Positions 1 through 64,000 of a stretch of 64,000 nucleotides of DNA are shown here, one piece after another. Position 1 is the first letter of the stretch. The number at the start of each line of letters is the position of its first letter. The stretch is from Ardenticatenaceae bacterium (GTDB lineage Bacteria; Chloroflexota; Anaerolineae; Promineifilales; Promineifilaceae): contig JACKBT010000001.1 of NCBI GenBank assembly GCA_020634415.1, positions 62,001 through 126,000 of the forward strand, written 5' to 3'. Below the pieces are notes generated by a model. It saw nothing but the letters and a program-made list of their open reading frames with translations. It was not told where the DNA came from and searched no databases. Both the position numbers and the translations under genes were made by a program.

Positions 1-434
1 GTGAGGGTGAAACTCAGACCGTTGAATGGAATCATCATTTTGTGATAACGAATTGGCATTTTCAGTTAACGGGCTATATGCGGGGGGGGCGTGAGCGACG
101 GGTGCAGAAGAATTGGCTCTGTTTAGCCAGCCAGGTGCGGCAGGAAGAGGCACGGGTGATTGTGTATACGTATCTTGCGCCTAAGAAAGCGGCCGTGTGG
201 CTGGCAGATGACAAAAGCGAAACAGCCTTTCACGAAATCAAAGCCAGCGACATCTACAGCAACACCCTGCGTGACCGCTTTCTGGCCCCCGCCCGCCCCG
301 ATATTCCCAAGCAGGTGCTGGCGGGCAAAGATGGCAGCTATTGGCTGGCCGAACGCCGCCGTTGGAAGGATGGCGTGGAATTAACGCCCCAAGATTTTGC
401 GACGTTTATGGAGTATATAAAACGTAAGGCGTAA
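1..434 (+). CDS. Hypothetical protein, 3' part (5' end outside window)
   Basis: The reading frame is open from the left edge of the window (codons from base 3) to a TAA at 432-434, so the N-terminus lies outside. A GTG at 42 could be used as a start, but in-frame coding continues upstream of it and there is no obvious ribosome site. About 143 residues are visible, basic and rich in Trp and Arg, with no signal peptide or membrane segment in view. I do not recognise the family. The stop is followed closely by the acyl-CoA dehydrogenase gene, with only a heptamer repeat between, so co-transcription is possible. Confidence 0.5.
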   Translation, partial: EGETQTVEWNHHFVITNWHFQLTGYMRGGRERRVQKNWLCLASQVRQEEARVIVYTYLAPKKAAVWLADDKSETAFHEIKASDIYSNTLRDRFLAPARPDIPKQVLAGKDGSYWLAERRRWKDGVELTPQDFATFMEYIKRKA

Positions 435-460
435 AGAGTCATTTACGTTTTACGTTTCAC
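420..460. repeat. Heptamer repeat hairpin (TTTACGT)
   Basis: Units AACGTAA, GGCGTAA, then TTTACGT, TTTACGT, TTCACGG run in a 7-bp register. The two halves are near-inverse and can pair. The left half overlaps the end of the preceding gene. Confidence 0.6.
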
Positions 461-471
461 GGAGATTTCCC

Positions 472-1635
472 ATGTTTGATTTCATCACTGAAGAACATAA
501 AATGATTCAAGAAGCCGCCCGCGACTTCGCCCAAAGTGCCATTGCCCCTATTGCCGCCCATCATGATGAGACGGGTGAATTTCCTATTAACACGGTGCGC
601 CAGATGGGGCAGTTGGGTTTTATGGGCATTGAAGTGCCTGAAGAGTATGGTGGGGCAGGTATGGATACGCTGGCGTATTCGCTGGCCTTGACCGAAATCT
701 GCAAGGCTGATGCCAGCCATGGCACGATTATGTCGGTGAATAATTCGCTCTTTTGTCATGGCCTGATGAAGTATGGCACGGAGGCGCAGCGGCAGAAGTA
801 TCTGGTGCCGGTAGCCAGCGGTGAGAAATTGGGGGCTTACAGCCTGACGGAGCCGATGAGTGGCAGTGATGCGGGGACGATGGCCAGCCGGGCGGTGTTG
901 AACCCGGCCGGGACCCACTACATCATCAACGGCCGCAAATCCTGGGTCACCTCGGCCCCCTATGCCGATATCATTGTACTGTTTACCATGACCCAGCCGG
1001 AGAAGAAGCACCGCGGCGTGACCGCTTTCATTGTTGAGACGGACAAACCGGGCTTCAGCCGGGGCAAGACGGAGCCAAAGCTGGGCATCCGGGCCAGCGC
1101 GACCAGCGAGATCATGTTTGATAATTACGAGTGCCCGGTGGAGAACCGGCTGGGCGAGGAGGGGGATGGCTTTAAGATTGCCATGAGCGTGCTAGACGCC
1201 GGCCGTATTGGTATCGCCTCGCAGGCGTTGGGCATTGCGACGGCGGCACTGGAGGCCAGTGTGAGTTATGCACGGGAGCGCGAGGCGTTTGGGCAAAAGA
1301 TTGGCCAGTTCCAGATGATTCAGCAGAAGCTGGCGGATATGAAATGCCGTGTGGAAGCCAGCCGTTTGCTTATTTACCAGGCGTGTGCGGCGAAGAAGGC
1401 CGCCAAAGAGACCGGTGCGCGTTATTCATTGGAAGCGAGTATGGCGAAATTATACGCCAGTGAAACGGCGATGTGGGTGACGACGCAGGCGATTCAGATT
1501 CATGGGGGTATGGGTTACAGCAAGGAGATGCCGCTGGAACGTTATTTCCGTGATGCCAAGATTACGGAGATTTACGAAGGCACGAGTGAGATTCAGCGGA
1601 TGGTAATTGCGCGGCAGTTGACAGGTTTGCGCTGA
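472..1635 (+). CDS. Acyl-CoA dehydrogenase
   Basis: Flavoprotein that oxidises acyl-CoA to trans-2-enoyl-CoA in beta-oxidation or branched-chain amino acid breakdown, passing electrons to ETF. Length 387 aa is typical of the short-chain type. The first signature is near residues 122-135 (SLTEPMSGSDAG). The C-terminal signature contains IHGGMGYSKEMP and YEGTSEIQ, whose Glu (about E369) is at the catalytic-base position of butyryl-CoA dehydrogenases. The ATG at 472 follows a GGAG at the right distance. Substrate cannot be set from sequence; short-chain or isovaleryl/2-methylbutyryl is likely. Two hairpins follow the stop, so the transcript probably ends here. Confidence 0.95.
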   Translation: MFDFITEEHKMIQEAARDFAQSAIAPIAAHHDETGEFPINTVRQMGQLGFMGIEVPEEYGGAGMDTLAYSLALTEICKADASHGTIMSVNNSLFCHGLMKYGTEAQRQKYLVPVASGEKLGAYSLTEPMSGSDAGTMASRAVLNPAGTHYIINGRKSWVTSAPYADIIVLFTMTQPEKKHRGVTAFIVETDKPGFSRGKTEPKLGIRASATSEIMFDNYECPVENRLGEEGDGFKIAMSVLDAGRIGIASQALGIATAALEASVSYAREREAFGQKIGQFQMIQQKLADMKCRVEASRLLIYQACAAKKAAKETGARYSLEASMAKLYASETAMWVTTQAIQIHGGMGYSKEMPLERYFRDAKITEIYEGTSEIQRMVIARQLTGLR

Positions 1636-1645
1636 TTGTCTGTTT

Positions 1646-1680
1646 AGATGGGGTCAATCTTGCAGATTGACCCCATCTTT
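1646..1680 (+). terminator. Rho-independent-like terminator
   Basis: A perfect 15-bp inverted repeat (1646-1660 with 1664-1678, 3-nt loop) lies 10 bp after the acyl-CoA dehydrogenase stop and ends in TTT. Confidence 0.75.
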
Positions 1681-1685
1681 ACTCT

Positions 1686-1721
1686 AAACGCCCTTCAATA
1701 GAGGAGGGCGTTTTTGTTTTT
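1686..1721 (+). terminator. Second intrinsic terminator
   Basis: Stem AAACGCCCT / AGGGCGTTT (1686-1694 with 1705-1713) is followed by a T-rich run to 1721. It backs up the hairpin at 1646 and separates the gene from the convergent yggT. Confidence 0.75.
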
Positions 1722-1729
1722 AGGGGGAA

Positions 1730-1984
1730 CTATCTTAGAAATCTTTGCAGAATCGCCAGGATGAAGAGAACGATCATGGGGCTAAAGTCTAAGCCGCCAG
1801 AGGGAGGAATGACACGACGGATGGGTTCGAGAATGGGTTCGGTGATTTGGTAGACGAAGCGCATGATGGGGCCCCAGGTGGAATCGTAGGGGCTGATGCG
1901 GGCAAAGCTAAAAATCATGCGGGCGATGAAGAGGATAAAGAGGGCGTAGGATATGTAACCAATGATGATGCTTAGTAAACTCAT
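1730..1984 (-). CDS. yggT: YggT family membrane protein
   Basis: A small integral membrane protein of 84 aa with two hydrophobic helices flanking a conserved stretch (FARISPYDSTWGPIMRFVYQ and TEPILEPIRRVIPP), the YggT-family pattern. The family is linked to cell-envelope and division-site functions and to osmotic tolerance; the exact role is unknown. The frame is open further upstream, but the ATG at 1984 is preferred: it has AAAGGA just before it and starts right at the family N-terminus (MSLLSIIIGY). It lies 19 bp downstream of yggS, the usual partner, so the two are probably one operon. Confidence 0.88.
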   Translation of the reverse strand: MSLLSIIIGYISYALFILFIARMIFSFARISPYDSTWGPIMRFVYQITEPILEPIRRVIPPSGGLDFSPMIVLFILAILQRFLR

Positions 1985-2003
1985 TATATTCCTTTGTGTT
2001 TTT

Positions 2004-2735
2004 CTAATGTCGTGAGCCGAAGATGGCTCGGCCAACGCGGATATGGGTGGTGCCTTCTTCAATGGCGATCTCGAAGTCGTCGGTCATGCCCATGGAGAGC
2101 TGACGGAAATTCTGGTCGGGGAATTCGTCTTGTAACCAGTGGGCCAGTTGGCGGGTGCGGCGGAAGACGGTGCGAATGATGTCTTCGGGTACATCCCAGG
2201 GGGCCATTGTCATGAGGCCACAAATTGTTAAGCCAGGCAGTCCGGCGATTTCTGTGACGGCTTTACGCAGGTCGGCGCGTTGGGTTGCGCTGGTTTCCCA
2301 GTCGCTCATGTTAAACCCAGATTTGCTGCCTTCGCCGGAGATGTTGATTTCGAGGAAGGTGGGTAACACACGGCCGTTTTCCACTACCTGCGGCGACAAA
2401 CGACGGGCAATCTTGAGCCGATCCAGCGCGTGAAAGACATCGGCGTGGGCCGCGGCATCGTTGGTTTGGCGGCTTTGCAGGGTGCCGATTTGGTGCCAGA
2501 TGATGGTGTTGTCGGGGAGGTGGGTGTGGAAATACGGCCGTTTCTGGGCCAATTCGTGGGTGCGGTTTTCGCCAAAGTGGCGCATCCCGGCTGCGTAGGC
2601 TTCTACGAGAACTTCTACCGGCCAGGTTTTGGTGACGGCGATGAGGGTGATGGCGGAAGACGGCCGTTCCGCTCGCGCCGCCGCGGCTTCAATTCGTTGT
2701 TGTACATGGGCGTAGTTTTCAGCAATTGTGGTCAT
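2004..2735 (-). CDS. yggS: YggS/PLPBP family pyridoxal-phosphate homeostasis protein
   Basis: Single-domain PLP-binding TIM-barrel protein (243 aa) that buffers pyridoxal phosphate and affects amino-acid pools; it is not known to catalyse a reaction. The Schiff-base lysine is K36 in IAVTK. Other family blocks are HFGENR, GLMTMAP and LSMGMTDDFEIAI, followed by the phosphate-binding end (HIRVGRAIFG). It sits directly upstream of yggT, the conserved neighbour. The ATG at 2735 has no strong ribosome site. A heptamer-type repeat (GTGTCAG) lies just upstream. Confidence 0.95.
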   Translation of the reverse strand: MTTIAENYAHVQQRIEAAAARAERPSSAITLIAVTKTWPVEVLVEAYAAGMRHFGENRTHELAQKRPYFHTHLPDNTIIWHQIGTLQSRQTNDAAAHADVFHALDRLKIARRLSPQVVENGRVLPTFLEINISGEGSKSGFNMSDWETSATQRADLRKAVTEIAGLPGLTICGLMTMAPWDVPEDIIRTVFRRTRQLAHWLQDEFPDQNFRQLSMGMTDDFEIAIEEGTTHIRVGRAIFGSRH

Positions 2736-2746
2736 GGGTCTAGTGT

Positions 2747-2771
2747 CGTGTATCAGGTGTCAGGTGTCAAG
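2747..2771. repeat. Heptamer repeat (GTGTCAG)
   Basis: Short run with GTGTCAG followed by GTGTCAA in 7-bp register and an imperfect unit before them, immediately upstream of yggS. Confidence 0.45.
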
Positions 2772-2809
2772 GTTGGAATGGCGGGAAGGTGTGATGAAGG
2801 GATTTTGTG

Positions 2810-2837
2810 GTAGGGTCGAGGCGCGCCTCGACCCTAC
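2810..2837. repeat. Perfect 28-bp palindrome (GTCGAGGC family)
   Basis: Two 14-base arms (2810-2823 and 2824-2837) are exact inverse copies with no spacer. The arm shares GTCGAGGC with the hairpin at 20415-20460. It lies between yggS and the sugar dehydrogenase gene. Confidence 0.85.
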
Positions 2838-2910
2838 ATCTTGTGTCAACCCCATAAATTCCTGAAGAACCCAATTACTAAGGGATTGCAAATCCTCCAA
2901 TCTCCTTTTC

Positions 2911-4296
2911 TCAACCCGTGTAACTTATCTTAAAAATGATGCCTGTCGCCCAGTCAACCACGTAGAGGCTGCCGTCGGGGGCGACGGTGACATCTATGGG
3001 GGCGGCGAAGCCCATGGCAAAGTCACTGCCCGATGTGCCGCCAGGGATTAGACGCACCACTTTCTGCGCCCCAGGGAACGCACTCCACAATGTCACAAAG
3101 AGGCTGTTGAAATAGCCAGGGAATTGCTCGGCCAGATAAACCGTAACACCTGTGGGCGAACTGTGGGGGATGAACTCGTAGACAGGGGGAATGATTTCTG
3201 TGCCAGCGGGCGGCGAGAAGCAGGTGTCACAGGTATACCAGGGGTAGCCATGTTCGCCGCCAGGGACAATACGATGCAGCCGCTCGGGGGGGCCATAGTC
3301 GGGCGAGTTGTCGGTGGCGAAGAGTTGGCCGTTGGCATCCCAGGTGATGTCGTAGGCGTTGCGCAGTCCACGAGCGTAGACTTCGGGTTCGCCGCCGTTG
3401 GGATTGAAGCGCAAGATAGCCGCTTCCAACGGATGGCGCTCATCTTGCTGATTGCTGCCATCTAAAATCTCGCCGTGATCGGCACGGCCACCCACGCTGA
3501 CGTAACCGTACCCATCGGGGCCAAAGGCGATGCCGTTGGCGGCGTGGAGGTAGGTGTAACAGCAGGGCAGGCCGGAGAGAATTTGTGGGCCGTTGGCAAT
3601 GGACACCTGTGCCTCGCCACCTACGTTCTCATCGCGGACGCGGCTGGAGACAAAAAGGTTGTTGGTTCCGGGTTGGAAGGCGATGCCGGTGGGGGTGTTG
3701 AAGCCGCTGGCGTAGACGGTGCTGCGGCCGTCGGCATCCAGGGCGTAGATTGTGCCGGCCTGCATGGCGACATAGAGACGGCCGTCTGGCCCAAACGTCA
3801 TGCTGGTGGGGTTGCCTTCCAGGTGGGCAAAGTAGCTGGCGGTGAAGCCTGCGGGAACCTGGATACGCGCTTCCCAGGCGGCTATGTCGTCGTTGCAGGG
3901 GTATTTATCGCTGCAAATGCTGGCCGCGTAGGGAGGCTGGGCCACGCCGGTGATGGGTTCTAGATTGGCGGTGGGGGCCGGGGTGGGGGTCTCGGTAGCG
4001 GTGGCGGTGGGCGTGGGGATGAGAGTGGCGGTGGGAATAGGGGTGTTGGTGGCGGTGTTGGCCAGGGTGATGGCGGCGTTGCTGGCGGTGGTGGCGGTGG
4101 GTGTCGGGGTCGCTTCGCTTGCGGGGGAGTTGTCAACGGTCAATGTTTCGGTGGGCTGGGGAACGGCCGTTGCGGGTTCGGTGGCTGGGGTAACGGCCGT
4201 TGCGGCTGGCGTGGGGTCGGCGGCTTGGGTGCAGCCGAACAGTGTCAGGGTGACAAGCAAAAAGGTTATTTTTATCAGTTTTTGGTACATGATCAT
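2911..4296 (-). CDS. PQQ-dependent sugar dehydrogenase-like lipoprotein
   Basis: Predicted exported lipoprotein: hydrophobic signal followed by the lipobox LFGC (Cys22). A Thr/Pro/Ala-rich linker of about 90 residues then leads to a six-bladed propeller of the glucose/sorbosone dehydrogenase (GSDH) family. Typical blade motifs are GIAFQPGTNNLFVSSR, GIAFGPDGYGYVSVGGR, YARGLRNAYDITWD and GEHGYPW. Family members oxidise aldoses with PQQ, or are catalytically silent sugar-binding propellers; which applies here cannot be decided. Start is ATG 4296 or ATG 4290, neither with a good ribosome site. A 94-bp palindromic element with an 8-bp target duplication is inserted 14 bp upstream of the start, likely in the promoter region. 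Confidence 0.88.
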   Translation of the reverse strand: MIMYQKLIKITFLLVTLTLFGCTQAADPTPAATAVTPATEPATAVPQPTETLTVDNSPASEATPTPTATTASNAAITLANTATNTPIPTATLIPTPTATATETPTPAPTANLEPITGVAQPPYAASICSDKYPCNDDIAAWEARIQVPAGFTASYFAHLEGNPTSMTFGPDGRLYVAMQAGTIYALDADGRSTVYASGFNTPTGIAFQPGTNNLFVSSRVRDENVGGEAQVSIANGPQILSGLPCCYTYLHAANGIAFGPDGYGYVSVGGRADHGEILDGSNQQDERHPLEAAILRFNPNGGEPEVYARGLRNAYDITWDANGQLFATDNSPDYGPPERLHRIVPGGEHGYPWYTCDTCFSPPAGTEIIPPVYEFIPHSSPTGVTVYLAEQFPGYFNSLFVTLWSAFPGAQKVVRLIPGGTSGSDFAMGFAAPIDVTVAPDGSLYVVDWATGIIFKISYTG

Positions 4297-4309
4297 TCTG
4301 TCAATCTCG

Positions 4310-4403
4310 GTAACTGTTCACCCTCCCGGAGGTTTTCCCTCGAGAGAGCCTCCGCAAAAGAAGCCTCCGGGAGGATTTTTCACTCGAGGGGCTGAATAAT
4401 TAC
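4310..4403. mobile_element. MITE-like palindromic element, copy A, with 8-bp target duplication
   Basis: A 94-bp element begins GTAACTGTTCA and ends TGAATAATTAC (near-inverse ends). Nested inverse arms CCTCCCGGAGG / CCTCCGGGAGG lie inside. CAATCTCG occurs immediately on both sides (4302-4309 and 4404-4411), as expected for a target-site duplication. A related copy in the opposite orientation lies at 37119-37214. There is no coding capacity, so it would have to be mobilised in trans. Confidence 0.8.
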
Positions 4404-4480
4404 CAATCTCGTTAAATTTGGATTTAGGACTGACGATGGCCTAAGCTATGGAATTACATCATCAGCGAGGCAATGATAGC

Positions 4481-4867
4481 CTAATTTGGGGCCGAGTCAT
4501 GGGGTTCTGTGATGAGGGTTTGCAAGCGGCGGAGGATGGCCTGGATACGGCCGTTTGCCAATAACTCACCCCAAAACCCAGTCGAAAAACGCTCGCCGCG
4601 CACACAGTAGGTGAGCATGGTTTTGATGGCTGGCAGGTCGGCCTGGGCGATGAAGGCATCATCAGCGACGAGTTTGCCCGCTTCGGCTGGTTGATATTGG
4701 TAATCCATCCAGACGGCATCGCTGGCGAGGTTAAAAAAGGCGGTGACATCAGCAGCATATTGGGGATGGAGGCCGCGCCAACCGGCTAAAAAGTCACGGT
4801 CTGGCTGCTCGAAGGCGGGCAGGAAGGCCAGGAGTTGGTTGATTTTTTCGGGGGTGATTTGGTTCAT
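4481..4867 (-). CDS. DUF6508 domain protein
   Basis: A soluble 128-aa protein. The C-terminal half has the block MLTYCVRGERFSTGFWGELL followed by ILRRL, which matches my memory of the DUF6508 family (Leu-Thr-Tyr, Arg-x-Glu-Arg-Phe, small residue, Gly, Trp). The N-terminal part, with LPAFEQPDRDF and HPQYAADVTAFF, fits too. Function unknown. The ATG at 4867 is preceded by AGGGGA. It lies 10 bp downstream of dtd and is probably co-transcribed with it. Confidence 0.7.
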   Translation of the reverse strand: MNQITPEKINQLLAFLPAFEQPDRDFLAGWRGLHPQYAADVTAFFNLASDAVWMDYQYQPAEAGKLVADDAFIAQADLPAIKTMLTYCVRGERFSTGFWGELLANGRIQAILRRLQTLITEPHDSAPN

Positions 4868-4877
4868 AGGAGTCCCC

Positions 4878-5315
4878 TTATTTTTCCAGCATCAGGGTGA
4901 CGGGGCCGTCGTTGTGGATGGCGACGTGCATGACGGCCCCAAAAATGCCGGTGGCGACGGTGAAGCCCTGTTGGCGGAGTTTGGCGACGAAGTAGTCGAA
5001 GAGGGGTTCGGCGTGTTCGGGGCGGGCGGCCTCTATGAAAGACGGCCGTCGGCCCTTCCGCGCATCACCATACAGCGTAAATTGGGAGACGGCCAGAATT
5101 TGGCCGCCGACATCGTTGAGGGAGAGGTTCATTTTGCCTTCTTCGTCTTCAAAGAGGCGGATGCCAGCGATTTTTTGGGCCAGCCAGTCGGCTTCGGCTT
5201 CGCCGTCGGCGTGGGTGATGCCGACGAGGATGACGAACCCGTGCTGTATTTGGCCGACAATACGGCCGTCTACGGTGACGCTGGCGTGGGAGACACGTTG
5301 GAGGAGTGTTTTCAT
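4878..5315 (-). CDS. dtd: D-aminoacyl-tRNA deacylase
   Basis: Hydrolyses D-amino acids (and glycine) mischarged on tRNA. From ATG 5315 the protein is 145 aa, the family length. The two active-site blocks are SQFTLYG (residues 77-83) and the near C-terminal NDGPVTL. A TTG at 5324 in frame is a poorer start; [13 protein letters not shown] is the usual N-terminus. There is no Shine-Dalgarno: the bases before the ATG are the heptamer array AATTGTC, so initiation may be weak or leaderless. The DUF6508 gene follows. Confidence 0.95.
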
Positions 5316-5354
5316 AATTGTCAATTGTCAATTGCCAATTGGCAATTGACAATT
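5316..5354. repeat. Heptamer repeat AATTGNC, fold-back
   Basis: Five exact-register units AATTGTC, AATTGTC, AATTGCC, AATTGGC, AATTGAC plus AATT. Because the unit is near-palindromic the whole 39 bp folds back on itself. It fills the entire gap between dtd and the nucleotidyltransferase gene. Confidence 0.9.
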
Positions 5355-6420
5355 AGAGGATGCCTACTTGACTATTATCGCCCAACATTAATTTGTGGGC
5401 TTTGGGTTTGATGGGGGAGCGGGTGACGCTGGCGTTGCGGCCGATGAGGCTGTCTTGGATGCGGGCATCTATGTCTTTGATGATGCTGTGTTCGAGTACC
5501 ATTGAATGCTCGATTTCGCTGTTTTCGACGTGGACATGGTGGTAGATGCTGGTGTAGGGGCCGATGTAGCTGTTGACGATGCGGGTGTGTTCGCCAATGA
5601 TGGAGGGGCCACGCACGACGCTGTTGATGATTTCGGCGCCTTTTTCGATGGTGACGCGGCGGCCGATGGTGCTGTCACGGTCTACATATCCTTCCATTTT
5701 GTACTCCATTTCCTCGAGGACGAGGCCGTTGGCTTCGAGCATGTCGCGGGCCTTGCCGGTGTCTATCCACCAGCCTTCGTGGATGTAGGGGTGAACGGCG
5801 TAGTTGTGCTGGACGAGCCATTGGATGGCGTCGGTGATTTCTAGTTCGCCGCGCCAGGAGGGGGTGATGGCGTTGACGGCTTCCATGACGTGGTGGTCGA
5901 ACATGTAGATGCCGACGAGGGCTAGATCACTGGGGGGGTCTTTGGGTTTTTCGATGAGGCGTTGAATACGGCCGTCTTCGCCCAACACGGCCACCCCATA
6001 ATGCTGCGGTTCGTCCACGCGGGTGAGGACGATTTGGCTGTTCCATTGGCTGCTGGCAAACTGCTGAATCAATTTGCTAATGCCGCCCTGGATGACGTTA
6101 TCGCCGAGAAACATGGCGAAACGGTCATCGCCGAGGAAGTCGCTGGAGATTTTGACGGCGTGGGCCAGGCCAAGCGGCTGGTCTTGGGGGATGTAGGTGA
6201 TGTTGACTCCCCAGGCAGTGCCACTGCCGACGGTTTCTTTGATTTGCTCGGCGGTGCTGCCCACGACGATGCCGATGTCGTTGATGCCGGCGTCACGGAT
6301 GGCTTCGATGACGCGGACGAGGACGGGTTTGTTGGCGACGGGGATGAGTTGTTTGGCGTTGGTGTAGGTGAAGGGGCGCAGGCGTGAGCCGGTGCCGCCG
6401 CTGAGGATGAGTCCTTTCAT
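5353..6420 (-). CDS. rmlA: Glucose-1-phosphate thymidylyltransferase, long form
   Basis: Makes dTDP-glucose (or a related NDP-sugar) from sugar-1-phosphate and NTP, feeding surface polysaccharide synthesis. The N-terminal nucleotidyltransferase domain begins with GGTGSRLRPFT (8-18) and has Lys23 in NAKQL, LGDN near 103 and a WIDTGK block. A C-terminal left-handed beta-helix follows, giving 355 aa, the StrD-like long form rather than the roughly 290-aa RmlA. ATG 6420 has AGGAG upstream. The stop overlaps the heptamer array before dtd. Product specificity (dT versus other) is inferred. Confidence 0.9.
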   Translation of the reverse strand: MKGLILSGGTGSRLRPFTYTNAKQLIPVANKPVLVRVIEAIRDAGINDIGIVVGSTAEQIKETVGSGTAWGVNITYIPQDQPLGLAHAVKISSDFLGDDRFAMFLGDNVIQGGISKLIQQFASSQWNSQIVLTRVDEPQHYGVAVLGEDGRIQRLIEKPKDPPSDLALVGIYMFDHHVMEAVNAITPSWRGELEITDAIQWLVQHNYAVHPYIHEGWWIDTGKARDMLEANGLVLEEMEYKMEGYVDRDSTIGRRVTIEKGAEIINSVVRGPSIIGEHTRIVNSYIGPYTSIYHHVHVENSEIEHSMVLEHSIIKDIDARIQDSLIGRNASVTRSPIKPKAHKLMLGDNSQVGIL

Positions 6421-6437
6421 GTTGGGTTGCTCCTGTT

Positions 6438-6467
6438 GTAATTGAGTAGTTGGTAATTGGGTAATTA
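6438..6467. repeat. Short-period repeat (GTAATTG), 7-8 bp
   Basis: Units GTAATTG, GTAGTTG, GTAATTG, GTAATT at spacings of 8, 7 and 8 bp, just upstream of the nucleotidyltransferase start. Confidence 0.7.
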
Positions 6468-6514
6468 TTGCTTACAGGTGGGGATTTTAGGGGATGGGTG
6501 GGAATTGACAACTA

Positions 6515-8176
6515 TTAGGGGGTGAGTTTGACGGTGTAGATGGTGATCGTGGGGTTGGCGTAGAGGGGCTGGAGGTAAACGGCCGTTTGCGGGTCAAAAT
6601 CACCTAGCTGTTGTTCGCGGGGGCCATACCAGATATAGCGGATGTGGTACTGCTGTATGAGGTCTTGCCGCCAGGTGTGGCTGGTGGTGGTGCTGTAGAA
6701 TTGGCTGACGAGGGCTTGTTTGGTTTCGTAGTCTACTGTTTCGGCCCAGTGGCCGAGTATGACGCGCACGGGGGTGTGGGCGGCGATGTAGTTGCCTGTT
6801 TGCATGTCGCCTATGAGAACGGCCGTTTCCTCCCCATTTTGAGCTAACCAGTTGGCTGCTTCTAGCTCATCGGCGGGGCGGAAGAGGGGGTCGGGGCGTT
6901 GGATGAGGGAGGATGTACTGACGCTGGCGAGGACGTAGAGGTTGGAAAAGCTCATGAAGGCGAGGAAGATGAGGGTGGTGAGGCGGGTAAGGCCGGGCTG
7001 GTTGTAGCGGGGTTTGGTGAGGAGGTGCTGCCATAGTTTTGACTGCTGCCAGCGTGGCAGGAAGAGTTGGGTGAAAGCGGCCGTTGCCAGGATGGCGAGC
7101 GGTACATGGACACCCTGTACGAAGCGGCGCTGGGGGCCAAGGGGGGCGTAGAGCAGCAGGGCGACGGCCAAAATCCATAACCAGAGAATGGCGGTTAACG
7201 GCCGTTGTTCTGGCTTCTTGTACCAATATAGAAGGCCGAGCAGGAGCATGAGGCCGTAGGCCACGATGAAGTGGGGCCAGGGGGGAGATGGGGTGGCTGC
7301 TTGCACATCCCAGGCTTTGAAGACGGCGTTGGTTTGCAGGGTGTAGGCGTAGTAGATGTAGAGGGGGGCGGGGATGAGGTAGGTGCTGGCGAAGAGGAAG
7401 CCTTTTTGCCACAAAAAGCGGCGGGCGCGGAGGGTTAAATAGAGCCAGTAGAGGGCGGTGACGACCATGATGATGTAGAGGAGGAAGGGATAGGCGATGC
7501 CGAGGGCGGTGTTGGAGAGGTTGAGGAGGAGGAGAAGGGGGAAGAGGGTTGTCTGCCCGTCGCCTAATCGCCAAAGGCCCCAGATGCTGATGAGGATGCA
7601 GGCGGTGCCGAGGGTGATGTGGGGGTAGGTGAAGGCGGTGAAGAAGAGGTGGGCACCGGGTTGTTTGAAGTCTACAGGGAAGTGGCCGAGCCAGTAGGGC
7701 TGGCCGATGACGAAGAGGAGCCAGCCGAGGCCGGAGCCGAAGAGGGCGAGGAGGTAGGCGGTCCAACGTTGGAAGCGGTCGGTGAGGAATTGGCTGATGA
7801 AGGCGAAGGTGGTGAGGAAGAGGATGAGGTCGGCGAGGAGGCGGGAGGTGTGCCAGACGGCCGTTATGCTTAGCCCGGTCACTCGCGCCAAATGGCCCAG
7901 CCAGACGTAGAATACGCCGACAAAAGCGCCGTTGTGGGGTTCTGGGGTGAAGGGGATGGTGTAGAGGGCGTGGCCTTGATAGCCCTGGTAGATTTTGGCG
8001 AAGTAGGTCTGGCTGTCTTCGGGGTTCATGATGGTGTGGGTGAAGAGACGGCCGTCTTCGTGGGGCAAGGAGGCGAGGCCGTAGGGGATGAGGGTGATGG
8101 CGATGGTGAGGAGGGCGATGAGGAGGGCGATGAGCCACTCGCGGCGGCTGGAGGGTGCTGGGGATTTAGGGGGCAT
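6515..8176 (-). CDS. Multi-pass membrane protein, probable GT-C glycosyltransferase
   Basis: 553 aa with about ten hydrophobic segments from residue 14 on. A loop after the first helix carries HEDGRLFTHTIMNPEDSQTYF, acidic residues where GT-C enzymes hold their catalytic Asp/Glu, and a soluble C-terminal part starts near 430. GT-C enzymes transfer sugars from polyprenyl-phosphate donors on the outer face of the membrane. Exact family and acceptor are not recognisable. The start ATG 8176 overlaps the stop of the next gene upstream by 11 bp, so the GT genes form one operon. Confidence 0.7.
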   Translation of the reverse strand: MPPKSPAPSSRREWLIALLIALLTIAITLIPYGLASLPHEDGRLFTHTIMNPEDSQTYFAKIYQGYQGHALYTIPFTPEPHNGAFVGVFYVWLGHLARVTGLSITAVWHTSRLLADLILFLTTFAFISQFLTDRFQRWTAYLLALFGSGLGWLLFVIGQPYWLGHFPVDFKQPGAHLFFTAFTYPHITLGTACILISIWGLWRLGDGQTTLFPLLLLLNLSNTALGIAYPFLLYIIMVVTALYWLYLTLRARRFLWQKGFLFASTYLIPAPLYIYYAYTLQTNAVFKAWDVQAATPSPPWPHFIVAYGLMLLLGLLYWYKKPEQRPLTAILWLWILAVALLLYAPLGPQRRFVQGVHVPLAILATAAFTQLFLPRWQQSKLWQHLLTKPRYNQPGLTRLTTLIFLAFMSFSNLYVLASVSTSSLIQRPDPLFRPADELEAANWLAQNGEETAVLIGDMQTGNYIAAHTPVRVILGHWAETVDYETKQALVSQFYSTTTSHTWRQDLIQQYHIRYIWYGPREQQLGDFDPQTAVYLQPLYANPTITIYTVKLTP

Positions 8177-9668
8177 TTTGGTTAAGTTGGTAGAGGATGA
8201 CGGCGATGCCGCCGAAGTCGTGGGTTTCGAGTTGGGGGTAGGTGTTGTTGAAGTGGGTGACTTGCTCTTGCTGCCATTCTATGCTGTGTTCCAGGGCGAC
8301 GATGAGCCAGAGGCGATCTCCAGATTTCTGAGCTTGTGCTTGCTCCCAAACTTGCCCCCCCACAATTTCGTAAACGGGGCGGGGTTTGCGCGGGTCAGGA
8401 TCACCTGCGAGGAGAGCATGGTGAGGAAGCTGCACGTAACGCAGAGCGGGCAGATAGGAGCCGTCGCTGGTATGAAGAATGGCATCGCCTTCTTGCCTGT
8501 TGGCGGTGATGAACTGGATGGCATCACGATAGGGGGGTTTGAGTGGGCTGCCTGTATGGTAGATGAGTGTGCCGATGAGCATAAAGGCGGCTGTGCCATA
8601 GACAAGATAGGGCAGGGGGGTTTGACGGCGTGTGGTGGCCCAGGCGAGGAGGATGAGCAGGAAAGGTGAGGCGGCGGCCATGGTGCGGTCGGGGAGGAAG
8701 AACGGCCGTATCATGTAAACCAAAATGGGCACACCTAAGACACAAGCGATAATGAGCAAAATAAGCATGAGGCCAGAGGGGGTTCCTTCTTGGCGAATAC
8801 GTCGAATTTCCAAAAGAAACAGGGCAATCATCGCCAACATGAGAAAGAGGATGATGCCAACATAGACAGGTTGGGCGTTAAAACCGAGGATGCTAACAGG
8901 TTGGTTCGGTTCGCCAAAGACGAGGAAGGTGGCCGTGGTGAGTGGTTTGATGGGGTTGAGGATTTCTTGTGTGAACGGCCGTAAACTGCCCAATTCTTTT
9001 TGTGATTCGGAGGCAATGATGCGAAGCCAGGGGATGAAGGCCAGGCAGAGCATGAAGATGATGAGGCTGGTGCGCCAAAAGGCCCGCCGATCTTGATGGT
9101 AGAGCAGAGCGTGCAGGCCGATACCAGCCAGGGGCAGGAAGGCGAACAAGTGGGTGTAAATGGCGGCTAAAAAAACAGCCCCAAATATGAGCCACCATAA
9201 CCGGCGTTGGGTGGAACGGGCTTGCCAGTAAGCATAGGTGCCGATGGTGACGAGCAGCATGAGCTGGGTATACATTCGCAGTTCATGGCTGTAGAGGATG
9301 TGGAAAGGGGAGATGGCGACTAAGAAAGCTGACCAGAGGGCTAACGGCCGTTTGTCGAACAGTTTCTCAGTAAGAATATAGATAAAGACGACCAGCAATA
9401 TGTTCCATAGCAACCCTAATGAACGTAGTCCGGCATCGGTTGGCGGCACAAGGTTTTGCCAAAAGTGGAGTAGTAAGTAATACAGAGGGGGGTGGCTAGA
9501 TTGAATGGTATTATCGAGGATATGGGTGAGGGGGAGTTGAGCAGTGAGGTAGCTAATGGCTTCATCAAACCAGAGGCTGTCTCGGCTGATGTTGGGAATG
9601 CGGAGAATGACGGCTAACAGCACCAGAAGGCTAAGATGAACATAAGGGCTTTGTCGCTTGGGCTTCAT
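8166..9668 (-). CDS. GT39/ArnT-like membrane glycosyltransferase
   Basis: 500 aa, multi-spanning. The first periplasmic loop has SLWFDEAISY (Asp35-Glu36) followed by SSHPPLYYLLLHFW, the hallmark of the PMT/ArnT-like GT-C families using lipid-linked sugar donors. The frame is open to 9737, but ATG 9668 is preferred: it begins MKPKRQ with the first helix after it, and leaves 25 bp to the upstream gene rather than a long overlap. It is part of the surface-polysaccharide operon with both flanking GT-C genes. Sugar specificity unknown. Confidence 0.8.
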   Translation of the reverse strand: MKPKRQSPYVHLSLLVLLAVILRIPNISRDSLWFDEAISYLTAQLPLTHILDNTIQSSHPPLYYLLLHFWQNLVPPTDAGLRSLGLLWNILLVVFIYILTEKLFDKRPLALWSAFLVAISPFHILYSHELRMYTQLMLLVTIGTYAYWQARSTQRRLWWLIFGAVFLAAIYTHLFAFLPLAGIGLHALLYHQDRRAFWRTSLIIFMLCLAFIPWLRIIASESQKELGSLRPFTQEILNPIKPLTTATFLVFGEPNQPVSILGFNAQPVYVGIILFLMLAMIALFLLEIRRIRQEGTPSGLMLILLIIACVLGVPILVYMIRPFFLPDRTMAAASPFLLILLAWATTRRQTPLPYLVYGTAAFMLIGTLIYHTGSPLKPPYRDAIQFITANRQEGDAILHTSDGSYLPALRYVQLPHHALLAGDPDPRKPRPVYEIVGGQVWEQAQAQKSGDRLWLIVALEHSIEWQQEQVTHFNNTYPQLETHDFGGIAVILYQLNQNAP

Positions 9669-9693
9669 AATGTTTGCAGTGTAGATTGATATT

Positions 9694-11172
9694 TCATTTG
9701 CGCTTGTAGATTTCAATTTGTTGACCTGCACGATCAAACAGTTGTATTAAGGTGAAATGTGTTTCTAAGTAAGCACGAAAATTATGGTAATCTACTAACT
9801 CGATAAGTTGATGTGGCTGGGGTTCCCCACCGGCAACATGCAGCAACACCATTTGCACGTCATCGCTTTCAATGCGGTTGATAAGCATTTCGCCTGTGAT
9901 TATTTGTCCTTGAATTCGTCCTCCCGCAATGATGGAGGCTTCATAGATTGAGTGACGATTGGCAAAGAAGTTAATGCCAGCGTAGTCAGATAACACACTG
10001 TCATCAACGGCCGTTTGCGCTGCCACATACTTCGCCAAAGCTAGGGTATCGGATTCTTGTCGTGTGAACAAGTTGATGATGCCAGGTTGGGATATGAATA
10101 AGGTAATAAGGGTAATGAGGAAAGGTAACAGGCGAGCGATAGGGACGTTTTGCTGGCGGAGGCGAGTGACGGCAATGTCAATTTGCCAGGCAAGGAGAAA
10201 AGCAAATACAGGGGTGAGATAGAAGATGTAGCGGGGAAATAACGGCCGTGTTAGTGCCAGGAAAAAGAGAGGGGAGGCCAACTGCCACAGCATCAAGTGT
10301 ATTTCGGGACGATTACGCCAATCCGATGGTTTTTGCAGTCGCCACAATATAATCGTCAGTAACCAAATAGGATTAAGAACTAGAAAGTAGAGATAGTTTA
10401 CAAGGACTTTGCCCACTTGTTGCCAAATGGTTGATTGTTGACCAAGCTGGCTGTGTTGAAGCAAAACTTCTTGATAGTAGAAACCCAAATAATTGTATAG
10501 GAGAACCGAAACACCGCCTCCTATTAACAGGAAAACTATCCCGAAAACGAACCCATCCCCTATGATTCCGCGCCAAAGACCATCAGGCCAATGGTAACGA
10601 TTACACCAAAGCTGATCAGCAAAGTAAAGAATTAAGCCAACAAGAGGCAAAACGCCAAAAGGTTTCCATAAAAAGGCTATGCCATACAAAAAACCTGCTA
10701 ACAGCCACAGGCGACGATCTTTTTTGTGGGCAGCTAAGATGACAATGCCTAATCCGGCTAATTCCCAACCCAGCATCATAGGATCGGGCCGAAATAAGCG
10801 TGCTTGTTCATAGACCAGTCCGGTGCTTAGAGTTAAGGCAAATGTTGTCAGGGCAACGGCCGTTGACTGAACACGGGATATAGACCAGGCAAATATCAAG
10901 GCACCAGCAAGAACCTGAACGGCCGATACGAAGCGCAATGCTGTTGGAGAATGCCCAAAGTGATTCAAGACCCATGCACCCGTTAATAAAAATAATGGCT
11001 GCTGTTCAGCAACATAATCCTTGCCTGGCTGCTTTCCCTCTTGTAACTGCCATACTTCATAAAAATCTGTTCCTTCATCATCGTGCATGAGCCAGCCCGA
11101 AATATTGCCGAGGTACAAGACAACAAATATTATGAATACAAATAGTGAGATGCCAACATGTGTTTTCTTCAT
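9694..11172 (-). CDS. GT-C membrane glycosyltransferase-like protein
   Basis: 492 aa with an N-terminal helix and a loop carrying MHDDEGTDFYEVWQL (Asp31-Asp32-Glu33), then PGKDYVAEQQPLF, a pattern of PMT-like enzymes, and about ten further helices. It probably transfers or polymerises a sugar on a lipid carrier at the outer membrane face. It is followed 25 bp later by the GT39-like gene. Base composition is more AT-rich than the genes on its left but it still carries ACGGCCGT sites, unlike the next two genes upstream. Confidence 0.75.
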   Translation of the reverse strand: MKKTHVGISLFVFIIFVVLYLGNISGWLMHDDEGTDFYEVWQLQEGKQPGKDYVAEQQPLFLLTGAWVLNHFGHSPTALRFVSAVQVLAGALIFAWSISRVQSTAVALTTFALTLSTGLVYEQARLFRPDPMMLGWELAGLGIVILAAHKKDRRLWLLAGFLYGIAFLWKPFGVLPLVGLILYFADQLWCNRYHWPDGLWRGIIGDGFVFGIVFLLIGGGVSVLLYNYLGFYYQEVLLQHSQLGQQSTIWQQVGKVLVNYLYFLVLNPIWLLTIILWRLQKPSDWRNRPEIHLMLWQLASPLFFLALTRPLFPRYIFYLTPVFAFLLAWQIDIAVTRLRQQNVPIARLLPFLITLITLFISQPGIINLFTRQESDTLALAKYVAAQTAVDDSVLSDYAGINFFANRHSIYEASIIAGGRIQGQIITGEMLINRIESDDVQMVLLHVAGGEPQPHQLIELVDYHNFRAYLETHFTLIQLFDRAGQQIEIYKRK

Positions 11173-11234
11173 AGATAGAATTTTCTCAAGCTATCCAACC
11201 CATAAGTTAAGCTTGAGAAGAACAACACAAAGAG

Positions 11235-12152
11235 CTATTGCGATCCTAATTGAAGGTAGGGAAAAACAGCCTCTGCATATCGTTCTGTATAGATAGGTTT
11301 AACATCAGGAACAACATGATCAATCGTATTTCCTAAATCTTCGGTTTTGATAGGAATCACTTCATCTATCATGACAATATTTTGGGCCTTAATAAGCCTT
11401 TCCACCTCATCAAAATACTCTTCCGAGGCTAAAGCAATAGGCTCCCATAACGGGCCATGCACATAAATTAAATTTAGGTCCCTTTCCTCACACAATTGAC
11501 GAATTTTAATCAGAAAAAGGAGCTTATCCTCTTTAACCTTACCTGCATTCCATTCAAATATTTCTGGAGACTCAATGCTTCCCTCTTGAACAACATAATC
11601 ATTAACGATTGGTCGTGCATGACCTTTAATATCAGTAATGATGGCATTTGTGCCAATAGAAGACAAAATGCTGTCAAAAAAAGCAGTGATGAGCGGTTCA
11701 TTTAAACCTTCCTCCCATACATCCTGAAATGAAGCAGATGAATAAAGATAGCCTTGATAAGATATAGGACGCTGCATCATATCAGCAGATTGAACGACAA
11801 TCACGTTTTTTAGGTTTGGTGAAGCCTCCAATGCTTTCCGAATCATATTGTACGAGCCAGCATAACCATATAAACCATTTAAGGCTAAATTTACTGTTTC
11901 TGTTCCTGTTAATTCACTAAAATACTCGGCATCAATGGCATTTCCTCCAGAGCTATCGCCTACAACGATGGTTTCAAAGGTTCTTTCTGTGGCTAATTTT
12001 TGTAGTTGATAATGATAGAGTACCTGGTATGTGTAGGCTTCATCTAAGAACAAGGCTTTGAATGATAAAACACCGATCACTCCAAAAGGTATAAGGAAAA
12101 GAAGGGTTTTGGCTGAAAACTTCAACACATCTTGCATCATGTTTGGCTCCAT
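11235..12152 (-). CDS. SGNH-like protein paired with MBOAT acyltransferase
   Basis: 305 aa with one N-terminal membrane anchor (about 14-34). GDSSGGNAID at 65-74 gives the block I Gly-Asp-Ser of SGNH hydrolases or DHHW/AlgJ-like proteins. Such proteins act outside the cell with an MBOAT partner to move acetyl groups onto polysaccharide, as in AlgI/AlgJ or DltB/DltD. The start codon overlaps the MBOAT stop as TAATG, so translation is coupled. The region is AT-rich and has no ACGGCCGT, suggesting acquisition by transfer. A His/Asp partner near the C-terminus is not clearly assignable. Confidence 0.75.
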   Translation of the reverse strand: MEPNMMQDVLKFSAKTLLFLIPFGVIGVLSFKALFLDEAYTYQVLYHYQLQKLATERTFETIVVGDSSGGNAIDAEYFSELTGTETVNLALNGLYGYAGSYNMIRKALEASPNLKNVIVVQSADMMQRPISYQGYLYSSASFQDVWEEGLNEPLITAFFDSILSSIGTNAIITDIKGHARPIVNDYVVQEGSIESPEIFEWNAGKVKEDKLLFLIKIRQLCEERDLNLIYVHGPLWEPIALASEEYFDEVERLIKAQNIVMIDEVIPIKTEDLGNTIDHVVPDVKPIYTERYAEAVFPYLQLGSQ

Positions 12153-13600
12153 TAAAACTGGAAATAAATAAAAGATGTACTACCCACTGCTCTTAAGAGG
12201 AAGATTGTCAGGGCTACTGCATAATAAATAATCCAACGCATGGGTCTGGGAAAGTGATCTATTTGTAAGGCATGTTCCTTATCACGCTGTAACCATTCTA
12301 CTAATAGGACAGGAATGACATAGATGAGGAAGATTAATAAAATCAAACTGTCTGGATCACCAAGATTATGCCACCCATTAACAAAGAGGCGATAAAGGTA
12401 TTGGAAAGCTTCTTGGATTGATGTCGCTCGAAAAAATACCCAAGCTATCAAGACAACCATAAAAGTACTGGTCATCTGCCAACATTCAAGCAAGCTGGGA
12501 AAGATACGGCCCTTAGCCACCACATCACTTGTGTAACGCCGGTGATTATTCATCAATACCAATGGTAAGTAAGCGAAACCGTGTAATAACCCCCATACCA
12601 CAAAAGTCCAATTAGCCCCATGCCAGAAACCAGAGATGGTAAACGTGATGACAAGGTTCATGAGATGATGGGCTTTTGTTTTCGTACGACTGCCTCCGAG
12701 CGGAATGTACAAATAATCTCGAAACCAGGTAGAAAGCGAAATATGCCAGCGTCGCCAAAATTCACCAATATCACGCGAAAAATAAGGGAACGCAAAATTG
12801 CGCATCAAGTCAAATCCAAATAGACGTGCTACACCTATAGCTATATCTGAATAGCCGCTGAAGTCACAATAGATTTGAATAGCAAAATAAAATACGCCTA
12901 AGATCAGTGTGAGACTGTTATTTTTTTCAAAATTTCCAAAAATGAGATCGACAGTTACAGCAAGATTATCAGCTACTACAACTTTCTTGAAAAGGCCCCA
13001 TAAGATTTGTCGTACCCCATCCTTAGCTAACAACATGTCAAAGTGACGGGGTTTTGTGAACTGTGGCAATAAATGGGAGGCACGTTCAATTGGTCCAGCT
13101 ACTAATTGGGGGAAAAAACTGACAAATGTAAAGAATGCAACGATATCATTTGTTGGTTCTAGTTTGCGTCTATAAACATCAATGGTATAGCTGAGAGTCT
13201 GAAAGGTATAAAAGGAAATGCCTACTGGAAGAATAATGTGCAGAGAAGGAAGATTCGGCTCGAGACCAAAAGCTGATACAAGCGAAGCAAAGGAATCAAT
13301 AAAGAAATTGAAGTACTTAAAGAGACCCAACACGCCCAGGTTGCTTATAAGACTAATAGCAAGCAACCATTTTCGTTGTCGTTCAGGCTCCGTTTGGTGC
13401 ATTTTATGGCCGACGCTATAGTCTATTATGGAACTGATGAATATTAGAATGAGAAAGCGTGGATCCCACCAGCCATAAAAAATGTAGCTAGCGATGAGCA
13501 AAAGGGTGTTTTGCCAAGTCAATGGCTTGTTTTGTAATGACCAATATAACAGAAAGACAATGGGTAAAAACAGAGCGAAAATATAAGAGTTAAATAGCAT
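12152..13600 (-). CDS. MBOAT family O-acyltransferase
   Basis: About 482 aa, polytopic, of the AlgI/PatA/DltB class that passes acyl (usually acetyl) groups across the membrane to extracellular polysaccharide. Family landmarks are the N-terminus MLFNSYIFALFLPIVFLLYW, the block CDFSGYSDIAIG, FWRRWHISLSTWFRDYLYIP and the catalytic His in FWHGANWTFV (about H327). Start ATG 13600 matches the usual family N-terminus; the frame extends seven codons upstream. The SGNH partner follows with a TAATG overlap. AT-rich and without the signature palindrome, like its partner. Confidence 0.92.
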   Translation of the reverse strand: MLFNSYIFALFLPIVFLLYWSLQNKPLTWQNTLLLIASYIFYGWWDPRFLILIFISSIIDYSVGHKMHQTEPERQRKWLLAISLISNLGVLGLFKYFNFFIDSFASLVSAFGLEPNLPSLHIILPVGISFYTFQTLSYTIDVYRRKLEPTNDIVAFFTFVSFFPQLVAGPIERASHLLPQFTKPRHFDMLLAKDGVRQILWGLFKKVVVADNLAVTVDLIFGNFEKNNSLTLILGVFYFAIQIYCDFSGYSDIAIGVARLFGFDLMRNFAFPYFSRDIGEFWRRWHISLSTWFRDYLYIPLGGSRTKTKAHHLMNLVITFTISGFWHGANWTFVVWGLLHGFAYLPLVLMNNHRRYTSDVVAKGRIFPSLLECWQMTSTFMVVLIAWVFFRATSIQEAFQYLYRLFVNGWHNLGDPDSLILLIFLIYVIPVLLVEWLQRDKEHALQIDHFPRPMRWIIYYAVALTIFLLRAVGSTSFIYFQF

Positions 13601-13679
13601 GGCTCTTTTCAGAATCATCACAAATGATTGCTGTTTTTAGGTGGGTCATACCATACCTATCGGCAAAAAATTATTGAAT

Positions 13680-13708
13680 ATTAAAGTTGCCGGTTATGAG
13701 ATACGCAA
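13680..13708 (-). promoter_or_regulatory. Candidate promoter for the MBOAT/SGNH pair
   Basis: On the minus strand TTGCGT, a 17-bp spacer and TTTAAT lie about 80 bp before the MBOAT start, in a 210-bp gap otherwise lacking features. Assigned by eye only. Confidence 0.35.
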
Positions 13709-13812
13709 GGGACAGTCTTTATTGATTGTGTCTAGTGTTAGGCGATGTGTTATGATAAACATCGTTTCCGATTGTATACACCCTCTTGCTATTTCACTAT
13801 AGGGATTACGAC

Positions 13813-14598
13813 CTAAAAAAACTCGTCCAGCAGGCGATAAAAGGCGAGCTTATCGTTATCTGGCTGGGAAACTCCGTAACATTGCCAAAACAGCTTTTCC
13901 CAGCCTGCACCAAAGTTATAGGCCAGACTGCGCGTGCAAAGGGCTAAATCCTGGTAACGGTCGGCCAGACCGGCATTGCCCACATCTATGAAGCCAGAGA
14001 GACGGCCGTTCTCCACCATCACATTGGGCAAACAGTAGTCGCCATGTGTAAACACCACATCCTCCTCGGCTGGACGCGTGGCGAGAAGTTCCTGAAAGAG
14101 ATCGGCCGTTGGCCGCCCCCAACGCTCCTCATCAAAATCATCTTCATCCACCAGCCCGGCAATCACGCGCTGACGCGCCTTTTCAATCTGAACCTCCAGC
14201 CGATGGTTAAAGGGGCAGGCGGCAAGGGGCAAGCTGTGTAGTTGGTGTAATCCTTCAGCCAGCAGGCGCACGGCCGTTTCCTTTTCGCTGTCCGTCTTGT
14301 CGTTGCAAGAGGTGAGGTTGACACCCGGAACGGCCGTCATCAACAGGTAGGCCCCCTCTTCAGTCACAGCAAATTCCAAAAGCTGGGGGACGGGCAAACG
14401 GCCGTTTAGCCACTGTATGCGTTGGGCTTCGGCTTGAAGTGAGGCAGTGTGGGGCGAAACGGCCGTTTTCAAATACAGCACCTCATTCGCCCCCTGCAAA
14501 CGGAAAGTGTTTGCGCCTGACTCGCCTAAAGTATCTCGGCTCCAACGATAACCAATGAGGCGTTGGGTTAGTGTGGAGGGCAATTGGGGATGGTGCAT
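13813..14598 (-). CDS. APH(3')-like aminoglycoside phosphotransferase family protein
   Basis: 261 aa with the kinase-like fold of aminoglycoside 3'-phosphotransferases. The catalytic block is THGDYCLPNVMV (His185, Asp187). The metal-binding segment is GFIDVGNAGLADRYQDLA, and the C-terminus DKLAFYRLLDEFF matches the APH(3') end. The likely reaction is ATP-dependent phosphorylation of an aminoglycoside or related sugar; resistance is inferred, not shown. It has no ribosome site; a -10-like hexamer ends 6 bp before the ATG, so the mRNA may be leaderless. Confidence 0.85.
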   Translation of the reverse strand: MHHPQLPSTLTQRLIGYRWSRDTLGESGANTFRLQGANEVLYLKTAVSPHTASLQAEAQRIQWLNGRLPVPQLLEFAVTEEGAYLLMTAVPGVNLTSCNDKTDSEKETAVRLLAEGLHQLHSLPLAACPFNHRLEVQIEKARQRVIAGLVDEDDFDEERWGRPTADLFQELLATRPAEEDVVFTHGDYCLPNVMVENGRLSGFIDVGNAGLADRYQDLALCTRSLAYNFGAGWEKLFWQCYGVSQPDNDKLAFYRLLDEFF

Positions 14599-14604
14599 AG
14601 TTGG

Positions 14605-14633
14605 ATTGTGGGGGAAACGGCCGATTTGGGCAA
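14605..14633 (-). promoter_or_regulatory. Candidate promoter of the APH-like gene, leaderless
   Basis: Minus-strand TTGCCC, 17-bp spacer, CACAAT, then 6 nt to the ATG at 14598. The spacing would put the transcript start at the start codon. Confidence 0.4.
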
Positions 14634-14640
14634 GGGGTGA

Positions 14641-14790
14641 TTATTGGTGCGTTAATTCAATCACCACTGCCATTACCGAGTCTATTATCCATTGGTTGTG
14701 TGGGAAAAGAAGCTTCTCTGGAATGCGGAGTACACGGAAATTTTCAGCTTGATACCGATACTGCTGGTACAAGGCAGGTTATTAACTATA
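14641..14790 (-). pseudogene. Remnant of a GNAT acetyltransferase 3' end
   Basis: The minus strand translates to a tail QAENFRVLRIPEKLLFPHN ending in VVIELTHQ and a TAA at 14641. It aligns along its length with the C-terminus of the intact GNAT protein at 20555-21076 (QAVNTPALRIMEKLPFPHS, VVIDLT). No start or acetyl-CoA site remains upstream. It is therefore a truncated relative left between the APH-like gene and the CSLREA gene; no mobile element is visible beside it. Confidence 0.7.
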
Positions 14791-14836
14791 ATAACGGCCG
14801 TTGCAATTTATCATTTTCAGTTCAGAGGAGTTCCCA

Positions 14837-16951
14837 ATGAGAAAATTTACGGTTTTTGTCCTGTTTGTATTGCCCATATTTAGCCTTAGTGCCTTCATCG
14901 GCGTTCTTAAAACTAACGCAAACCCCATGTCTACCACCGCCAACGCAACCTTCAATGTCAACAGTACGATTGACGCGGTTGATACCAATCCTGGCGATGG
15001 CATTTGTGAGACAGCACCAAGCAATGGCGTGTGTACTTTGCGAGCGGCCGTTATGGAAAGCAATGCTCTTGCTGGTCATGATGCTATTATCATTCCTTCG
15101 GGAATCTATTCCTTAACCATTGATGGTGTTGCTGAAGACAATTCTCAGACTGGCGATCTGGATATTCTTGACAATACTAATATTAGTGGAAACGGGGTGA
15201 ATAGTACCATCATTGATGGAAACAACTTAGATCATGTCTTCAATATTACAGGCACCTCTATATCAGAGGTTGAAATTACAGGTGTAACCATTCAAAATGG
15301 GAATTCATTTCAAACAGACGATAATTATTGGGCACCTGGCGGGGGTATCTACAATCCAACCGGCATATTGACCGTGACATCAAGTAGTTTCCGTCAAAAC
15401 TATGGCACGAGAGGGTCTGGAATCGCCAATGAACATGAGCTTTATATTCTTAATGCATCCTTTTACGACCAGCCTGGAGTAGGTGCAATTTATAATGAGG
15501 TCTCTGGGTATATGATCGTAACAAATATAGTTGTGACAAATAATTATGGTGGTGGGATTGATAACAGAGGTGTTGCGAATATTTTCTTTGCGACAATAAG
15601 TGATAATCCTCCTCAAAATGGTATTTCAAACCTAGGAATTATTACAATCACAGAAAGCATCATAGATAACAATGATGGAGGTGGCATCAGTAACCATGGT
15701 GTTATGAATCTTTATGACAGCCACATTACCAATAATTTGGATGGTGGTATATATAGTGCGGGGTACATAACCACAGTTTCGTTCATCGTCAATTCGATCA
15801 TTAGTGGCAATTATCGATCCACTGGAGGTGGTATCTGGCAAAACGGCGGTCAGTTACATATTCGACAATCACTTTTTAGTCATAACACTGCAATTGAAGG
15901 TGGAGGACTTTTTACTGACAATTCCTATGCTATTACGGTTACTGAAAGTACTTTTAGCCATAATTCAGCCCAATTTGCTGGTGCCATTTTTAGTGGAAAC
16001 CCCATTATAATAGATAGAAGTACTATTAATGAGAACAGTGCTAGTAGTGTAGCTGGTGGCATTACTTTAAGCGGAGGGAACAACACAACGTATAAAATTC
16101 AAAATAGCACAATCAGTCGTAATCAGGGAGAAGTTGGTGGTGTTATGTTGGCAGCAGGATTCTTATCCATGACCAGCACAACTATTATTAGTAATACAGC
16201 TTCTTCATCCGCTAGCGGAGTTTATATTGATCATCCAGCAAATGTTTTCACCGTGCATCATACAATTATTGCAAATCCGGGCACTAACTGTGCCGGTGTG
16301 GGCTTAATCGTTTCTACTGGTTACAATCTTGAAAACAAAGATTCTTGTAGCTTCGATTCAATAGGTGATCAAATAAACACAGACCCTTTGGTGGGTGTTT
16401 TACAAGACAATGGTGGTTCTACTTGGACGCATGCCCTACTATTTGGCAGCCCTGCCATTGATACAGGTAATAATTCTAGCTGTCCCTATGCTGATCAGCG
16501 AGGTGTCCTACGACCAATTGATGGAGATGATGACGGCTTTGCTATTTGTGATATTGGTGCATATGAGTTTGATACTCTAGTATCAGCAATAGAAATAGAA
16601 GACTCTAGCATTGTTGAGAGCAATGCTGTTCTCACATTCATGGTGACTTTAACACCTGCTACCAGCCAATCCATCACCGTCACCTATCAAACGGCCGATC
16701 TCACCGCCCTTGCCCCCCTCGACTACACCCCTATCTCCGGCACACTCACCTTCGCCCCTGGCGAACTCACCAAAACAATCCAACTCCCCATCATTGATGA
16801 TAGCCTAGATGAGCCAGATGAGACCTTTGCCATCAATTTGAGCAACCCTGTTAATGCCCTGCTTAGTGACAGTCAGGGGATCGGCACAATTTTGGATGAT
16901 GATGAATCGGCCGTTAGTTACCGTTTGTACTTGCCATTCATCACAAGGTAA
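14837..16951 (+). CDS. Secreted CSLREA / parallel beta-helix / Calx-beta surface protein
   Basis: 704 aa, with a signal peptide at 1-25. A CSLREA-type N-terminal region follows (NSTIDAVDTNPGDGICET, then VCTLRAAVMESNA). A long Asn/Ser/Gly-rich right-handed beta-helix fills about 80-560 with repeated GGGIYN / GGGLFT / GGISN turns. A Calx-beta domain (about 590-690: FMVTLTPATSQSITVTYQTA, then DEPDETFAINL) ends in the tail YRLYLPFITR. It probably acts at the cell surface in adhesion or polysaccharide contact. ATG 14837 has GGAG 8 bp upstream, better than an in-frame start at 14801. The beta-helix part is AT-rich and lacks ACGGCCGT; the Calx-beta end has normal composition, suggesting a mosaic gene. 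Confidence 0.85.
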   Translation: MRKFTVFVLFVLPIFSLSAFIGVLKTNANPMSTTANATFNVNSTIDAVDTNPGDGICETAPSNGVCTLRAAVMESNALAGHDAIIIPSGIYSLTIDGVAEDNSQTGDLDILDNTNISGNGVNSTIIDGNNLDHVFNITGTSISEVEITGVTIQNGNSFQTDDNYWAPGGGIYNPTGILTVTSSSFRQNYGTRGSGIANEHELYILNASFYDQPGVGAIYNEVSGYMIVTNIVVTNNYGGGIDNRGVANIFFATISDNPPQNGISNLGIITITESIIDNNDGGGISNHGVMNLYDSHITNNLDGGIYSAGYITTVSFIVNSIISGNYRSTGGGIWQNGGQLHIRQSLFSHNTAIEGGGLFTDNSYAITVTESTFSHNSAQFAGAIFSGNPIIIDRSTINENSASSVAGGITLSGGNNTTYKIQNSTISRNQGEVGGVMLAAGFLSMTSTTIISNTASSSASGVYIDHPANVFTVHHTIIANPGTNCAGVGLIVSTGYNLENKDSCSFDSIGDQINTDPLVGVLQDNGGSTWTHALLFGSPAIDTGNNSSCPYADQRGVLRPIDGDDDGFAICDIGAYEFDTLVSAIEIEDSSIVESNAVLTFMVTLTPATSQSITVTYQTADLTALAPLDYTPISGTLTFAPGELTKTIQLPIIDDSLDEPDETFAINLSNPVNALLSDSQGIGTILDDDESAVSYRLYLPFITR

Positions 16952-16980
16952 GGAGAGCGGAAACGGCCGTAAATAACAAA

Positions 16981-17012
16981 AAAACGCGGCGATCTGGTGA
17001 TCGCCGCGTTTT
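16981..17012. terminator. Bidirectional terminator
   Basis: Perfect 14-bp stem AAAACGCGGCGATC / GATCGCCGCGTTTT with a 4-nt loop between two convergent genes. The stem ends in A/T runs on both strands. Confidence 0.85.
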
Positions 17013-17034
17013 ATGCTTTAACGCCTACCGACTT

Positions 17035-20000
17035 CTACCTCATTACCAACGGCAGATAGATTCTCTGTGCTTCCGCCAGGACGAATCGGTGTTCTACCGC
17101 TGCCGTCATGCCATCCGAATCAACCACCTCCAGGCGAGCGGTGTATGCCCCGGCAGGCAGATCGAGCAGAGGCAGGATACGGCCGTTGCCCACCATATCG
17201 CCATCCACATACCACGTCAAACCATCCTCTGGCAGCAAGCCATCCTCAACATCCCAGCCCTCGCCGCGCAGCACCACCGGCTCATCCAAAAACAGCACCT
17301 CATCTTCGCCAGGAGCCGTAATAGCCGCCACCGGCTCATTTTCCGGCAGGGCCAGCGGCAGCGTTACGGCTGGCGAAGTATTGACACCATCGGTGGCGTA
17401 CAGAATCAGCATACCCGTTGCACTGCCCGGCAAATAATCAATCGGCAGCGTCATCTCATCCTCCACACCATCCACCACCAGGGCTATTTTACGCACACCA
17501 TCGGGGCTGTATTGCAGCACATAACGCAGCAGATCGTCATCGCCATCAGTGCCCGTCCAGGCAAGGCTCATCGTGCCATCGCCATTAAGGATTGCTGGGC
17601 CATCGAACTGCACAGCAGGTGCGTTGCTGCTCAACTGGATGCTGTCCAGGACAGTTTGGGTATTGCGTTCGACGAGGCGGATAACGGCCGTATTCACCTC
17701 AAACGGCATCGTCACATGGAACACAAGCGGTTCAAACTCTGGGTTCTCACCCTCCTCGCCCGGCACAAAAGGCTGTGTCAGCAGCACACTATTGTTCGCC
17801 GCCACCAACTCAATCGCATAATCCGTCATCTCTCCCTGATTGGCGATACTTTCCGCCAACTGAAGCTGCTGGCTTTCCGTCAAATCCGCCTCATCATACC
17901 AGTACACCGGCTGCAAACTGCCCGTCCCAGCCACCTCATCCAGATACCCGCGCACCCAGATGACCCCAGCACCCCCCTCTTGTAAGAGCGCACCATTTGT
18001 CTTCGGCTGAGCATAGGCATCGGCAATCGCGTCATAAATGGCATCCCACGTATACGCCGACGGCCAGCGGTTTTTACGATAGCTCATCAAATCACCGGCC
18101 CCGGCACTCCCATCCTGGCGGGGATCAATCGCCAGCAGGCTCAGGCCATCAAAACCCCAATGGGCATTCTCATCATTACTAAAATCTCGATAACATTGGT
18201 TGTCGTAAGGATAGTTCGGATCGGGATTCTTGGGACTGCCACAATCTACATGGGGACGGCCAAAAACATGACCAATTTCATGGGCAACCGTCACCGCGCC
18301 ACGCGGCTGGTTAAAGGGTTGATGATCGGCCGTTACCCACAGCTTCGACCACATAGACTGCGTTGACGGATTACCCTGCCCACCGTAGTTAAAGGGATCA
18401 TCCAATACGCCATCATTGTCATCATCAGGGTCAGTGGCAAAAGCATCACCATGCACAATGGCAGCATAAGCTGTGCTTTCGACCACACATCCCTCTGGCG
18501 GCGTAGACAAATCGGCGAAATCAGCCATCTTAGACATCACCTCAGACCGATCTGCATCTAAAGACATGTTGTAGGGTCCAAATTGAAGGTCAATACCCCC
18601 TGGCCCAATAGTTATCGTCACTTTCTGGACAAGCAAATCATTGGTGGTCACATGCAGATCAGCTGGCAGCAAAGAAGTGGCCCGCTCCAGATGTTGGAAA
18701 TAAAAGTCATCGGCCAAATCAGGAACAACGGGATTGTCGCCAGCATCAACTGCCTGCACCGGGTATGTTACCAGGCAGGCCACCCGCTCATTCACATTGT
18801 AGGTAACGGGCGAGGCAGGGAAGGTATTGTTGTTGTAATTCAATTCAAAAGCGCGGTTGCCATCGGCCGGATTAACCTCTGCCTGGAGACGGAAGGTATC
18901 GGCCGTCCAGGAAACAGGCAAAATGAACACAAACCCCTGGTCTGGCTGGGCGCGAGTAGAGCCATTGCTGTCCAGATCAACCTTCTGCACAGGAGTCAGA
19001 GGCGAGCCGTGCAAGGGTGTGCCACTGTCATCAAAGCCATAGAGATAGGCATTAACCTTACGCGTGGCTGGCCCTTGAGTTTCATGGGCATACACCCGCA
19101 CATAGGTCACTTTGTCTTGCACTAAGGGCACACTGTTCGCGCCATTTTGCACCCCTTGCGTCACTTCCATTTTGTCAATGACATAATCTACACCATTGCT
19201 GGTCGTGCTTTTATCAAGATAGTAGATATTGCTCTCAGCCCAGTAGAGGCGTGAACCTTGAATGGCAACCGAGTTGGGATAGAAGCGATCATAAGTCATG
19301 AGGGTGGCTGTACCGCCAGCTTTGGGCATCTTCCACAAGGAACCATTGGTTGTGCCTTTGCCAAAGTAAAGCGTGCTGCCTTCAATGAAGATGCCATAAA
19401 CAGGGTCATTACTTTCGTATACGGTTTCAGGCGTGCCACCCGTTTTGAGGCGGCGGCGGATGCGGCCACCTAATTCTGACCAATAGACGTATTCGCCATC
19501 AATCAAAATGTCCCAGGCAAGTTCGGCCGTGTTGGTGGCGGTGAAAATCGCACCGCCCGTTTTGGCTACGGCCCTGACGGCACCTTCGCTCAGGTCATCC
19601 CCCTCTGTCCAGTAGATGTAGTTGTCATCCAGAGTTATGTCGTTGACTTCGCTGCCCAAGACGGTGGGGATGGAGGCAACGATTTCCAAAACCAGGCTGT
19701 CTTTGGCCACTTTCACCATGCTGATGCCGTTGTTGGAGGGATCGTTTAGAGCGTAGTAGACATGGGTGTCGTCTACGGCTACAGCCCCTTCCACTGCGCC
19801 CAAACTGATGATCTGTTCAGGTGTTCCCCCATTAATGGGTTGGCGGAAGGCGTGACCATCATCGGTGAATGCACCGTAGACGTAGTAGAGATGCGTATCA
19901 TCGGCGGCGATGGCTTTGGCCTGGGGTACATCGCAGCCGGTTTCGAGGACAGTGTGGGCGTGATTAACGCCATTGTAGGTCACACGGCCGTATTGATAGG

Positions 20001-20208
20001 CTTCGGGGTTGTTGGTACACACAATGGCATCGTCACCAGAGCGGTCAGTGGTGTAAAAGAGGGTGCCGCTGCCGTCGGGGGCCAGGCGGTTGCCGTAGTT
20101 GACAAAGGTGGGATCAGAACCACCTTCGGGGGCAGCACGGCCCACGAAGGTGGTGAGGCAGAATAAACTAATAAAAAGAATAACAAGACCAATTCCTATA
20201 CGTTTCAT
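17035..20208 (-). CDS. Large secreted metzincin-like protein with N-terminal propeller
   Basis: 1057 aa. Signal peptide at 1-25. About 40-345 holds propeller-type repeats resembling DUF5050 (DDNYIYWTEGDD, GAVRAVAKTGG). A CARDB-like beta domain follows (YVIDKMEVTQGVQN). The metalloprotease core at 643-653 is HEIGHVFGRPH, a zinc HExxHxxGxxH site. Ig-like domains and the tail RIYLPLVMR close the protein. Probably an extracellular protease or surface protein. ATG 20208 has AAGGA upstream. It is convergent with the beta-helix protein gene. Confidence 0.8.
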   Translation of the reverse strand: MKRIGIGLVILFISLFCLTTFVGRAAPEGGSDPTFVNYGNRLAPDGSGTLFYTTDRSGDDAIVCTNNPEAYQYGRVTYNGVNHAHTVLETGCDVPQAKAIAADDTHLYYVYGAFTDDGHAFRQPINGGTPEQIISLGAVEGAVAVDDTHVYYALNDPSNNGISMVKVAKDSLVLEIVASIPTVLGSEVNDITLDDNYIYWTEGDDLSEGAVRAVAKTGGAIFTATNTAELAWDILIDGEYVYWSELGGRIRRRLKTGGTPETVYESNDPVYGIFIEGSTLYFGKGTTNGSLWKMPKAGGTATLMTYDRFYPNSVAIQGSRLYWAESNIYYLDKSTTSNGVDYVIDKMEVTQGVQNGANSVPLVQDKVTYVRVYAHETQGPATRKVNAYLYGFDDSGTPLHGSPLTPVQKVDLDSNGSTRAQPDQGFVFILPVSWTADTFRLQAEVNPADGNRAFELNYNNNTFPASPVTYNVNERVACLVTYPVQAVDAGDNPVVPDLADDFYFQHLERATSLLPADLHVTTNDLLVQKVTITIGPGGIDLQFGPYNMSLDADRSEVMSKMADFADLSTPPEGCVVESTAYAAIVHGDAFATDPDDDNDGVLDDPFNYGGQGNPSTQSMWSKLWVTADHQPFNQPRGAVTVAHEIGHVFGRPHVDCGSPKNPDPNYPYDNQCYRDFSNDENAHWGFDGLSLLAIDPRQDGSAGAGDLMSYRKNRWPSAYTWDAIYDAIADAYAQPKTNGALLQEGGAGVIWVRGYLDEVAGTGSLQPVYWYDEADLTESQQLQLAESIANQGEMTDYAIELVAANNSVLLTQPFVPGEEGENPEFEPLVFHVTMPFEVNTAVIRLVERNTQTVLDSIQLSSNAPAVQFDGPAILNGDGTMSLAWTGTDGDDDLLRYVLQYSPDGVRKIALVVDGVEDEMTLPIDYLPGSATGMLILYATDGVNTSPAVTLPLALPENEPVAAITAPGEDEVLFLDEPVVLRGEGWDVEDGLLPEDGLTWYVDGDMVGNGRILPLLDLPAGAYTARLEVVDSDGMTAAVEHRFVLAEAQRIYLPLVMR

Positions 20209-20354
20209 GCAGCTTTTCCTTTTCCACGCCTTAGCTGTGAGGGGAAGGCGTGATTGTTGGGGAGTGAGTTATGAGGCGTAGAGTATACAATCTGCGTCCC
20301 CAAAACGTCCCCAGACAGATTAATAAGCGTCCGTTATTAACTTAGTATTTGGGG

Positions 20355-20376
20355 GAGACTAGAGACTGGAGACTGG
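20355..20376. repeat. Heptamer repeat (GAGACTG)
   Basis: Units GAGACTA, GAGACTG, GAGACTG in exact 7-bp register. The same unit recurs at 52641. Confidence 0.75.
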
Positions 20377-20414
20377 TTGGTTTCTAGTAGTTGACCAAAC
20401 TTATATTGACGGTT

Positions 20415-20460
20415 GGAGTCGAGGCTTTAGCCGGAAGCGACCGGCTAAAGCCTCGACTCC
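20415..20460. repeat. Perfect 20-bp stem hairpin (GTCGAGGC family)
   Basis: Arms 20415-20434 and 20441-20460 are exact inverse copies with a 6-nt loop. The arm shares GTCGAGGC with the palindrome at 2810-2837. There is no T-run, so it is not a clear terminator. Confidence 0.85.
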
Positions 20461-20554
20461 GCAGCCCGTCAGGCATCGGCCGTTATAGGAGTTATGTACT
20501 TGGGCTGTGGGCAGCCACCTGGCCGAGCCACTGGGTGGAGCAACTGCGCAAGTC

Positions 20555-21076
20555 CTATGTTAGATCAATCACCACCTCCACCACCGAGCCATCTAATCGT
20601 TGGCTGTGGGGAAAAGGCAGTTTTTCCATAATGCGCAAGGCGGGTGTGTTGACAGCCTGCACATTGGCTACGAGTTGGTGCAGGCCGCGCTCATGGGCTT
20701 CTTGTGCCAAAAGCGCCACCAGCTTGGTGCCGATGCCGCTCTGTTGGTAGTCGTCTATGATGGAAACGGCCGTTTCCGCCCTCTCCTCCCCCTCAAAAAT
20801 CACATACCGCGCCGCCCCCACAGGCACATCACCATCAAACGCAATCAGGCCAAAGCTGCCATTCGGCACAATCGCCACCATCTGCTCGGCTTCACGCTGC
20901 ACCCGCTCCGGGCTGGGGTTATCCAATGGCTGGTGAAAGCGATGATAACGGCTGTCTGACCCCATCTGCTCAAAAATGGCGATCAAAATAGGCGCATCCC
21001 CGTGCTGCATAGGGCGGATTCGCAGTGTACAGCCGTTTTTCGTCACAAAAGTCGTTACAAATGATTCATCATTCAT
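20555..21076 (-). CDS. GNAT family N-acetyltransferase
   Basis: 173 aa from ATG 21076, which has GGTGAG 4 nt upstream; the frame continues to 21136 but without a better start. GNAT fold: an N-terminal region LRIRPMQHGDAP, the acetyl-CoA pyrophosphate loop in QQSGIGTKLVALLAQ, and a C-terminal NTPALRIMEKLPF. It transfers acetyl from acetyl-CoA to an unknown amine. A truncated relative is at 14641-14790. Confidence 0.88.
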   Translation of the reverse strand: MNDESFVTTFVTKNGCTLRIRPMQHGDAPILIAIFEQMGSDSRYHRFHQPLDNPSPERVQREAEQMVAIVPNGSFGLIAFDGDVPVGAARYVIFEGEERAETAVSIIDDYQQSGIGTKLVALLAQEAHERGLHQLVANVQAVNTPALRIMEKLPFPHSQRLDGSVVEVVIDLT

Positions 21077-21453
21077 AGTCTCACCATTTCTGACGCAATG
21101 CGTCAAAGGCCAAGCATAGCAGATCACTCCAGGCAAATCAAGATGCCCACCGTGCTATTTGCCACCTGCCAGGGTGCGCCTATTTTTTGTGTATGGACTC
21201 GAAAGACTGGAGCAGTTTTAAAAACTGCTCCAGTCACGCCTTACACCAATTCCTGTCGCACCCCAACCGCCATCTGCCCTTGACAACCAGCCCACAATCG
21301 CCATAGGATACAGGCAGCAACACACCCCGCCACCTTGCAACCTTTCCCAACCCATCACGTAATACAGGGTAATGTTTACCAAATTCCGTAAAATGATGAC
21401 ACACCACATTTTACGTCTTACCTCAAAATCCCAAAGGAAGGAACTTTCTCACA
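21077..21453. other. Divergent intergenic region
   Basis: 377 bp separating the GNAT gene (minus) and the dynamin-like gene (plus). It contains a 31-bp hairpin at 21205-21235 and an inverse pair CCGTAAAATG / CATTTTACG near 21387-21416. I see no small gene in it. Confidence 0.5.
21205..21235. repeat. Perfect 15-bp inverted repeat
   Basis: GACTGGAGCAGTTTT and its exact inverse, separated by one base. No flanking target duplication seen. Confidence 0.8.
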
Positions 21454-24099
21454 ATGGCAAAAACAACTGATAAATATCAAGAATTACAAGCCTCACTGCA
21501 AACCCTGCCCCACATCAGCCCAGCGCAGGTCGAGCAGTGGGTGGGCTTGCAGCGCACCATTGACAACACCCGCGATTACCTCATTCGCGCTGTGCCTCAA
21601 GCCCAATTCAACATTGATGAAGCCCAAAAAATTCTCGGCCAGCGCACCTACACGCTGGTCTTCTTTGGCGGTACAGGCGTGGGCAAAAGCACGCTGATTA
21701 ATGCTTTGCTGGGTCGTAATTTATTGCCGACTGGGGCGGTAACGGCCGTTACCGGCACCATCGTCTACATCGAGCAGGCTAAAGAAGGCGAAGCCGAATC
21801 CCTCGTCCTGAGCTACTGGAGCCGCGACGAATTCGCCGAGCGCGTGCGCCGCCTCTGCCAACTGGCCGAGATGGACGGTTTCGACATCACCAACGAAGGC
21901 GAGCGCGAACAGGCCCAAACCGACATCAAAGCCATCATCACCGAAACCGAAGGCCATGCCAAAACGGAACGCGACGAATATCTGGAGATTTTGCTCGACT
22001 GCATCCACTCCTACGAAAACAACGCCCAACTATTCAAGGCTGGCACGCCGCCCCCCATGAGCCTGGCCCTGGAAGATGAAAATTCCCTCAAGCACCTGCG
22101 CGAAGATGGTTTTAAGGGCAGCGAACAGCGGCAAATCCGCCTCATTAAATCGGCCACCTTCCGCATTTTGCCCCAGGCCGGGCAGCCCAATCTGCTGATG
22201 AATGGCTACCTGCGCATTGTGGACGTGCCTGGTTTGGGCGCGGGCATGAAGCTGCACGAAGCCATCACCCTGGAAGAGATGAAGCGCGAGGATGCTATGA
22301 TTGTCCTCGTCACCGATGCCGGACGGCAGCGTGTGGATGAGATGAAGTCGTTATCGGCCGTTAACTGGATCAAAGAAAATCGTTTGCACGGTCTGATTGG
22401 TGGCGATTTGGACGAAGCCGCCGCCAAGATTTTCCTGGCCGTGAATGGCGGCAACGTGCGGCAGGCGTTTGACCGGCTCAACTCTGGTTTGCCGGAAGCC
22501 GAGCTAGAAATTAAGGAAGTCACCCGTTACATTGCCCCCAACTATTGGGAACGCTATCGGGATCGGGGTCGTAATCGGCCGTATTTCCTCATCATGGCCC
22601 CACCCGCCCTCTACCTGCAAGACCCAGACAACGCACCTGACGAATTCGCCAGCGAAACCGAGCGCATTGTCAAAGTGTTCAAGGATCAGTTGGGCAATGT
22701 AGACAAAGCCGACCTGCTCCACCCCGACACCAAACAAGCCTTGCTCGACTTGAGCGAAGTGCCGCTGCTGCGCGAAAGCCTGGTGGAATTCATCAAAACC
22801 GAACGCATTCGCGGCCAACTGCGCGAAGCCTCCACCCGCATCCGCAATGCCCTGCAAAGCCTGCGCTTCTACTATGAGAAGCAGTTGGCGGCGCGTGGGG
22901 TTCATCCCCCCTTCGCCAATAGCTGGGAGCAGTTGCAAGAGCGGCGCTATGAGAATGTGCTGGTACGCCATCAAAAAGAGCTGCCCCGCGCCTTCCACAA
23001 CGCCTTATTGGAACTGAGTTCGCGCACCAACAGCGATGAACGCTTCCGCAACTTGCTGCGCCCCACCCTGCACGAGGTGAAGGGCATGGTGCAAAATTCC
23101 ATCCAGCGCGAAGTAGACACGCTGCTGGAAAGCTATGGCACCGAGTTTTGGGATGACCGCGATGTGACCTATGACAATCTGATTTGGGGCACGAGCGGCA
23201 TTGAGATTCCCATCAAGCGTATTTTGTTCCAAGTGGAACTGATTATGCAGGATGCCGTTTCCAACTTTATGCCGGCCACGGCCGAAGTGATTGCCTCCGA
23301 ACTAGAGCGCACGCTGGAAGCACACGAGATTTACTCGCGGCTGGAACGGGCCAGCTATGAGCAGCCTTACAACTACGCTCTCCCTGGCGAAACGGCCGGT
23401 GATTTGAAAGTGGTTTATGACGCTCTGATTAACCGTGTGAACACCAATTTCCGCCACGTTTGCCGTCAGGCAACGATGTACGAATTGATGAAGCCGGAAC
23501 GATCGGTGCATTATCGGTTGGAAGAGGGCGAGCGGGAGCTGGCTTTGGGCACGAATGAGCGGCTGTTGGATGTGGCTTTGCACGGTGTGGAATCGGTACG
23601 GCGCGAGATGCCAGCGGTGGCTAATTCGGCCAATAGTGGGCAAGCTGTGGAAACGGCCGTTGCCGCCACCGACGACTTCGAGATCAACATACTCGACCAC
23701 ACCGCACCACAAGCCGAACCCGACTTCGACATCAGCTTCCTGGGTGAGGCCCCCGAAACAGCTGCGGCTCCGGCCGAGCTAGAGGCCAGCTATGCTGACA
23801 AGCTGGACAATATTGCCGTGAAGGTGAACCGCATCTTCGGCGAGATTATGAACGACTTGTTTGGCGATGATGATTTGCTGCCTCGTTTGCGCCGCCTCTT
23901 CTGGCTGGAAGCGACCAAGGCCGAACGTGACTTCAACAATCACCTGGTCAAGCCAATGTTGAAGCAGCATGACCGCAATTTGCACAGCGATGAACTCCGT
24001 GCCGCCATGCAGAGCGACCTGGAATCGGTGTCTGACCTGGAAGGGTTGATGCGGATTTGGGAAGGGCTGCATAAGCTGGAGACGGGGATGGCAGTTTAA
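21454..24099 (+). CDS. Dynamin-like GTPase
   Basis: 881 aa. The G1 P-loop GGTGVGKST is at 72-80 after a short helical N-terminus. The G3 motif DVPGLG is at 257-262, and VTDAGR near 288 is in G4-like position. The long C-terminal two-thirds is alpha-helical and charged, as expected for a dynamin stalk. An insertion around 95-230 between G1 and G3 is larger than usual. Bacterial dynamin-like proteins remodel or protect membranes. ATG 21454 is preceded by AAGGAAGG. No transmembrane helix is evident. Monocistronic: it is followed by a large fold-back sequence. Confidence 0.82.
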   Translation: MAKTTDKYQELQASLQTLPHISPAQVEQWVGLQRTIDNTRDYLIRAVPQAQFNIDEAQKILGQRTYTLVFFGGTGVGKSTLINALLGRNLLPTGAVTAVTGTIVYIEQAKEGEAESLVLSYWSRDEFAERVRRLCQLAEMDGFDITNEGEREQAQTDIKAIITETEGHAKTERDEYLEILLDCIHSYENNAQLFKAGTPPPMSLALEDENSLKHLREDGFKGSEQRQIRLIKSATFRILPQAGQPNLLMNGYLRIVDVPGLGAGMKLHEAITLEEMKREDAMIVLVTDAGRQRVDEMKSLSAVNWIKENRLHGLIGGDLDEAAAKIFLAVNGGNVRQAFDRLNSGLPEAELEIKEVTRYIAPNYWERYRDRGRNRPYFLIMAPPALYLQDPDNAPDEFASETERIVKVFKDQLGNVDKADLLHPDTKQALLDLSEVPLLRESLVEFIKTERIRGQLREASTRIRNALQSLRFYYEKQLAARGVHPPFANSWEQLQERRYENVLVRHQKELPRAFHNALLELSSRTNSDERFRNLLRPTLHEVKGMVQNSIQREVDTLLESYGTEFWDDRDVTYDNLIWGTSGIEIPIKRILFQVELIMQDAVSNFMPATAEVIASELERTLEAHEIYSRLERASYEQPYNYALPGETAGDLKVVYDALINRVNTNFRHVCRQATMYELMKPERSVHYRLEEGERELALGTNERLLDVALHGVESVRREMPAVANSANSGQAVETAVAATDDFEINILDHTAPQAEPDFDISFLGEAPETAAAPAELEASYADKLDNIAVKVNRIFGEIMNDLFGDDDLLPRLRRLFWLEATKAERDFNNHLVKPMLKQHDRNLHSDELRAAMQSDLESVSDLEGLMRIWEGLHKLETGMAV

Positions 24100-24102
24100 G
24101 GC

Positions 24103-24133
24103 GTAATGACGTAATTAGGTAATTGAGTAATTG
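24103..24133. repeat. Octamer repeat (GTAATT)
   Basis: GTAAT recurs at a strict 8-bp spacing four times (GTAATGAC, GTAATTAG, GTAATTGA, GTAATTGG) immediately after the dynamin-like gene stop. Confidence 0.75.
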
Positions 24134-24134
24134 G

Positions 24135-24274
24135 AACGGCCGTCCTCGTTGGTGTTTAAATAATTGATCGGGTAATAAATGTAGAGCGATTTTGTAAATC
24201 GCTCGGACGATTTAAAAAATCGTCCCACACTTGTTACCCGATTTATTTCTTAAACTGCAATGAGGACGGCCGTT
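24135..24274. repeat. 140-bp nested palindrome bounded by ACGGCCGT
   Basis: Outer arms begin AACGGCCGTCCTCGTTG and end in the inverse CAATGAGGACGGCCGTT. Inner arms include ATCGGGTAA / TTACCCGAT. The centre has two small hairpins, GAGCGATTT/AAATCGCTC and GGACGATTT/AAATCGTCC. The arms are imperfect inverse copies. No gene, no target duplication seen. Confidence 0.75.
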
Positions 24275-24293
24275 TTTATGAAAGGAGTTTAAC

Positions 24294-24572
24294 ATGAATG
24301 GCGCTGCTGTTGCCGCGATAGCGGCGGCGATTGCTCAGGCAACGAAGGCATCTGGCGCGATTGTGCGGATGCCGCCAGAGGATTTTTTGACCTTACTCGA
24401 TAGGGTTGCGGAGCCGCTGGTGGTGATGGCGATGGGTGGCTTGATCAACAAGAATTATCAATATCTGGTAGGTTACAAGGGGCTGGTTTTTTTTACCAAG
24501 TCGTCAGACAAGCTACCTTTGCCGCCTAAAGCGGAGTTGATCACGGCTGATAAGATTTGGATTCCTGATTAG
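24294..24572 (+). CDS. Small hypothetical protein
   Basis: 92 aa with an Ala-rich hydrophobic N-terminus (1-20) and a C-terminal half with YQYLVGYKGLVFFTKS. The ATG at 24294 has a strong AAAGGAG 8 nt upstream, and an intrinsic terminator follows, so expression is credible. No family recognised. It stands alone between the dynamin-like gene and the convergent FG-GAP lipoprotein gene. Confidence 0.6.
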   Translation: MNGAAVAAIAAAIAQATKASGAIVRMPPEDFLTLLDRVAEPLVVMAMGGLINKNYQYLVGYKGLVFFTKSSDKLPLPPKAELITADKIWIPD

Positions 24573-24585
24573 AGGTGTTGGGTAG

Positions 24586-24615
24586 ACGGCCGTCCCCGTG
24601 AGTACGGCCGTTTTT
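24586..24615 (+). terminator. Terminator built from two ACGGCCGT copies
   Basis: Two copies of the palindrome (24586-24593 and 24604-24611) can pair with each other and are followed by TTTTT. Confidence 0.65.
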
Positions 24616-26180
24616 CATTCCCCCTCCAACTCACCCCAAAACACAAATGCCGTCCCATTCCACTTGTAAACATGGTCAATGGGATCAAACTCAGTCCAAC
24701 AATGACGTGGGTAGCTTTCTCCATGACACTCTGGTTCACTGGTTACACGGCTGGCAAGTATAATTTCTACCTGCCCATCCTCATCAATGTCCTGCAAACG
24801 CACCCCATATAAATCAGTTTGCACAATACAACCAGCCACATTGACAATTTCTGTGGCTGTGCCACCCTGCCATTGGTAAGCCAAAAACCGTTCGTGTACA
24901 CAAGCCACCTCAGACAGAACATTCCACTCTTCATCTATAGGATCACTTCCCGATAAGGTTGTTATAACGATTTCTGGCTGATCATCATTTGTAATATCTT
25001 GCCATACGACTTTCGTGAAATTTTCCTTGCATCCGAAAGGCTGTCCTACAAGCTGTTCCCCCACAAAAAGCTGGCAGACATCATTATTTGCCTCTGCTGC
25101 CCGATTGTTGTGTGCCACAATAATTACTTTCACACCCTCAACGCTTTCGGCTTCAAGCGATTTATCCTCATTAATAAGCTGTAATTCGCCGATAGTTTCA
25201 ACAGATTGTTCTGTAAATTCAGTCCCCGTCCAAACATACGTGGTCACGTCTGTGGGATAAATCACTAAAGGTTCAGGATATCTGGTTTCATCAGCAAAAA
25301 ACTCCAGTTCTTTTTCTGTGTAGGTCAAAATAACTTGTCCTTGGTCATTAATGGATTTAACCAAATCAGTTCGATATAGTCTTATCCCCCCTTGATTAAA
25401 GTTCTCCCCTAAACCAGCGATTTTTTGCCACCAAACCAGTTTACACCCCTCCCATTGGCAATTGATCACTTTATAACCCCAAGAATCGGCTGAGACACCC
25501 GTCCCGTACCTGCCACCAGAGTTAGTGTTCCAAACAACTTCTGGTATGCCATCACCTGTCCAATCCTCCAATCTAAGACGTGAGGCTGTTGAATATTGTA
25601 TTAACAGGAAAGGCTGACCGTATGCCTGTTCTTGCCATAACCAAATAGCCAGAACACCATCGTCATGAAAAATCATGTCTGCCAGCCCATCTCCATTCAA
25701 ATCTTCGTAAATGATGACTGCTATCTCGGTGAAACCTTGAAAATGTAAACTTTCAACCTCATATTCAGGTGGTTCAGGATAACCATAAGCCTGATTGAAA
25801 TATTGGGCGGGAATATTGAGGATGTATTCTTGTAGTTGTTCAAGAGAGGGGTTACGGATAGTCACTGGTTCTAAAGTAGGTATTGGTGAAGGTGTAACAA
25901 TAGGTGTGGCGGTTCTGGTTGGGACAAGGGTGGGCATGGATCGGATGGTAGGCGTAGCGGTGGGAACGGCCGTTTCCGTTTCCATCACCACCACAGTCGC
26001 CGTCTCCATCGGCACCACAGGAGTTGCCGTACTCGTTGGCCGTGCCACAACAACAGTGGCTTGTAGTGTAGAAGTCGGCCGTTCCTGGGCAATCGGCGTT
26101 TGCTGTAAAGTAGGTGATGGTTGGCAGGCAACAGTTATCAATAAAACCAGAACACCAAACCCTACTAACTTTTTCATCAC
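24615..26180 (-). CDS. FG-GAP/VCBS repeat lipoprotein
   Basis: 521 aa. Signal with lipobox VACQ (Cys19), then a Thr/Pro-rich linker to about 105, then beta-propeller repeats with calcium-loop motifs DLNGDGLADMIF, DWTGDGIPEVVW, DITNDDQPEIVI and DIDEDGQVEIIL. It is a surface-anchored, probably ligand-binding protein of unknown role. AGGAGG lies 7 nt before a GTG (26180) and 10 nt before the next ATG (26177); either could start. Confidence 0.82.
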   Translation of the reverse strand: MMKKLVGFGVLVLLITVACQPSPTLQQTPIAQERPTSTLQATVVVARPTSTATPVVPMETATVVVMETETAVPTATPTIRSMPTLVPTRTATPIVTPSPIPTLEPVTIRNPSLEQLQEYILNIPAQYFNQAYGYPEPPEYEVESLHFQGFTEIAVIIYEDLNGDGLADMIFHDDGVLAIWLWQEQAYGQPFLLIQYSTASRLRLEDWTGDGIPEVVWNTNSGGRYGTGVSADSWGYKVINCQWEGCKLVWWQKIAGLGENFNQGGIRLYRTDLVKSINDQGQVILTYTEKELEFFADETRYPEPLVIYPTDVTTYVWTGTEFTEQSVETIGELQLINEDKSLEAESVEGVKVIIVAHNNRAAEANNDVCQLFVGEQLVGQPFGCKENFTKVVWQDITNDDQPEIVITTLSGSDPIDEEWNVLSEVACVHERFLAYQWQGGTATEIVNVAGCIVQTDLYGVRLQDIDEDGQVEIILASRVTSEPECHGESYPRHCWTEFDPIDHVYKWNGTAFVFWGELEGE

Positions 26181-26201
26181 ACTATGCCCTCCTATGAGTG
26201 T

Positions 26202-26555
26202 TCATTCCCGAACTCGGATACGCCTTTCATCCACAATCCAAAGTTGCTGTGAAACGGGTTGGAATGCCAATGCCTTTATTAACTGCTGCAAAACCTGCAG
26301 CACATGAGGTTTAGCCTGACTTTGCAGTCTCAAGACAATAATGCCTGGATAGTCAGCAGGAGGATAGGCGCGAATATCAGCAAAATCCAGGTCCAAGGTG
26401 ACAATAATTCGACCTTCCGCCTGGCATATGACAGCAATATCGCTGTCAGCCTCACCACCCAAATCCTGCTCAAGAATGGTCAAGGCATCATAACCAGCAT
26501 TTCGCAGCATCTCTGCTGCTTGTACAGGCAGGTTTTCATCTGTCTTAAACTTCAT
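26202..26555 (-). CDS. DUF5615 family protein (PIN-like, putative toxin)
   Basis: 117 aa. MKFKTDENLP at the N-terminus and IVTLDLDFADIRAYPP in the middle carry the conserved acidic residues of DUF5615, a PIN-fold family thought to be nuclease toxins. A GTG at 26564 is an alternative start that would overlap the DUF433 stop as GTGA. Paired with DUF433 upstream, the usual partner, in a toxin-antitoxin-like arrangement. Activity is inferred. Confidence 0.8.
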   Translation of the reverse strand: MKFKTDENLPVQAAEMLRNAGYDALTILEQDLGGEADSDIAVICQAEGRIIVTLDLDFADIRAYPPADYPGIIVLRLQSQAKPHVLQVLQQLIKALAFQPVSQQLWIVDERRIRVRE

Positions 26556-26560
26556 CAGCG

Positions 26561-26800
<240 letters not shown>

Positions 26801-26873
26801 TCATTCTCACAGAATGTTGTACTCAATCTCTCACCCTCTGAAGTTTACTCCAACTCAACCAAATGGTATACCC

Positions 26874-27506
26874 TCAAAGCTCCACATCCAACACCAACGG
26901 CCGTTGCACCGGCTCATACTGCAAATTACACGAACTGGCATTCACAAACGTCGTGTGTTCATTGTGTGTCACCCCATACCCCTCATGAATATGGCCGAAG
27001 ATGTGGAATTTCGGCCGTTTTGCCCCCACCACCTCCAAAAGGTCAGCACAGCCAACCTGCTCCCCCAGGCTCGTCAAATCGCCATAACCCAACGGCGGGC
27101 CATGCGTAATCAAAACATCGGTCTGCGCCGGAATCAGCTCCCACTTAGACCGAATTTCTGGGCCACGCGGCAGATTAAAGGCCCAATCATAAAACCAGGG
27201 CTGCCAGGGACTGCCATAAAAATGGAGGCCATCCAACGTGATGGCCTCATCCAATAAATAAATACAGTTGGTTAATAAAGCGGCCGTTTTCACTGGCTGC
27301 CGTTCAAAACAAAAATCATGGTTGCCCGCAATCATCACCTTATGGCGGTGCGGCAAATCACCCAGCCACGCATTAAAATCAGCAACTTGGGCTAACTGTC
27401 CATGCGCAGTAACATCCCCAGCGTGAACCAAAATATCCCCATCGGGAACCTGCAAGCGGCGGTGCAATCCATGCGTATCACTAATCGCTACAATTCGGAT
27501 GCTCAT
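26874..27506 (-). CDS. Calcineurin-like metallophosphoesterase
   Basis: 210 aa. All five metal-binding blocks are present: DTHG (10-13), GD in HAGDVT, GNHD, THGPP and GHIHEG. The small single-domain type (MPPED/YfcE-like) suggests cyclic-nucleotide or other phosphodiester cleavage; substrate unknown. There is no ribosome site. TATACT on the minus strand ends 7 nt before the ATG, so the transcript is probably leaderless. Confidence 0.92.
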   Translation of the reverse strand: MSIRIVAISDTHGLHRRLQVPDGDILVHAGDVTAHGQLAQVADFNAWLGDLPHRHKVMIAGNHDFCFERQPVKTAALLTNCIYLLDEAITLDGLHFYGSPWQPWFYDWAFNLPRGPEIRSKWELIPAQTDVLITHGPPLGYGDLTSLGEQVGCADLLEVVGAKRPKFHIFGHIHEGYGVTHNEHTTFVNASSCNLQYEPVQRPLVLDVEL

Positions 27507-27513
27507 GCACCCA

Positions 27514-27519
27514 AGTATA
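27514..27519 (-). promoter_or_regulatory. -10 box 7 nt before the metallophosphoesterase ATG
   Basis: TATACT on the minus strand with no Shine-Dalgarno between it and the start. The -35 is weak. Confidence 0.4.
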
Positions 27520-27540
27520 ACTTACAGGCTTTTAACCAGG

Positions 27541-27801
27541 CTAATTAGGCACACTCTCCTGCTTTTCGGCTCGTTTTTTAGCCTTCAGAAACTCCTGCCA
27601 GGCCTTATTAAAAGAACGGACATGCGCCTGCGAGCCAAAGCGCGTCACAATGCTGGCCCATTTACGGTGCTCATCTGCCTTGCGCCGCCGTGAATAAGGA
27701 TATTTCTTGGCATCAACATCATCTAGCGCCCGGGCCAATCCGCCAATCTGATCCTGCCGATCCTTTTGCTTATCTAACCACTGTTGAAATTTCATCATCA
27801 C
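27541..27801 (-). CDS. YozE SAM-like small protein
   Basis: 86 aa, basic and helical. KFQQWLDKQKDRQDQIGGLARAL at the N-terminus resembles the YozE SAM-like fold (a Trp-Leu, Lys-Asp-Arg, Ile-Gly-Leu-Ala pattern). The middle (YPYSRRRKADEHRKWASIV) and the end (FNKAWQEFLKAK) are less conserved. Function unknown. Three consecutive ATGs lie right after the stop of the ligase gene, with AAGGA inside its 3' end serving as ribosome site, so the two are translationally linked. Confidence 0.6.
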   Translation of the reverse strand: MMMKFQQWLDKQKDRQDQIGGLARALDDVDAKKYPYSRRRKADEHRKWASIVTRFGSQAHVRSFNKAWQEFLKAKKRAEKQESVPN

Positions 27802-29061
27802 TTAATCCTTAAATCGCTCAAGATGGCGCTGCCAGCCCTCAATTACCCGAGATTCGGCCATTTCGCCACCTAACCGTAAACCAAACACCCCCGCCATTTG
27901 CTGCAAAGCCGCTTGCGCCTCAGTCACCGCATACCCATTTTCGGCGCGGAAGATAATCTCATCTGCCAGATTGAGAAGGCTGGCCAAAGCCATCGTCGTG
28001 TCCAAGTCATTGTCCATCGCCGCTTGAAAGCGGTCTTGAACCGGATGGATATTGATAGCCTGACCATCATGGCTAACGGCCGTCATCGCCACCGCCAACC
28101 GCTCCGCACTTTGCACCGCCTTAGCCAACGCCACCTCATCATGCGCCCATACCTCCCGGTAATGGTGCTGCGCCAGATAAATGCGCAAGGCATCGGCCGT
28201 ATAGTCCTGCAACAGATCACGCACCATCACCAAATTGCCCAGCGACTTGCTCATCTTCTCCCCCTCATACGCCACCATCGCCGTGTGCAGCCAAAAGCGC
28301 ACAAAGGGCTTCTGGCCCGTCACCGGCTCCACCTGGGCAATCTCACATTCATGGTGCGGAAAAAGCAAATCACTGCCCCCGCTGTGAATGTCTATCGTCT
28401 CGCCCAAGAAATGGGTTGCTAACGTAGAACATTCGATATGCCAACCGGGACGGCCGTTTCCCCAGGGACTCTTCCAGGCCGGTTCATCATCCGCCGCCTG
28501 CGCCTGCCACAGCACAAAATCCAACGGCTCACGTTTATGCGGGTCATCAGGGTGATTGCCCCGTTCATTGGCAATTGACAACCGCTCCTGCGGCGGAATT
28601 CGGCTCAAGGCCCCAAACTCCGGCCAATCCGCCACCTGGAAATAGACGTTCCCCTCAACTTCATAAGCCACCCCCGCCGCCAGCAGCCTCTGCACCTGCG
28701 CCACAATTTGCGGTATAACATCCGTTGCTCTGGGCAAATGGTCCGGCGGACGCACATTCAGTGCCTGCATATCCTCTATAAAATGGCGTGTCCAGCGGTT
28801 GCCCAACACCCGCCAATCCTCACCCACCGCCTGTGCCTTGCGCAAAATGTCATCGTCAATATCAGTCACATTTTGCACATAGTGAACCGTGTAACCCTGA
28901 TACTCCAGATAGCGTGTGAGAATATCGGCCGTTGTGTAAGTAAACGCATGGCCCAAATGGGTCGTATCATAGGGTGTAATGCCACAAACATAGAAGCTGA
29001 CACCCTCAGCCTGCGGCTTAAACAGCTCCTGCCGCTGTGTGCGTGTGTTATACAGCTCCAT
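27802..29061 (-). CDS. Cysteine ligase of the CysRS/MshC family
   Basis: 419 aa, shorter than usual cysteinyl-tRNA synthetase. Class I motifs: the HIGH-like site THLGH within VCGITPYDTTHLGHAF, and the KMSKS site EKMSKSLGN. Zinc ligands are the N-terminal Cys, WHIECS and PHHE. GITPYD-T-HLGHA, GRPGWHIECS, HYRE and DNDLDT look more like the mycothiol enzyme MshC than standard CysS, so it may join cysteine to a glucosaminyl-inositol-like acceptor. Charging of tRNA remains possible. Overlaps the TraR-like gene by 14 bp. Confidence 0.8.
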   Translation of the reverse strand: MELYNTRTQRQELFKPQAEGVSFYVCGITPYDTTHLGHAFTYTTADILTRYLEYQGYTVHYVQNVTDIDDDILRKAQAVGEDWRVLGNRWTRHFIEDMQALNVRPPDHLPRATDVIPQIVAQVQRLLAAGVAYEVEGNVYFQVADWPEFGALSRIPPQERLSIANERGNHPDDPHKREPLDFVLWQAQAADDEPAWKSPWGNGRPGWHIECSTLATHFLGETIDIHSGGSDLLFPHHECEIAQVEPVTGQKPFVRFWLHTAMVAYEGEKMSKSLGNLVMVRDLLQDYTADALRIYLAQHHYREVWAHDEVALAKAVQSAERLAVAMTAVSHDGQAINIHPVQDRFQAAMDNDLDTTMALASLLNLADEIIFRAENGYAVTEAQAALQQMAGVFGLRLGGEMAESRVIEGWQRHLERFKD

Positions 29062-29410
29062 ACACTCTTTCTTGCTGGCTCTGGCAGTTCACACACAGCG
29101 TGGCATAGGGCAATATTTCCAAACGACCGGCGGGAATTTGTTGACCACAGCTTTCACAACGGCCGTATGTCCCCGCCTCCATCCGCTCCAAAGCCGCCTC
29201 AATCTGCGCCAACTGCTCCATTTCCATTGCTTGCAAAGCCACATCCCGTTCACGGTTGGAGTAACGTTGGGCCAAATCACCCCGGTCAGGGTTGCGGGAA
29301 CGGCCGTTCTCCCCCTCATCAGGAGCCAGCGAAGCCATCAGCCGCGCCCGCTCCTGCTCCAGCTTTTGCCGAATATGATCCAAATCCAGATCAATGACAT
29401 CATCCAGCAT
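29048..29410 (-). CDS. TraR/DksA family zinc-finger protein
   Basis: 120 aa: a coiled-coil helical N-terminus (DLDHIRQKLEQERARLMASL, and the second arm around 55-80) and a C-terminal four-Cys finger CESCGQQ ... CVNCQ. DksA/TraR proteins bind RNA polymerase through its secondary channel and change promoter choice. The acidic tip seen in DksA is not clear here. It starts 2 bp after the rpmI stop and overlaps the ligase gene, so it belongs to the rpmI transcript. Confidence 0.85.
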   Translation of the reverse strand: MLDDVIDLDLDHIRQKLEQERARLMASLAPDEGENGRSRNPDRGDLAQRYSNRERDVALQAMEMEQLAQIEAALERMEAGTYGRCESCGQQIPAGRLEILPYATLCVNCQSQQERVYGAV

Positions 29411-29412
29411 GG

Positions 29413-29607
29413 CTACAGCCCCAACATCCGGCGCACACGCTTACGATCCGCCTTCGCCACCGGAATATCTTTGCGATAAGAACGCAAGGTACGTTTAGAC
29501 TTCTTGCGGCGCAAATGGCTGCCACCTTCCTTACGGCGACGGAGTTTACCCGTTCCCGTCACCTTAAAACGTTTAGCCGCCGCTTTGTATGTCTTTAACT
29601 TAGGCAT
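29413..29607 (-). CDS. rpmI: 50S ribosomal protein L35
   Basis: 64 aa, MPKLKTYKAAAKRFKVTGTGKLRRRK at the start and a basic C-terminus VRRMLGL, the full L35 pattern. The ATG at 29607 has GGAG 8 nt upstream and is preferred to an in-frame start at 29652. Unlike most bacteria it is not flanked by infC and rplT: a BTAD regulator lies upstream and a TraR-like gene downstream. Confidence 0.93.
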   Translation of the reverse strand: MPKLKTYKAAAKRFKVTGTGKLRRRKEGGSHLRRKKSKRTLRSYRKDIPVAKADRKRVRRMLGL

Positions 29608-29707
29608 GTTATAGGCTCCTTCGACCAAATCCTCCACGAGGGTTTTGATCACACAATTATGACGCGCCGTGTGAAACGGCCGTCAGCCTATCTTTAGCCT
29701 ACCATAT

Positions 29708-29750
29708 GTGTCAAATTGACAAAATGTATCTCGATATAGAAAAGAGATAC
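29708..29750. promoter_or_regulatory. Operator-like inverted repeats upstream of rpmI
   Basis: TGTCA-AAT-TGACA (29709-29721) and GTATCTC / GAGATAC separated by 11 bp lie in the 170-bp gap before rpmI. On the minus strand TTGACA within the first could act as -35. Binding protein unknown. Confidence 0.35.
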
Positions 29751-29777
29751 AGATCGAGAGATATAGAGGCAATTTTT

Positions 29778-32700
29778 CTACCCGAGACCAACATACTCCC
29801 CATAGGCTTGCCGCAATAAACGATGCGTAGCAATGTTTTTCAAAAACGCCTCACGAGAAAATTCATCCTCCATCTGCGCCGCCCTTGCTTGTAACAACCT
29901 ATACCCCTCCACCAGCAGCCGAGAAGCCCGCCGATCTCCACTATCACTGAAGATACGAAAACATGTCAGGTAAATCCGTATCGGCTCTTCCGCATTATTC
30001 AAATCCGTCTGACTGAGATCCGCGACGATGGACTCCACACAGCTATGAGCCTGCCCTCGCTTTCCCAGCGCCCACTGCGCCCGCGCCATACCAGCCATCG
30101 TCTCCAAACGCAAGGCCGCTTCCCCCATGTGCCGCCAATGGGTTAAGGCCACCTCATAGGCCGCCAGAGCATCGTGGTGCTGCCCCAATTCATGCAAGGC
30201 ATGGCCCCGCAGCAGGTGAGCATAGGCCGCCACCACGTTATCCTTCAACATCGGAGTTAGGGCTAATGCCTGGTCTACACACCGCAAGGCCACCCCATTT
30301 TCGGCCGTTTGATGCGCTATCAAAGCCAAATTAATAAGGGCAATCCCCTCCCCCTGCCGATCCCCTAGTTCCTGTTTGAGGGCAACCGTCTCCTGGCAAT
30401 ATCGCCGTGCCTGGTCAAATTCACCAATGGTCATCGCCATGTGCGCCAGGTTGATCAAGACAATGCCTTCCCCCCAACTATCTTGTAATTGACGGTATAG
30501 TTGCACGGCCGTTTCCAAATAACCAAGCGCACGGCCATAATCTCGGGTGATATAAGCAATCCCCAACGCATTGCGGCTGCGGGCTTCAATCTCCGTGTCA
30601 TCTATCTCCTGGCTGATCTGCAAAGCCCGTTCCAAATAGGGTACACCCTGAGCAAAATCACGTTCCCCAATCAGGTAGACAATGCCAAGCTGGCGCAAAC
30701 TGCGGGCCAAAATATAGTGTGATTGGCTTTCGGCAGCAGAAACAATCGCTTTTTCCAATTGATCACGAGCCTCATCAGTTTGCCTTAAGTTGCAGAGTGC
30801 CTGCCCCCACAACAACCGCGCCGCGCTGATCAGGGCTTTGTTTTGGATTGTTTGGGCGAGCGTAAGTGATTCAACGGCCGTTTCCGCCACCTTCTCAAAA
30901 TTGCGCTCATCCAACAGAAAGCGACCCCATTCCAGCAGCAGCATGATGAATGTCTTGGGATGAATGGAGGACGGGACATCATCCACAAAACGGCGCAGGT
31001 GGGTAACGGCCGTTTGCCAAAGCTGCTCACCTTCCGGCAATGGCCCCCGCAGCCGAAAATATCGCCCCAACCCCCGCGCCGCCTGCTGGAGATTGGCATC
31101 ATCTCGTTGCGCCACTGCCCAATGCCAGGCCGCAATCAAATTGGTGCGGACTGCCGTCAGCATCGCCAAAGCTGGCTGCACACCTTCACCAAACAACGCG
31201 CTTTCCGCTTCAGCCAACAATCCCAAATAATAATCAGCATGACTTTGTTGGATGGCTTTCTCACGCCCTGGCTGTGCCGCTAACTGTTCGGCCGCAAATT
31301 GGCGCAGCAGTTCATGGATGGCATATTGCTCCTCCACATGGCTCAACAGACCTTTTTGCACCAAATGGGCCAATTCAGCCCCTTGGGCCTCGATAATGGT
31401 AGTGGCAGCAACGGCCGTAAAGCCCCCCCGAAAAACAGACAAAGCCGCCAAAACGGTTTGCTGCCGTTCAGTCAGGCGTGCCCAAGTCGCCGCAAACACG
31501 ACTCGCATACTGCGCTGGCGCGGATCCGCATTGCGGTACTGAGCCTGCAAAAAGTCTAAATCATGCTGAATTTGGCTGGCAATTTCAGTCGGAGTCTGCG
31601 TTTCAATCCAGGACGAGGCCAGCAGCAGGGCTAAAGGCATTCCCTCCACAAGCTGGCTAATAGCCGCGGTCGCCGCCCCATGCTCCTCAACCACAAACCG
31701 ATTGTCAATACGCCTAGCGCCATCAGCAAAAAGCTGGATAGCCGGATAAGCAGCCACATCCTCATCAGGCTCTTCTGGATAAGGCAAACCGGTCAGGGAG
31801 CAGACCCATTCCTCCTGCAATTGCAGCCTTTCCCGTGAAGTAATCAGCAGCGTAATCTCTGGGGCCTCCACCAAAATGCGTTCAATCAAATTGGTTTGGG
31901 GCAAGAGATGTTCATAATTGTCCAACACCAGCAGCAGTTCACGCTGCCGCAGATGGGTCAACAGCAGATCGTCACCCGCCTGCTGCCCTTGCAACCGAAT
32001 CCCCAGCGCATTGCTGATAGCAGCAGCCACCTCCTCCACCGCCACGCCGGATAAAGAGACCAAAACAACCCCGTGCAGAAAGCGGCGATGGGGTGTCGTG
32101 GCCAACATATGGGCTATCTCCAGCCCCAGGCGGCTTTTGCCCATCCCTCCCAACCCTACAATCGTCAATAAATGGCAGGTTGGATCGAGAATATGCTGCC
32201 GCACCGTTTGCTGTTCGGCCTCTCGCCCAATGAAGGGGGTTAAACGAGGCGGCAGGGCTGGAGCCGGAGCAGCAGCGGCCGTTTTTATCTGCTGCACCAG
32301 CGTTTGGGTGGCGACGGCTGGGACAATGCCTAACTCCTCCTGTAACAAATCGCAGCAGGTTTGATACTGTTTCAGGGCAGCAGCGAAACGTCCCTGCCGA
32401 GCTAATAAGCGCATCAACTGACGATGAGCGACCTCATGCCAGGGCATCAGTTGCGTCAAGCGGAGCAGAGCTTGTTGGGCCGCCAGGGCATCCTCCTCCT
32501 GCCACAACTGGTGGGCGGCTGTGAGCAAAATTTGTTCGGCCTTTTGCCGCCACCGCTCCCGTTCCCCGCTTAACCATGTCTCAAATTCCAAATTTTGGGC
32601 TAAATCTATGCCTTCCAAAAACTGCCCGCTGAGCCGGACCGCCGCCTCTGTCCAGGCTTCATTGGCGATCAACTGTTCAATCTCGTACAGGTCTACGAGG

Positions 32701-32990
32701 GTGTGGGGAGCAGGGGTAAAGGCAACGGCCGTTTGCGTTGTCTGCCAGCAGTCAGGCAAGATGCGGTTCAAGTTATGAAGGTCACGGCGGAGGTTGGTTC
32801 GGGCGGCAGCGGCCTCGACATCGGGCCAAAAGAGGGCGGCGAGATGGTTGCGGGCTAACGGCCGTTGCGCCGCCACCAAATAACCTAGCAGTGCTTGTGT
32901 CCGTTGGGTGCGGAAGCGGGGTATTTTATCTTCACTTTCAATGCGAACCGGGCCTAACAAAGCCAGTTTGCGGGGGTTCTTCAGTGCCAT
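29778..32990 (-). CDS. AfsR/SARP-like regulator: BTAD, NB-ARC ATPase and TPR
   Basis: 1070 aa. The N-terminal winged helix (RTQALLGYLVAAQRPLARNHLAALFW) and the bacterial transcriptional activator domain (about 95-245) are followed by an NTPase with P-loop GLGGMGKS (about 279-286) and Walker B LLLVLDNYEHLL. The C-terminus from about 640 is tetratricopeptide repeats (for example GDRQGEGIALINLALIA). Such proteins integrate signals through the TPR/ATPase part to activate nearby or secondary-metabolite genes. Target unknown. It is transcribed toward rpmI, with an operator-like region between. Confidence 0.88.
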   Translation of the reverse strand: MALKNPRKLALLGPVRIESEDKIPRFRTQRTQALLGYLVAAQRPLARNHLAALFWPDVEAAAARTNLRRDLHNLNRILPDCWQTTQTAVAFTPAPHTLVDLYEIEQLIANEAWTEAAVRLSGQFLEGIDLAQNLEFETWLSGERERWRQKAEQILLTAAHQLWQEEDALAAQQALLRLTQLMPWHEVAHRQLMRLLARQGRFAAALKQYQTCCDLLQEELGIVPAVATQTLVQQIKTAAAAPAPALPPRLTPFIGREAEQQTVRQHILDPTCHLLTIVGLGGMGKSRLGLEIAHMLATTPHRRFLHGVVLVSLSGVAVEEVAAAISNALGIRLQGQQAGDDLLLTHLRQRELLLVLDNYEHLLPQTNLIERILVEAPEITLLITSRERLQLQEEWVCSLTGLPYPEEPDEDVAAYPAIQLFADGARRIDNRFVVEEHGAATAAISQLVEGMPLALLLASSWIETQTPTEIASQIQHDLDFLQAQYRNADPRQRSMRVVFAATWARLTERQQTVLAALSVFRGGFTAVAATTIIEAQGAELAHLVQKGLLSHVEEQYAIHELLRQFAAEQLAAQPGREKAIQQSHADYYLGLLAEAESALFGEGVQPALAMLTAVRTNLIAAWHWAVAQRDDANLQQAARGLGRYFRLRGPLPEGEQLWQTAVTHLRRFVDDVPSSIHPKTFIMLLLEWGRFLLDERNFEKVAETAVESLTLAQTIQNKALISAARLLWGQALCNLRQTDEARDQLEKAIVSAAESQSHYILARSLRQLGIVYLIGERDFAQGVPYLERALQISQEIDDTEIEARSRNALGIAYITRDYGRALGYLETAVQLYRQLQDSWGEGIVLINLAHMAMTIGEFDQARRYCQETVALKQELGDRQGEGIALINLALIAHQTAENGVALRCVDQALALTPMLKDNVVAAYAHLLRGHALHELGQHHDALAAYEVALTHWRHMGEAALRLETMAGMARAQWALGKRGQAHSCVESIVADLSQTDLNNAEEPIRIYLTCFRIFSDSGDRRASRLLVEGYRLLQARAAQMEDEFSREAFLKNIATHRLLRQAYGEYVGLG

Positions 32991-33222
32991 CAGAAAAGAA
33001 TCGTTTTAGTCATCCAGCTAGGGGGTGGACGATTAGTGGACGCATCTTTGCTACAGTGCCTATGGGTCAGTTCTGAATTTGTGGATTGAACAAGTGGTTC
33101 AAGTATACACGAATTCGGCCGAAGAGACTTCGGGTATGTTTGCCAATAAGGGGGGAGGCATTTATCAGCAAACATGACGTAACAGGAATTCTGTCTGTTT
33201 GCCAATAGTCGGAATCAACAAC

Positions 33223-33423
33223 ATGCGTGAACCTGAAACAGGGCCTGCTGCACCAGTTTATTCGGCTTTCTTGCTGCGCTGTTGGTGGCGAGACGGCCGT
33301 TGGCACTTCACCATCGAAAACATCGCCAACCGCAAACAGTGGCACGCCCCATCTCTACACACCCTAATGGCCGACATCCTATCAGAATTAGCCGACCCAA
33401 ATGAGAATGAAGATGGACAGTAA
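33223..33423 (+). CDS. Small hypothetical protein
   Basis: 66 aa from ATG 33223: VYSAFLLRCWWRDGRWHFTIENIANRKQWHAP and an acidic end. The Arg-Cys-Trp-x3-Gly-x-Trp-x-Phe pattern looks like a small beta-sheet domain that I cannot name. There is no clear ribosome site. It ends 15 bp before the membrane glycosyltransferase gene and is probably co-transcribed. An in-frame start at 33199 is less likely. The 230 bp upstream contain GTTTGCCAATA twice and nothing else recognised. Confidence 0.5.
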   Translation: MREPETGPAAPVYSAFLLRCWWRDGRWHFTIENIANRKQWHAPSLHTLMADILSELADPNENEDGQ

Positions 33424-33438
33424 CGGCGGCACTGGATA

Positions 33439-34890
33439 ATGAAAAGAAAATTCTGGCAACCTCGTACTTTGTTATGGCTTTGTTGGCTCGCCTATGTCAT
33501 CACGGCTGGCGGTCACTTCAGCGCTACAGACGAAGAAGACCTTTTCACCAATACGGCACTTCTTTCCCACCTCATGTTGTCACCCATTGGTCTGGACACA
33601 GCCCAGGTCAATGCCGAACGGGGGCCACAGGAAGTGGGACAATCTTTAGTGGCCTTGCCCTGGTACTGGCTGGGTCGCGCTTTGATTCAGCCTCTCCATC
33701 CCCGCTGGCACGCCTATGCCATGCGAGCCGTGATGACCACTTTTAACATTTTCATCACCCTTGCCACTATCTGGGTTCTTCATCGCTGGCTAATTGAATT
33801 GGCTTCACCCCAACTGGCTTTGGCTGTCGCCGCGCTCTATGGTCTGGGGACCTTGGCTTGGCCCTACAGCCAAACCTTTTATCGGGAGCCATTGGTTGGC
33901 CTCTGTTTGCTGATTGCTTTTTGGTACGGCGGCCGTTTTCAAAAATCTCATCACCGCAACCCACTGTTCATTTCGTTAGCTGCTATGCTGCTAGCCGTAA
34001 TGACTAAGACAACGGCCGTTATCGCCATTCCCTGGTGGTTAATCGTGGTCATACCCACACCTCGGCTGCAAAAGCAGCACCTCGGCACAGGTGTGCTGAT
34101 AACAGGGGCGGTCATGACAACGGCCGTTCTCATTCTTCCTGCCAAACTAGCCACTCTACAAGCCTATGGGCAAGAAATCAGCTTCGACCTGCAACAAAAT
34201 CTGCCCGCCATGTGGCAGTACGGCCTGCATGGTTTGTTAACCAGCCCCGGCAAAGGGCTGCTCATCACCACCCCACCCATCCTGCTGGCCCTGTTTGGTT
34301 TCCCCCAGTTTTGGCGCGAGCAGCGGCGGCTGGCTGGGGCCATTGCGGGGGTTGGCCTCAGCTTTTTGCTCGTCTACAGCACCCGGCGTGGCTGGCATGG
34401 CGGGGCCAGTTGGGGGCCGCGCTATTTGCTGCCCGTGCTGCCCCTGTTGCTGCTGCCCACTGTTAATGTGATGCGGTTGGGGTGGGGAACGGCCGTCATC
34501 CCCCCAAGCCAGCAAACCCTCGTGCGCATCACCGTGATTGGGTTGGCGGCGTTAGGGGTCATGGTGCAGTTATCGGCCGTTGCCATCTTCCCCCTCAACT
34601 ATTATCACCTCAAAATCCAACAAGGTGTGGTGCAGCCAGCCCATTTAGAAGGTGGCCGCACCTACCTGCAAGAGCTGTATTTTGACCCCCAACACTCCCC
34701 CATTTGGGGACAAGCCGCCCTGGCTCTACACAGAATCCAACACATCAACCACTATGGCGTCACGGATGCACCGCAAGCTTTTCCAGCAACGGCCGATTCC
34801 CTATGGCACTACTTCATAACGGCCGATACGCTGGACTTCTGGTGGCTGCACGGGTGGCAAAGGAGCGTGTATATGGATTATTCGGATTGA
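33439..34890 (+). CDS. Multi-pass membrane protein, GT-C-like
   Basis: 483 aa with about ten membrane helices. The first extracellular loop, HFSATDEEDLFTNTALL, has acidic residues as in GT-C glycosyltransferases. LAWPYSQTFYREPLVGL and the repeated aromatic loops resemble PMT-like families. A sugar-transfer role is inferred from topology only. The next gene begins 45 bp later with its own strong ribosome site, so the two may be one transcript encoding an envelope enzyme and a surface protein. Confidence 0.65.
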   Translation: MKRKFWQPRTLLWLCWLAYVITAGGHFSATDEEDLFTNTALLSHLMLSPIGLDTAQVNAERGPQEVGQSLVALPWYWLGRALIQPLHPRWHAYAMRAVMTTFNIFITLATIWVLHRWLIELASPQLALAVAALYGLGTLAWPYSQTFYREPLVGLCLLIAFWYGGRFQKSHHRNPLFISLAAMLLAVMTKTTAVIAIPWWLIVVIPTPRLQKQHLGTGVLITGAVMTTAVLILPAKLATLQAYGQEISFDLQQNLPAMWQYGLHGLLTSPGKGLLITTPPILLALFGFPQFWREQRRLAGAIAGVGLSFLLVYSTRRGWHGGASWGPRYLLPVLPLLLLPTVNVMRLGWGTAVIPPSQQTLVRITVIGLAALGVMVQLSAVAIFPLNYYHLKIQQGVVQPAHLEGGRTYLQELYFDPQHSPIWGQAALALHRIQHINHYGVTDAPQAFPATADSLWHYFITADTLDFWWLHGWQRSVYMDYSD

Positions 34891-34935
34891 AACGGCCGTT
34901 CCCCACAACTTATCAACAACAAAGGAGATAAAACC

Positions 34936-36441
34936 ATGCAACATATCAAAAAACATATAGGCGCACTATTTTTTAGCAGCTTTATCCTGCTCATACTGCT
35001 GGTTGGTTTAGCCATGAACCAATATGAGGTGCGCTCCCTGACTCCAGAAGACAGCCTCATCCCCTTAGACACCAGCTTCACCTATCAGGGCTTTCTAGAA
35101 GATGACGGCTCACCTGTTGATGGTGACTGCGACTTCCAATTCGACCTGTACGAGACAGCTACCGGCGGCACCACGGTTGGCAATCCCCATCATGTTACCC
35201 TGCCCGTAGATCGCGGCGTTTTTGCTGACAAATTAGACTTCGGTGACGTTGCTTATAACTCTGTGCGCTTCTGGGTTTCGGTGGCAGTACGCTGCCCCAG
35301 CGGCAGTGGCAGCTTCACCACCCTCAGTCCCCGCACCGAAATCGTGGCCGCCCCCCTGGCCAACACCATGCCCAATGCCAGGGTCAACGCCACCAACGGT
35401 GAAGTCGAAATCAAAACGCTCAAGGTGTGGCAAAACGCATCTGTTCATGGCGACTTGAGTATACGCGGATCAGTCACCAACAGAGTTGTACTAGAAGGAT
35501 CAGGCAGCAGTGGTCGTGTCAGCGTTTATGATAACAACTCCGAAATTGTGATGCTGCATCTATCTGGCGGCGGCGGAAGGGTCAGCGTATATGATGGCTT
35601 CTTTGGCGAAGAACGGGCCTATATGTCGGCCTTTAGTGATGGCGTGGGCTATATGGAAACAGAAGGGCCAGGTGGCAGCAATAACGTCACACTCTCTGCT
35701 CTCAATGGTTATCTAGACAATGGCTACATTTCAGTCAGCAACAGCAGTGGGTCAGACCGGGCCGTGATGTATGTCAATAGTTCTGACAGAGGTTGGATAA
35801 GCGTGGATGATGATATTGGCAACGAACGAGCCTACCTGACAGCAGGCAGTAATGGGGCAGGTTACATGGAGACAGAAGGGGACAATGGGAACAATAATTT
35901 CGTTGTTTCAAACCTAAGTGGCTATCCTAATAATGGGGCTGCTGTTGTGGTGGATGCTGGTGGAACTAACCAGGCTGGCATGTATGTCAATAGCGCAGGG
36001 CAAGGGGTTGTTTTTGGTGATATCGTAGGTTTCCAGATGGAGAACCCTTCTAAAGCTGACACAGAGATTTGGTACACCTCTTTACAAGGATCAGAAGCGG
36101 CTACTTACATTCGTGGTACAGCTCAGTTGGTAAACGGACAGGCAACCATTACTTTCCCTGACCATTTTCTGGCAGTAGCTAGTGAACAAGGCATGACGAT
36201 TCAATTAACACCCCTTTCGGCCGATTCATTGGGTTTGGCTGTGATAGAAAAGAGCCTAGCTGGGGTGCAGGTGCAAGAATTATACAAGGGCAGTGGCACC
36301 TATGAGTTTGACTTCACCGTAACGGCCGTTCGCCAGGGCTATGAAAATTATGAAGTCATTCGTCCAGCCTTAGCCACCCAACCCGCAGAATTCAGCCTGG
36401 ACGAAGGGGCTGGCAAAATAAGCCAAGAGGAGAACGACTGA
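34936..36441 (+). CDS. Secreted repeat protein of tail-fibre/collar type
   Basis: 501 aa, signal anchor at about 8-28. SFTYQGFLEDDGSPVDGDCDFQFDLY starts a beta-domain seen at the N-terminus of many secreted Chloroflexota proteins. Residues about 165-370 hold repeats with RVSVYDN, AYMSAFSDGVGYMETEG, AYLTAGSNGAGYMETEG and MYVNS, a fibre-like shape. The C-terminal 130 residues resemble a peptidase-processed head region. Probably a surface fibre. AAGGAG precedes ATG 34936. The stop overlaps the next start as TGATG. Confidence 0.7.
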   Translation: MQHIKKHIGALFFSSFILLILLVGLAMNQYEVRSLTPEDSLIPLDTSFTYQGFLEDDGSPVDGDCDFQFDLYETATGGTTVGNPHHVTLPVDRGVFADKLDFGDVAYNSVRFWVSVAVRCPSGSGSFTTLSPRTEIVAAPLANTMPNARVNATNGEVEIKTLKVWQNASVHGDLSIRGSVTNRVVLEGSGSSGRVSVYDNNSEIVMLHLSGGGGRVSVYDGFFGEERAYMSAFSDGVGYMETEGPGGSNNVTLSALNGYLDNGYISVSNSSGSDRAVMYVNSSDRGWISVDDDIGNERAYLTAGSNGAGYMETEGDNGNNNFVVSNLSGYPNNGAAVVVDAGGTNQAGMYVNSAGQGVVFGDIVGFQMENPSKADTEIWYTSLQGSEAATYIRGTAQLVNGQATITFPDHFLAVASEQGMTIQLTPLSADSLGLAVIEKSLAGVQVQELYKGSGTYEFDFTVTAVRQGYENYEVIRPALATQPAEFSLDEGAGKISQEEND

Positions 36442-36710
36442 TGAAAACGGTTATGATTTTGTGTACGGCCGTTCTCCTTACCCTCACCCTCGCCGTCAAC
36501 CTATCCGCCCAGGGGTCTGGCTACCAATTATGGAAAGAGGCCATCCACACTGGCGGACAGACCGCCACTGGTGGCAGCTATCAGGTACAAGGCACAGTGG
36601 GACAAGCCAACATAGATGTGCTGCAAGGAGACAGCTATCAACTAACAAGCGGCTTCTGGCATCCCAGAGAGAACGCCACCGACCTTTATCTCCCCTTCAT
36701 CCACCGCTAA
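36441..36710 (+). CDS. Small secreted protein with YLPFIHR tail
   Basis: 89 aa: signal peptide to about residue 24 (AVNLSAQ), then GSYQVQGTVGQANIDVLQGDSYQLTSGFWHP, a short beta domain widespread in secreted proteins, and the tail LYLPFIHR. It is translationally coupled to the fibre-like gene (TGATG overlap), so both may act together at the surface. It is the smallest carrier of the YLPxxxR tail in this window. Confidence 0.7.
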   Translation: MKTVMILCTAVLLTLTLAVNLSAQGSGYQLWKEAIHTGGQTATGGSYQVQGTVGQANIDVLQGDSYQLTSGFWHPRENATDLYLPFIHR

Positions 36711-36719
36711 CCACACCAA

Positions 36720-36753
36720 TGCCTGGCACTAACTTTTTTAGTGCCAGGCATTT
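36720..36753 (+). terminator. Intrinsic terminator
   Basis: Stem TGCCTGGCACTA / TAGTGCCAGGCA with a short loop and a TTT tail, 10 bp after the stop of the small secreted protein. Confidence 0.8.
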
Positions 36754-36786
36754 CTCACACATTCCATACCCACAGCATCGCAGCCC

Positions 36787-37086
36787 TTACATATCCGAAA
36801 CCGCCAGAATTTCATACCGCTTCACCGCCATTGGCCCCGCCAACACCCCCGCCAACTGGCCGCCAAATTCTGTAGTGTGCGGCTGTTGCAGATGGGCTTG
36901 CAGCGCATCGGCCGTTTCCCACTCCTCAAACAGAAAAAACGTATTCGGCTCAGCCAAACTCTCATAAAACTGGTAGCTGATGCAGCCCGCCTCCGCCTCC
37001 GACAACTTCGACATCGCCACACAAGCCGCCACCGCCGCCTCACGTGCCTCTGGTTTCACCTGCGCCTTACCTACAACCACGATCAT
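36787..37086 (-). CDS. Antibiotic biosynthesis monooxygenase (ABM) domain protein
   Basis: 99 aa. Single ABM ferredoxin-like domain: MIVVVGKAQVKPEAREAAV, then FLFEEWETADALQAHLQQPHT and a terminal beta strand. Family roles range from quinol oxygenation to haem cleavage (IsdG type); substrate unknown. ATG 37086 has GGAG 7 nt upstream and is chosen over 37104. A MITE-like element lies just upstream. Confidence 0.88.
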   Translation of the reverse strand: MIVVVGKAQVKPEAREAAVAACVAMSKLSEAEAGCISYQFYESLAEPNTFFLFEEWETADALQAHLQQPHTTEFGGQLAGVLAGPMAVKRYEILAVSDM

Positions 37087-37118
37087 CACATCACTCCTTT
37101 TCAACTAATATTCGTCCG

Positions 37119-37214
37119 GTAATCGTTCAGTCCTTCGAATAAAAAATCCTCCCAGAGGCTTCTTTTACGCGGTTATCTCGAGGGAAAACCTCCGGGAGGG
37201 TGAACAACAATTAT
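37119..37214. mobile_element. MITE-like palindromic element, copy B
   Basis: Inverse-orientation relative of the element at 4310-4403. Both share AAAAATCCTCCC, GAGGCTTCTTTT, CTCGAGGGAAAACCTCC and GGGAGGGTGAACA in the same order; the middle differs. Its right end has decayed and no target duplication can be seen. Confidence 0.75.
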
Positions 37215-37220
37215 AGATCA

Positions 37221-37271
37221 GAGACTTGAGATTGAAGATTGAGGAGCCTCTAATCTCAAATCTCCAATCCC
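37221..37271. repeat. Heptamer repeat fold-back (GAGATTG)
   Basis: GAGACTT, GAGATTG, AAGATTG, AGG then CCTC, TAATCTC, AAATCTC, CAATCC: two 7-bp-register arms inverse to each other. Confidence 0.8.
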
Positions 37272-37362
37272 CCCAAGTCCAAACCCGTTAGGACTTACAC
37301 TGTTGCTCTAACCCTTAATGCTATAGGGCGCATGAAAAATACACCACTAAACCCATACACGC

Positions 37363-38466
37363 CTAAACCCCGCCTTGCAGCCGCTCCCCCTGCCTCACCC
37401 GCTTCAACACCGACCGATCCGACACCCAGGGCGCATAAGGCGCCATCGTCAACTCCGCCAGCGCCAGCAGCACCGCATCATAATTCACCCGCCAGCCTAC
37501 AAAATCCCGCCACGCCTGCTCCCGATCCGCAATCAGCGGCACACCCTCCGCTTGCAGCCGGTCACACACCGCCTCAAACTCATCCCGGCTAATACTAATC
37601 GGATCGCCCGGTTGGGGATTTGCCTCATACTCAATGCCAAAAAAGTTGGCAATGTGGCGCAAAGCCAGAAAGCCCGTGCGAATGCAAAAGGCAGCACGTG
37701 GCTCCCAGGGCACATCCACCACCGATAACACCATCGCCGCCGCATCCAGGGCCGAACCAGCGGCCGTTATCCACGACCGATCCGACTTCTGCGAGCGAAA
37801 AAAGGCCAGCGAAGCCAGCGACGTATGGCTCTCCTCCAACTCGGCAAACCACGTTTGCCAATTCAGCCACACCTCACGCAGCTGCCCCAACTCGCCAATG
37901 CGGTGGGCACGAGCGATCATAAAATAGGCCGTTGGCGGCGAATCGGCCCAGGCTTCCCACAACGCCACCTGCGCCTCGCGCCGCGAAAAACCCGCATAAA
38001 TCGTGGGCAGATAGGCAATCAACAAAGCCACCATCACCAGCCCAATCATCGCCTCCGAAAACTCCAGCAGCTTATGCGGAATTGTCTCCACCGAGGCGTA
38101 CCCCAGTGTCAGCAAAGAGGAGCCGCTCAACTTAAAAATCTCCTCAAACGGCCGTATCTCCACCGCCCAAAAAAGAAACATATACCCCACCAAAATCAAC
38201 GAAAGCAGCGCGATAGGCATGATGACCAAGGCCACCGGGGCATACATCGCCATCAGTTGGTCGCGTTCAGCGTAGGTGGCGTGGCGTGAGCGGAAGCGGA
38301 AAACCGCACCCACCGAGCGAAACACAATGCGCGTCAGCCACACATTCACGCCACGCGGCAAAACAAAGGTCTTAATGGCCGAAATCACCGTGCCAACGAC
38401 GATGAACAGGCCGATAAGAGCCGCCACCACTCGCAATACCCACAGGGCCATGTCTGCGCTGCTCAT
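37363..38466 (-). CDS. Ion-channel-like membrane protein
   Basis: 367 aa. Helices at about 9-31, 76-102 and 136-158. A re-entrant pore-like segment FKLSGSSLLTLGYASVE (112-128) lies before the last helix, resembling a two-TM cation channel, but TLGYA replaces the potassium filter TVGYG. The cytoplasmic C-terminus (160-367) is soluble and helical with no known ligand domain. Its ATG overlaps the stop of the ATPase gene as ATGA, so the two are translated together. Ion selectivity cannot be set. The C-terminal cytosolic part may bind a ligand or the partner ATPase. Confidence 0.7.
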   Translation of the reverse strand: MSSADMALWVLRVVAALIGLFIVVGTVISAIKTFVLPRGVNVWLTRIVFRSVGAVFRFRSRHATYAERDQLMAMYAPVALVIMPIALLSLILVGYMFLFWAVEIRPFEEIFKLSGSSLLTLGYASVETIPHKLLEFSEAMIGLVMVALLIAYLPTIYAGFSRREAQVALWEAWADSPPTAYFMIARAHRIGELGQLREVWLNWQTWFAELEESHTSLASLAFFRSQKSDRSWITAAGSALDAAAMVLSVVDVPWEPRAAFCIRTGFLALRHIANFFGIEYEANPQPGDPISISRDEFEAVCDRLQAEGVPLIADREQAWRDFVGWRVNYDAVLLALAELTMAPYAPWVSDRSVLKRVRQGERLQGGV

Positions 38467-39791
38467 ACCTTCTCCTGGCTGGCAACGGCCGTTCGCAGCA
38501 AATACCCCTCACCCCACGCCGACAGCAAATAACGCGGCCGTTTGGGGTCAGCCTCAATCTTCTCCCGCAGCCGACTCACCCCCTTCTCCACCACCGAATT
38601 CGTCTTGCCCTCGCCCCAGATGTTAGTCAGCAACTCCTCAATCGTACAAACCTCGTTGGCACGCTCCATAAAATAGGCCAGCAGCCGATTCTCCAACGGC
38701 GTCAGCCGCACCTCGCGCCCTTCCATAACAGCCACCTTCTGTTGTGGCCGATGGCTGATGCTGGCGTTTGCACTTTCCAGGGCTGGCTCATCGGCCGTTT
38801 CTCGCCTCAGCCAATACCGAAACGCATCGGCAAAGAGGTCTGTGTCCACCACCAGCCCCAACCGCCGCAGGTGGGTCAGCAAGATAGGGTCAGTCGGCAC
38901 ACGGCCGTTGGCCAACACCACCAACATCGCCCGCTCCGCCGCCGTGCGCCGCGCCAACAACTGCTGGCACAGCCAGCGCACCTGCCCATCCACCCGCACC
39001 TCCGCCACCACCGTCTCCAACAGCGGCACACCCCGCTGCCCCGCCTGCCTGGCCGCCAGCAAATAACCACCCGCCACCTTCAGCAAATCAGGATGAGTGC
39101 CTGCCTCTTGCTGCCAAAAAGCCATCTCATCGGCCGTAAAAGCCACGTCTTCAGCCACCGCCACTGCTTGACATAAATCATCAGCTTCTTTGGCCGTTAA
39201 CAAACCCAGGTGCAAGTTATGGAAGAGATTGGCAAGCGGGGAAACGGCCGTTTCCCCCACCCGCCCCGTCAGCACCGCCAACGGCTCACTGCTGCCTATT
39301 ACAAACGCCAGCCCCTCCCCATAGCGCGTCGCCAGCGAGCGCAGCCAGTCCAAATCCCGCTGCCCAATCCCCCCGTTCGCACCCACCAGCAAGTCAAAAT
39401 CATCCACAAAAAAGACAATGCGCGATTCATTTTCGGCCATAAATTCGCCAATTGCTTCATCGAGAGCATCAAAATTAGCGCGGGCATCATCATGAGCAAC
39501 GGCCGTTTGCCCCACCGCCGCCTGCCACCCCCACCACATCGCCTGCCAAAAAACGGCCGAATCATGCTCCGGCAGCTCCACCAGCCGCAGCCATATCCCA
39601 ATGCCCTCCCACTGCTCATACAGCCGAAACAAAAACGAACTCTTGCCAATACGCGGCTCGCCCACCACATTACAGTTTTGCGGCGTTCGCCGCCCCAGCT
39701 TATCCCTCACCCAGGCCAACTCGTCGGAACGGCCGAAAAAACCAGCCTCATCCCACACCGGATTACGGCTTAGAAGTGTATCGTTCATCAC
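38463..39791 (-). CDS. STAND-like ATPase with C-terminal OmpR/PhoB winged helix
   Basis: 442 aa. The P-loop GEPRIGKSS (44-52) follows FFGRSDELAWVRD, the start of an AAA/STAND ATPase. Walker B is RIVFFVDDFDLLV (about 120-132). The C-terminal 100 residues (LTPLENRLLAYFMERANEVCTI, then VEKGVSRLREKIEADPKRP) form a DNA-binding Trans_reg_C domain. It is therefore a single-protein ATPase switch and transcription regulator. ATP-driven control of the linked channel gene is an inference. The TGS-ACT ATPase gene lies 61 bp upstream on the same strand, across an octamer repeat. Confidence 0.82.
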   Translation of the reverse strand: MMNDTLLSRNPVWDEAGFFGRSDELAWVRDKLGRRTPQNCNVVGEPRIGKSSFLFRLYEQWEGIGIWLRLVELPEHDSAVFWQAMWWGWQAAVGQTAVAHDDARANFDALDEAIGEFMAENESRIVFFVDDFDLLVGANGGIGQRDLDWLRSLATRYGEGLAFVIGSSEPLAVLTGRVGETAVSPLANLFHNLHLGLLTAKEADDLCQAVAVAEDVAFTADEMAFWQQEAGTHPDLLKVAGGYLLAARQAGQRGVPLLETVVAEVRVDGQVRWLCQQLLARRTAAERAMLVVLANGRVPTDPILLTHLRRLGLVVDTDLFADAFRYWLRRETADEPALESANASISHRPQQKVAVMEGREVRLTPLENRLLAYFMERANEVCTIEELLTNIWGEGKTNSVVEKGVSRLREKIEADPKRPRYLLSAWGEGYLLRTAVASQEKV

Positions 39792-39803
39792 CCAGGCACC
39801 TTT

Positions 39804-39856
39804 GTAATCAGGTAATTGAGTAATTAAATTACCCAGTTACCCAATTACTCAATTAT
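39804..39856. repeat. Octamer repeat fold-back (GTAATT/AATTAC)
   Basis: GTAATCAG, GTAATTGA, GTAATT at 8-bp spacing, then TTACCCAG, TTACCCAA, TTACTCAA as the inverse. It fills the gap between the two ATPase genes. Confidence 0.85.
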
Positions 39857-41556
39857 TCCTCCCGCACCACCCCTTCCACCGTCACATTCGCCCGCAGCCA
39901 GCGGGCAAAAAGCGGCACCTTCAGCGCATACCGCTTGCCCAGCACCAGCAGCGTATCCATCTTCACCAAATCCTGCGCCAACCGCCACACCTCCGACTCC
40001 GCCAGATAGGGGGCAAGGGTGCGGGCAATTTTGTTAAGCGGCTGCCACGTTTTGTTAGATTGGGCAACGGCCGTTACCACCACCTTGTACCGCTGCTGCA
40101 TCTCCCGCGTCAGCCCCACACTGCTGCCCCACAAATGGCTAAAAAACTGCTCCCCCTGCCCCGGCAGCCACTCCGTCAGCAGCGTCGTTAAATCGGTTGG
40201 CATGATGTGCGAACGGCCGTGCCGCTCCGCCCGCGCCACCAACTCCCCACACACCCACTGCAAATAATAAGGATGCCCCGCCGTCAGCGACAGCAGCGAC
40301 TCCACCACCGCCGCCTCATACTGCACACGAGCCACCGACTGCTCAATCAACTGCCGCGCCGCCGCCTCATCCAAACAGCCAATCTGCTGATACACAGCCA
40401 CCTCCAACATAAACGAAGCCGCTGGCTGCTTGAGCAGCACATCCAACACCCCGCCCCCGCTAAAAATCACCGTCAGGCCGCGCCCATGCTGGATGAGGCT
40501 GCGGAAATAGCGGTTAATATCGGCCACCGTCACACCATCCTCCTCCAGCTCCGCCAGCAGTTGAAACTCATCCAAAATCAGCACCAGGTGCCGGTCTTGC
40601 AAACGGGCTTCGTTCTCCAAAAAGCTGCGGAAAAAGCCCAGCGGATCGCGCTTCATGCGCGTCACCGTGGGCGGCTTTTCATCAATGGCCTCAGCGATGG
40701 ATTTGTAAATATCGTGCAAAAAGCGGCTGGTAGAACGGCCGCTTAACCGCTGCATATCCACAAAAACCGGCAAATAATCACCCCGCCCCAACACATTTTG
40801 CTGAAACTGCATCAGCAGCGAAGTCTTGCCCACCCGCCGCGCCCCCCACAGCAGCACCGCCTCACCCGGCCGCACACCACGCAAATTGTTAACCAGTTCG
40901 CGCAGTTCGGCGCGGCGGCCAAAAAAGCCCTCACCACTCACGGGGCGCAGGGTGTGGGGATTGGAGATGGCCGCCGGAGAGAACGGCCGTTGCGCCACCC
41001 CCACCGTCACCCACTGCACCCCCTCCACCTGGCGCAGCTTGGCCAGCAAAACCTCCGGCACAGCAGCCAACCCCACCTCCACCCGCGTCAATTCGCCGCT
41101 CACCTGTTCCGCCTGGAAACGGCTCATGTTTTGGCCGCTTTGCGCCACCAAGAGCGTAATTTCAGTTAAAAGGGTGGGCCGGGTAAGAGCCGTGAGTTCG
41201 AGAGTATGGGCAGAGATAGGAACGGCCGTTGTTTCATCTTCTGCCTCAGCCTGCTCCTTCAGCCAATGGCGGATGGCACTGCGGGCGCGGCGCGTCTGCA
41301 CCACATCCAGCCAATCGGGCGATGGCCCCACCCCCACCTGGCTGGTAAGAATCTTAACCACATCCCCATCTTGCAAAGGGGAGGAGAGAGGTGTGGAACG
41401 GCCGTTCACCAGCACCCCCGTACATTCATGCCCCAACTCCAAATGCACCGCATAGGCAAAATCAATCGCCGTCGCCCCCACCGGCAGCAGCAGTTCATCC
41501 CCCTGCGGCGTAAAAACCCGCATCGTATCGGCGGCTGTTTGCTGAGGTGAAGTCAT
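39853..41556 (-). CDS. TGS-ACT (RelA C-terminal half) fused to an AAA/STAND ATPase
   Basis: About 567 aa. Residues 12-75 are a RelA/SpoT-type TGS domain (VFTPQGDELLLPVGATAIDF, AYAVHLELGHECTG, then VLVNGR and LQDGDVVKILTS), followed by the helical link DWLDVVQTRRARSAIRHWLKEQ. Residues about 110-190 resemble the RelA ACT domain. From about 215 an AAA/STAND ATPase begins (GEGFFGRRAELREL), P-loop GARRVGKTS near 240-248 and Walker B LVLILDEFQLLAELEED. The HD and synthetase domains of RelA are absent. ATG 41565 or 41556 may start. Role unknown; a stress-responsive ATPase is inferred. Confidence 0.8.
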   Translation of the reverse strand: MTSPQQTAADTMRVFTPQGDELLLPVGATAIDFAYAVHLELGHECTGVLVNGRSTPLSSPLQDGDVVKILTSQVGVGPSPDWLDVVQTRRARSAIRHWLKEQAEAEDETTAVPISAHTLELTALTRPTLLTEITLLVAQSGQNMSRFQAEQVSGELTRVEVGLAAVPEVLLAKLRQVEGVQWVTVGVAQRPFSPAAISNPHTLRPVSGEGFFGRRAELRELVNNLRGVRPGEAVLLWGARRVGKTSLLMQFQQNVLGRGDYLPVFVDMQRLSGRSTSRFLHDIYKSIAEAIDEKPPTVTRMKRDPLGFFRSFLENEARLQDRHLVLILDEFQLLAELEEDGVTVADINRYFRSLIQHGRGLTVIFSGGGVLDVLLKQPAASFMLEVAVYQQIGCLDEAAARQLIEQSVARVQYEAAVVESLLSLTAGHPYYLQWVCGELVARAERHGRSHIMPTDLTTLLTEWLPGQGEQFFSHLWGSSVGLTREMQQRYKVVVTAVAQSNKTWQPLNKIARTLAPYLAESEVWRLAQDLVKMDTLLVLGKRYALKVPLFARWLRANVTVEGVVREE

Positions 41557-41662
41557 GCCCACCATTATGGGTACTTCTTGTCGGATTGTCTACAAATTGA
41601 CAACTGGCACAAACCAAAAGGGGCAGGCCACACTTACCGTGCCACCTGCCCCTTGCTGCATA

Positions 41663-42505
41663 CTACTTTTCCACAAGCTGCTCTTGGATAAATTGAAAAT
41701 TGGCAGCCAGGGCTTCCGCCGACGGCCGTTCCTGGCTAAAATCCTCAAACCCCACCCAACCCGTGTAGCCCACATGGCGCAGCGCGGCAAACAACGCCTG
41801 CCACTCCACCACGCCATCAGCCAACGGTGCCCAGGTACATTGCCATACACCACCGCCAGACGGCCGTTGCCAGGCGGCATTCTTCAAATGCACATGCGCC
41901 ACATACGGCCCCAACAGTTCCAGCCCCATCTGGTACGCCTCAAAACCCTCATACACCATATTACCCGCATCATGAATCACCCCCACATACGCCGGGTCAA
42001 AGGCCGACACCAGACGGTAAGCCAGCCCCGCACTAGGCGCAATCGTGCGATGGTGAATCTCAATCAACGCCTTCACACCATACTGCTTGGCTAATACCTG
42101 CGCCTCCCCTAAGAAAGCCTGCGCTTTGGCAAACGCCTCAGCATAGGTTCCCTCATTCGGCCACGCGCCCGTACTGACGCGAATTTGGGGTGCGCCACAG
42201 ATGCGGGCAAAAGACATCGCCTGCTCCACCGCCGCCACATCACCCACATCAATATACGTGCCCAAACCGGGAATCGCCAGGCCATGCGCCTGGGCAATGT
42301 CGCGGGCGCGTTCAGCATCGGCCGTTGTGGGGGCAAAGGTACACAAATTATTGCCCCAAAACGACGGGGCTTCACGGCGCACCGCCTCCGGTATCGTTTT
42401 AATGCGCCACTCAACCCCAGCGTAACCGGCCATTCGCAAAGCCCCGGCCGCTGCCTCTGGGGTCATATCCGGCAGCATCACCGTAAACACACACATCTTC
42501 CACAT
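41663..42505 (-). CDS. Sugar phosphate isomerase/epimerase (xylose isomerase-like TIM barrel)
   Basis: 280 aa AP_endonuc_2-type TIM barrel. GYAGVEWRIK, IPGLGTYIDVGD, IEIHHRTIAPS, VIHDAGNMVYEG and HVHLKNA carry the metal-binding Glu, His and Asp. Members interconvert keto-sugars or modify inositols. AGGAG precedes ATG 42505. It lies 43 bp downstream of the Gfo/Idh/MocA dehydrogenase, so an inositol- or sugar-catabolic pair is likely. Confidence 0.9.
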   Translation of the reverse strand: MWKMCVFTVMLPDMTPEAAAGALRMAGYAGVEWRIKTIPEAVRREAPSFWGNNLCTFAPTTADAERARDIAQAHGLAIPGLGTYIDVGDVAAVEQAMSFARICGAPQIRVSTGAWPNEGTYAEAFAKAQAFLGEAQVLAKQYGVKALIEIHHRTIAPSAGLAYRLVSAFDPAYVGVIHDAGNMVYEGFEAYQMGLELLGPYVAHVHLKNAAWQRPSGGGVWQCTWAPLADGVVEWQALFAALRHVGYTGWVGFEDFSQERPSAEALAANFQFIQEQLVEK

Positions 42506-42523
42506 CGTTAACTCCTATTTTCG

Positions 42524-42562
42524 CCGTAATCGCTAATCGCTAATCGGATTACCGATTACTGA
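42524..42562. repeat. Heptamer repeat fold-back (TAATCGC)
   Basis: TAATCGC, TAATCGC, TAATCGG, ATTACCG, ATTACTG in exact 7-bp register; the last two are inverse to the first. Lies between the two sugar genes. Confidence 0.85.
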
Positions 42563-43583
42563 TCTCTCGACTTTTGGCTAACACCAACATCAAACGGCGG
42601 ACGCTTTCGGGGGTGATGGCTAACGGCCGTTCCCCCCGCAGCGCCCCATACAACTCCCGATACAACAGCACCATGCCATCCGTCTGCGTCTGACTCAAAT
42701 CACACACTTCCTCAATCCAGGGCAACAGTTCCCGGTTATAACTGCGATCTGGTGTCGGTTCCCGATCCAACTGCAGCGGCGGCACAGCCTGCGGATCAAA
42801 ATATTTCCAGCGCAGTTCGCGGCGCGTCCCCGTCAGACTGCCCTGCGTTGCCATCACCAGCCAGGTGTTTTGCCCATAGGCATTGGCATGGGTCAATTCC
42901 ATGTCAATGAGCGGGCCATTTTGAGGGCGCAAAATCAGTTTAGCGTGGCTCTCAGCATCACCAGCATACAGGGGTGTGCGCACCATGTGGCAAAACAGCT
43001 CCAGATCATCATCCGCCACCAATTGCAGCATCATATCCAGCCAATGCACCCCATGATTGTTCAAAATCCCCCCGCCATACTCGGTCAACGTTTGCCAATC
43101 CCAGCGACGGCCAAATTGATGCACCGCCACCCGAATCTGCACCACCTCGCCCAACTTGCCCGAAGCCAACACCTCTTGCACTTTGCGGAAATCTGGCTGA
43201 TAGCGGTAATTTTGATTGACGGTTAAGAGGCGATCGGCCGTTTTGGCCGCCGCCATCATCCGATCCACATCCGCTATCGTCAGGGCCATCGGCTTCTCAA
43301 CCATCACATGCTTGCCTGCCTGCAAGGCCGCCACCGTCTGGTCGGCATGAACATGGCTGGGTGTAGCTATCACCAGCAAATCCACCTCATCATTAGCGAG
43401 CAAAGCGGCAAACTCGGTGGTGGTCTGGCAGCCAAAGCGATCTTGTGCTTCCTGGCGGCGTTCGGGGCGGGGGTCGGCAACGGCCGTTATCCGGTACATC
43501 TCCGGCAAATCCGCCAACGCCCTGGCGTGCATATCCCACCCGCTGCGCCCCAAGCCAGCAATCCCTACCTTAATCACATCCAT
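42549..43583 (-). CDS. Gfo/Idh/MocA family NAD(P)-dependent oxidoreductase
   Basis: 344 aa. Rossmann start VIKVGIAGLGRSGW, the catalytic-loop lysine in VMVEKPMALT (EKP motif, about residue 97) and the C-terminal substrate domain. Family members oxidise inositols, glucose derivatives or amino-sugars. The ATG at 43583 (or 43586) has GAGG upstream. It is the first gene of the two-gene set with the isomerase. Substrate cannot be fixed from sequence. Confidence 0.92.
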   Translation of the reverse strand: MDVIKVGIAGLGRSGWDMHARALADLPEMYRITAVADPRPERRQEAQDRFGCQTTTEFAALLANDEVDLLVIATPSHVHADQTVAALQAGKHVMVEKPMALTIADVDRMMAAAKTADRLLTVNQNYRYQPDFRKVQEVLASGKLGEVVQIRVAVHQFGRRWDWQTLTEYGGGILNNHGVHWLDMMLQLVADDDLELFCHMVRTPLYAGDAESHAKLILRPQNGPLIDMELTHANAYGQNTWLVMATQGSLTGTRRELRWKYFDPQAVPPLQLDREPTPDRSYNRELLPWIEEVCDLSQTQTDGMVLLYRELYGALRGERPLAITPESVRRLMLVLAKSREISNR

Positions 43584-43632
43584 CATCTCATAACCTCACT
43601 TCAAAACAGCAAATAACCCACACCTGCGCACC

Positions 43633-43661
43633 GGCTACTTGCTACCTTTTACCTTACCTGC
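43633..43661. repeat. Heptamer repeat (GCTACTT/TTTACCT)
   Basis: GCTACTT, GCTACCT, TTTACCT, TACCTGC in 7-bp register in the divergent gap upstream of the Gfo/Idh/MocA gene. Confidence 0.75.
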
Positions 43662-43685
43662 ATCGTCCTTTCAGGCCTACAATTG

Positions 43686-43733
43686 TATAATGAGTTCACA
43701 TTCTCGGCCCGTCTTGCCAGCTACAAGACGGGC
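43686..43733 (+). promoter_or_regulatory. Candidate -10 and leader hairpin before the DUF11-like protein gene
   Basis: TATAAT at 43686-43691 with a weak -35. A leader hairpin GCCCGTCTTG / CAAGACGGGC (43707-43716 with 43724-43733) is followed by an A/T-rich run. The hairpin may slow or attenuate transcription. Confidence 0.4.
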
Positions 43734-43761
43734 TATAAAAACATAATGAGGTGTAACAACT

Positions 43762-45207
43762 ATGTTCAAAAATAGACAAAAACGCGCCAGTTTTCTCATC
43801 GTTGCCAGCTTCTTCCTGGCAAATCTACTCCTCCTGCTGCTTCTGCAAAGGCTGCAAGCCGAGCCAAATCAGCCCGCCAACCTGTCCGGCTCCCAAAAAT
43901 TAGTCAACCAGCCCACAGCCCATCCCGGCGACACCATACAATACAGCATCGTCATCAGCAACAGCAGCCCCGCCACCATCACCGCCACCCTCAACGATCC
44001 GCTGCCCGCAGGCTTAATGGTTGCCACCGGCTCGCTCACGGCCACCCAGGCCACTACGCTGACGGAAAACAGCCAAAACATTGCCTGGTCGGGCCTGGTG
44101 GCGGGGCATGAAGTGGTGACAGTTTCGTTTGCGGCGGTCATCTCATCGGGTTTGGCGGTGGGCGAGGCGGTGGTGAATACGGCCGTTCTCACCGGCACCG
44201 GCCAACCCATCAACCTCAGCGTCACCACCGAATTGGTCAGCTTCCAACTCTACCTGCCCTTCATCAGCCGCGCCTACACCACGCCCGTGCTACAGCCCAT
44301 CCAACTCACCTGTGCCTCTGATGATTGGACTGTCAATTGGAACAATACCGATACAGGCGTGATGTATGAACTGCAAGAAGCCCACAACGCCGCCTTTACC
44401 AATCCCACCACCTACAACACCGCCGCCACATCCCAGCCCATTGCCAACGCTCCCTCTACCGATAACTTCTACTACTACCGAGTACGCAGCACCAATGGCA
44501 CAACCCATAGTCCCTGGTCCAACAGCGTCAGCATCATCGGCAGCTATCTCGACAACTTCAGCGCTACGGATTCGGGCTGGTTTGTGGGGGAAAACAGTAA
44601 CGGCCGTTTCCGTTACGACAACAATGGCTACGAAATCGCCTCCAAAAAGGCAGGCTTCCTCCTCCCCTCCCTTGCCCCCGATGTCGAGCGCAATGGCTAC
44701 ATAGCCGCCACCGATGTCCGCTGGCGCACCGGTTCACCAGCCAATGGCATCTACGGCCTCGTCTTTGGGGCCAACGAAGATGTGACCAAGTATTATTTCC
44801 TGGCTGTATACGCCGAAACCCAAGAATATTGGCTCTTTTTCTTCGACTCCAGCCAACCCACAGCCGACAGATTACGGCCGATTTTCCCCAGCCGCCTCAC
44901 CAGTGCCGCCATCAACCCTGGTCACGCCAACAACCACTTGCAAGTTACACGCATTGGCAGCACCATCGAAGTTGCCATCAACGGCGTTGATCTGGGCAGT
45001 TGGAGCGACAATGCCCAAACAGGAGCCACCCGCGCCGGTCTGCTCATCACCGCCAACCCCAGTGGCCCCGAAAGCGCGGCCCTGTTTGACAACTTCAAGG
45101 TGAGCGCATGTGGCAGCACCTCATCCACTATCACCCCCGCCTTCCGTCACACAACGGCCGTTCCCCAACCCATCCCCACCGACACCCTGTTCCTTCCGGC
45201 CCCCTAA
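43762..45207 (+). CDS. Secreted DUF11/FN3/LamG-like surface protein
   Basis: 481 aa. Signal peptide 1-33. A DUF11-type repeat (about 45-155: HPGDTIQYSIVISNSSPATI) ends in LYLPFISR at about 168-175, the tail normally at the protein end. An FN3-like domain (about 185-265) and a concanavalin-like domain (about 270-460: DNFSATDSGWFVGENSNGRF) follow, and the end is TLFLPAP. The internal tail motif suggests fusion of two proteins or a spacer. Probably binds sugars at the surface. Terminator follows. Confidence 0.8.
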   Translation: MFKNRQKRASFLIVASFFLANLLLLLLLQRLQAEPNQPANLSGSQKLVNQPTAHPGDTIQYSIVISNSSPATITATLNDPLPAGLMVATGSLTATQATTLTENSQNIAWSGLVAGHEVVTVSFAAVISSGLAVGEAVVNTAVLTGTGQPINLSVTTELVSFQLYLPFISRAYTTPVLQPIQLTCASDDWTVNWNNTDTGVMYELQEAHNAAFTNPTTYNTAATSQPIANAPSTDNFYYYRVRSTNGTTHSPWSNSVSIIGSYLDNFSATDSGWFVGENSNGRFRYDNNGYEIASKKAGFLLPSLAPDVERNGYIAATDVRWRTGSPANGIYGLVFGANEDVTKYYFLAVYAETQEYWLFFFDSSQPTADRLRPIFPSRLTSAAINPGHANNHLQVTRIGSTIEVAINGVDLGSWSDNAQTGATRAGLLITANPSGPESAALFDNFKVSACGSTSSTITPAFRHTTAVPQPIPTDTLFLPAP

Positions 45208-45233
45208 CTCAACTTCAACCCCCATCTCACCAG

Positions 45234-45277
45234 AGCGGTGCTGCCCTCCATTTAGCGGGCAGCACCGCTTTTTTTTG
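45234..45277 (+). terminator. Intrinsic terminator
   Basis: Stem AGCGGTGCTGCCC / GGGCAGCACCGCT followed by eight T residues. Confidence 0.9.
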
Positions 45278-45368
45278 CACCGTAAACAGAGCGTGAAAAA
45301 TTGCCAAACCACACTCTAGGCCTATTGTTGCCGCCAAAGTAGGAGGATATGTTTGGCAGCATTATTAG

Positions 45369-45397
45369 TTGTATTGGATTTATTGTATTGGATTTAT
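45369..45397. repeat. 14-bp (2 x 7) tandem repeat
   Basis: TGTATTG GATTTAT occurs twice in direct succession, directly before the small CARDB-like gene. Confidence 0.7.
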
Positions 45398-45407
45398 GGT
45401 GAGAAAA

Positions 45408-45821
45408 ATGATACTAAATACTTTACCCATCCCCCTAGCCGAACGCTTCTCCATAGAACTGCACCCCGCAGTTTTAGAGGAGCCTGGCATCTGCGAAATC
45501 GTCATCAACAATGAAGGCATCGAACGAACCAACTACACCATTTCGGGCAGCGACCCGGTGGGCATTTTAACGCTATCCGATGAAGAAGAGCGGCAAAAGG
45601 TGGTTTTACCCGGTGACGCGACCCGGATTCACCTGCATGTGGCTCCCAAAAAACGGCCGTTCCTCGGCCGCACCCAAAACCACACCTTCACCGTCCAGGT
45701 CAGCACCTCCGAGCAAAATACCCAAACCGTCACCGGCAAAATCACTGTCAAACCCCTTCTCCCCCTCTGGGTCTCCTCCATTTTCTGCTTCCTTTCCCTG
45801 ATGGTGATTATTCTCCACTAA
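45408..45821 (+). CDS. CARDB/Ig-like protein with C-terminal membrane helix
   Basis: 137 aa. Beta-rich domain (ERFSIELHPAVLEEPGICEIVINNEG, then LPGDATRIHLHVAP) typical of COG1470/CARDB modules, then a C-terminal hydrophobic helix WVSSIFCFLSLMVIIL with no cytoplasmic tail. Such modules sit at the N-terminus of Chloroflexota surface proteins. Whether this anchors to the membrane alone is inferred. GGTGAG precedes ATG 45408; in-frame starts at 45369 and 45396 are worse because the repeat precedes them. Confidence 0.6.
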   Translation: MILNTLPIPLAERFSIELHPAVLEEPGICEIVINNEGIERTNYTISGSDPVGILTLSDEEERQKVVLPGDATRIHLHVAPKKRPFLGRTQNHTFTVQVSTSEQNTQTVTGKITVKPLLPLWVSSIFCFLSLMVIILH

Positions 45822-45831
45822 TCCCCGTTAT

Positions 45832-45863
45832 GATTGGTTCAATCACAATAATTGAACCAATCA
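45832..45863. repeat. Inverted repeat GATTGGTTCAAT
   Basis: GATTGGTTCAAT / ATTGAACCAATC with a short loop. The same core recurs at 54821-54853. The right arm overlaps the queA -35. Confidence 0.75.
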
Positions 45864-45880
45864 TGCCCACTGGCTACAAT
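45852..45880 (+). promoter_or_regulatory. queA promoter, leaderless
   Basis: TTGAAC (45852-45857), 17-bp spacer, TACAAT (45875-45880), then 7 nt to the ATG at 45888. Near-consensus sigma-70 spacing; transcription would start at or next to the ATG. Confidence 0.6.
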
Positions 45881-45887
45881 TGCGGGC

Positions 45888-46991
45888 ATGAAAACCCGCG
45901 AATTTGATTACCATTTACCGCCAGAGCGCATCGCCCAACGGCCGTTAACCCAACGCGATGCCTCCCGCCTACTCATCTACCAACGCCAAACCGGCCAAAT
46001 CACCCACGCCCACTTCACCGACCTGCTCCACTACCTGCACCCCGGCGACATCCTCGTCGTCAACGACAGCCGCGTCATCCCCGCCCGCCTGTATGGGCAA
46101 AAACCCACTGGCGGCCAGGTCGAAATCTTACTCCTCAACCAACTAGACGACACCCGCTGGCAAGCCCTGGTGGGCGGGCGCAAACTGGTAGAGGGAGCAA
46201 CCATTTGGGTGCATAATCAAGAGGGGCAAGCCAGCGGAATTGAGGGCACGATAACGGCCGTTCTTCCTGGCCCCCAACGCGAAATCACATTCAACCAGCC
46301 GCTCGATGACCATTGGGACAGTCTCGGCCACACACCCCTGCCCCCCTACATCCACGAAACACTAGATGATGCCGAACGCTACCAGACCATCTACTCCCGC
46401 CCACCCGGCTCCGCCGCCGCCCCCACCGCCGGCCTGCACTTCACCCCCGATCTACTGCTGGCCCTACGCGACAAAGGCATACTGCTGGAAATGGTTACAC
46501 TCCACGTAGGGCTAGACACCTTCAAACCTGTCGAAGCCGATGAAATCGCCCAACACACCATTCACAGCGAATGGGCCAAACTAACGGCCGAAACCGCCAA
46601 ACGCATCAACGAAGCCAAACTGGCAGGCGGGCGACTGATAGCAGTAGGCACAACGGCCGTTCGCACCCTAGAAACGGCCGCTTGCCGCTCCGCTGGCATC
46701 ATAGGCACACTACAAACCATCAGCCAGCGCGATGCCGCTGGCGAAACCAGCAACCTCTGCCCCTGGAAGCCCGTCGCCGCCTTCGAAGGGCCAACCGATC
46801 TATTCATCTACCCCGGCTACCGCTACCGCGCCGTAGATGCCATCATCACCAACTTCCACCTGCCCCAATCCAGCCTGCTCATGCTCGTAGCCGCCTTTAT
46901 GGGGCACGATGAGGTGATGCAGATGTACGAAACGGCCGTTGCCCAGCAATACCGCTTCTACTCCTTTGGCGATGCCAGCCTCATCCTCTAA
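45888..46991 (+). CDS. queA: tRNA preQ1(34) S-adenosylmethionine ribosyltransferase-isomerase QueA
   Basis: 367 aa. Transfers ribose from SAM to preQ1-modified tRNA, the penultimate step of queuosine synthesis. The N-terminus is MKTREFDYHLPPERIAQRP and the internal blocks are NDSRVIPARL, GLHFT, TAVRTLE and TNFHLPQSSLLMLVAAFMG, all conserved. The frame is open 12 codons further up (45852), but ATG 45888 matches the family start. No Shine-Dalgarno; a promoter with leaderless spacing sits before the ATG. Other queuosine genes are not in the window. The PrsW-like gene follows after 9 bp. Confidence 0.96.
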   Translation: MKTREFDYHLPPERIAQRPLTQRDASRLLIYQRQTGQITHAHFTDLLHYLHPGDILVVNDSRVIPARLYGQKPTGGQVEILLLNQLDDTRWQALVGGRKLVEGATIWVHNQEGQASGIEGTITAVLPGPQREITFNQPLDDHWDSLGHTPLPPYIHETLDDAERYQTIYSRPPGSAAAPTAGLHFTPDLLLALRDKGILLEMVTLHVGLDTFKPVEADEIAQHTIHSEWAKLTAETAKRINEAKLAGGRLIAVGTTAVRTLETAACRSAGIIGTLQTISQRDAAGETSNLCPWKPVAAFEGPTDLFIYPGYRYRAVDAIITNFHLPQSSLLMLVAAFMGHDEVMQMYETAVAQQYRFYSFGDASLIL

Positions 46992-47000
46992 AATACCCCC

Positions 47001-47993
47001 ATGAGCGAAACCAGCGCCCTCCTCTTCTCCATCATCGCCGCCACCATCCCCACCCTCTTCTACACCGGCCTCATCTACTGGGCCGACCAATACGAAAAAG
47101 AACCCTGGTGGCTGCTCATCTCCGCCTTCCTCTGGGGCGCAATCCCCAGCATCCTCATCGCCTACCTCTTCAACACCATCTTCTCTGTGCCCATCTACGC
47201 CCTGGCCGGGCAAGAAAATGGCGACATTCTAGCCGCCAGCTTCATCGCCCCCCCCGTTGAAGAAAGCATCAAAGGGCTGGCCCTACTAGGCATCCTCTTT
47301 ATCTGGCGGCACGAAATTGACAGCCCTCTGGACGGCATCATTTATGGTGCAATGGTGGGCATGGGCTTCGCCATGGTGGAGAATGTTTTTTACTTTATGG
47401 ACACTTTCGTGGAAGGCGGCACAGAAGCCTGGGGCATCAACATCTTCATGCGCGGTGTCATCTTCGGCCTCAACCATGCCCTGTTTACCAGCATGACCGG
47501 ATTAGGCATCGCCGTGGCACGGTTGTCGGGCAAGACGGCCGTTCGCTTCTTCGCCCCCATCGCCGGCTGGGTCATGGCCGTTGCCTCCCACGCCATCCAT
47601 AATCTCACCGTCTCTTTCAACAACCTCATCTGCATCATCGCCATCCTCGCTGACTGGGGCGGCGTATGGGCCTTAATCGCCATCATGATTTGGGCCTTAG
47701 TCCAGGAACAACGCTGGTTAACCCAATACCTGCGCGAAGAAGTAGCCTTAGGCGTACTAACCCCCAGCCAATACCAAACCGCCTGCTCCAGCCGCACCCG
47801 GCTCAGCCACAATTTAGGTTTACTCTTTTCACAAGGGCCAGGCACATATCGTCAATCCGTCCGCTTCTTCCACCGTTGCAGCAAACTAGCCTACTACAAA
47901 CATCACCAAACCCGCTTCTCAGACACCCAAAGCGCCGCCAAGATCGAAAGCCTACGTCAAGAAATCACCCAATTCAGGCCATCCAGTCTGTAA
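47001..47993 (+). CDS. PrsW-family intramembrane metalloprotease-like protein
   Basis: 330 aa, polytopic. The three PrsW blocks are AAPPVEESIKGLAL-like (residues about 77-90, the EExxK part), YGAMVGMGFAMVEN and GLNHALFTSMTG, with AVASHAIHN following. They hold the Glu and His ligands. PrsW cleaves an anti-sigma factor in Bacillus; the substrate here is unknown. It starts 9 bp after queA and may share its transcript. Confidence 0.88.
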   Translation: MSETSALLFSIIAATIPTLFYTGLIYWADQYEKEPWWLLISAFLWGAIPSILIAYLFNTIFSVPIYALAGQENGDILAASFIAPPVEESIKGLALLGILFIWRHEIDSPLDGIIYGAMVGMGFAMVENVFYFMDTFVEGGTEAWGINIFMRGVIFGLNHALFTSMTGLGIAVARLSGKTAVRFFAPIAGWVMAVASHAIHNLTVSFNNLICIIAILADWGGVWALIAIMIWALVQEQRWLTQYLREEVALGVLTPSQYQTACSSRTRLSHNLGLLFSQGPGTYRQSVRFFHRCSKLAYYKHHQTRFSDTQSAAKIESLRQEITQFRPSSL

Positions 47994-48011
47994 TACTTCA
48001 GCTAAACTTAC

Positions 48012-48353
48012 TCACCCACCACCAAACAGTTCATTAATACCGGGTTTTTCTCTGGCACACTGTGGACAGCCCACCTGCGGCTTGGGTACATCAATTAGAT
48101 GCAAACTACAAAATGCCGTCACCTCTACCCGCCGATTGAGGCCCAAAAAACCCTTCACAATCGTTCCCTCCAAAACCAAGTTAGGATTGCTGTTTGCCAG
48201 CAAAATAGCAGGAACTGGGCAGTTGCCACAATCAGACGGCCGCCATGAATCGGAACGCGGATTATTCTGGATAAGTCGGCACTCCTGATCGGAGTGACCT
48301 CGGTGGAAATTTTCGTAGTAAAAGCGACATTCTTTGCCGGCTGGAGTAATCAT
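48012..48353 (-). CDS. Small cysteine-rich protein, unknown
   Basis: 113 aa with nine Cys: C9 (ECRFYYENFHRG), C25, C42, C45 (CGNCP), a CSLH and CPQC near 95-98. The paired spacing suggests one or two zinc sites or an Fe-S cluster. The first block (CRFYYENFHRGHSDQECRLI) looks like a conserved family start, but I cannot name it. ATG 48353 has TAAAAT 6 nt upstream, so a leaderless start is possible. Confidence 0.6.
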   Translation of the reverse strand: MITPAGKECRFYYENFHRGHSDQECRLIQNNPRSDSWRPSDCGNCPVPAILLANSNPNLVLEGTIVKGFLGLNRRVEVTAFCSLHLIDVPKPQVGCPQCAREKPGINELFGGG

Positions 48354-48401
48354 GAGCCTATTTTATCTGAAATTAACACGCAAAGGGGATTAGAAATGGC
48401 G

Positions 48402-48424
48402 CAATCTCCAATCTCTCATCTCTA
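48402..48424. repeat. Heptamer repeat (AATCTCC)
   Basis: AATCTCC, AATCTCT, CATCTCT in exact 7-bp register, upstream of the small Cys-rich protein. Confidence 0.65.
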
Positions 48425-48430
48425 AAAAAC

Positions 48431-48457
48431 AAAAACGGCTCGCAATGAGCCGTTTTT
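48431..48457 (-). terminator. Terminator after the tRNA cluster
   Basis: AAAAACGGCTC / GAGCCGTTTTT with a 5-nt loop; both strands carry a T-run beyond the stem. On the minus strand it follows tRNA-Arg by 9 bp. Confidence 0.8.
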
Positions 48458-48466
48458 GTTTACGTG

Positions 48467-48540
48467 TACGCCCTGAGAGAGTCGAACTCCCGACCTTCTG
48501 GTTCGTAGCCAGACGCTCTAATCCACTGAGCTAAGGGCGC
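48467..48540 (-). tRNA. tRNA-Arg (ACG)
   Basis: Full cloverleaf on the minus strand. Acceptor GCGCCCT / AGGGCGT, anticodon loop CTACGAA giving ACG, T-loop TTCGACT. No encoded CCA. ACG becomes ICG after adenosine deamination and reads CGN codons. Confidence 0.95.
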
Positions 48541-48545
48541 AAAGA

Positions 48546-48636
48546 CGGGGAGGAAGGGATTCGAACCCTTGAACGGTGTTTAAGCACCGTTAACCGCTTA
48601 GCAGGCGGCCCCAATCGACCACTCTGGCACCTCCCC
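48546..48636 (-). tRNA. tRNA-Ser (GCT)
   Basis: Minus strand; acceptor GGGGAGG / CCTCCCC, anticodon loop CTGCTAA (GCT) and a long variable arm with stem ACGGTG / CACCGT, class II as expected for serine. T-loop TTCGAAT. Confidence 0.95.
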
Positions 48637-48671
48637 GATGCATGGTTCAACTTGTTAACTCAATCCTTTAG

Positions 48672-48758
48672 CGGAGGGAGAGGGATTCGAACCCCCGGTG
48701 AGCATAAACCCACTACGGTTTTCAAGACCGTCGCCATCGTCCACTCGGCCATCCCTCC
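48672..48758 (-). tRNA. tRNA-Ser (TGA)
   Basis: Minus strand; acceptor GGAGGGA / TCCCTCC, anticodon loop CTTGAAA giving TGA, long variable arm and TTCGAAT T-loop. It reads UCA serine. It is not the selenocysteine tRNA, whose anticodon is TCA. Confidence 0.95.
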
Positions 48759-48817
48759 TCTCCTGAAAAGGAACGAGCGGAAGTATAACATGCGGCAGGG
48801 GGGCTGTCAAAATTGGT

Positions 48818-49567
48818 TTACAGATTGGTTATGTTTAGATTGTCTACTTCCAGCCATTGCGGTTTGGCTACAGGCAACGTGCCCCAGCGCAAACGGCCGT
48901 CTGCCCCCACCACCATAAATTGATTATCCAACCAACAGACAAACCCCAGCGGCCCACGCGGGCTGTGTTCTGTCTGCAAAACCAGTTCACCATCCACCTC
49001 AAACACACAACCCCCTGGCTGCCACACCAACCGATATTCGTGCCAATCCGTCATTGCCTGATTGAGGGGAGCAAAACTGATGCCCAACCGCTGCTGCACC
49101 CCGGGCCACAAGCGGCGGCGCACGGCCGTTATCCGATTCAACAACACCACAACAGGCGCAAACGGAGCCATCACCAACGCCCGCCCCGTCGTCGCATCCA
49201 GCGTCGCCGCAAACCAGCCCCGTCCCGGCCCATTCGGCGCTAATGGCAAATCATTAGGCGGCGAGCCAAAGAAAAACCAGGCAGCCTGCGGCAGTGCTGG
49301 CCAGGGCACAGTCGGATCACCAAACGGCGCATTCCAAAAACCAAACCCCGCCGTGCCAATCAGTTCATGGGCATCATGAGAAAATCGCGCTCGCAACACA
49401 AACTCCGTCCCCCTGCGCCAGGGATATTCCCGCCTTTTCCGGCTGCCATAATCATCAACTTGGGCATCAGCATACCCCTCGGCCACCGCTGGCAAAACCA
49501 GGCGCAGCGGCGATCCTGGTTCCACACGTCCGCCATTTATCTGTAACCGCCGCATCTCAGAGATCAT
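48818..49567 (-). CDS. Concanavalin-like beta-sandwich protein, hypothetical
   Basis: About 249 aa, no signal peptide. The pattern WHEYRLVWQPGGCVFEVDGELV and GFGFWNAPFG resembles GH16/LamG-like beta-jellyroll proteins that bind or hydrolyse sugars, but the catalytic ExDxxE of GH16 is not seen, so activity is doubtful. Start is ATG 49567 or 49555. An 81-bp palindromic element with a 9-bp target duplication lies 31 bp upstream. Confidence 0.5.
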   Translation of the reverse strand: MISEMRRLQINGGRVEPGSPLRLVLPAVAEGYADAQVDDYGSRKRREYPWRRGTEFVLRARFSHDAHELIGTAGFGFWNAPFGDPTVPWPALPQAAWFFFGSPPNDLPLAPNGPGRGWFAATLDATTGRALVMAPFAPVVVLLNRITAVRRRLWPGVQQRLGISFAPLNQAMTDWHEYRLVWQPGGCVFEVDGELVLQTEHSPRGPLGFVCWLDNQFMVVGADGRLRWGTLPVAKPQWLEVDNLNITNL

Positions 49568-49598
49568 CGCCCCATTGTACTGCGTAATATACCCATGT

Positions 49599-49679
49599 GA
49601 GTATAGCAACGATTTGTGGGAGACCTCCGAGGTTTTGAAAACCTCGGAGGTCTGCGCCCCACAATTTGTAGTTATACTC
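49599..49679. mobile_element. 81-bp palindromic element with 9-bp target duplication
   Basis: Ends GAGTATAGCAAC and GTAGTTATACTC are near-inverse. The centre holds AGACCTCCGAGGTTTT and its inverse. TACCCATGT flanks it on both sides (49590-49598 and 49680-49688), consistent with a target-site duplication. No coding capacity. The same central palindrome recurs at 61210-61242. Confidence 0.8.
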
Positions 49680-49742
49680 TACCCATGTGGCCTAAATCGC
49701 CAAAAACAGATCATAGGATACAATCCGCAGTAGGAGAAAGAT

Positions 49743-52019
49743 ATGCCTGAAAATCTTCATGTTCCCACAATTGATGACTTACTAGAAATACCACAACTTG
49801 ATGAAGCGCAGATTTCGCCAGACGGCCGTTACATCGTCTACACCTGCCGCACCCCCCATTGGGAAGAAGACCGCTTCGTCTCCCAACTCTGGCTCGTTGC
49901 CACCGACGACCAAAACAAACCCCAACAACTCACCTTTGCCCCCAAAGCCTCCTCCCACACCCCCCGTTGGTCACCCGACGGCCAATGGCTGGCCTTTCTC
50001 TCCAAACGCAACGACGACAAAGCCACCCAAATCTACCGCCTCTCCCCTTTTGGCGGCGAAGCCCAACGCCTCACCGAACTAGAAACCAACATCAGCGACA
50101 TCGCCTGGTCGCCAGATGGCAGCAGCATCGCCTACATCAGCGTAGAGCCAGAAAGCGAAGCCGACAAAGAGCGTGAAAAGCTGTACGGTGATTACACAGT
50201 CGAGGATGAAGACCATGATTACGCCCATCTCTGGCTGCTGTCTTTGCAAAATGGGTTCAAATCGCGCCAGTTGACCAAGGGTGAAGACTTCACCGTCCTC
50301 GAGTTTGAATGGTCGCCCAACGGCCGTTCCCTTGCCTTTTGCGCCAGCGACACCCCCGACGTATCCGACCAAATTGAAGCCAAGATTTATGTGGTGGATA
50401 TAGAGAATTTGATGGTAACGGCCGTTAGCGGTCGCGGCTGCCAATCACCCCACTGGTCGCCCGACGGCTCCCGCATCGCCTTCAGCCGCAACGACAGACC
50501 CGACAACTACTACTCCAACAACGAACTCTGCACCGTCACCCCCACCGGCGAAGATTTGCAAATCCTGCCCGCCGATTTCGACGAAATCATCTATCTGATC
50601 GCCTGGGGGCCAGATGGCCTCTATTTTGAAGCCGTCCTGCGCACCACCGAACACACCTTCCGGCTCGACCCCGCCACCGGCAAGGTAACGCGCCTCTCAC
50701 CCGATGTAGATGCCTGGGCTGGTTACAACGCCCACTTTTCCACCAACTTCCAGCAAATGTCCCTCATCGCCGCCGACCGTGACCATTTGGAAGAAGTGGT
50801 TGTGGTTCATTTGGCAGACGGCCGTTTCAACCGCCTTACCCAATTCACCCCCAAAACAGAAGAGTGGCAGCTTCCTCGTTCCGAAGTCATCACCTGGCAC
50901 AGCAGCGACGGCACAGCCATCGAAGGCGTGCTTACCAAACCCACCAACTTCGACCCCCACCAAAAATACCCCCTCCTCGTCGTCATACACGGCGGCCCCA
51001 CCGGCGTAGACCAAGCCGTCCTGCTGGCCTCCCACAACCAGCGGCACTACCCCTTCCTGCTGTGGGCGGCCAAAGGTGCGGTCATCCTACGCCCCAACTA
51101 TCGCGGCAGCATCGGCTACGGCGGCGACTTCCGCGCCCTCAACGTCCGCAATTTGGGTCTGGGCGATTATGCCGATGTCATCAGCGGCGTAGATGCCCTC
51201 ATCGCCCAGGGCTATATTGACCCAGACCGCATGGGCGCGATGGGCTGGAGCCAGGGCGGTTATATCTCCGCCTTCATCACCACCTACAGCAGCCGCTTCA
51301 AAGCCGTCTCCGTGGGCGCAGGCATCTCCAACTGGACAACCTACTACGCCAACACCGATGTCCACCCCTTCACCCGCCAATATCTGCAAGCCACCCCCTG
51401 GGATGACCGCGCAATTTACGACCAAACATCCCCCATGACCTATATCAAGCAGGCCCAAACGCCTACCCTCATTCAGCACGGCCAGCGCGATGCCCGCGTG
51501 CCGCTGCCCAATGCCTACGAGCTGTATCAAGGGTTGTGCGATATGGGCGTGGAAACCCGCCTTGTCACTTACCCTGGCATGGGGCATGGGCCAATGCGCC
51601 CGCGCCGCCGCCGCCAAATCATGCAAGACAACCTGGATTGGTTTAACCGCTTTATTTTTGGTGAGACGGTTGAGACAGAGGAGAAACGGCCGTTATACCT
51701 CGCCCTCGCCAGTGAAAAACAAGCCAATCAAGATGATGTGCGCCAATGGGCACGAGTAGACAACGCCCATTTCCTGCTCCTCTCCAGCCAGCACGGACTT
51801 TGCCCCACCACCGAGCCAGAACCCCACCTGACAGCCGAACAAGCCTCACCCTTAGCCATCAAATTGGCAGAGCAGTTACAGGCGCAGGCCATTCATGAGG
51901 TGGTCTTGTATACGGAAGATGTGGAGGAACGGCCGTCTGCCCTCATCGCTCTCGGCTGCCTCCACATTGCCGCAGGACTCATGAGCAGTGGCCTAAAAAT
52001 TAAACACGAAGAGTTTTAA
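49743..52019 (+). CDS. S9 family (prolyl-oligopeptidase-like) serine peptidase
   Basis: 758 aa, cytoplasmic (no signal). Residues about 10-360 form a PD40/TolB-like propeller (ISPDGRYIVYTC, WSPDGQWLAFLS, WSPDGSRIAFS). The C-terminal alpha/beta hydrolase has the nucleophile Ser503 in GWSQGGY, Asp in QRDARVP and His in GMGHGP. Family members cleave small peptides or acylaminoacyl groups. An extra C-terminal stretch from about 650 has no counterpart I know. AGGAG precedes ATG 49743. Confidence 0.93.
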   Translation: MPENLHVPTIDDLLEIPQLDEAQISPDGRYIVYTCRTPHWEEDRFVSQLWLVATDDQNKPQQLTFAPKASSHTPRWSPDGQWLAFLSKRNDDKATQIYRLSPFGGEAQRLTELETNISDIAWSPDGSSIAYISVEPESEADKEREKLYGDYTVEDEDHDYAHLWLLSLQNGFKSRQLTKGEDFTVLEFEWSPNGRSLAFCASDTPDVSDQIEAKIYVVDIENLMVTAVSGRGCQSPHWSPDGSRIAFSRNDRPDNYYSNNELCTVTPTGEDLQILPADFDEIIYLIAWGPDGLYFEAVLRTTEHTFRLDPATGKVTRLSPDVDAWAGYNAHFSTNFQQMSLIAADRDHLEEVVVVHLADGRFNRLTQFTPKTEEWQLPRSEVITWHSSDGTAIEGVLTKPTNFDPHQKYPLLVVIHGGPTGVDQAVLLASHNQRHYPFLLWAAKGAVILRPNYRGSIGYGGDFRALNVRNLGLGDYADVISGVDALIAQGYIDPDRMGAMGWSQGGYISAFITTYSSRFKAVSVGAGISNWTTYYANTDVHPFTRQYLQATPWDDRAIYDQTSPMTYIKQAQTPTLIQHGQRDARVPLPNAYELYQGLCDMGVETRLVTYPGMGHGPMRPRRRRQIMQDNLDWFNRFIFGETVETEEKRPLYLALASEKQANQDDVRQWARVDNAHFLLLSSQHGLCPTTEPEPHLTAEQASPLAIKLAEQLQAQAIHEVVLYTEDVEERPSALIALGCLHIAAGLMSSGLKIKHEEF

Positions 52020-52129
52020 TCATCGGCCGTTTACGCTATAATCAGCGCATTATTTCTAATTGTAGTATCCCAACACCATAGCCCACGCATAAAACAGCTA
52101 CAACCTTTCACTATTGTTGCTTTAATACT

Positions 52130-52636
52130 ATGGCGGAAATTAATCTACTCGAATTTTTCAAAACTGGGCAGTTTGGGCCTGTAAAAATCGGCACAACCCG
52201 CAGCGAAGTTAAGGCACTGCTCGGAATGCCCGATAACCAGACATCCCCCAATTTGTGGGAATATGGCGGTGTCGAACTCCATTTCGACCCCACCACCTCA
52301 CCCAACCCCGACACACACGCCCTCATCCAAATCACATTCAAGCCTGTCTACCTGGCCGTCCCCGAAAAATGGCAAACCGACATCATCCCCTGGGTATTTG
52401 GCTCCTATTTCGGCCCCACCCAACAAGAGCTAAAAAAGGCTCTGATGCAGGCCGCCATCTCCTATACTGATTACAAACAACCCCCAACGAGTGGCAAGGA
52501 AAACGGCCGTTACCCCAAATCCAACTGGCTCTACAGTGCCAGCCACGAAATCTCCGGCACCCTCTACCTCCCCAGCGGCGTCTCCGCCAGCTACGGCAAA
52601 GACGACCTCATCATCAACGTCGAACTCAGTCAATAG
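52130..52636 (+). CDS. Hypothetical protein (SMI/Imm-like pattern)
   Basis: 168 aa, soluble. GPVKIGTTRSEVKALLGMPD followed by LWEYGGVELHF and a Leu-Ile-x-Ile strand resembles small proteins with a G-x-T-R, LGxP, WxYG pattern found in some immunity and signalling proteins. I cannot fix the family. A TATAAT at 52037-52042 could be the -10 for its promoter. A heptamer fold-back follows the stop. Confidence 0.55.
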   Translation: MAEINLLEFFKTGQFGPVKIGTTRSEVKALLGMPDNQTSPNLWEYGGVELHFDPTTSPNPDTHALIQITFKPVYLAVPEKWQTDIIPWVFGSYFGPTQQELKKALMQAAISYTDYKQPPTSGKENGRYPKSNWLYSASHEISGTLYLPSGVSASYGKDDLIINVELSQ

Positions 52637-52640
52637 ACAG

Positions 52641-52699
52641 GAGAGACTAGAGACTGGAGACTAAAGCTTTAACCCCCAGTCTCCAGTCCCTAATCTCCT
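52641..52699. repeat. Heptamer repeat fold-back (GAGACTG / CAGTCTC)
   Basis: GAGACTA, GAGACTG, GAGACTA then, after AAGCTTTAAC, AGTCTCC, AGTCCCT, AATCTCC; the arms are inverse and in 7-bp register. Confidence 0.85.
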
Positions 52700-53524
52700 C
52701 TAAATCCCCGATCCCCCCGTCACTTCCAACGTATGCCCCGTCACATAAGCCGCCCAGGGTGAAGCCATCATCAAAATACCGCCAGCCGCTTCCTCCGGCG
52801 TAGCCGGCCGCCCGAGTGGAATAAACATCCCCGCATTGCGGCGCAATCTTTCAGGAATGCCCAACTGAATCTCTTCACCAGCAACTTCAATAGATTCTTC
52901 CGCTTCTTTGGGCTGCGTCAGGCGCGTATCAATAAAGCCAAACGCGACGGCATTACAGCGAATGCCAAAACCGCCCCACTCCTTCGCCACCGTTTTAGTC
53001 AGGCCAATAATGCCCATTTTGCCCGTTGCATAATTAATCTGCCCAATGTTGCCGTGCAAGCCCGACGTTGAGGAAACATTGACGATACAGCGCGGCTCCT
53101 TGATGCCACCAGCGGCCATTTCCTCTTTAGCTAAATCCCGCATGTACGGCGCAGCCGCCCGGATCATACGGAAGGGGGCGGTGGCATGAACATCTAAAAT
53201 CGCCTGCCACTGCTTATCGCTCATCTTATGCAACATGCCGTCCCAGGTGTACCCGGCGTTGTTGACGAGGATGTTGATTTTGCCGTAGGTGGATACGGCC
53301 GTTTCCATCAACCGCTCTGGAAAACCCGCCTCCGTCACATCACCCGCCACCGCCACAGCCTCGCCGCCAGCGGCTTTAATCTGCGCCACCACCTCCTCGG
53401 CTGGCTCCTGATTCAAATCATTCACCACCACCTTGGCCCCATGCTGCGCAAACAACCGCGCCGCCGCCGCCCCAATACCACGTCCTGCTCCCGTCACCAC
53501 TGCTACTTGATTCTCAAACATCAT
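52700..53524 (-). CDS. Short-chain dehydrogenase (FabG-like 3-oxoacyl reductase)
   Basis: About 274 aa from ATG 53524. Cofactor loop TGAGRGIG, NNAG at about 88, catalytic Ser in VSSTSG and YATGK. The inserted region DLAKEEMAAGGIKEPRC and PLGRPATPEEAAGGILMMAS are FabG-like. It probably reduces a beta-ketoacyl-CoA or ACP. The frame is open to 53635, but AGGA precedes the two ATGs at 53521/53524. The thiolase lies 80 bp upstream, separated by an octamer repeat, so a beta-ketoacyl pathway is likely. Confidence 0.88.
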   Translation of the reverse strand: MMFENQVAVVTGAGRGIGAAAARLFAQHGAKVVVNDLNQEPAEEVVAQIKAAGGEAVAVAGDVTEAGFPERLMETAVSTYGKINILVNNAGYTWDGMLHKMSDKQWQAILDVHATAPFRMIRAAAPYMRDLAKEEMAAGGIKEPRCIVNVSSTSGLHGNIGQINYATGKMGIIGLTKTVAKEWGGFGIRCNAVAFGFIDTRLTQPKEAEESIEVAGEEIQLGIPERLRRNAGMFIPLGRPATPEEAAGGILMMASPWAAYVTGHTLEVTGGSGI

Positions 53525-53532
53525 GATATTCC

Positions 53533-53590
53533 TGGTTATTAGTGTATTGGTATATTGGTGTATTAGGCAAAGCTTATACACCAATACGCC
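53533..53590. repeat. Octamer repeat fold-back (GTGTATTG)
   Basis: TATT recurs at strict 8-bp spacing (AGTGTATT, GGTATATT, GGTGTATT) and an inverse ATACACCAATAC follows. Lies between thiolase and SDR genes. Confidence 0.7.
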
Positions 53591-53604
53591 CCTATCTTTT
53601 CCCT

Positions 53605-54801
53605 TTACGGCCGATGGTACAACCCCACCACACACACCGATCCCGGCCCACCCAAATTATGGACTAAACCCCGTCCATTCTCTTCAGTAGGGGTTTGCGT
53701 CGCCCCCGCTCGGCCCAACAACTGCTCATAAATCACATATGTCATGCGCACACCGCTGGCCCCAATGGGATGCCCAAAACATTTCAGCCCGCCGCTGGGG
53801 TTCACCGGCAGATCACCTTCCAGGGAAGAACGGCCGTCTCTAATAAACGCTGGCCCTTCCCCCTTCGCCACAAACCCCAAATCCTCATAATTCAAAATCT
53901 CGGTAATGGTGAAACAATCATGCACTTCCGCCACATCAATCGCCCGCAGCGGCGTTTCAATCCCGGCAGCGGCATACGCCTTCTGCCCCGCCAACTGCGT
54001 CGCCTCAAACCCAATCAACGATTCCGCCTGACGGCCGTAACGCGCACTCGTCACCGTCGCCATCTCAATCGCCTCAATCAACACATACTCATCCGTCAAC
54101 TGCGGCGCCAAATCAGCCCGGCACAAAATCGCTGCCGCCGCCCCATCACTCGTCGGGCAGCAGTCATACAGCCCCAATGGCTCACTAATCATCGGCGCAT
54201 TCAGCGCCGTCTCCAGCGTAATCTCCTTCTGGAACATCGCCTTCGGATGCCGCGCCCCGTTGTAATGATTCTTCACCGCCACCGCCGCCAAATCCTCCCG
54301 CGTCGTGCCAAATTCAGCCATATGCCGCTGCGCCATAATGCCAAACAGCCCTGGCGCACTCAGCCCCTTCTGCACAATCGGATGCCCCGTCGTCACCACC
54401 TGCCGAATCAGACTGTCCCGCGAAGCCACATCACGCATCTTCTCATTGCCCAACACCAGCACCACATCATAGACACCAGCCGCTACGGCAATGGCGGCAT
54501 TGCGCATGGCATCCATGCCCGTCGCACAGTAATTCGTCACCCGCGTCACGGGCAAACCAGGCAAGCCCAAAATATCGGCCACAAAATCACCCGCAATGCC
54601 CGGAAAACTGCCGCCCAAATTAGCCTCAAACGTCCCCAGCCAGGCCGCCTCAATGCGTTCCTTCTCAATACCCGCATCAGCCAGCGCCCCATTCACCGCT
54701 TCCAGACCCTGTTGGGCAAAGCTCTTATCTTGCAATGCGCCAAACTGGGTACAGCCCATACCAATAATCGCCACCTTGTCGCGTAAAGCATTCGGATTCA
54801 T
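53605..54801 (-). CDS. Thiolase-family acetyl-CoA acetyltransferase
   Basis: 398 aa. The nucleophile Cys is in NYCATGMDA (about 92) and the C-terminal base blocks are EVHDCFT and CFGHPIGASG. The SCP2/lipid-transfer-like form (CCPTSDGAAA, AEVHDCF) condenses or cleaves acyl-CoA. It is not the PhaA-type sequence. ATG 54801 has GAGGA upstream. Grouped with the FabG-like gene downstream, which supports a fatty-acid or PHA-like pathway. Confidence 0.9.
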   Translation of the reverse strand: MNPNALRDKVAIIGMGCTQFGALQDKSFAQQGLEAVNGALADAGIEKERIEAAWLGTFEANLGGSFPGIAGDFVADILGLPGLPVTRVTNYCATGMDAMRNAAIAVAAGVYDVVLVLGNEKMRDVASRDSLIRQVVTTGHPIVQKGLSAPGLFGIMAQRHMAEFGTTREDLAAVAVKNHYNGARHPKAMFQKEITLETALNAPMISEPLGLYDCCPTSDGAAAAILCRADLAPQLTDEYVLIEAIEMATVTSARYGRQAESLIGFEATQLAGQKAYAAAGIETPLRAIDVAEVHDCFTITEILNYEDLGFVAKGEGPAFIRDGRSSLEGDLPVNPSGGLKCFGHPIGASGVRMTYVIYEQLLGRAGATQTPTEENGRGLVHNLGGPGSVCVVGLYHRP

Positions 54802-54820
54802 CACTCATTCCTCGTATGCA

Positions 54821-54853
54821 AGATTGGTTCAAACTTCGAGATTGAACCAATCT
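54821..54853. repeat. Inverted repeat AGATTGGTTCAA
   Basis: AGATTGGTTCAA / TTGAACCAATCT with a 9-nt loop, upstream of the thiolase gene. The same core occurs at 45832-45863. Confidence 0.75.
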
Positions 54854-54855
54854 CC

Positions 54856-55818
54856 CTAAAGATGCTGTTCAAAAAAAGCTGTCACCAGTTTGGGGTTATC
54901 CACCACATACCGATAGCCGCCAAAACGATGGCTCGTTTTCACCACCAACGGCCCCACTGGATTGGAAGCGGCAGCAGCAATTTGAGCCACATCCGCTACT
55001 GATCCCCACTCATCGCCATCACCTTGCACAAATAAAACAGGGGTATCCCCGGCCTGAGCCATAGCTGAAGACGGCCGTATTTCCCCCAGCCCCACTCCGC
55101 CCACCAACCTGTACACCACATCCACCAACGGCAGCACCACCGCGCCCAAAACCCCCATCAAATCTCGCGCATACCCTTTGGCAAAAACCACCGGGCTGGT
55201 GGGCTGCACAGCCACCGCCGCCTGAATCCCATCCGTCTCGGCCAGACCATACAGCACCGTGTTGCCACCCATAGAGAAACCGATAGCACCAATACGGCCG
55301 TTATCCACATCCGGCCGCAGCCGCAAATAATCCAACACCCCCAACAAATCCCGCACCTCATACTTACCAAACGTCACCGGTGCCGCCGCTGCACTCTCCC
55401 CATGATTCCGCAAATCAAACATCAGCAGATTGTACCCCTCCTGATGCAGCACATATGCCAGCCGCAGCAAATCCACAGACCCGCCCCGGCCCAGCCGCGC
55501 CAGAAAATCCTCCCCCGCCTCCCCCAACCGATTCCAGGGCCAACCATGCACCATAATCAACGTCGCCCCCTCCCCACTTCCCCCTCTCCGCTCACCCCGC
55601 TTCCCCGGCACAAACCAGCCCGCCAGCCGCACCCCATCCCGCGCCGGAAACTGCACCTCCTCATAATCCATCCCCAAATCATTGGGAGTCGCCCACAAAG
55701 GCTGTCGCGGCGGCTTAACCAGATAGCGGACAAAAAAAGCCACCACTGCCACCACAACCCCCGCCACTATCCCTGCAATAAAAAACAACCAACTCAAAAC
55801 CCGCCGAAACTGCCGCAT
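54856..55818 (-). CDS. Membrane-anchored alpha/beta hydrolase
   Basis: 320 aa with an N-terminal membrane helix (8-33). Nucleophile elbow GFSMGGNT, acidic residue in GDGDEWGS and His in SHRFGGYRYV. The oxyanion block is MVHGWPWNR. It may be an esterase or peptidase with cytoplasmic or exported active site; substrate unknown. GGAG lies before ATG 55818. A heptamer fold-back separates it from the PIG-L gene. Confidence 0.85.
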   Translation of the reverse strand: MRQFRRVLSWLFFIAGIVAGVVVAVVAFFVRYLVKPPRQPLWATPNDLGMDYEEVQFPARDGVRLAGWFVPGKRGERRGGSGEGATLIMVHGWPWNRLGEAGEDFLARLGRGGSVDLLRLAYVLHQEGYNLLMFDLRNHGESAAAAPVTFGKYEVRDLLGVLDYLRLRPDVDNGRIGAIGFSMGGNTVLYGLAETDGIQAAVAVQPTSPVVFAKGYARDLMGVLGAVVLPLVDVVYRLVGGVGLGEIRPSSAMAQAGDTPVLFVQGDGDEWGSVADVAQIAAAASNPVGPLVVKTSHRFGGYRYVVDNPKLVTAFFEQHL

Positions 55819-55838
55819 AAAAACTCCAAATCACCAAA

Positions 55839-55887
55839 AGATTGGAGATTGGAGATTTTTACTCTCCAATCTCCAATCTCTACTCTC
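55839..55887. repeat. Heptamer repeat fold-back (AGATTGG/CCAATCT)
   Basis: AGATTGG, AGATTGG, AGATTTTT then TCCAATC, TCCAATC, TCTACTC in 7-bp register; inverse arms. Confidence 0.85.
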
Positions 55888-56731
55888 CAAACAAATCATA
55901 TTCCCGAAAACCATCCGGCACAGGCGGATACGCCCGCATAAACATCTCCTGAGCAAAAAGCCGCTTTTGCACCCAGACCGGCAGCCAACCAAACCGCCCA
56001 CCACCACCGCCACCCTGGCTGGCATGGCAGGCACTCGCCGCCTGCTTCACATCCCAATACTCTCGATAATTGATCCGCGCATGAACCTTCTCCGGGTCCA
56101 TCCCCAACTTGGTAAAATCTATGTCCTTATTACGCCCCATCTTCGTGGGGTCTTGCCCCCGCAGACGCATCATCAACGTAAAAAACTTCACAAATCGCCG
56201 CGGGAACGCCGAGTAATACAGCCGCTCCGGTTGATAAGGAGGCAGGCCAAGCTCGGGATATTTTGTGGCATCACCAGCGGCGGAAAAAGCGGGTGTCGTC
56301 ACCTTCCAACACATAATATGATCTGGATGAAAATAACCACCCATCTCGTCATGCGTAATCACCACCTGCGGCCGAATCTCTCGAATCAGCTTCACCACGC
56401 GGCACACCGCTTCATCCAAATTAGCATTCACAAAAGCCTTGGGGTGTTGTCCCGCTGAGTCACCGATATAACCAGAATCTCGATAACCAAGATTGTGCAA
56501 GGTAACGCCCAAAACGCGAACGGCCGCTTGCAATTCCTCTGCCCGCACCGATACCAACTGCTCCCGCTTATCCTCAAACCCCTTTTCAACCGAACCAGCC
56601 GCCCCATCCGTCGCAATCGCCACATGCACATCTACTCCCTCCGCCGCATACCGCGCCAAAGTCCCACCCGTGCCAAACGACTCATCATCAGGATGCGCCA
56701 CAACCGCCAACATTCGTTTCTTTTCGCTCAT
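55880..56731 (-). CDS. PIG-L family deacetylase
   Basis: 283 aa. Zinc motifs AHPDDE (12-17) and HPDH near 137 define the LmbE/PIG-L family, which removes acetyl from N-acetylglucosaminyl conjugates (GlcNAc-PI, the mycothiol intermediate, bacillithiol). MshB/Mca versus another substrate cannot be told. A C-terminal extension beyond about 230 contains a Gly-run. No ribosome site; ATG 56731. Confidence 0.9.
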   Translation of the reverse strand: MSEKKRMLAVVAHPDDESFGTGGTLARYAAEGVDVHVAIATDGAAGSVEKGFEDKREQLVSVRAEELQAAVRVLGVTLHNLGYRDSGYIGDSAGQHPKAFVNANLDEAVCRVVKLIREIRPQVVITHDEMGGYFHPDHIMCWKVTTPAFSAAGDATKYPELGLPPYQPERLYYSAFPRRFVKFFTLMMRLRGQDPTKMGRNKDIDFTKLGMDPEKVHARINYREYWDVKQAASACHASQGGGGGGRFGWLPVWVQKRLFAQEMFMRAYPPVPDGFREYDLFGE

Positions 56732-56740
56732 CTACTCGTA

Positions 56741-56815
56741 GAAATTAAGAATTATGAATAATAAATTATGAAGGCAGCACCGTTCCTAATTCATCATTCT
56801 TAATTCATAATTATT
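56741..56815. repeat. Heptamer repeat fold-back (AT-rich)
   Basis: GAAATTA, AGAATTA, TGAATAA, TAAATTA, TGAAGG then the inverse TAATTCA, TCATTCT, TAATTCA, TAATTAT in 7-bp register. Confidence 0.8.
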
Positions 56816-57578
56816 TCTTGTGCCCCTGCTGGTGAAAATATTGCAAAGCCGGCAAAAAGGGCACAGGCCGAATCGAATTAAAAGGATGGCGCACACCAGG
56901 CAAAACCAACAGTTCTCCATTGGGCAAAACCCGACTCAACCGAGCCGCCTCCGGCAGTGGCACCAACTCATCCCGGTCACCCACACTCACCAAAACCGGC
57001 ACTTGCAGCCTCGTGACCATATTCTCCGTCAGCCCATTATTCACCAAAAAACTCACCAAATCGGCCGCTTGCCGCACCAACTCTCGCCACTGCCGCGCCC
57101 CATGCAGTTGCACCAACTGATCCGCATACGCTGGCACCTTTTGCGCCATCTGATCCGGGTCAAGCTGCGCCCGCATCTTCGCCGCCGCCTCTTTACTCCA
57201 ATAAAACTTCGTGGCATGAGCCGACAGCGTTTTCACACGGCGGGGCTGGTTCATAGCCGCCAAAATACCCAAATAGCCACCCAGACTATAACCGGCAATA
57301 TGCACACTCTGCACATCCAGATGATCCAGCAGCCCCACAATATCCATCGCCATACGGTCTGGTTTAAGATCAGGAGCCTTATTTTCAGAACGGCCGTGTC
57401 CCCGCAAATCCATATGAATCAACCGATAATCCACCGTCAACGCCCGCTCAAAATTGCGCCACTCCGTCGTCAACGTCCCCAACATACTCGGCAGCAGCAG
57501 CAAAGTCTCCCGCTTCGGATCCGTACCAACCACCTCATAATTAATCAACGTATCGTCATCCGCTTTCCAAAATGCCAT
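56811..57578 (-). CDS. Alpha/beta hydrolase
   Basis: 255 aa from ATG 57578, which has AGGTGA upstream. The frame opens at 57644 but that runs through the repeat. Oxyanion block LLLLPSMLGT, nucleophile GYSLGGYLG, acid in GDRDELVPLP, His in GVRHPFN. BioH/lactonase-like without a lid; substrate unknown. It sits between the PIG-L gene and acpS with repeats on both sides. Confidence 0.85.
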   Translation of the reverse strand: MAFWKADDDTLINYEVVGTDPKRETLLLLPSMLGTLTTEWRNFERALTVDYRLIHMDLRGHGRSENKAPDLKPDRMAMDIVGLLDHLDVQSVHIAGYSLGGYLGILAAMNQPRRVKTLSAHATKFYWSKEAAAKMRAQLDPDQMAQKVPAYADQLVQLHGARQWRELVRQAADLVSFLVNNGLTENMVTRLQVPVLVSVGDRDELVPLPEAARLSRVLPNGELLVLPGVRHPFNSIRPVPFLPALQYFHQQGHKK

Positions 57579-57592
57579 GCTTTCACCTAAAA

Positions 57593-57650
57593 AGGTAATT
57601 AGGTAATTGGGTAATTGATCATTACGAATTCCCCAATTACCCAATTACCT
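57593..57650. repeat. Octamer repeat fold-back (GGTAATTG)
   Basis: GGTAATTA, GGTAATTG, GGTAATTG at 8-bp spacing, then CCAATTAC, CCAATTAC as the inverse. It overlaps the end of acpS. Confidence 0.85.
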
Positions 57651-58022
57651 TCCCATCGCCACCACAAACCCAATCGCATGAGTCTCCGTATGCGACAAAC
57701 TAATCGCCCACTCCGTTAGACCCAACTGCACCGCCAAATCCTTGGCCCGTTCATGCAAAATCAGCTCCGGCTTCCCCCGCTCATCCGTCAACACTTCCAC
57801 ATCCTTCCAATAAATATCCCCGATCCCCGTCCCCATCGCCTTGCCAACCGCCTCCTTAATAGCAAAACGTCCCGCCAAACTCGTGGCCCGCCCCTCACAA
57901 TAAGCCTGCTCCTGCGGCGTAAAAAAACGATCCAAGAAACGCTGCCCATGCCGCTCCACACCTCGCGCCATTCGCACCACCTCAATCATGTCTACGCCTA
58001 CTCTTAACACAGCAATCGGCAT
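57645..58022 (-). CDS. acpS: Holo-[acyl-carrier-protein] synthase
   Basis: 125 aa. Transfers 4'-phosphopantetheine from CoA to ACP. GVDMIEVVRM has the metal-binding Asp, and FAIKEAVGKAMGTG carries the Glu/Lys. Length and both blocks fit AcpS. The end overlaps the octamer repeat. ATG 58022 lacks a good ribosome site. The M16-like gene lies 33 bp upstream across a repeat. Confidence 0.95.
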   Translation of the reverse strand: MPIAVLRVGVDMIEVVRMARGVERHGQRFLDRFFTPQEQAYCEGRATSLAGRFAIKEAVGKAMGTGIGDIYWKDVEVLTDERGKPELILHERAKDLAVQLGLTEWAISLSHTETHAIGFVVAMGR

Positions 58023-58025
58023 TCC

Positions 58026-58062
58026 ATCATCGGCAATCGGATAACGAATAACCGATCACCGA
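58026..58062. repeat. Heptamer repeat (AATCGGA)
   Basis: AATCGGA, TAACGAA, TAACCGA, TCACCGA in 7-bp register between acpS and the M16 gene. Confidence 0.65.
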
Positions 58063-59339
58063 ATACCATTAAGTGGCAATCCCGCCACAGCCACCGCCAA
58101 CTGATCCACACTCAAATATTTCTGAGCAGCAGCTTGAATACGTTCCACTGTCACCGCCTGCACCAGGCCAGGATACCGCTGCAAAAAGTCTAACCCCAAA
58201 TCATAAAAGGCCATATCGCCAATAATACCGGCCAGATTGGCATTTGTTTCCAGGCTGACGGGCAGCGAGCCAGTGCGGTAAGCCTGGCTGTCTGCCAGCT
58301 CTTCGGCCGGAACAGGTTCATTTTGCATACGGCCGATTTCCCCCCGCACACTCTCAATCGCCTGTTCCACCTTATTCGGAGCCACCCCCATACTCACAAT
58401 CCAGGGTGATGGCCCCAGGCCACCTTGCAAATGACTGTAAGCATAATAAGCCAGCCCCTGCTCCTCACGCACCGTCTGCCCAATGCGCCCCATCATACCA
58501 AAAACACCCAAAATTGTGTTCATCAAACTGGCATCCATATAATCCGGCGCATTACGGCGCGGCCCTGGCAGGCCCAAATAAATGTCACATTGGCTCTTGT
58601 CCGCCATCGGCACATCCCTGCGGATAATGCCCGTTGGCCGGGCCACATCAGCCACTTCGGGCAAAGGCTGCTGCTCAGGATTACGCCAATTGCCCAAAAC
58701 GGCCGTTACCTTCGCCAACGCCTCCTCCGCCCGAATCGCCCCCACCACCGTCACAATCATCCCCTGCGGGCCATAATAACGTTGGTGGAACGCCTCAATC
58801 GCCTCCCGCGTCATGCCCAGAATCGTTTTAGGATAGCCCGAAATAGAACGGCCGTATGGATGCTCCCCATACAACATCTCCCGAAACGCCAAATTCGCCA
58901 TCTGCTGCGTATCATTCGCCCGAATCTGCAACCCCGTCAAAATCTGGCCCCGCACCTGCTCCACATACTGCACCGGAAACGTCGGATAACACAGCGACTG
59001 CGCCGTCATATCCAACATCAAATCCAAATCCTCCACCAACCCACCCGCCGAAAACTGCGTCGCGTGCCGCCCCCCCGCAAAGTCCAGCGCCGCCCCCACC
59101 CCTTCTAGCTCCTCGTAAATTTGGTCAAACGGCCGTTTCTCCGTACCATACATCAACAAAGCCGCCGTAAAATCGGCCAACCCCGTACATTCCGCCGACT
59201 CCGCCACCGCCCCCGCCCGCACCACACCATCCAACACCACCGACTCAGTGGCAAAATTTTCATACACCAATAAAGTTATGCCATTATCCAAGACATAACG
59301 ATGAATTGTTTCGGGACCAGGGTAGCGCGTATCAAGCAT
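58056..59339 (-). CDS. M16 peptidase homolog, catalytically inactive
   Basis: 427 aa, two M16 halves. The first half starts with YVLDNGITLLVYEN as in processing peptidases. The zinc motif HxxEH is replaced by D56-F-T-A-A in GLADFTAALLMYGT, so the metal site is lost. The C-terminal half keeps the Arg/Tyr-rich block near 300 (GLAYYAYSHLQGGLG). In bacteria such proteins pair with an active M16 subunit, which is not in the window. TATCAT ends 6 nt before ATG 59339 with a TTGTCG -35 at 17 bp, so a leaderless transcript is likely. Confidence 0.85.
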   Translation of the reverse strand: MLDTRYPGPETIHRYVLDNGITLLVYENFATESVVLDGVVRAGAVAESAECTGLADFTAALLMYGTEKRPFDQIYEELEGVGAALDFAGGRHATQFSAGGLVEDLDLMLDMTAQSLCYPTFPVQYVEQVRGQILTGLQIRANDTQQMANLAFREMLYGEHPYGRSISGYPKTILGMTREAIEAFHQRYYGPQGMIVTVVGAIRAEEALAKVTAVLGNWRNPEQQPLPEVADVARPTGIIRRDVPMADKSQCDIYLGLPGPRRNAPDYMDASLMNTILGVFGMMGRIGQTVREEQGLAYYAYSHLQGGLGPSPWIVSMGVAPNKVEQAIESVRGEIGRMQNEPVPAEELADSQAYRTGSLPVSLETNANLAGIIGDMAFYDLGLDFLQRYPGLVQAVTVERIQAAAQKYLSVDQLAVAVAGLPLNGIR

Positions 59340-59345
59340 AACAGA

Positions 59346-59374
59346 ATGATACGATTACTCACGCTTCACGACAA
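59346..59374 (-). promoter_or_regulatory. M16-like gene promoter, leaderless
   Basis: Minus-strand TTGTCG, 17-bp spacer, TATCAT (59346-59351), 6 nt to ATG 59339. Confidence 0.5.
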
Positions 59375-61163
59375 ATAAGGTGATATCATCGTGCTGCGGC
59401 GCATGGCGCGTAAACAAATCAATAGCCCGTTGAATCGCCGCCAACACCTCATCGGCCGTTGCCTCCGGCCTGGCAGCCAGCAAATCAGACACGGCCGTTT
59501 CCAGCCTCCCCTCGCCAAATTCCACCTTGTCGGCCGTCATCGCCTCCGTCACCCCATCCGTAAAAAACACCAGCACATCCCCCGGCGCAACCAGCATCTC
59601 ATGCTGCACCAACCCAATCTGCGGCAGCACCCCCAACACAATACCATCACTCGCCAACCACTGGCACCGCCCCCCATGCCACCACAGCGGCGGATTATGC
59701 CCCGCATTGGTGTATTGAAAACGGCCGTCCGCCGCCAACACCCCATAAAACGCCGACACAAACATATCCGCCCAGCTATCCTCCTGAATAAACTGATTCG
59801 CCATCGTCAACGCCTGCGCCGGTTCCCAACCCCGCAGCGCCGAATTACGAATCGTCGTCCGGCACAACGCCATAAACAACGCCGCCGGAATCCCCTTATC
59901 CGACACATCCGCAATCACCAGCCCCCACTCATCCGGCCCCTCCGCCAACTGAAAGAAATCATAAAAATCACCCCCCACCTCCTGCGCCGCCTCATACACC
60001 GCCGCAAACTGCCAGCCCGCCAAAGCCGGGCAAGCCTGCGGCAGCATACTTTCCTGAATCTCCCGCCCCAACGCCAGGCTGCGCTCCAAAGCCATCTGCT
60101 GCCGCTCCTGCCGCCGCAGCCGCGCCTGCTCCAGCGCAATCGCCGCCTGATTCGCCATCAACTGCAAAAAACGAATCTCCTCCGCCGTAAACCGGCGCAG
60201 CTTACGCGAATCAATCAGCAGCGCCCCAATAGACTGCCCCCGCGACACCAGCGGCACAACCGCCGCCGATTCAAACGCCTCCACCCGAATCCACGCCCAC
60301 AACTCCGGGTCTGCCTGCAAATGGGGCAAACGCTCCCGGTCACTCTCATCCTGCACCCACAACGGCCGTTGCGAAGCCATCACCCGCCCCGACCCCGTAC
60401 TGGCATCATTGCGAATCCGATACCCATGCGCCACCGGATCAGAACGCCAGCCCACCGCCGCCCGAAACACCAGCCACTCCGGCTCATGCCGATCCGGCAG
60501 CAAAATCGCACAAGCATCCACCACCAACAACCGCTGCACCTCCGCCACCACATACCCCATCAACTCATCCAACTCCGGCCGCCCCAACATCTGGCTCGAA
60601 AGCTCCAACAGCGTCGCCTGCTCCAACACCCGCTGCTCCCGCAGCAATTCATACAGCCGCGCCCGCTCCAACGCCACCCCCATATGGTTGCCCACATTCG
60701 TCAGCAGCGCCAACGCCTGCGGACTAAACGCCTCCCAACTCGCCGCCGCCACATTCAAAATCCCCAACACCCGTTCCCCCGCCCGCAGCGGCGCAGACGC
60801 ATGAACCACCAATCCCCGCCGATCCCCCACCGACTCAGCCAAACGGCTGCACGTCACCTCATTATAGGCTTCCGTTAGCTTGCCCTTGTCGCAAAAACCC
60901 TGGCAGTCACACCCCTTATCCCAGGCCAACGCCTTATCCACCGCCAACGCTGGCGGCAAATGATGGTGCGCGGCCAACTGATAGCCCCGCCCCGCCCACC
61001 GCTCCTGCGCCAGCGGCTCCACCACAAAAATCCAACCCGTCTCCAGCCCCATCACCTCAACCAGCCGCGCCAAAGCCATATCCAACGCCCCGCGCACATC
61101 CACCGCCCGGTTCAGCGTCTCCACAATCTGATTCAGCATCAGCAAATCATCAGCCATCCTCAT
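59355..61163 (-). CDS. GAF-GAF-SpoIIE (PP2C-type) phosphatase
   Basis: About 602 aa. GAF 1 (about 10-170) contains C85, C87, C91 and C105 in GCDCQGFC...TC, a possible metal or Fe-S centre. GAF 2 is about 190-345. The C-terminal SpoIIE phosphatase starts near 375 with VGGDFYDFF, LVIADVSDKGIPA, NAGHNPPLWW and FFTDGVTEA, carrying the metal Asp residues. It probably controls an anti-sigma antagonist by dephosphorylation in response to a redox or ligand signal. Starts at ATG 61163 or, with TAAAAT 6 nt upstream, at ATG 61157. Confidence 0.9.
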   Translation of the reverse strand: MRMADDLLMLNQIVETLNRAVDVRGALDMALARLVEVMGLETGWIFVVEPLAQERWAGRGYQLAAHHHLPPALAVDKALAWDKGCDCQGFCDKGKLTEAYNEVTCSRLAESVGDRRGLVVHASAPLRAGERVLGILNVAAASWEAFSPQALALLTNVGNHMGVALERARLYELLREQRVLEQATLLELSSQMLGRPELDELMGYVVAEVQRLLVVDACAILLPDRHEPEWLVFRAAVGWRSDPVAHGYRIRNDASTGSGRVMASQRPLWVQDESDRERLPHLQADPELWAWIRVEAFESAAVVPLVSRGQSIGALLIDSRKLRRFTAEEIRFLQLMANQAAIALEQARLRRQERQQMALERSLALGREIQESMLPQACPALAGWQFAAVYEAAQEVGGDFYDFFQLAEGPDEWGLVIADVSDKGIPAALFMALCRTTIRNSALRGWEPAQALTMANQFIQEDSWADMFVSAFYGVLAADGRFQYTNAGHNPPLWWHGGRCQWLASDGIVLGVLPQIGLVQHEMLVAPGDVLVFFTDGVTEAMTADKVEFGEGRLETAVSDLLAARPEATADEVLAAIQRAIDLFTRHAPQHDDITLFVVKRE

Positions 61164-61209
61164 ATTTTAACATAGGTGCGAAAACACAACCCACAAGTTG
61201 CTAGCCTAC

Positions 61210-61242
61210 AGACCTCCGAGGTTTTTGAAACCTCGGAGGTCT
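61210..61242. repeat. Perfect 15-bp inverted repeat (AGACCTCCGAGGTTT)
   Basis: AGACCTCCGAGGTTT / AAACCTCGGAGGTCT with a 3-nt loop. The arm is the same as in the palindromic element at 49599-49679. No target duplication recognised here. Confidence 0.85.
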
Positions 61243-61337
61243 CTCAGCCACATAAGATTAATCTTTGCCAATGCTCTGTAGCTTCTAATCATCAATCTTA
61301 TTAGAATGGTGCCGATTTGCTCATAGGAAAGTGAAAG

Positions 61338-62702
61338 ATGAAAAAACGAACGAAAACCATCATATTAACCATTACCTTTATACAACTGGCGATTATTGCG
61401 GCTTTAACCATCTTACCGCCGCTGGCCCGCGCCCTACCCGGCGAATATCGGGTGCGCATCGCCCATTATGCCCTGGGCGATGCCCTGCTGGATATAGGGG
61501 CAACCCCCTTACCCACAGCCCTGCCTGCGCCCAACCGGGCCATCACCCCCGTGCGCATTACCATTCCCGCCATAACGGCCGTTACCCCCACCCCACAACC
61601 CACTGAAACACCTCAACCTACTGTTGAAATAGAAGCAGAGCTAGAAACGGCCGTTACTCCTTTCCCTACCACTGAGCCAACAAATACACCAGAACCAACC
61701 GCTGCCGCCACCGCCATGCCCCTGCCCCCCCAAGCCCGCATTGACGGGCTAGAAATCATCGCCCAGGGCTTCAACAACTGCGGCCCCGCCAACCTCACCA
61801 TCAACCTCACCTTCTACGGCGACACCACCACCCAAGAAACCGCCGCCGCCTTCCTCAAACCCAACCGCGAAGACCGCAACGTCAGCCCCTGGCAAATCGT
61901 GGACTACGTAAACGAACAATCCACCATGCGGGCCTTCATCGGCAGCGGCGGCACCCTCGAACTACTCAAACGCCTCATCGCCAACGGCTTCCCCGTCGTC
62001 ATCGAAAAAGGGTACGAACTCCCCAGCGAAGGCTGGCTCGGCCACTACCTCACCCTCTTCGCCTACGACGATGCCCAACAAGAAATGCTCAGCATGGACA
62101 CCAACCTCGGCCCCTGGGACAACAGCGGCCGAGTAGATTCCTACGAAGACATAGAATATTACTGGCAGCAGTTCAACTACACCTTCTATGTAGTGTATCC
62201 TCCCAGCCAAGAGCAAATTGTCTACGATTTGTTAGGTGAAGAGATGCTAGACACGGCCGTTATGTGGCAAAACGCCGCCGAAATCGCCCAGGCCGACATT
62301 GACCAAAACCCCGAAAACGCCTTCGCCTGGTTCAACCTCGGCTCCAGCCTCACCCGCCTCGGCGAAATGACCGGCGAAGCCGCCTTCTATGAAAATGGAG
62401 CCAATGCCTTCGATCAGGCCCGCGTATTAGGCATCCCCCCCCGCATCGTCTGGTATCAGTTCCGGCCCTATATTGCTTATATGAAAGTCGGCCGTTATCA
62501 AGACATGCTCGATCTAGCCGAAGCCACCCTAGCCACCCAGGGCGGCCAAAACGTCGAAGAAACCTACCTCTACAAAGGCCACGCCCTGGCCTTCACCGGC
62601 AATGGTGCCGGCGCCGTCGAAGCTTACCAAGAAGCCCTACGCCTCAACGAAAATTTCTACCCCGCCCAATGGGCATTAGATGCCATCGTGGGCAATGGCT
62701 AA
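61338..62702 (+). CDS. C39-like peptidase with TPR, membrane-anchored
   Basis: 454 aa. N-terminal signal anchor, then a Thr/Pro-rich linker (about 85-125), a Peptidase_C39_2-like domain and TPRs. The nucleophile Cys148 is in FNNCGPAN, with His in GWLGHYLTLFAYDD. Repeats (ENAFAWFNLGSSLTRL, YLYKGHALAFTGNGAGAVEAYQEAL) fill 300-454. It probably cleaves or binds peptides outside the cell. GGAAAG precedes ATG 61338. Convergent with the DUF305 gene. Confidence 0.82.
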   Translation: MKKRTKTIILTITFIQLAIIAALTILPPLARALPGEYRVRIAHYALGDALLDIGATPLPTALPAPNRAITPVRITIPAITAVTPTPQPTETPQPTVEIEAELETAVTPFPTTEPTNTPEPTAAATAMPLPPQARIDGLEIIAQGFNNCGPANLTINLTFYGDTTTQETAAAFLKPNREDRNVSPWQIVDYVNEQSTMRAFIGSGGTLELLKRLIANGFPVVIEKGYELPSEGWLGHYLTLFAYDDAQQEMLSMDTNLGPWDNSGRVDSYEDIEYYWQQFNYTFYVVYPPSQEQIVYDLLGEEMLDTAVMWQNAAEIAQADIDQNPENAFAWFNLGSSLTRLGEMTGEAAFYENGANAFDQARVLGIPPRIVWYQFRPYIAYMKVGRYQDMLDLAEATLATQGGQNVEETYLYKGHALAFTGNGAGAVEAYQEALRLNENFYPAQWALDAIVGNG

Positions 62703-62733
62703 AAGTTTGAGAAGGTGGCTTCGCTAGATAGGC

Positions 62734-63267
62734 TTATGGCTCAGCTTCAAATTCCGGCACAGGACGGGCTTCCGCCTCCCCTTGAGTCGCGGCTTCACCA
62801 TTCTCACGAATATCTTCAAGCAGCCAGTCCATCTCCTTAATCTCCCGGCGTTGTGCTTCAATAATATCATCAGCCAATGCCCGCACCCGCATGTCCGTAA
62901 TCTCGGCCCGTTCACTGGTTAAAATAGCAATCGAATGATGCGGAATCATGGCTCGCATCCACGATTCATCTTGAACAGTTACCTGGCTGCGCACCAAATA
63001 CAAAGCCAACACAAAAACGGCTAGGCTGCCAACATAGATAGACATATTAACCTGTTTATTTTTGTAGCTGCTTTGCATAAAGCTAAGCATGATCACCGCC
63101 ATCGCCGCTCCCATAATGAAAGTCATGTAGACGCGAGTCTCGCTCCAAAGCACATGGGAAAGCTCATATGTGTTCAGGTACATCAAGGCGTACATCACCA
63201 CCATCGAAGTCACAATCATCGCCGCAAATTTGCCATAGGGAGATCTTTCGTCACGTTTTTCCATCAT
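62734..63267 (-). CDS. DUF305-domain membrane protein
   Basis: 177 aa. Three or four membrane helices (about 13-92), then a DUF305 segment: WMRAMIPHHSIAILTSERAEITD and VRALADDIIEAQRREIKEMDWLL, with paired His and Met. DUF305 proteins are often linked to copper handling. Its neighbours, a thioredoxin-like protein and a copper ATPase, support that. Start ATG 63267 or 63264. Confidence 0.88.
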   Translation of the reverse strand: MMEKRDERSPYGKFAAMIVTSMVVMYALMYLNTYELSHVLWSETRVYMTFIMGAAMAVIMLSFMQSSYKNKQVNMSIYVGSLAVFVLALYLVRSQVTVQDESWMRAMIPHHSIAILTSERAEITDMRVRALADDIIEAQRREIKEMDWLLEDIRENGEAATQGEAEARPVPEFEAEP

Positions 63268-63442
63268 GCACTATCCTTGAATGATTTCTAGACGATGTTT
63301 GTACCATTAGTCAGCAGCTCCCGCTAGAGGTTTAACTCTTTTTATATCCTTTCTATACCCTCAAAATTCTGGCAACAAGAAAATGCCTTTACGACAGGAG
63401 ACCGTGAAATGAGCGAGCGATTATCAACGCAATGTTGCCCAG

Positions 63443-63823
63443 CTATTCGGAAACGGCCGTTAACACCTCCCGCAACACCTCTACCTCCTCCGCCCCATAA
63501 TACCGCTCCACCACTTCATGATTGGCATTGAGCACAACGGCCGTTGGATGCCCCCTTAACCCATAACTTTGCTGAATCGCCTCATTCTCGACCGTCCCCA
63601 CATTCACCTTCACCACAGCCACCCGCCCCGCAAACTCAACCGCCAACCCGTCCACGACGGGCTCAAAAGCCTGTCAGGGCGGTCAACCCTCCGTGTAAAA
63701 ATAGATAAACGCCGGGCCAGTGATGGGTGTCACCTCCACTTCTGGCAGAGCGGATTCAGCCTGAATACAAGCCCCCAAAAAAGCCAGCAAAGCCAAAATG
63801 CCCAACCACCAACATCTTGTCAC
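63443..63823 (-). CDS. Thioredoxin-like lipoprotein, probable selenoprotein with UxxU site
   Basis: 126 residues read as one frame with two in-frame TGA codons at 63683-63685 (residue 47) and 63674-63676 (residue 50). The protein is MTRCWWLGILALLAFLGAC (lipobox Cys19), then a thioredoxin fold: FIYFYTEG-U-PP-U-QAFEPVVDG, AVVKVNVGTVENE, and cis-Pro GHPTAVVL. The TGAs fall exactly on the two CxxC cysteines. A hairpin CCCGTC-GTG-GACGGG (63647-63661) begins 12 nt after the second TGA and can extend to 8 bp with G at the start of the loop, as in bacterial SECIS. GTG 63823 has GGAAGG 5 nt upstream. Alternative: pseudogene. Confidence 0.8.
63647..63661 (-). promoter_or_regulatory. Candidate bacterial SECIS hairpin
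   Basis: Minus-strand stem CCCGTC / GACGGG with loop GTG. The loop begins 18 nt after the second TGA and 27 nt after the first. Pairing can extend outward by A-U and G-U to 8 bp. Reported bacterial SECIS models place a G-containing small loop about 16-37 nt after the UGA, so one hairpin could serve both codons. Confidence 0.6.
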
Positions 63824-63836
63824 AAAAACCTTCCCA

Positions 63837-63872
63837 TAAAAAAACGGCCGTCTTGCAAACAAGACGGCCGTT
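63837..63872 (-). terminator. Terminator of the copper ATPase, built on two ACGGCCGT
   Basis: AACGGCCGTCTTG / CAAGACGGCCGTT with a 4-nt loop, and on the minus strand a seven-T run follows (63838-63844). It lies between the ATPase stop and the thioredoxin-like gene. Confidence 0.8.
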
Positions 63873-63887
63873 CCACACATCCATCTA

Positions 63888-64000
63888 CTATAGTTTTAGC
63901 CCACGCAAACGCAGCGCATTACTCACCACACTAATACTCGAAAAAGCCATCGCCCCCGCCGCCAAAATTGGATGCAGTTGGCGCAAAAAGTCCGGTGCCC
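63888..64000 (-). CDS. Copper-type P1B ATPase, C-terminal fragment (5' part outside window)
   Basis: The last 37 residues are visible: PDFLRQLHPILAAGAMAFS and SISVVSNALRLRGLKL, then TAG at 63888-63890. The AAGAMAFSSISVVSNALRLR pattern is the last membrane helix of CopA-type ATPases, whose conserved Met and Ser residues help bind Cu+. The rest of the gene lies off the right edge. It is transcribed toward the thioredoxin-like gene, with a terminator between. Confidence 0.88.
   Translation of the reverse strand, partial: APDFLRQLHPILAAGAMAFSSISVVSNALRLRGLKL

Follow-up and report, generated by a model that had tools for sequence, protein, structure and literature searches.

Two in-frame TGA codons at the active-site cysteine positions of a thioredoxin-like lipoprotein gene from an Ardenticatenaceae bacterium: a probable selenoprotein with truncated database relatives

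Organization of the locus

The DNA analysed here is a stretch of 64,000 nucleotides, hereafter called the window, from contig JACKBT010000001.1 of the Ardenticatenaceae bacterium assembly GCA_020634415.1. Close to its right end lies a gene for a thioredoxin-like lipoprotein, which is read from the minus strand (the original prediction gave none) and carries two in-frame TGA codons. The gene and its surroundings comprise the following features:

63888..63998, minus strand: C-terminal end (36 aa) of a P-type ATPase, probably copper-exporting, running off the window
63841..63874, minus strand: terminator-like hairpin of 15 bp followed by a T run (−24.9 kcal/mol, z −5.9)
63829..63835, minus strand: likely ribosome-binding site GGGAAGG, assigned by eye, five bases upstream of the start codon
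63443..63823, minus strand: gene of the thioredoxin-like lipoprotein, comprising 126 codons when both TGAs are read through, with GTG (63823-63821) as the start and TAG (63445-63443) as the stop
63767..63823, minus strand: signal peptide with lipobox FLGAC, assigned by eye; putative lipidated Cys encoded by TGT at 63769-63767
63683..63685, minus strand: first TGA, in place of the N-terminal CxxC cysteine (read-frame residue 57, protein residue 47)
63674..63676, minus strand: second TGA, in place of the C-terminal CxxC cysteine (read-frame residue 60, protein residue 50)
63645..63663, minus strand: SECIS-like hairpin with 6 core pairs (63661-63647), 2 outer pairs and the loop GUG
62734..63267, minus strand: DUF305/CopM-like membrane protein (PF03713, E = 1.7e-10)

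The sole PDB match of the ATPase fragment was a copper efflux ATPase (E = 0.0013), and the DUF305 protein scored 37.3 bits with the CopM model NF049983, under the cut-off of 90. The terminator-like hairpin sits between the ATPase and the thioredoxin-like gene, and 175 bases separate the latter from the DUF305 gene; therefore, co-transcription with either neighbour is not supported. The protein had been proposed as a redox partner of copper handling. The ATPase end and the DUF305 gene do adjoin it, but the ATPase is set off by the terminator-like hairpin, and any role in copper handling, like any choice of substrates or partners, would be a guess from adjacency in one window.

The same hairpin is built on the palindrome ACGGCCGT and ends just upstream of the ribosome-binding site of the gene; a simple terminator and promoter scan listed neither this hairpin nor any promoter. 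The palindrome AACGGCCGTT was found at 52 places of the window, from 4162 to 63545, versus 0.06 expected from shuffles. It also occurs within coding genes, twice in the thioredoxin-like gene, and resembles the highly iterated palindromes exemplified by the cyanobacterial HIP1.

Elsewhere in the window, a short CysS-like protein with an additional match to the mycothiol ligase MshC (378 bits versus a cut-off of 485) is encoded at 27802-29061 (minus strand), and a Mca/MshB-like deacetylase at 55880-56731 (minus strand; 194 bits versus a cut-off of 277). Judged from these matches, the two genes possibly belong to a low-molecular-weight thiol pathway. A gene resembling the APH(3') family of aminoglycoside phosphotransferases lies at 13813-14598 (minus strand; 332 bits versus a cut-off of 205).

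Reading frame and use of TGA

With TGA translated as U, the minus-strand frame from 63853 to 63443 is broken only by the two TGA codons, and the active-site stretch reads TEG-U-PP-U-QAF (U-P-P-U). The predicted single frame was thus confirmed: it runs from a lipobox (FLGAC) through the whole of a thioredoxin (PF00085, E = 3e-12) and has TGA at the two CxxC positions. A frameshift is ruled out, in line with the original prediction, because the flanks of both TGAs share one frame. The remaining two Cys codons of the gene (read-frame residues 14 and 29) are TGT. A single copy of the pattern TGACCNCCNTGA-N12-CC is present in the window, and none of 100 shuffles contained it.

The coding score of the segment downstream of the TGAs was 44.1; of 803 wrong-frame segments, 0.25% scored as high. 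For the segment upstream of the TGAs a score of 11.7 was obtained, attained by 7% of 1723 wrong-frame segments, so that by this measure the upstream half is positive but weakly distinguished from wrong-frame DNA.

TGA is the stop codon of 12 of the 50 ORFs in a mechanical ORF list, including the acyl-CoA dehydrogenase at 472-1635; it is thus a normal stop here, as had been claimed, and a change of the genetic code is ruled out. The 120 Cys codons in the 33 larger training ORFs were all TGC (62) or TGT (58). The window yielded no further TGA-split gene. A scan for such genes gave four sites, all of which were dismissed: at three of them a longer ORF occupies the opposite strand, and the fourth is the true stop of ORF 58056-59339. 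The filter of the scan excludes the thioredoxin-like gene as well, since just two codons separate the TGAs of the latter.

These counts bear on the proposal that UGA is read as Cys or another residue, and not as selenocysteine (Sec), by a suppressor tRNA. Room for such a tRNA is left by the set available for comparison, which consists of the three tRNAs of the window (one Arg and two Ser), with the rest of the genome outside it. The use of TGA as a normal stop and the ordinary use of TGC and TGT, with TGT present in the thioredoxin-like gene itself, however, speak against the proposal, which would also leave the confinement of UGA to the catalytic sites unexplained. It is considered very unlikely.

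Thioredoxin domain and predicted structure

For domain searches U was entered as C. PF00085 matched read-frame residues 46-131 with 46.9 bits (cut-off 23.5; E = 3e-12). The NCBIfam thioredoxin equivalog TIGR01068 scored 47.4 bits versus its curated cut-off of 96.8, which places the protein outside thioredoxin proper. Distinct PDB sequences matching at E ≤ 0.01 numbered 183, and those listed were thioredoxins, thioredoxin fusions and PDI-like proteins. The AlphaFold2 model had a mean pLDDT of 81.8, with values of at least 90 for 86 of the 126 residues; the low part corresponds to the signal and linker, and residues 41-126 form blocks of mean pLDDT 93-95. In this model the TGA-encoded residues 47 and 50 lie at or just inside the start of the helix formed by residues 48-63, the first being N-terminal to the helix. 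The best 50 PDB matches found by Foldseek were thioredoxins or thioredoxin fusions, among them E. coli thioredoxin (2trx, E = 1.5e-8). By domain match and predicted fold, the protein is a member of the thioredoxin superfamily.

PF00578 (AhpC/TSA) was absent among the Pfam matches of the protein up to E = 1, which sets it apart from the Prx-like UxxU proteins, and an NCBIfam search of the protein gave no match to NF041115 at E ≤ 0.1. The StoA and ResA models matched weakly. Like ordinary lipoprotein thioredoxins, for example those of the ResA/TlpA/StoA type, the window protein would be a membrane-anchored extracytoplasmic thioredoxin, but they have Cys where the window has TGA.

Relatives in protein databases

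The first protein search was performed against 5.8 billion proteins with the full read-through sequence, Cys being placed at both sites and candidates being limited to 75-238 aa. One of the 41 candidates matched, an ordinary thioredoxin of 29% identity; the family was missed because its members are called short. When the 76 residues after the second TGA were used as the query, four proteins of 64-70 aa with 77-97% identity were obtained, and a profile of those four, applied to 1639 candidates, retrieved 24 proteins at E ≤ 0.001. Candidates were chosen by shared 5-residue words and by length (42-133 aa); this range admits full-length orthologs of the 126-residue protein, while Cys orthologs of more than 133 aa could escape, as could diverged ones.

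Nineteen of the 24 proteins (P0003-P0021) are short ORFs of 62-76 aa, with 64-156 bits and 42-97% identity to the window protein. All of them start 3-15 residues past the position of the second TGA: the first residue corresponds to window position 67 in 13 calls, to 63 or 64 in four and to 72 or 75 in two. In four relatives a break at residue 62 or earlier is required. A counterpart of the upstream half is present in none of the 19 gene calls. The motif R-G-H-P at residues 100-103 is shared by all 19 and the window protein, with His preceding the cis-proline in every relative. The remaining five proteins are full-length CGPC thioredoxins (107-109 aa, 37-55 bits), none with RGHP. One member, P0010, has the source name Chloroflexota bacterium. 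Annotations of the kind 'thioredoxin-like negative regulator of GroEL', which nothing here supports, are attached to the truncated members P0012 and P0016.

As a control, a similar profile of the same region (74 positions, itself not spanning CxxC) was run against 61 Bacteroidota genomes and gave at least 150 matches, all of those listed lying in open frames no shorter than 100 aa, with one listed match having an internal TAA. A scan of genome contigs gave one unrelated locus (Muribaculaceae, 26%), and three scans of viral contigs gave no match. Plasmid and phage records yielded 413 and 45 matches, respectively, all below 60% identity, and those listed were ordinary thioredoxins or unannotated. 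With a SpoIIE-like protein as the query, no Chloroflexota record was among the plasmid matches listed.

Since all 19 relatives, down to 42% identity, are calls that start past the active site, the interruption is, as far as these gene calls reveal it, a conserved trait of a diverged family. A decaying frame in relatives would have spoken against the original prediction; the calls show the opposite. The same data weigh on the possibility of a pseudogene, in which two nonsense mutations struck a decaying thioredoxin gene. Nothing favours it except the stops themselves, and 19 relatives retain the downstream half, its invariant or near-invariant residues and the same break point, so that it appears extremely unlikely.

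Taken at face value, the database records would favour another reading, namely that the real product is a short C-terminal protein starting at GTG 63655, a thioredoxin remnant lacking the active site, as relatives are recorded in that way. Against it, the upstream half keeps a thioredoxin strand, the lipobox and the ribosome-binding site in frame, and the short product would be a start-less half fold without the first strand that is present in the AlphaFold2 model. Moreover, the starts of the relatives vary (residues 63, 64, 67, 72 and 75), as expected when a gene caller takes the next start codon. This reading is hardly credible.

Candidate SECIS element and selenocysteine machinery

The predicted hairpin at 63647-63661 is present, and the distances of 27 nt from the first TGA and 18 nt from the second hold when they are taken to the beginning of the loop, not to the stem. 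The folding energy of the 19-nt stem-loop is −10.8 kcal/mol, with a range from −8.2 to −12.0 kcal/mol depending on the length taken. The bSECIS rule as stated in PMC13188914 comprises a loop of 3-9 nt that has G among its first two positions, a stem of 4-16 bp, a distance from UGA to loop of 16-37 nt and a minimum free energy of at most −7.5. With the loop GUG, 6-8 bp, 27 and 18 nt and the above energy, the hairpin lies within all of these constraints, as the original prediction of SECIS range had implied. Among 1032 sampled coding positions of the window, 43 had a rule-conforming hairpin and 10 an equally stable one. Synonymous recoding of the stretch gave a rule-conforming hairpin in 605 of 3000 cases and an equally stable one in 218 (7%), while among 5000 recodings the stem length by itself was matched by 39-50%, which is not significant, and the local folding energy by about 3%. 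The hairpin is thus suggestive, being modestly better than chance, and is partly imposed by the protein sequence.

Positions 68-69 are covered by 17 relatives, of which 16 read [DN]G and one, P0005, reads DR; none of the five ordinary thioredoxins has [DN]G there. This conservation fits a constraint on the RNA, yet could be structural.

No tRNA-Sec was found within the 64-kb window, and no sel family was among the NCBIfam matches listed for 41 of the 50 ORFs, the lists of two of these ORFs covering 25 families each. For the wider lineage, Sec-annotated formate dehydrogenases and Sec-specific translation factors are mentioned for Anaerolineales single cells in PMC4959059, and three selenoproteins of three families are counted for Chloroflexi in PMC1794560.

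Discussion

In-frame UGA at redox-active Cys positions, a feature by which selenoproteins are recognized, is seen in the window sequence, and interruption of homologs, a second such feature, is seen in relatives known from gene calls alone. Very probably, the gene belongs to a selenoprotein family that was overlooked by gene finders and whose member in the window has two Sec residues in its active site.

Table 1 of PMC13188914 (2026) covers 119 prokaryotic selenoprotein families and subfamilies, with the thioredoxins of PF00085 given as UxxC with one Sec and UxxU given for the Prx-like PF00578, metal-binding and FmdB families only. A UxxU thioredoxin is absent from this table, and no report of one was found by full-text searches of openly accessible journal papers. 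With the tabulated Sec-thioredoxin the window protein shares the thioredoxin fold and, probably, Sec at the first catalytic position, but it has TGA at both positions, the second not being Cys; it also differs as a predicted extracytoplasmic lipoprotein with RGHP before and at the cis-proline and 47.4 bits against the 96.8-bit cut-off. The Prx-like thiol:disulfide oxidoreductases (PF00578; UxxC/UxxU in the same table) share UxxU in a thioredoxin-type fold, but the window protein is in a different Pfam family, without a PF00578 match. Prx-like 2 from GOS is likewise given as UxxU in PMC2398784. The metal-binding UxxU protein NF041115 (PMC13188914) has UxxU and a metal context in common with the window protein, which lacks a match to it.

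The truncation of the relatives fits one TGA as well as two. A single-Sec family (UxxC or CxxU), with one TGA of the window having arisen by a private mutation or by an error in sequencing or assembly, would accord with this, and the tabulated PF00085 Sec-thioredoxins are UxxC; such an error, however, must strike exactly the codon of the other catalytic Cys, in a window where no TGA-split gene was found elsewhere. A single-Sec family is accordingly regarded as unlikely.

The favoured explanation, to which a probability of about 0.87 is assigned, is that both UGAs encode Sec by means of one hairpin and that the product is an exported, lipid-anchored thioredoxin-like oxidoreductase with a UPPU diselenol/diselenide site. 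SelB carrying Sec-tRNA would attach to the hairpin and thereby bring about the recoding of both UGAs, the single downstream element being in range of both codons. The polypeptide would then be exported and lipid-anchored outside the cytoplasmic membrane, where the UPPU site may alternate between diselenol and diselenide. Animal selenoprotein L has UxxU with a diselenide bond and is of the Prx-like2 kind; it shares the motif and the expected diselenide chemistry with the window protein, but is set apart by description, being an animal Prx-like2 protein with an unrelated SECIS system. The R-G-x-P motif with His before the cis-proline resembles RGYP, a motif of protein disulfide isomerases, and by this analogy suggests that the second catalytic residue may be tuned.

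A broader proposal, for and against which we see even odds, is that the relatives constitute a lineage-wide Chloroflexota family of lipoprotein thioredoxins that are dedicated, extracytoplasmic, always-Sec UxxU diselenide oxidoreductases. One SECIS element would then serve two UGAs nine bases apart, the hairpin would shape the stretch P-[IV]-V-[DN]-G, and the family would be hidden from databases by gene calls confined to the last 70 residues.

CxxC-type sites with two Sec residues are rare among selenoproteins, and the list of 119 prokaryotic families in PMC13188914 has none in the thioredoxin family. UGA recoding is inefficient, and a small protein that bears its cost twice suggests selection for diselenide redox chemistry itself. 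The system is small and testable, with one domain, one hairpin and two UGAs. Moreover, it offers a route to missed selenoproteins: the part after the UGA may be used as a query for families that consist wholly of truncated gene calls.
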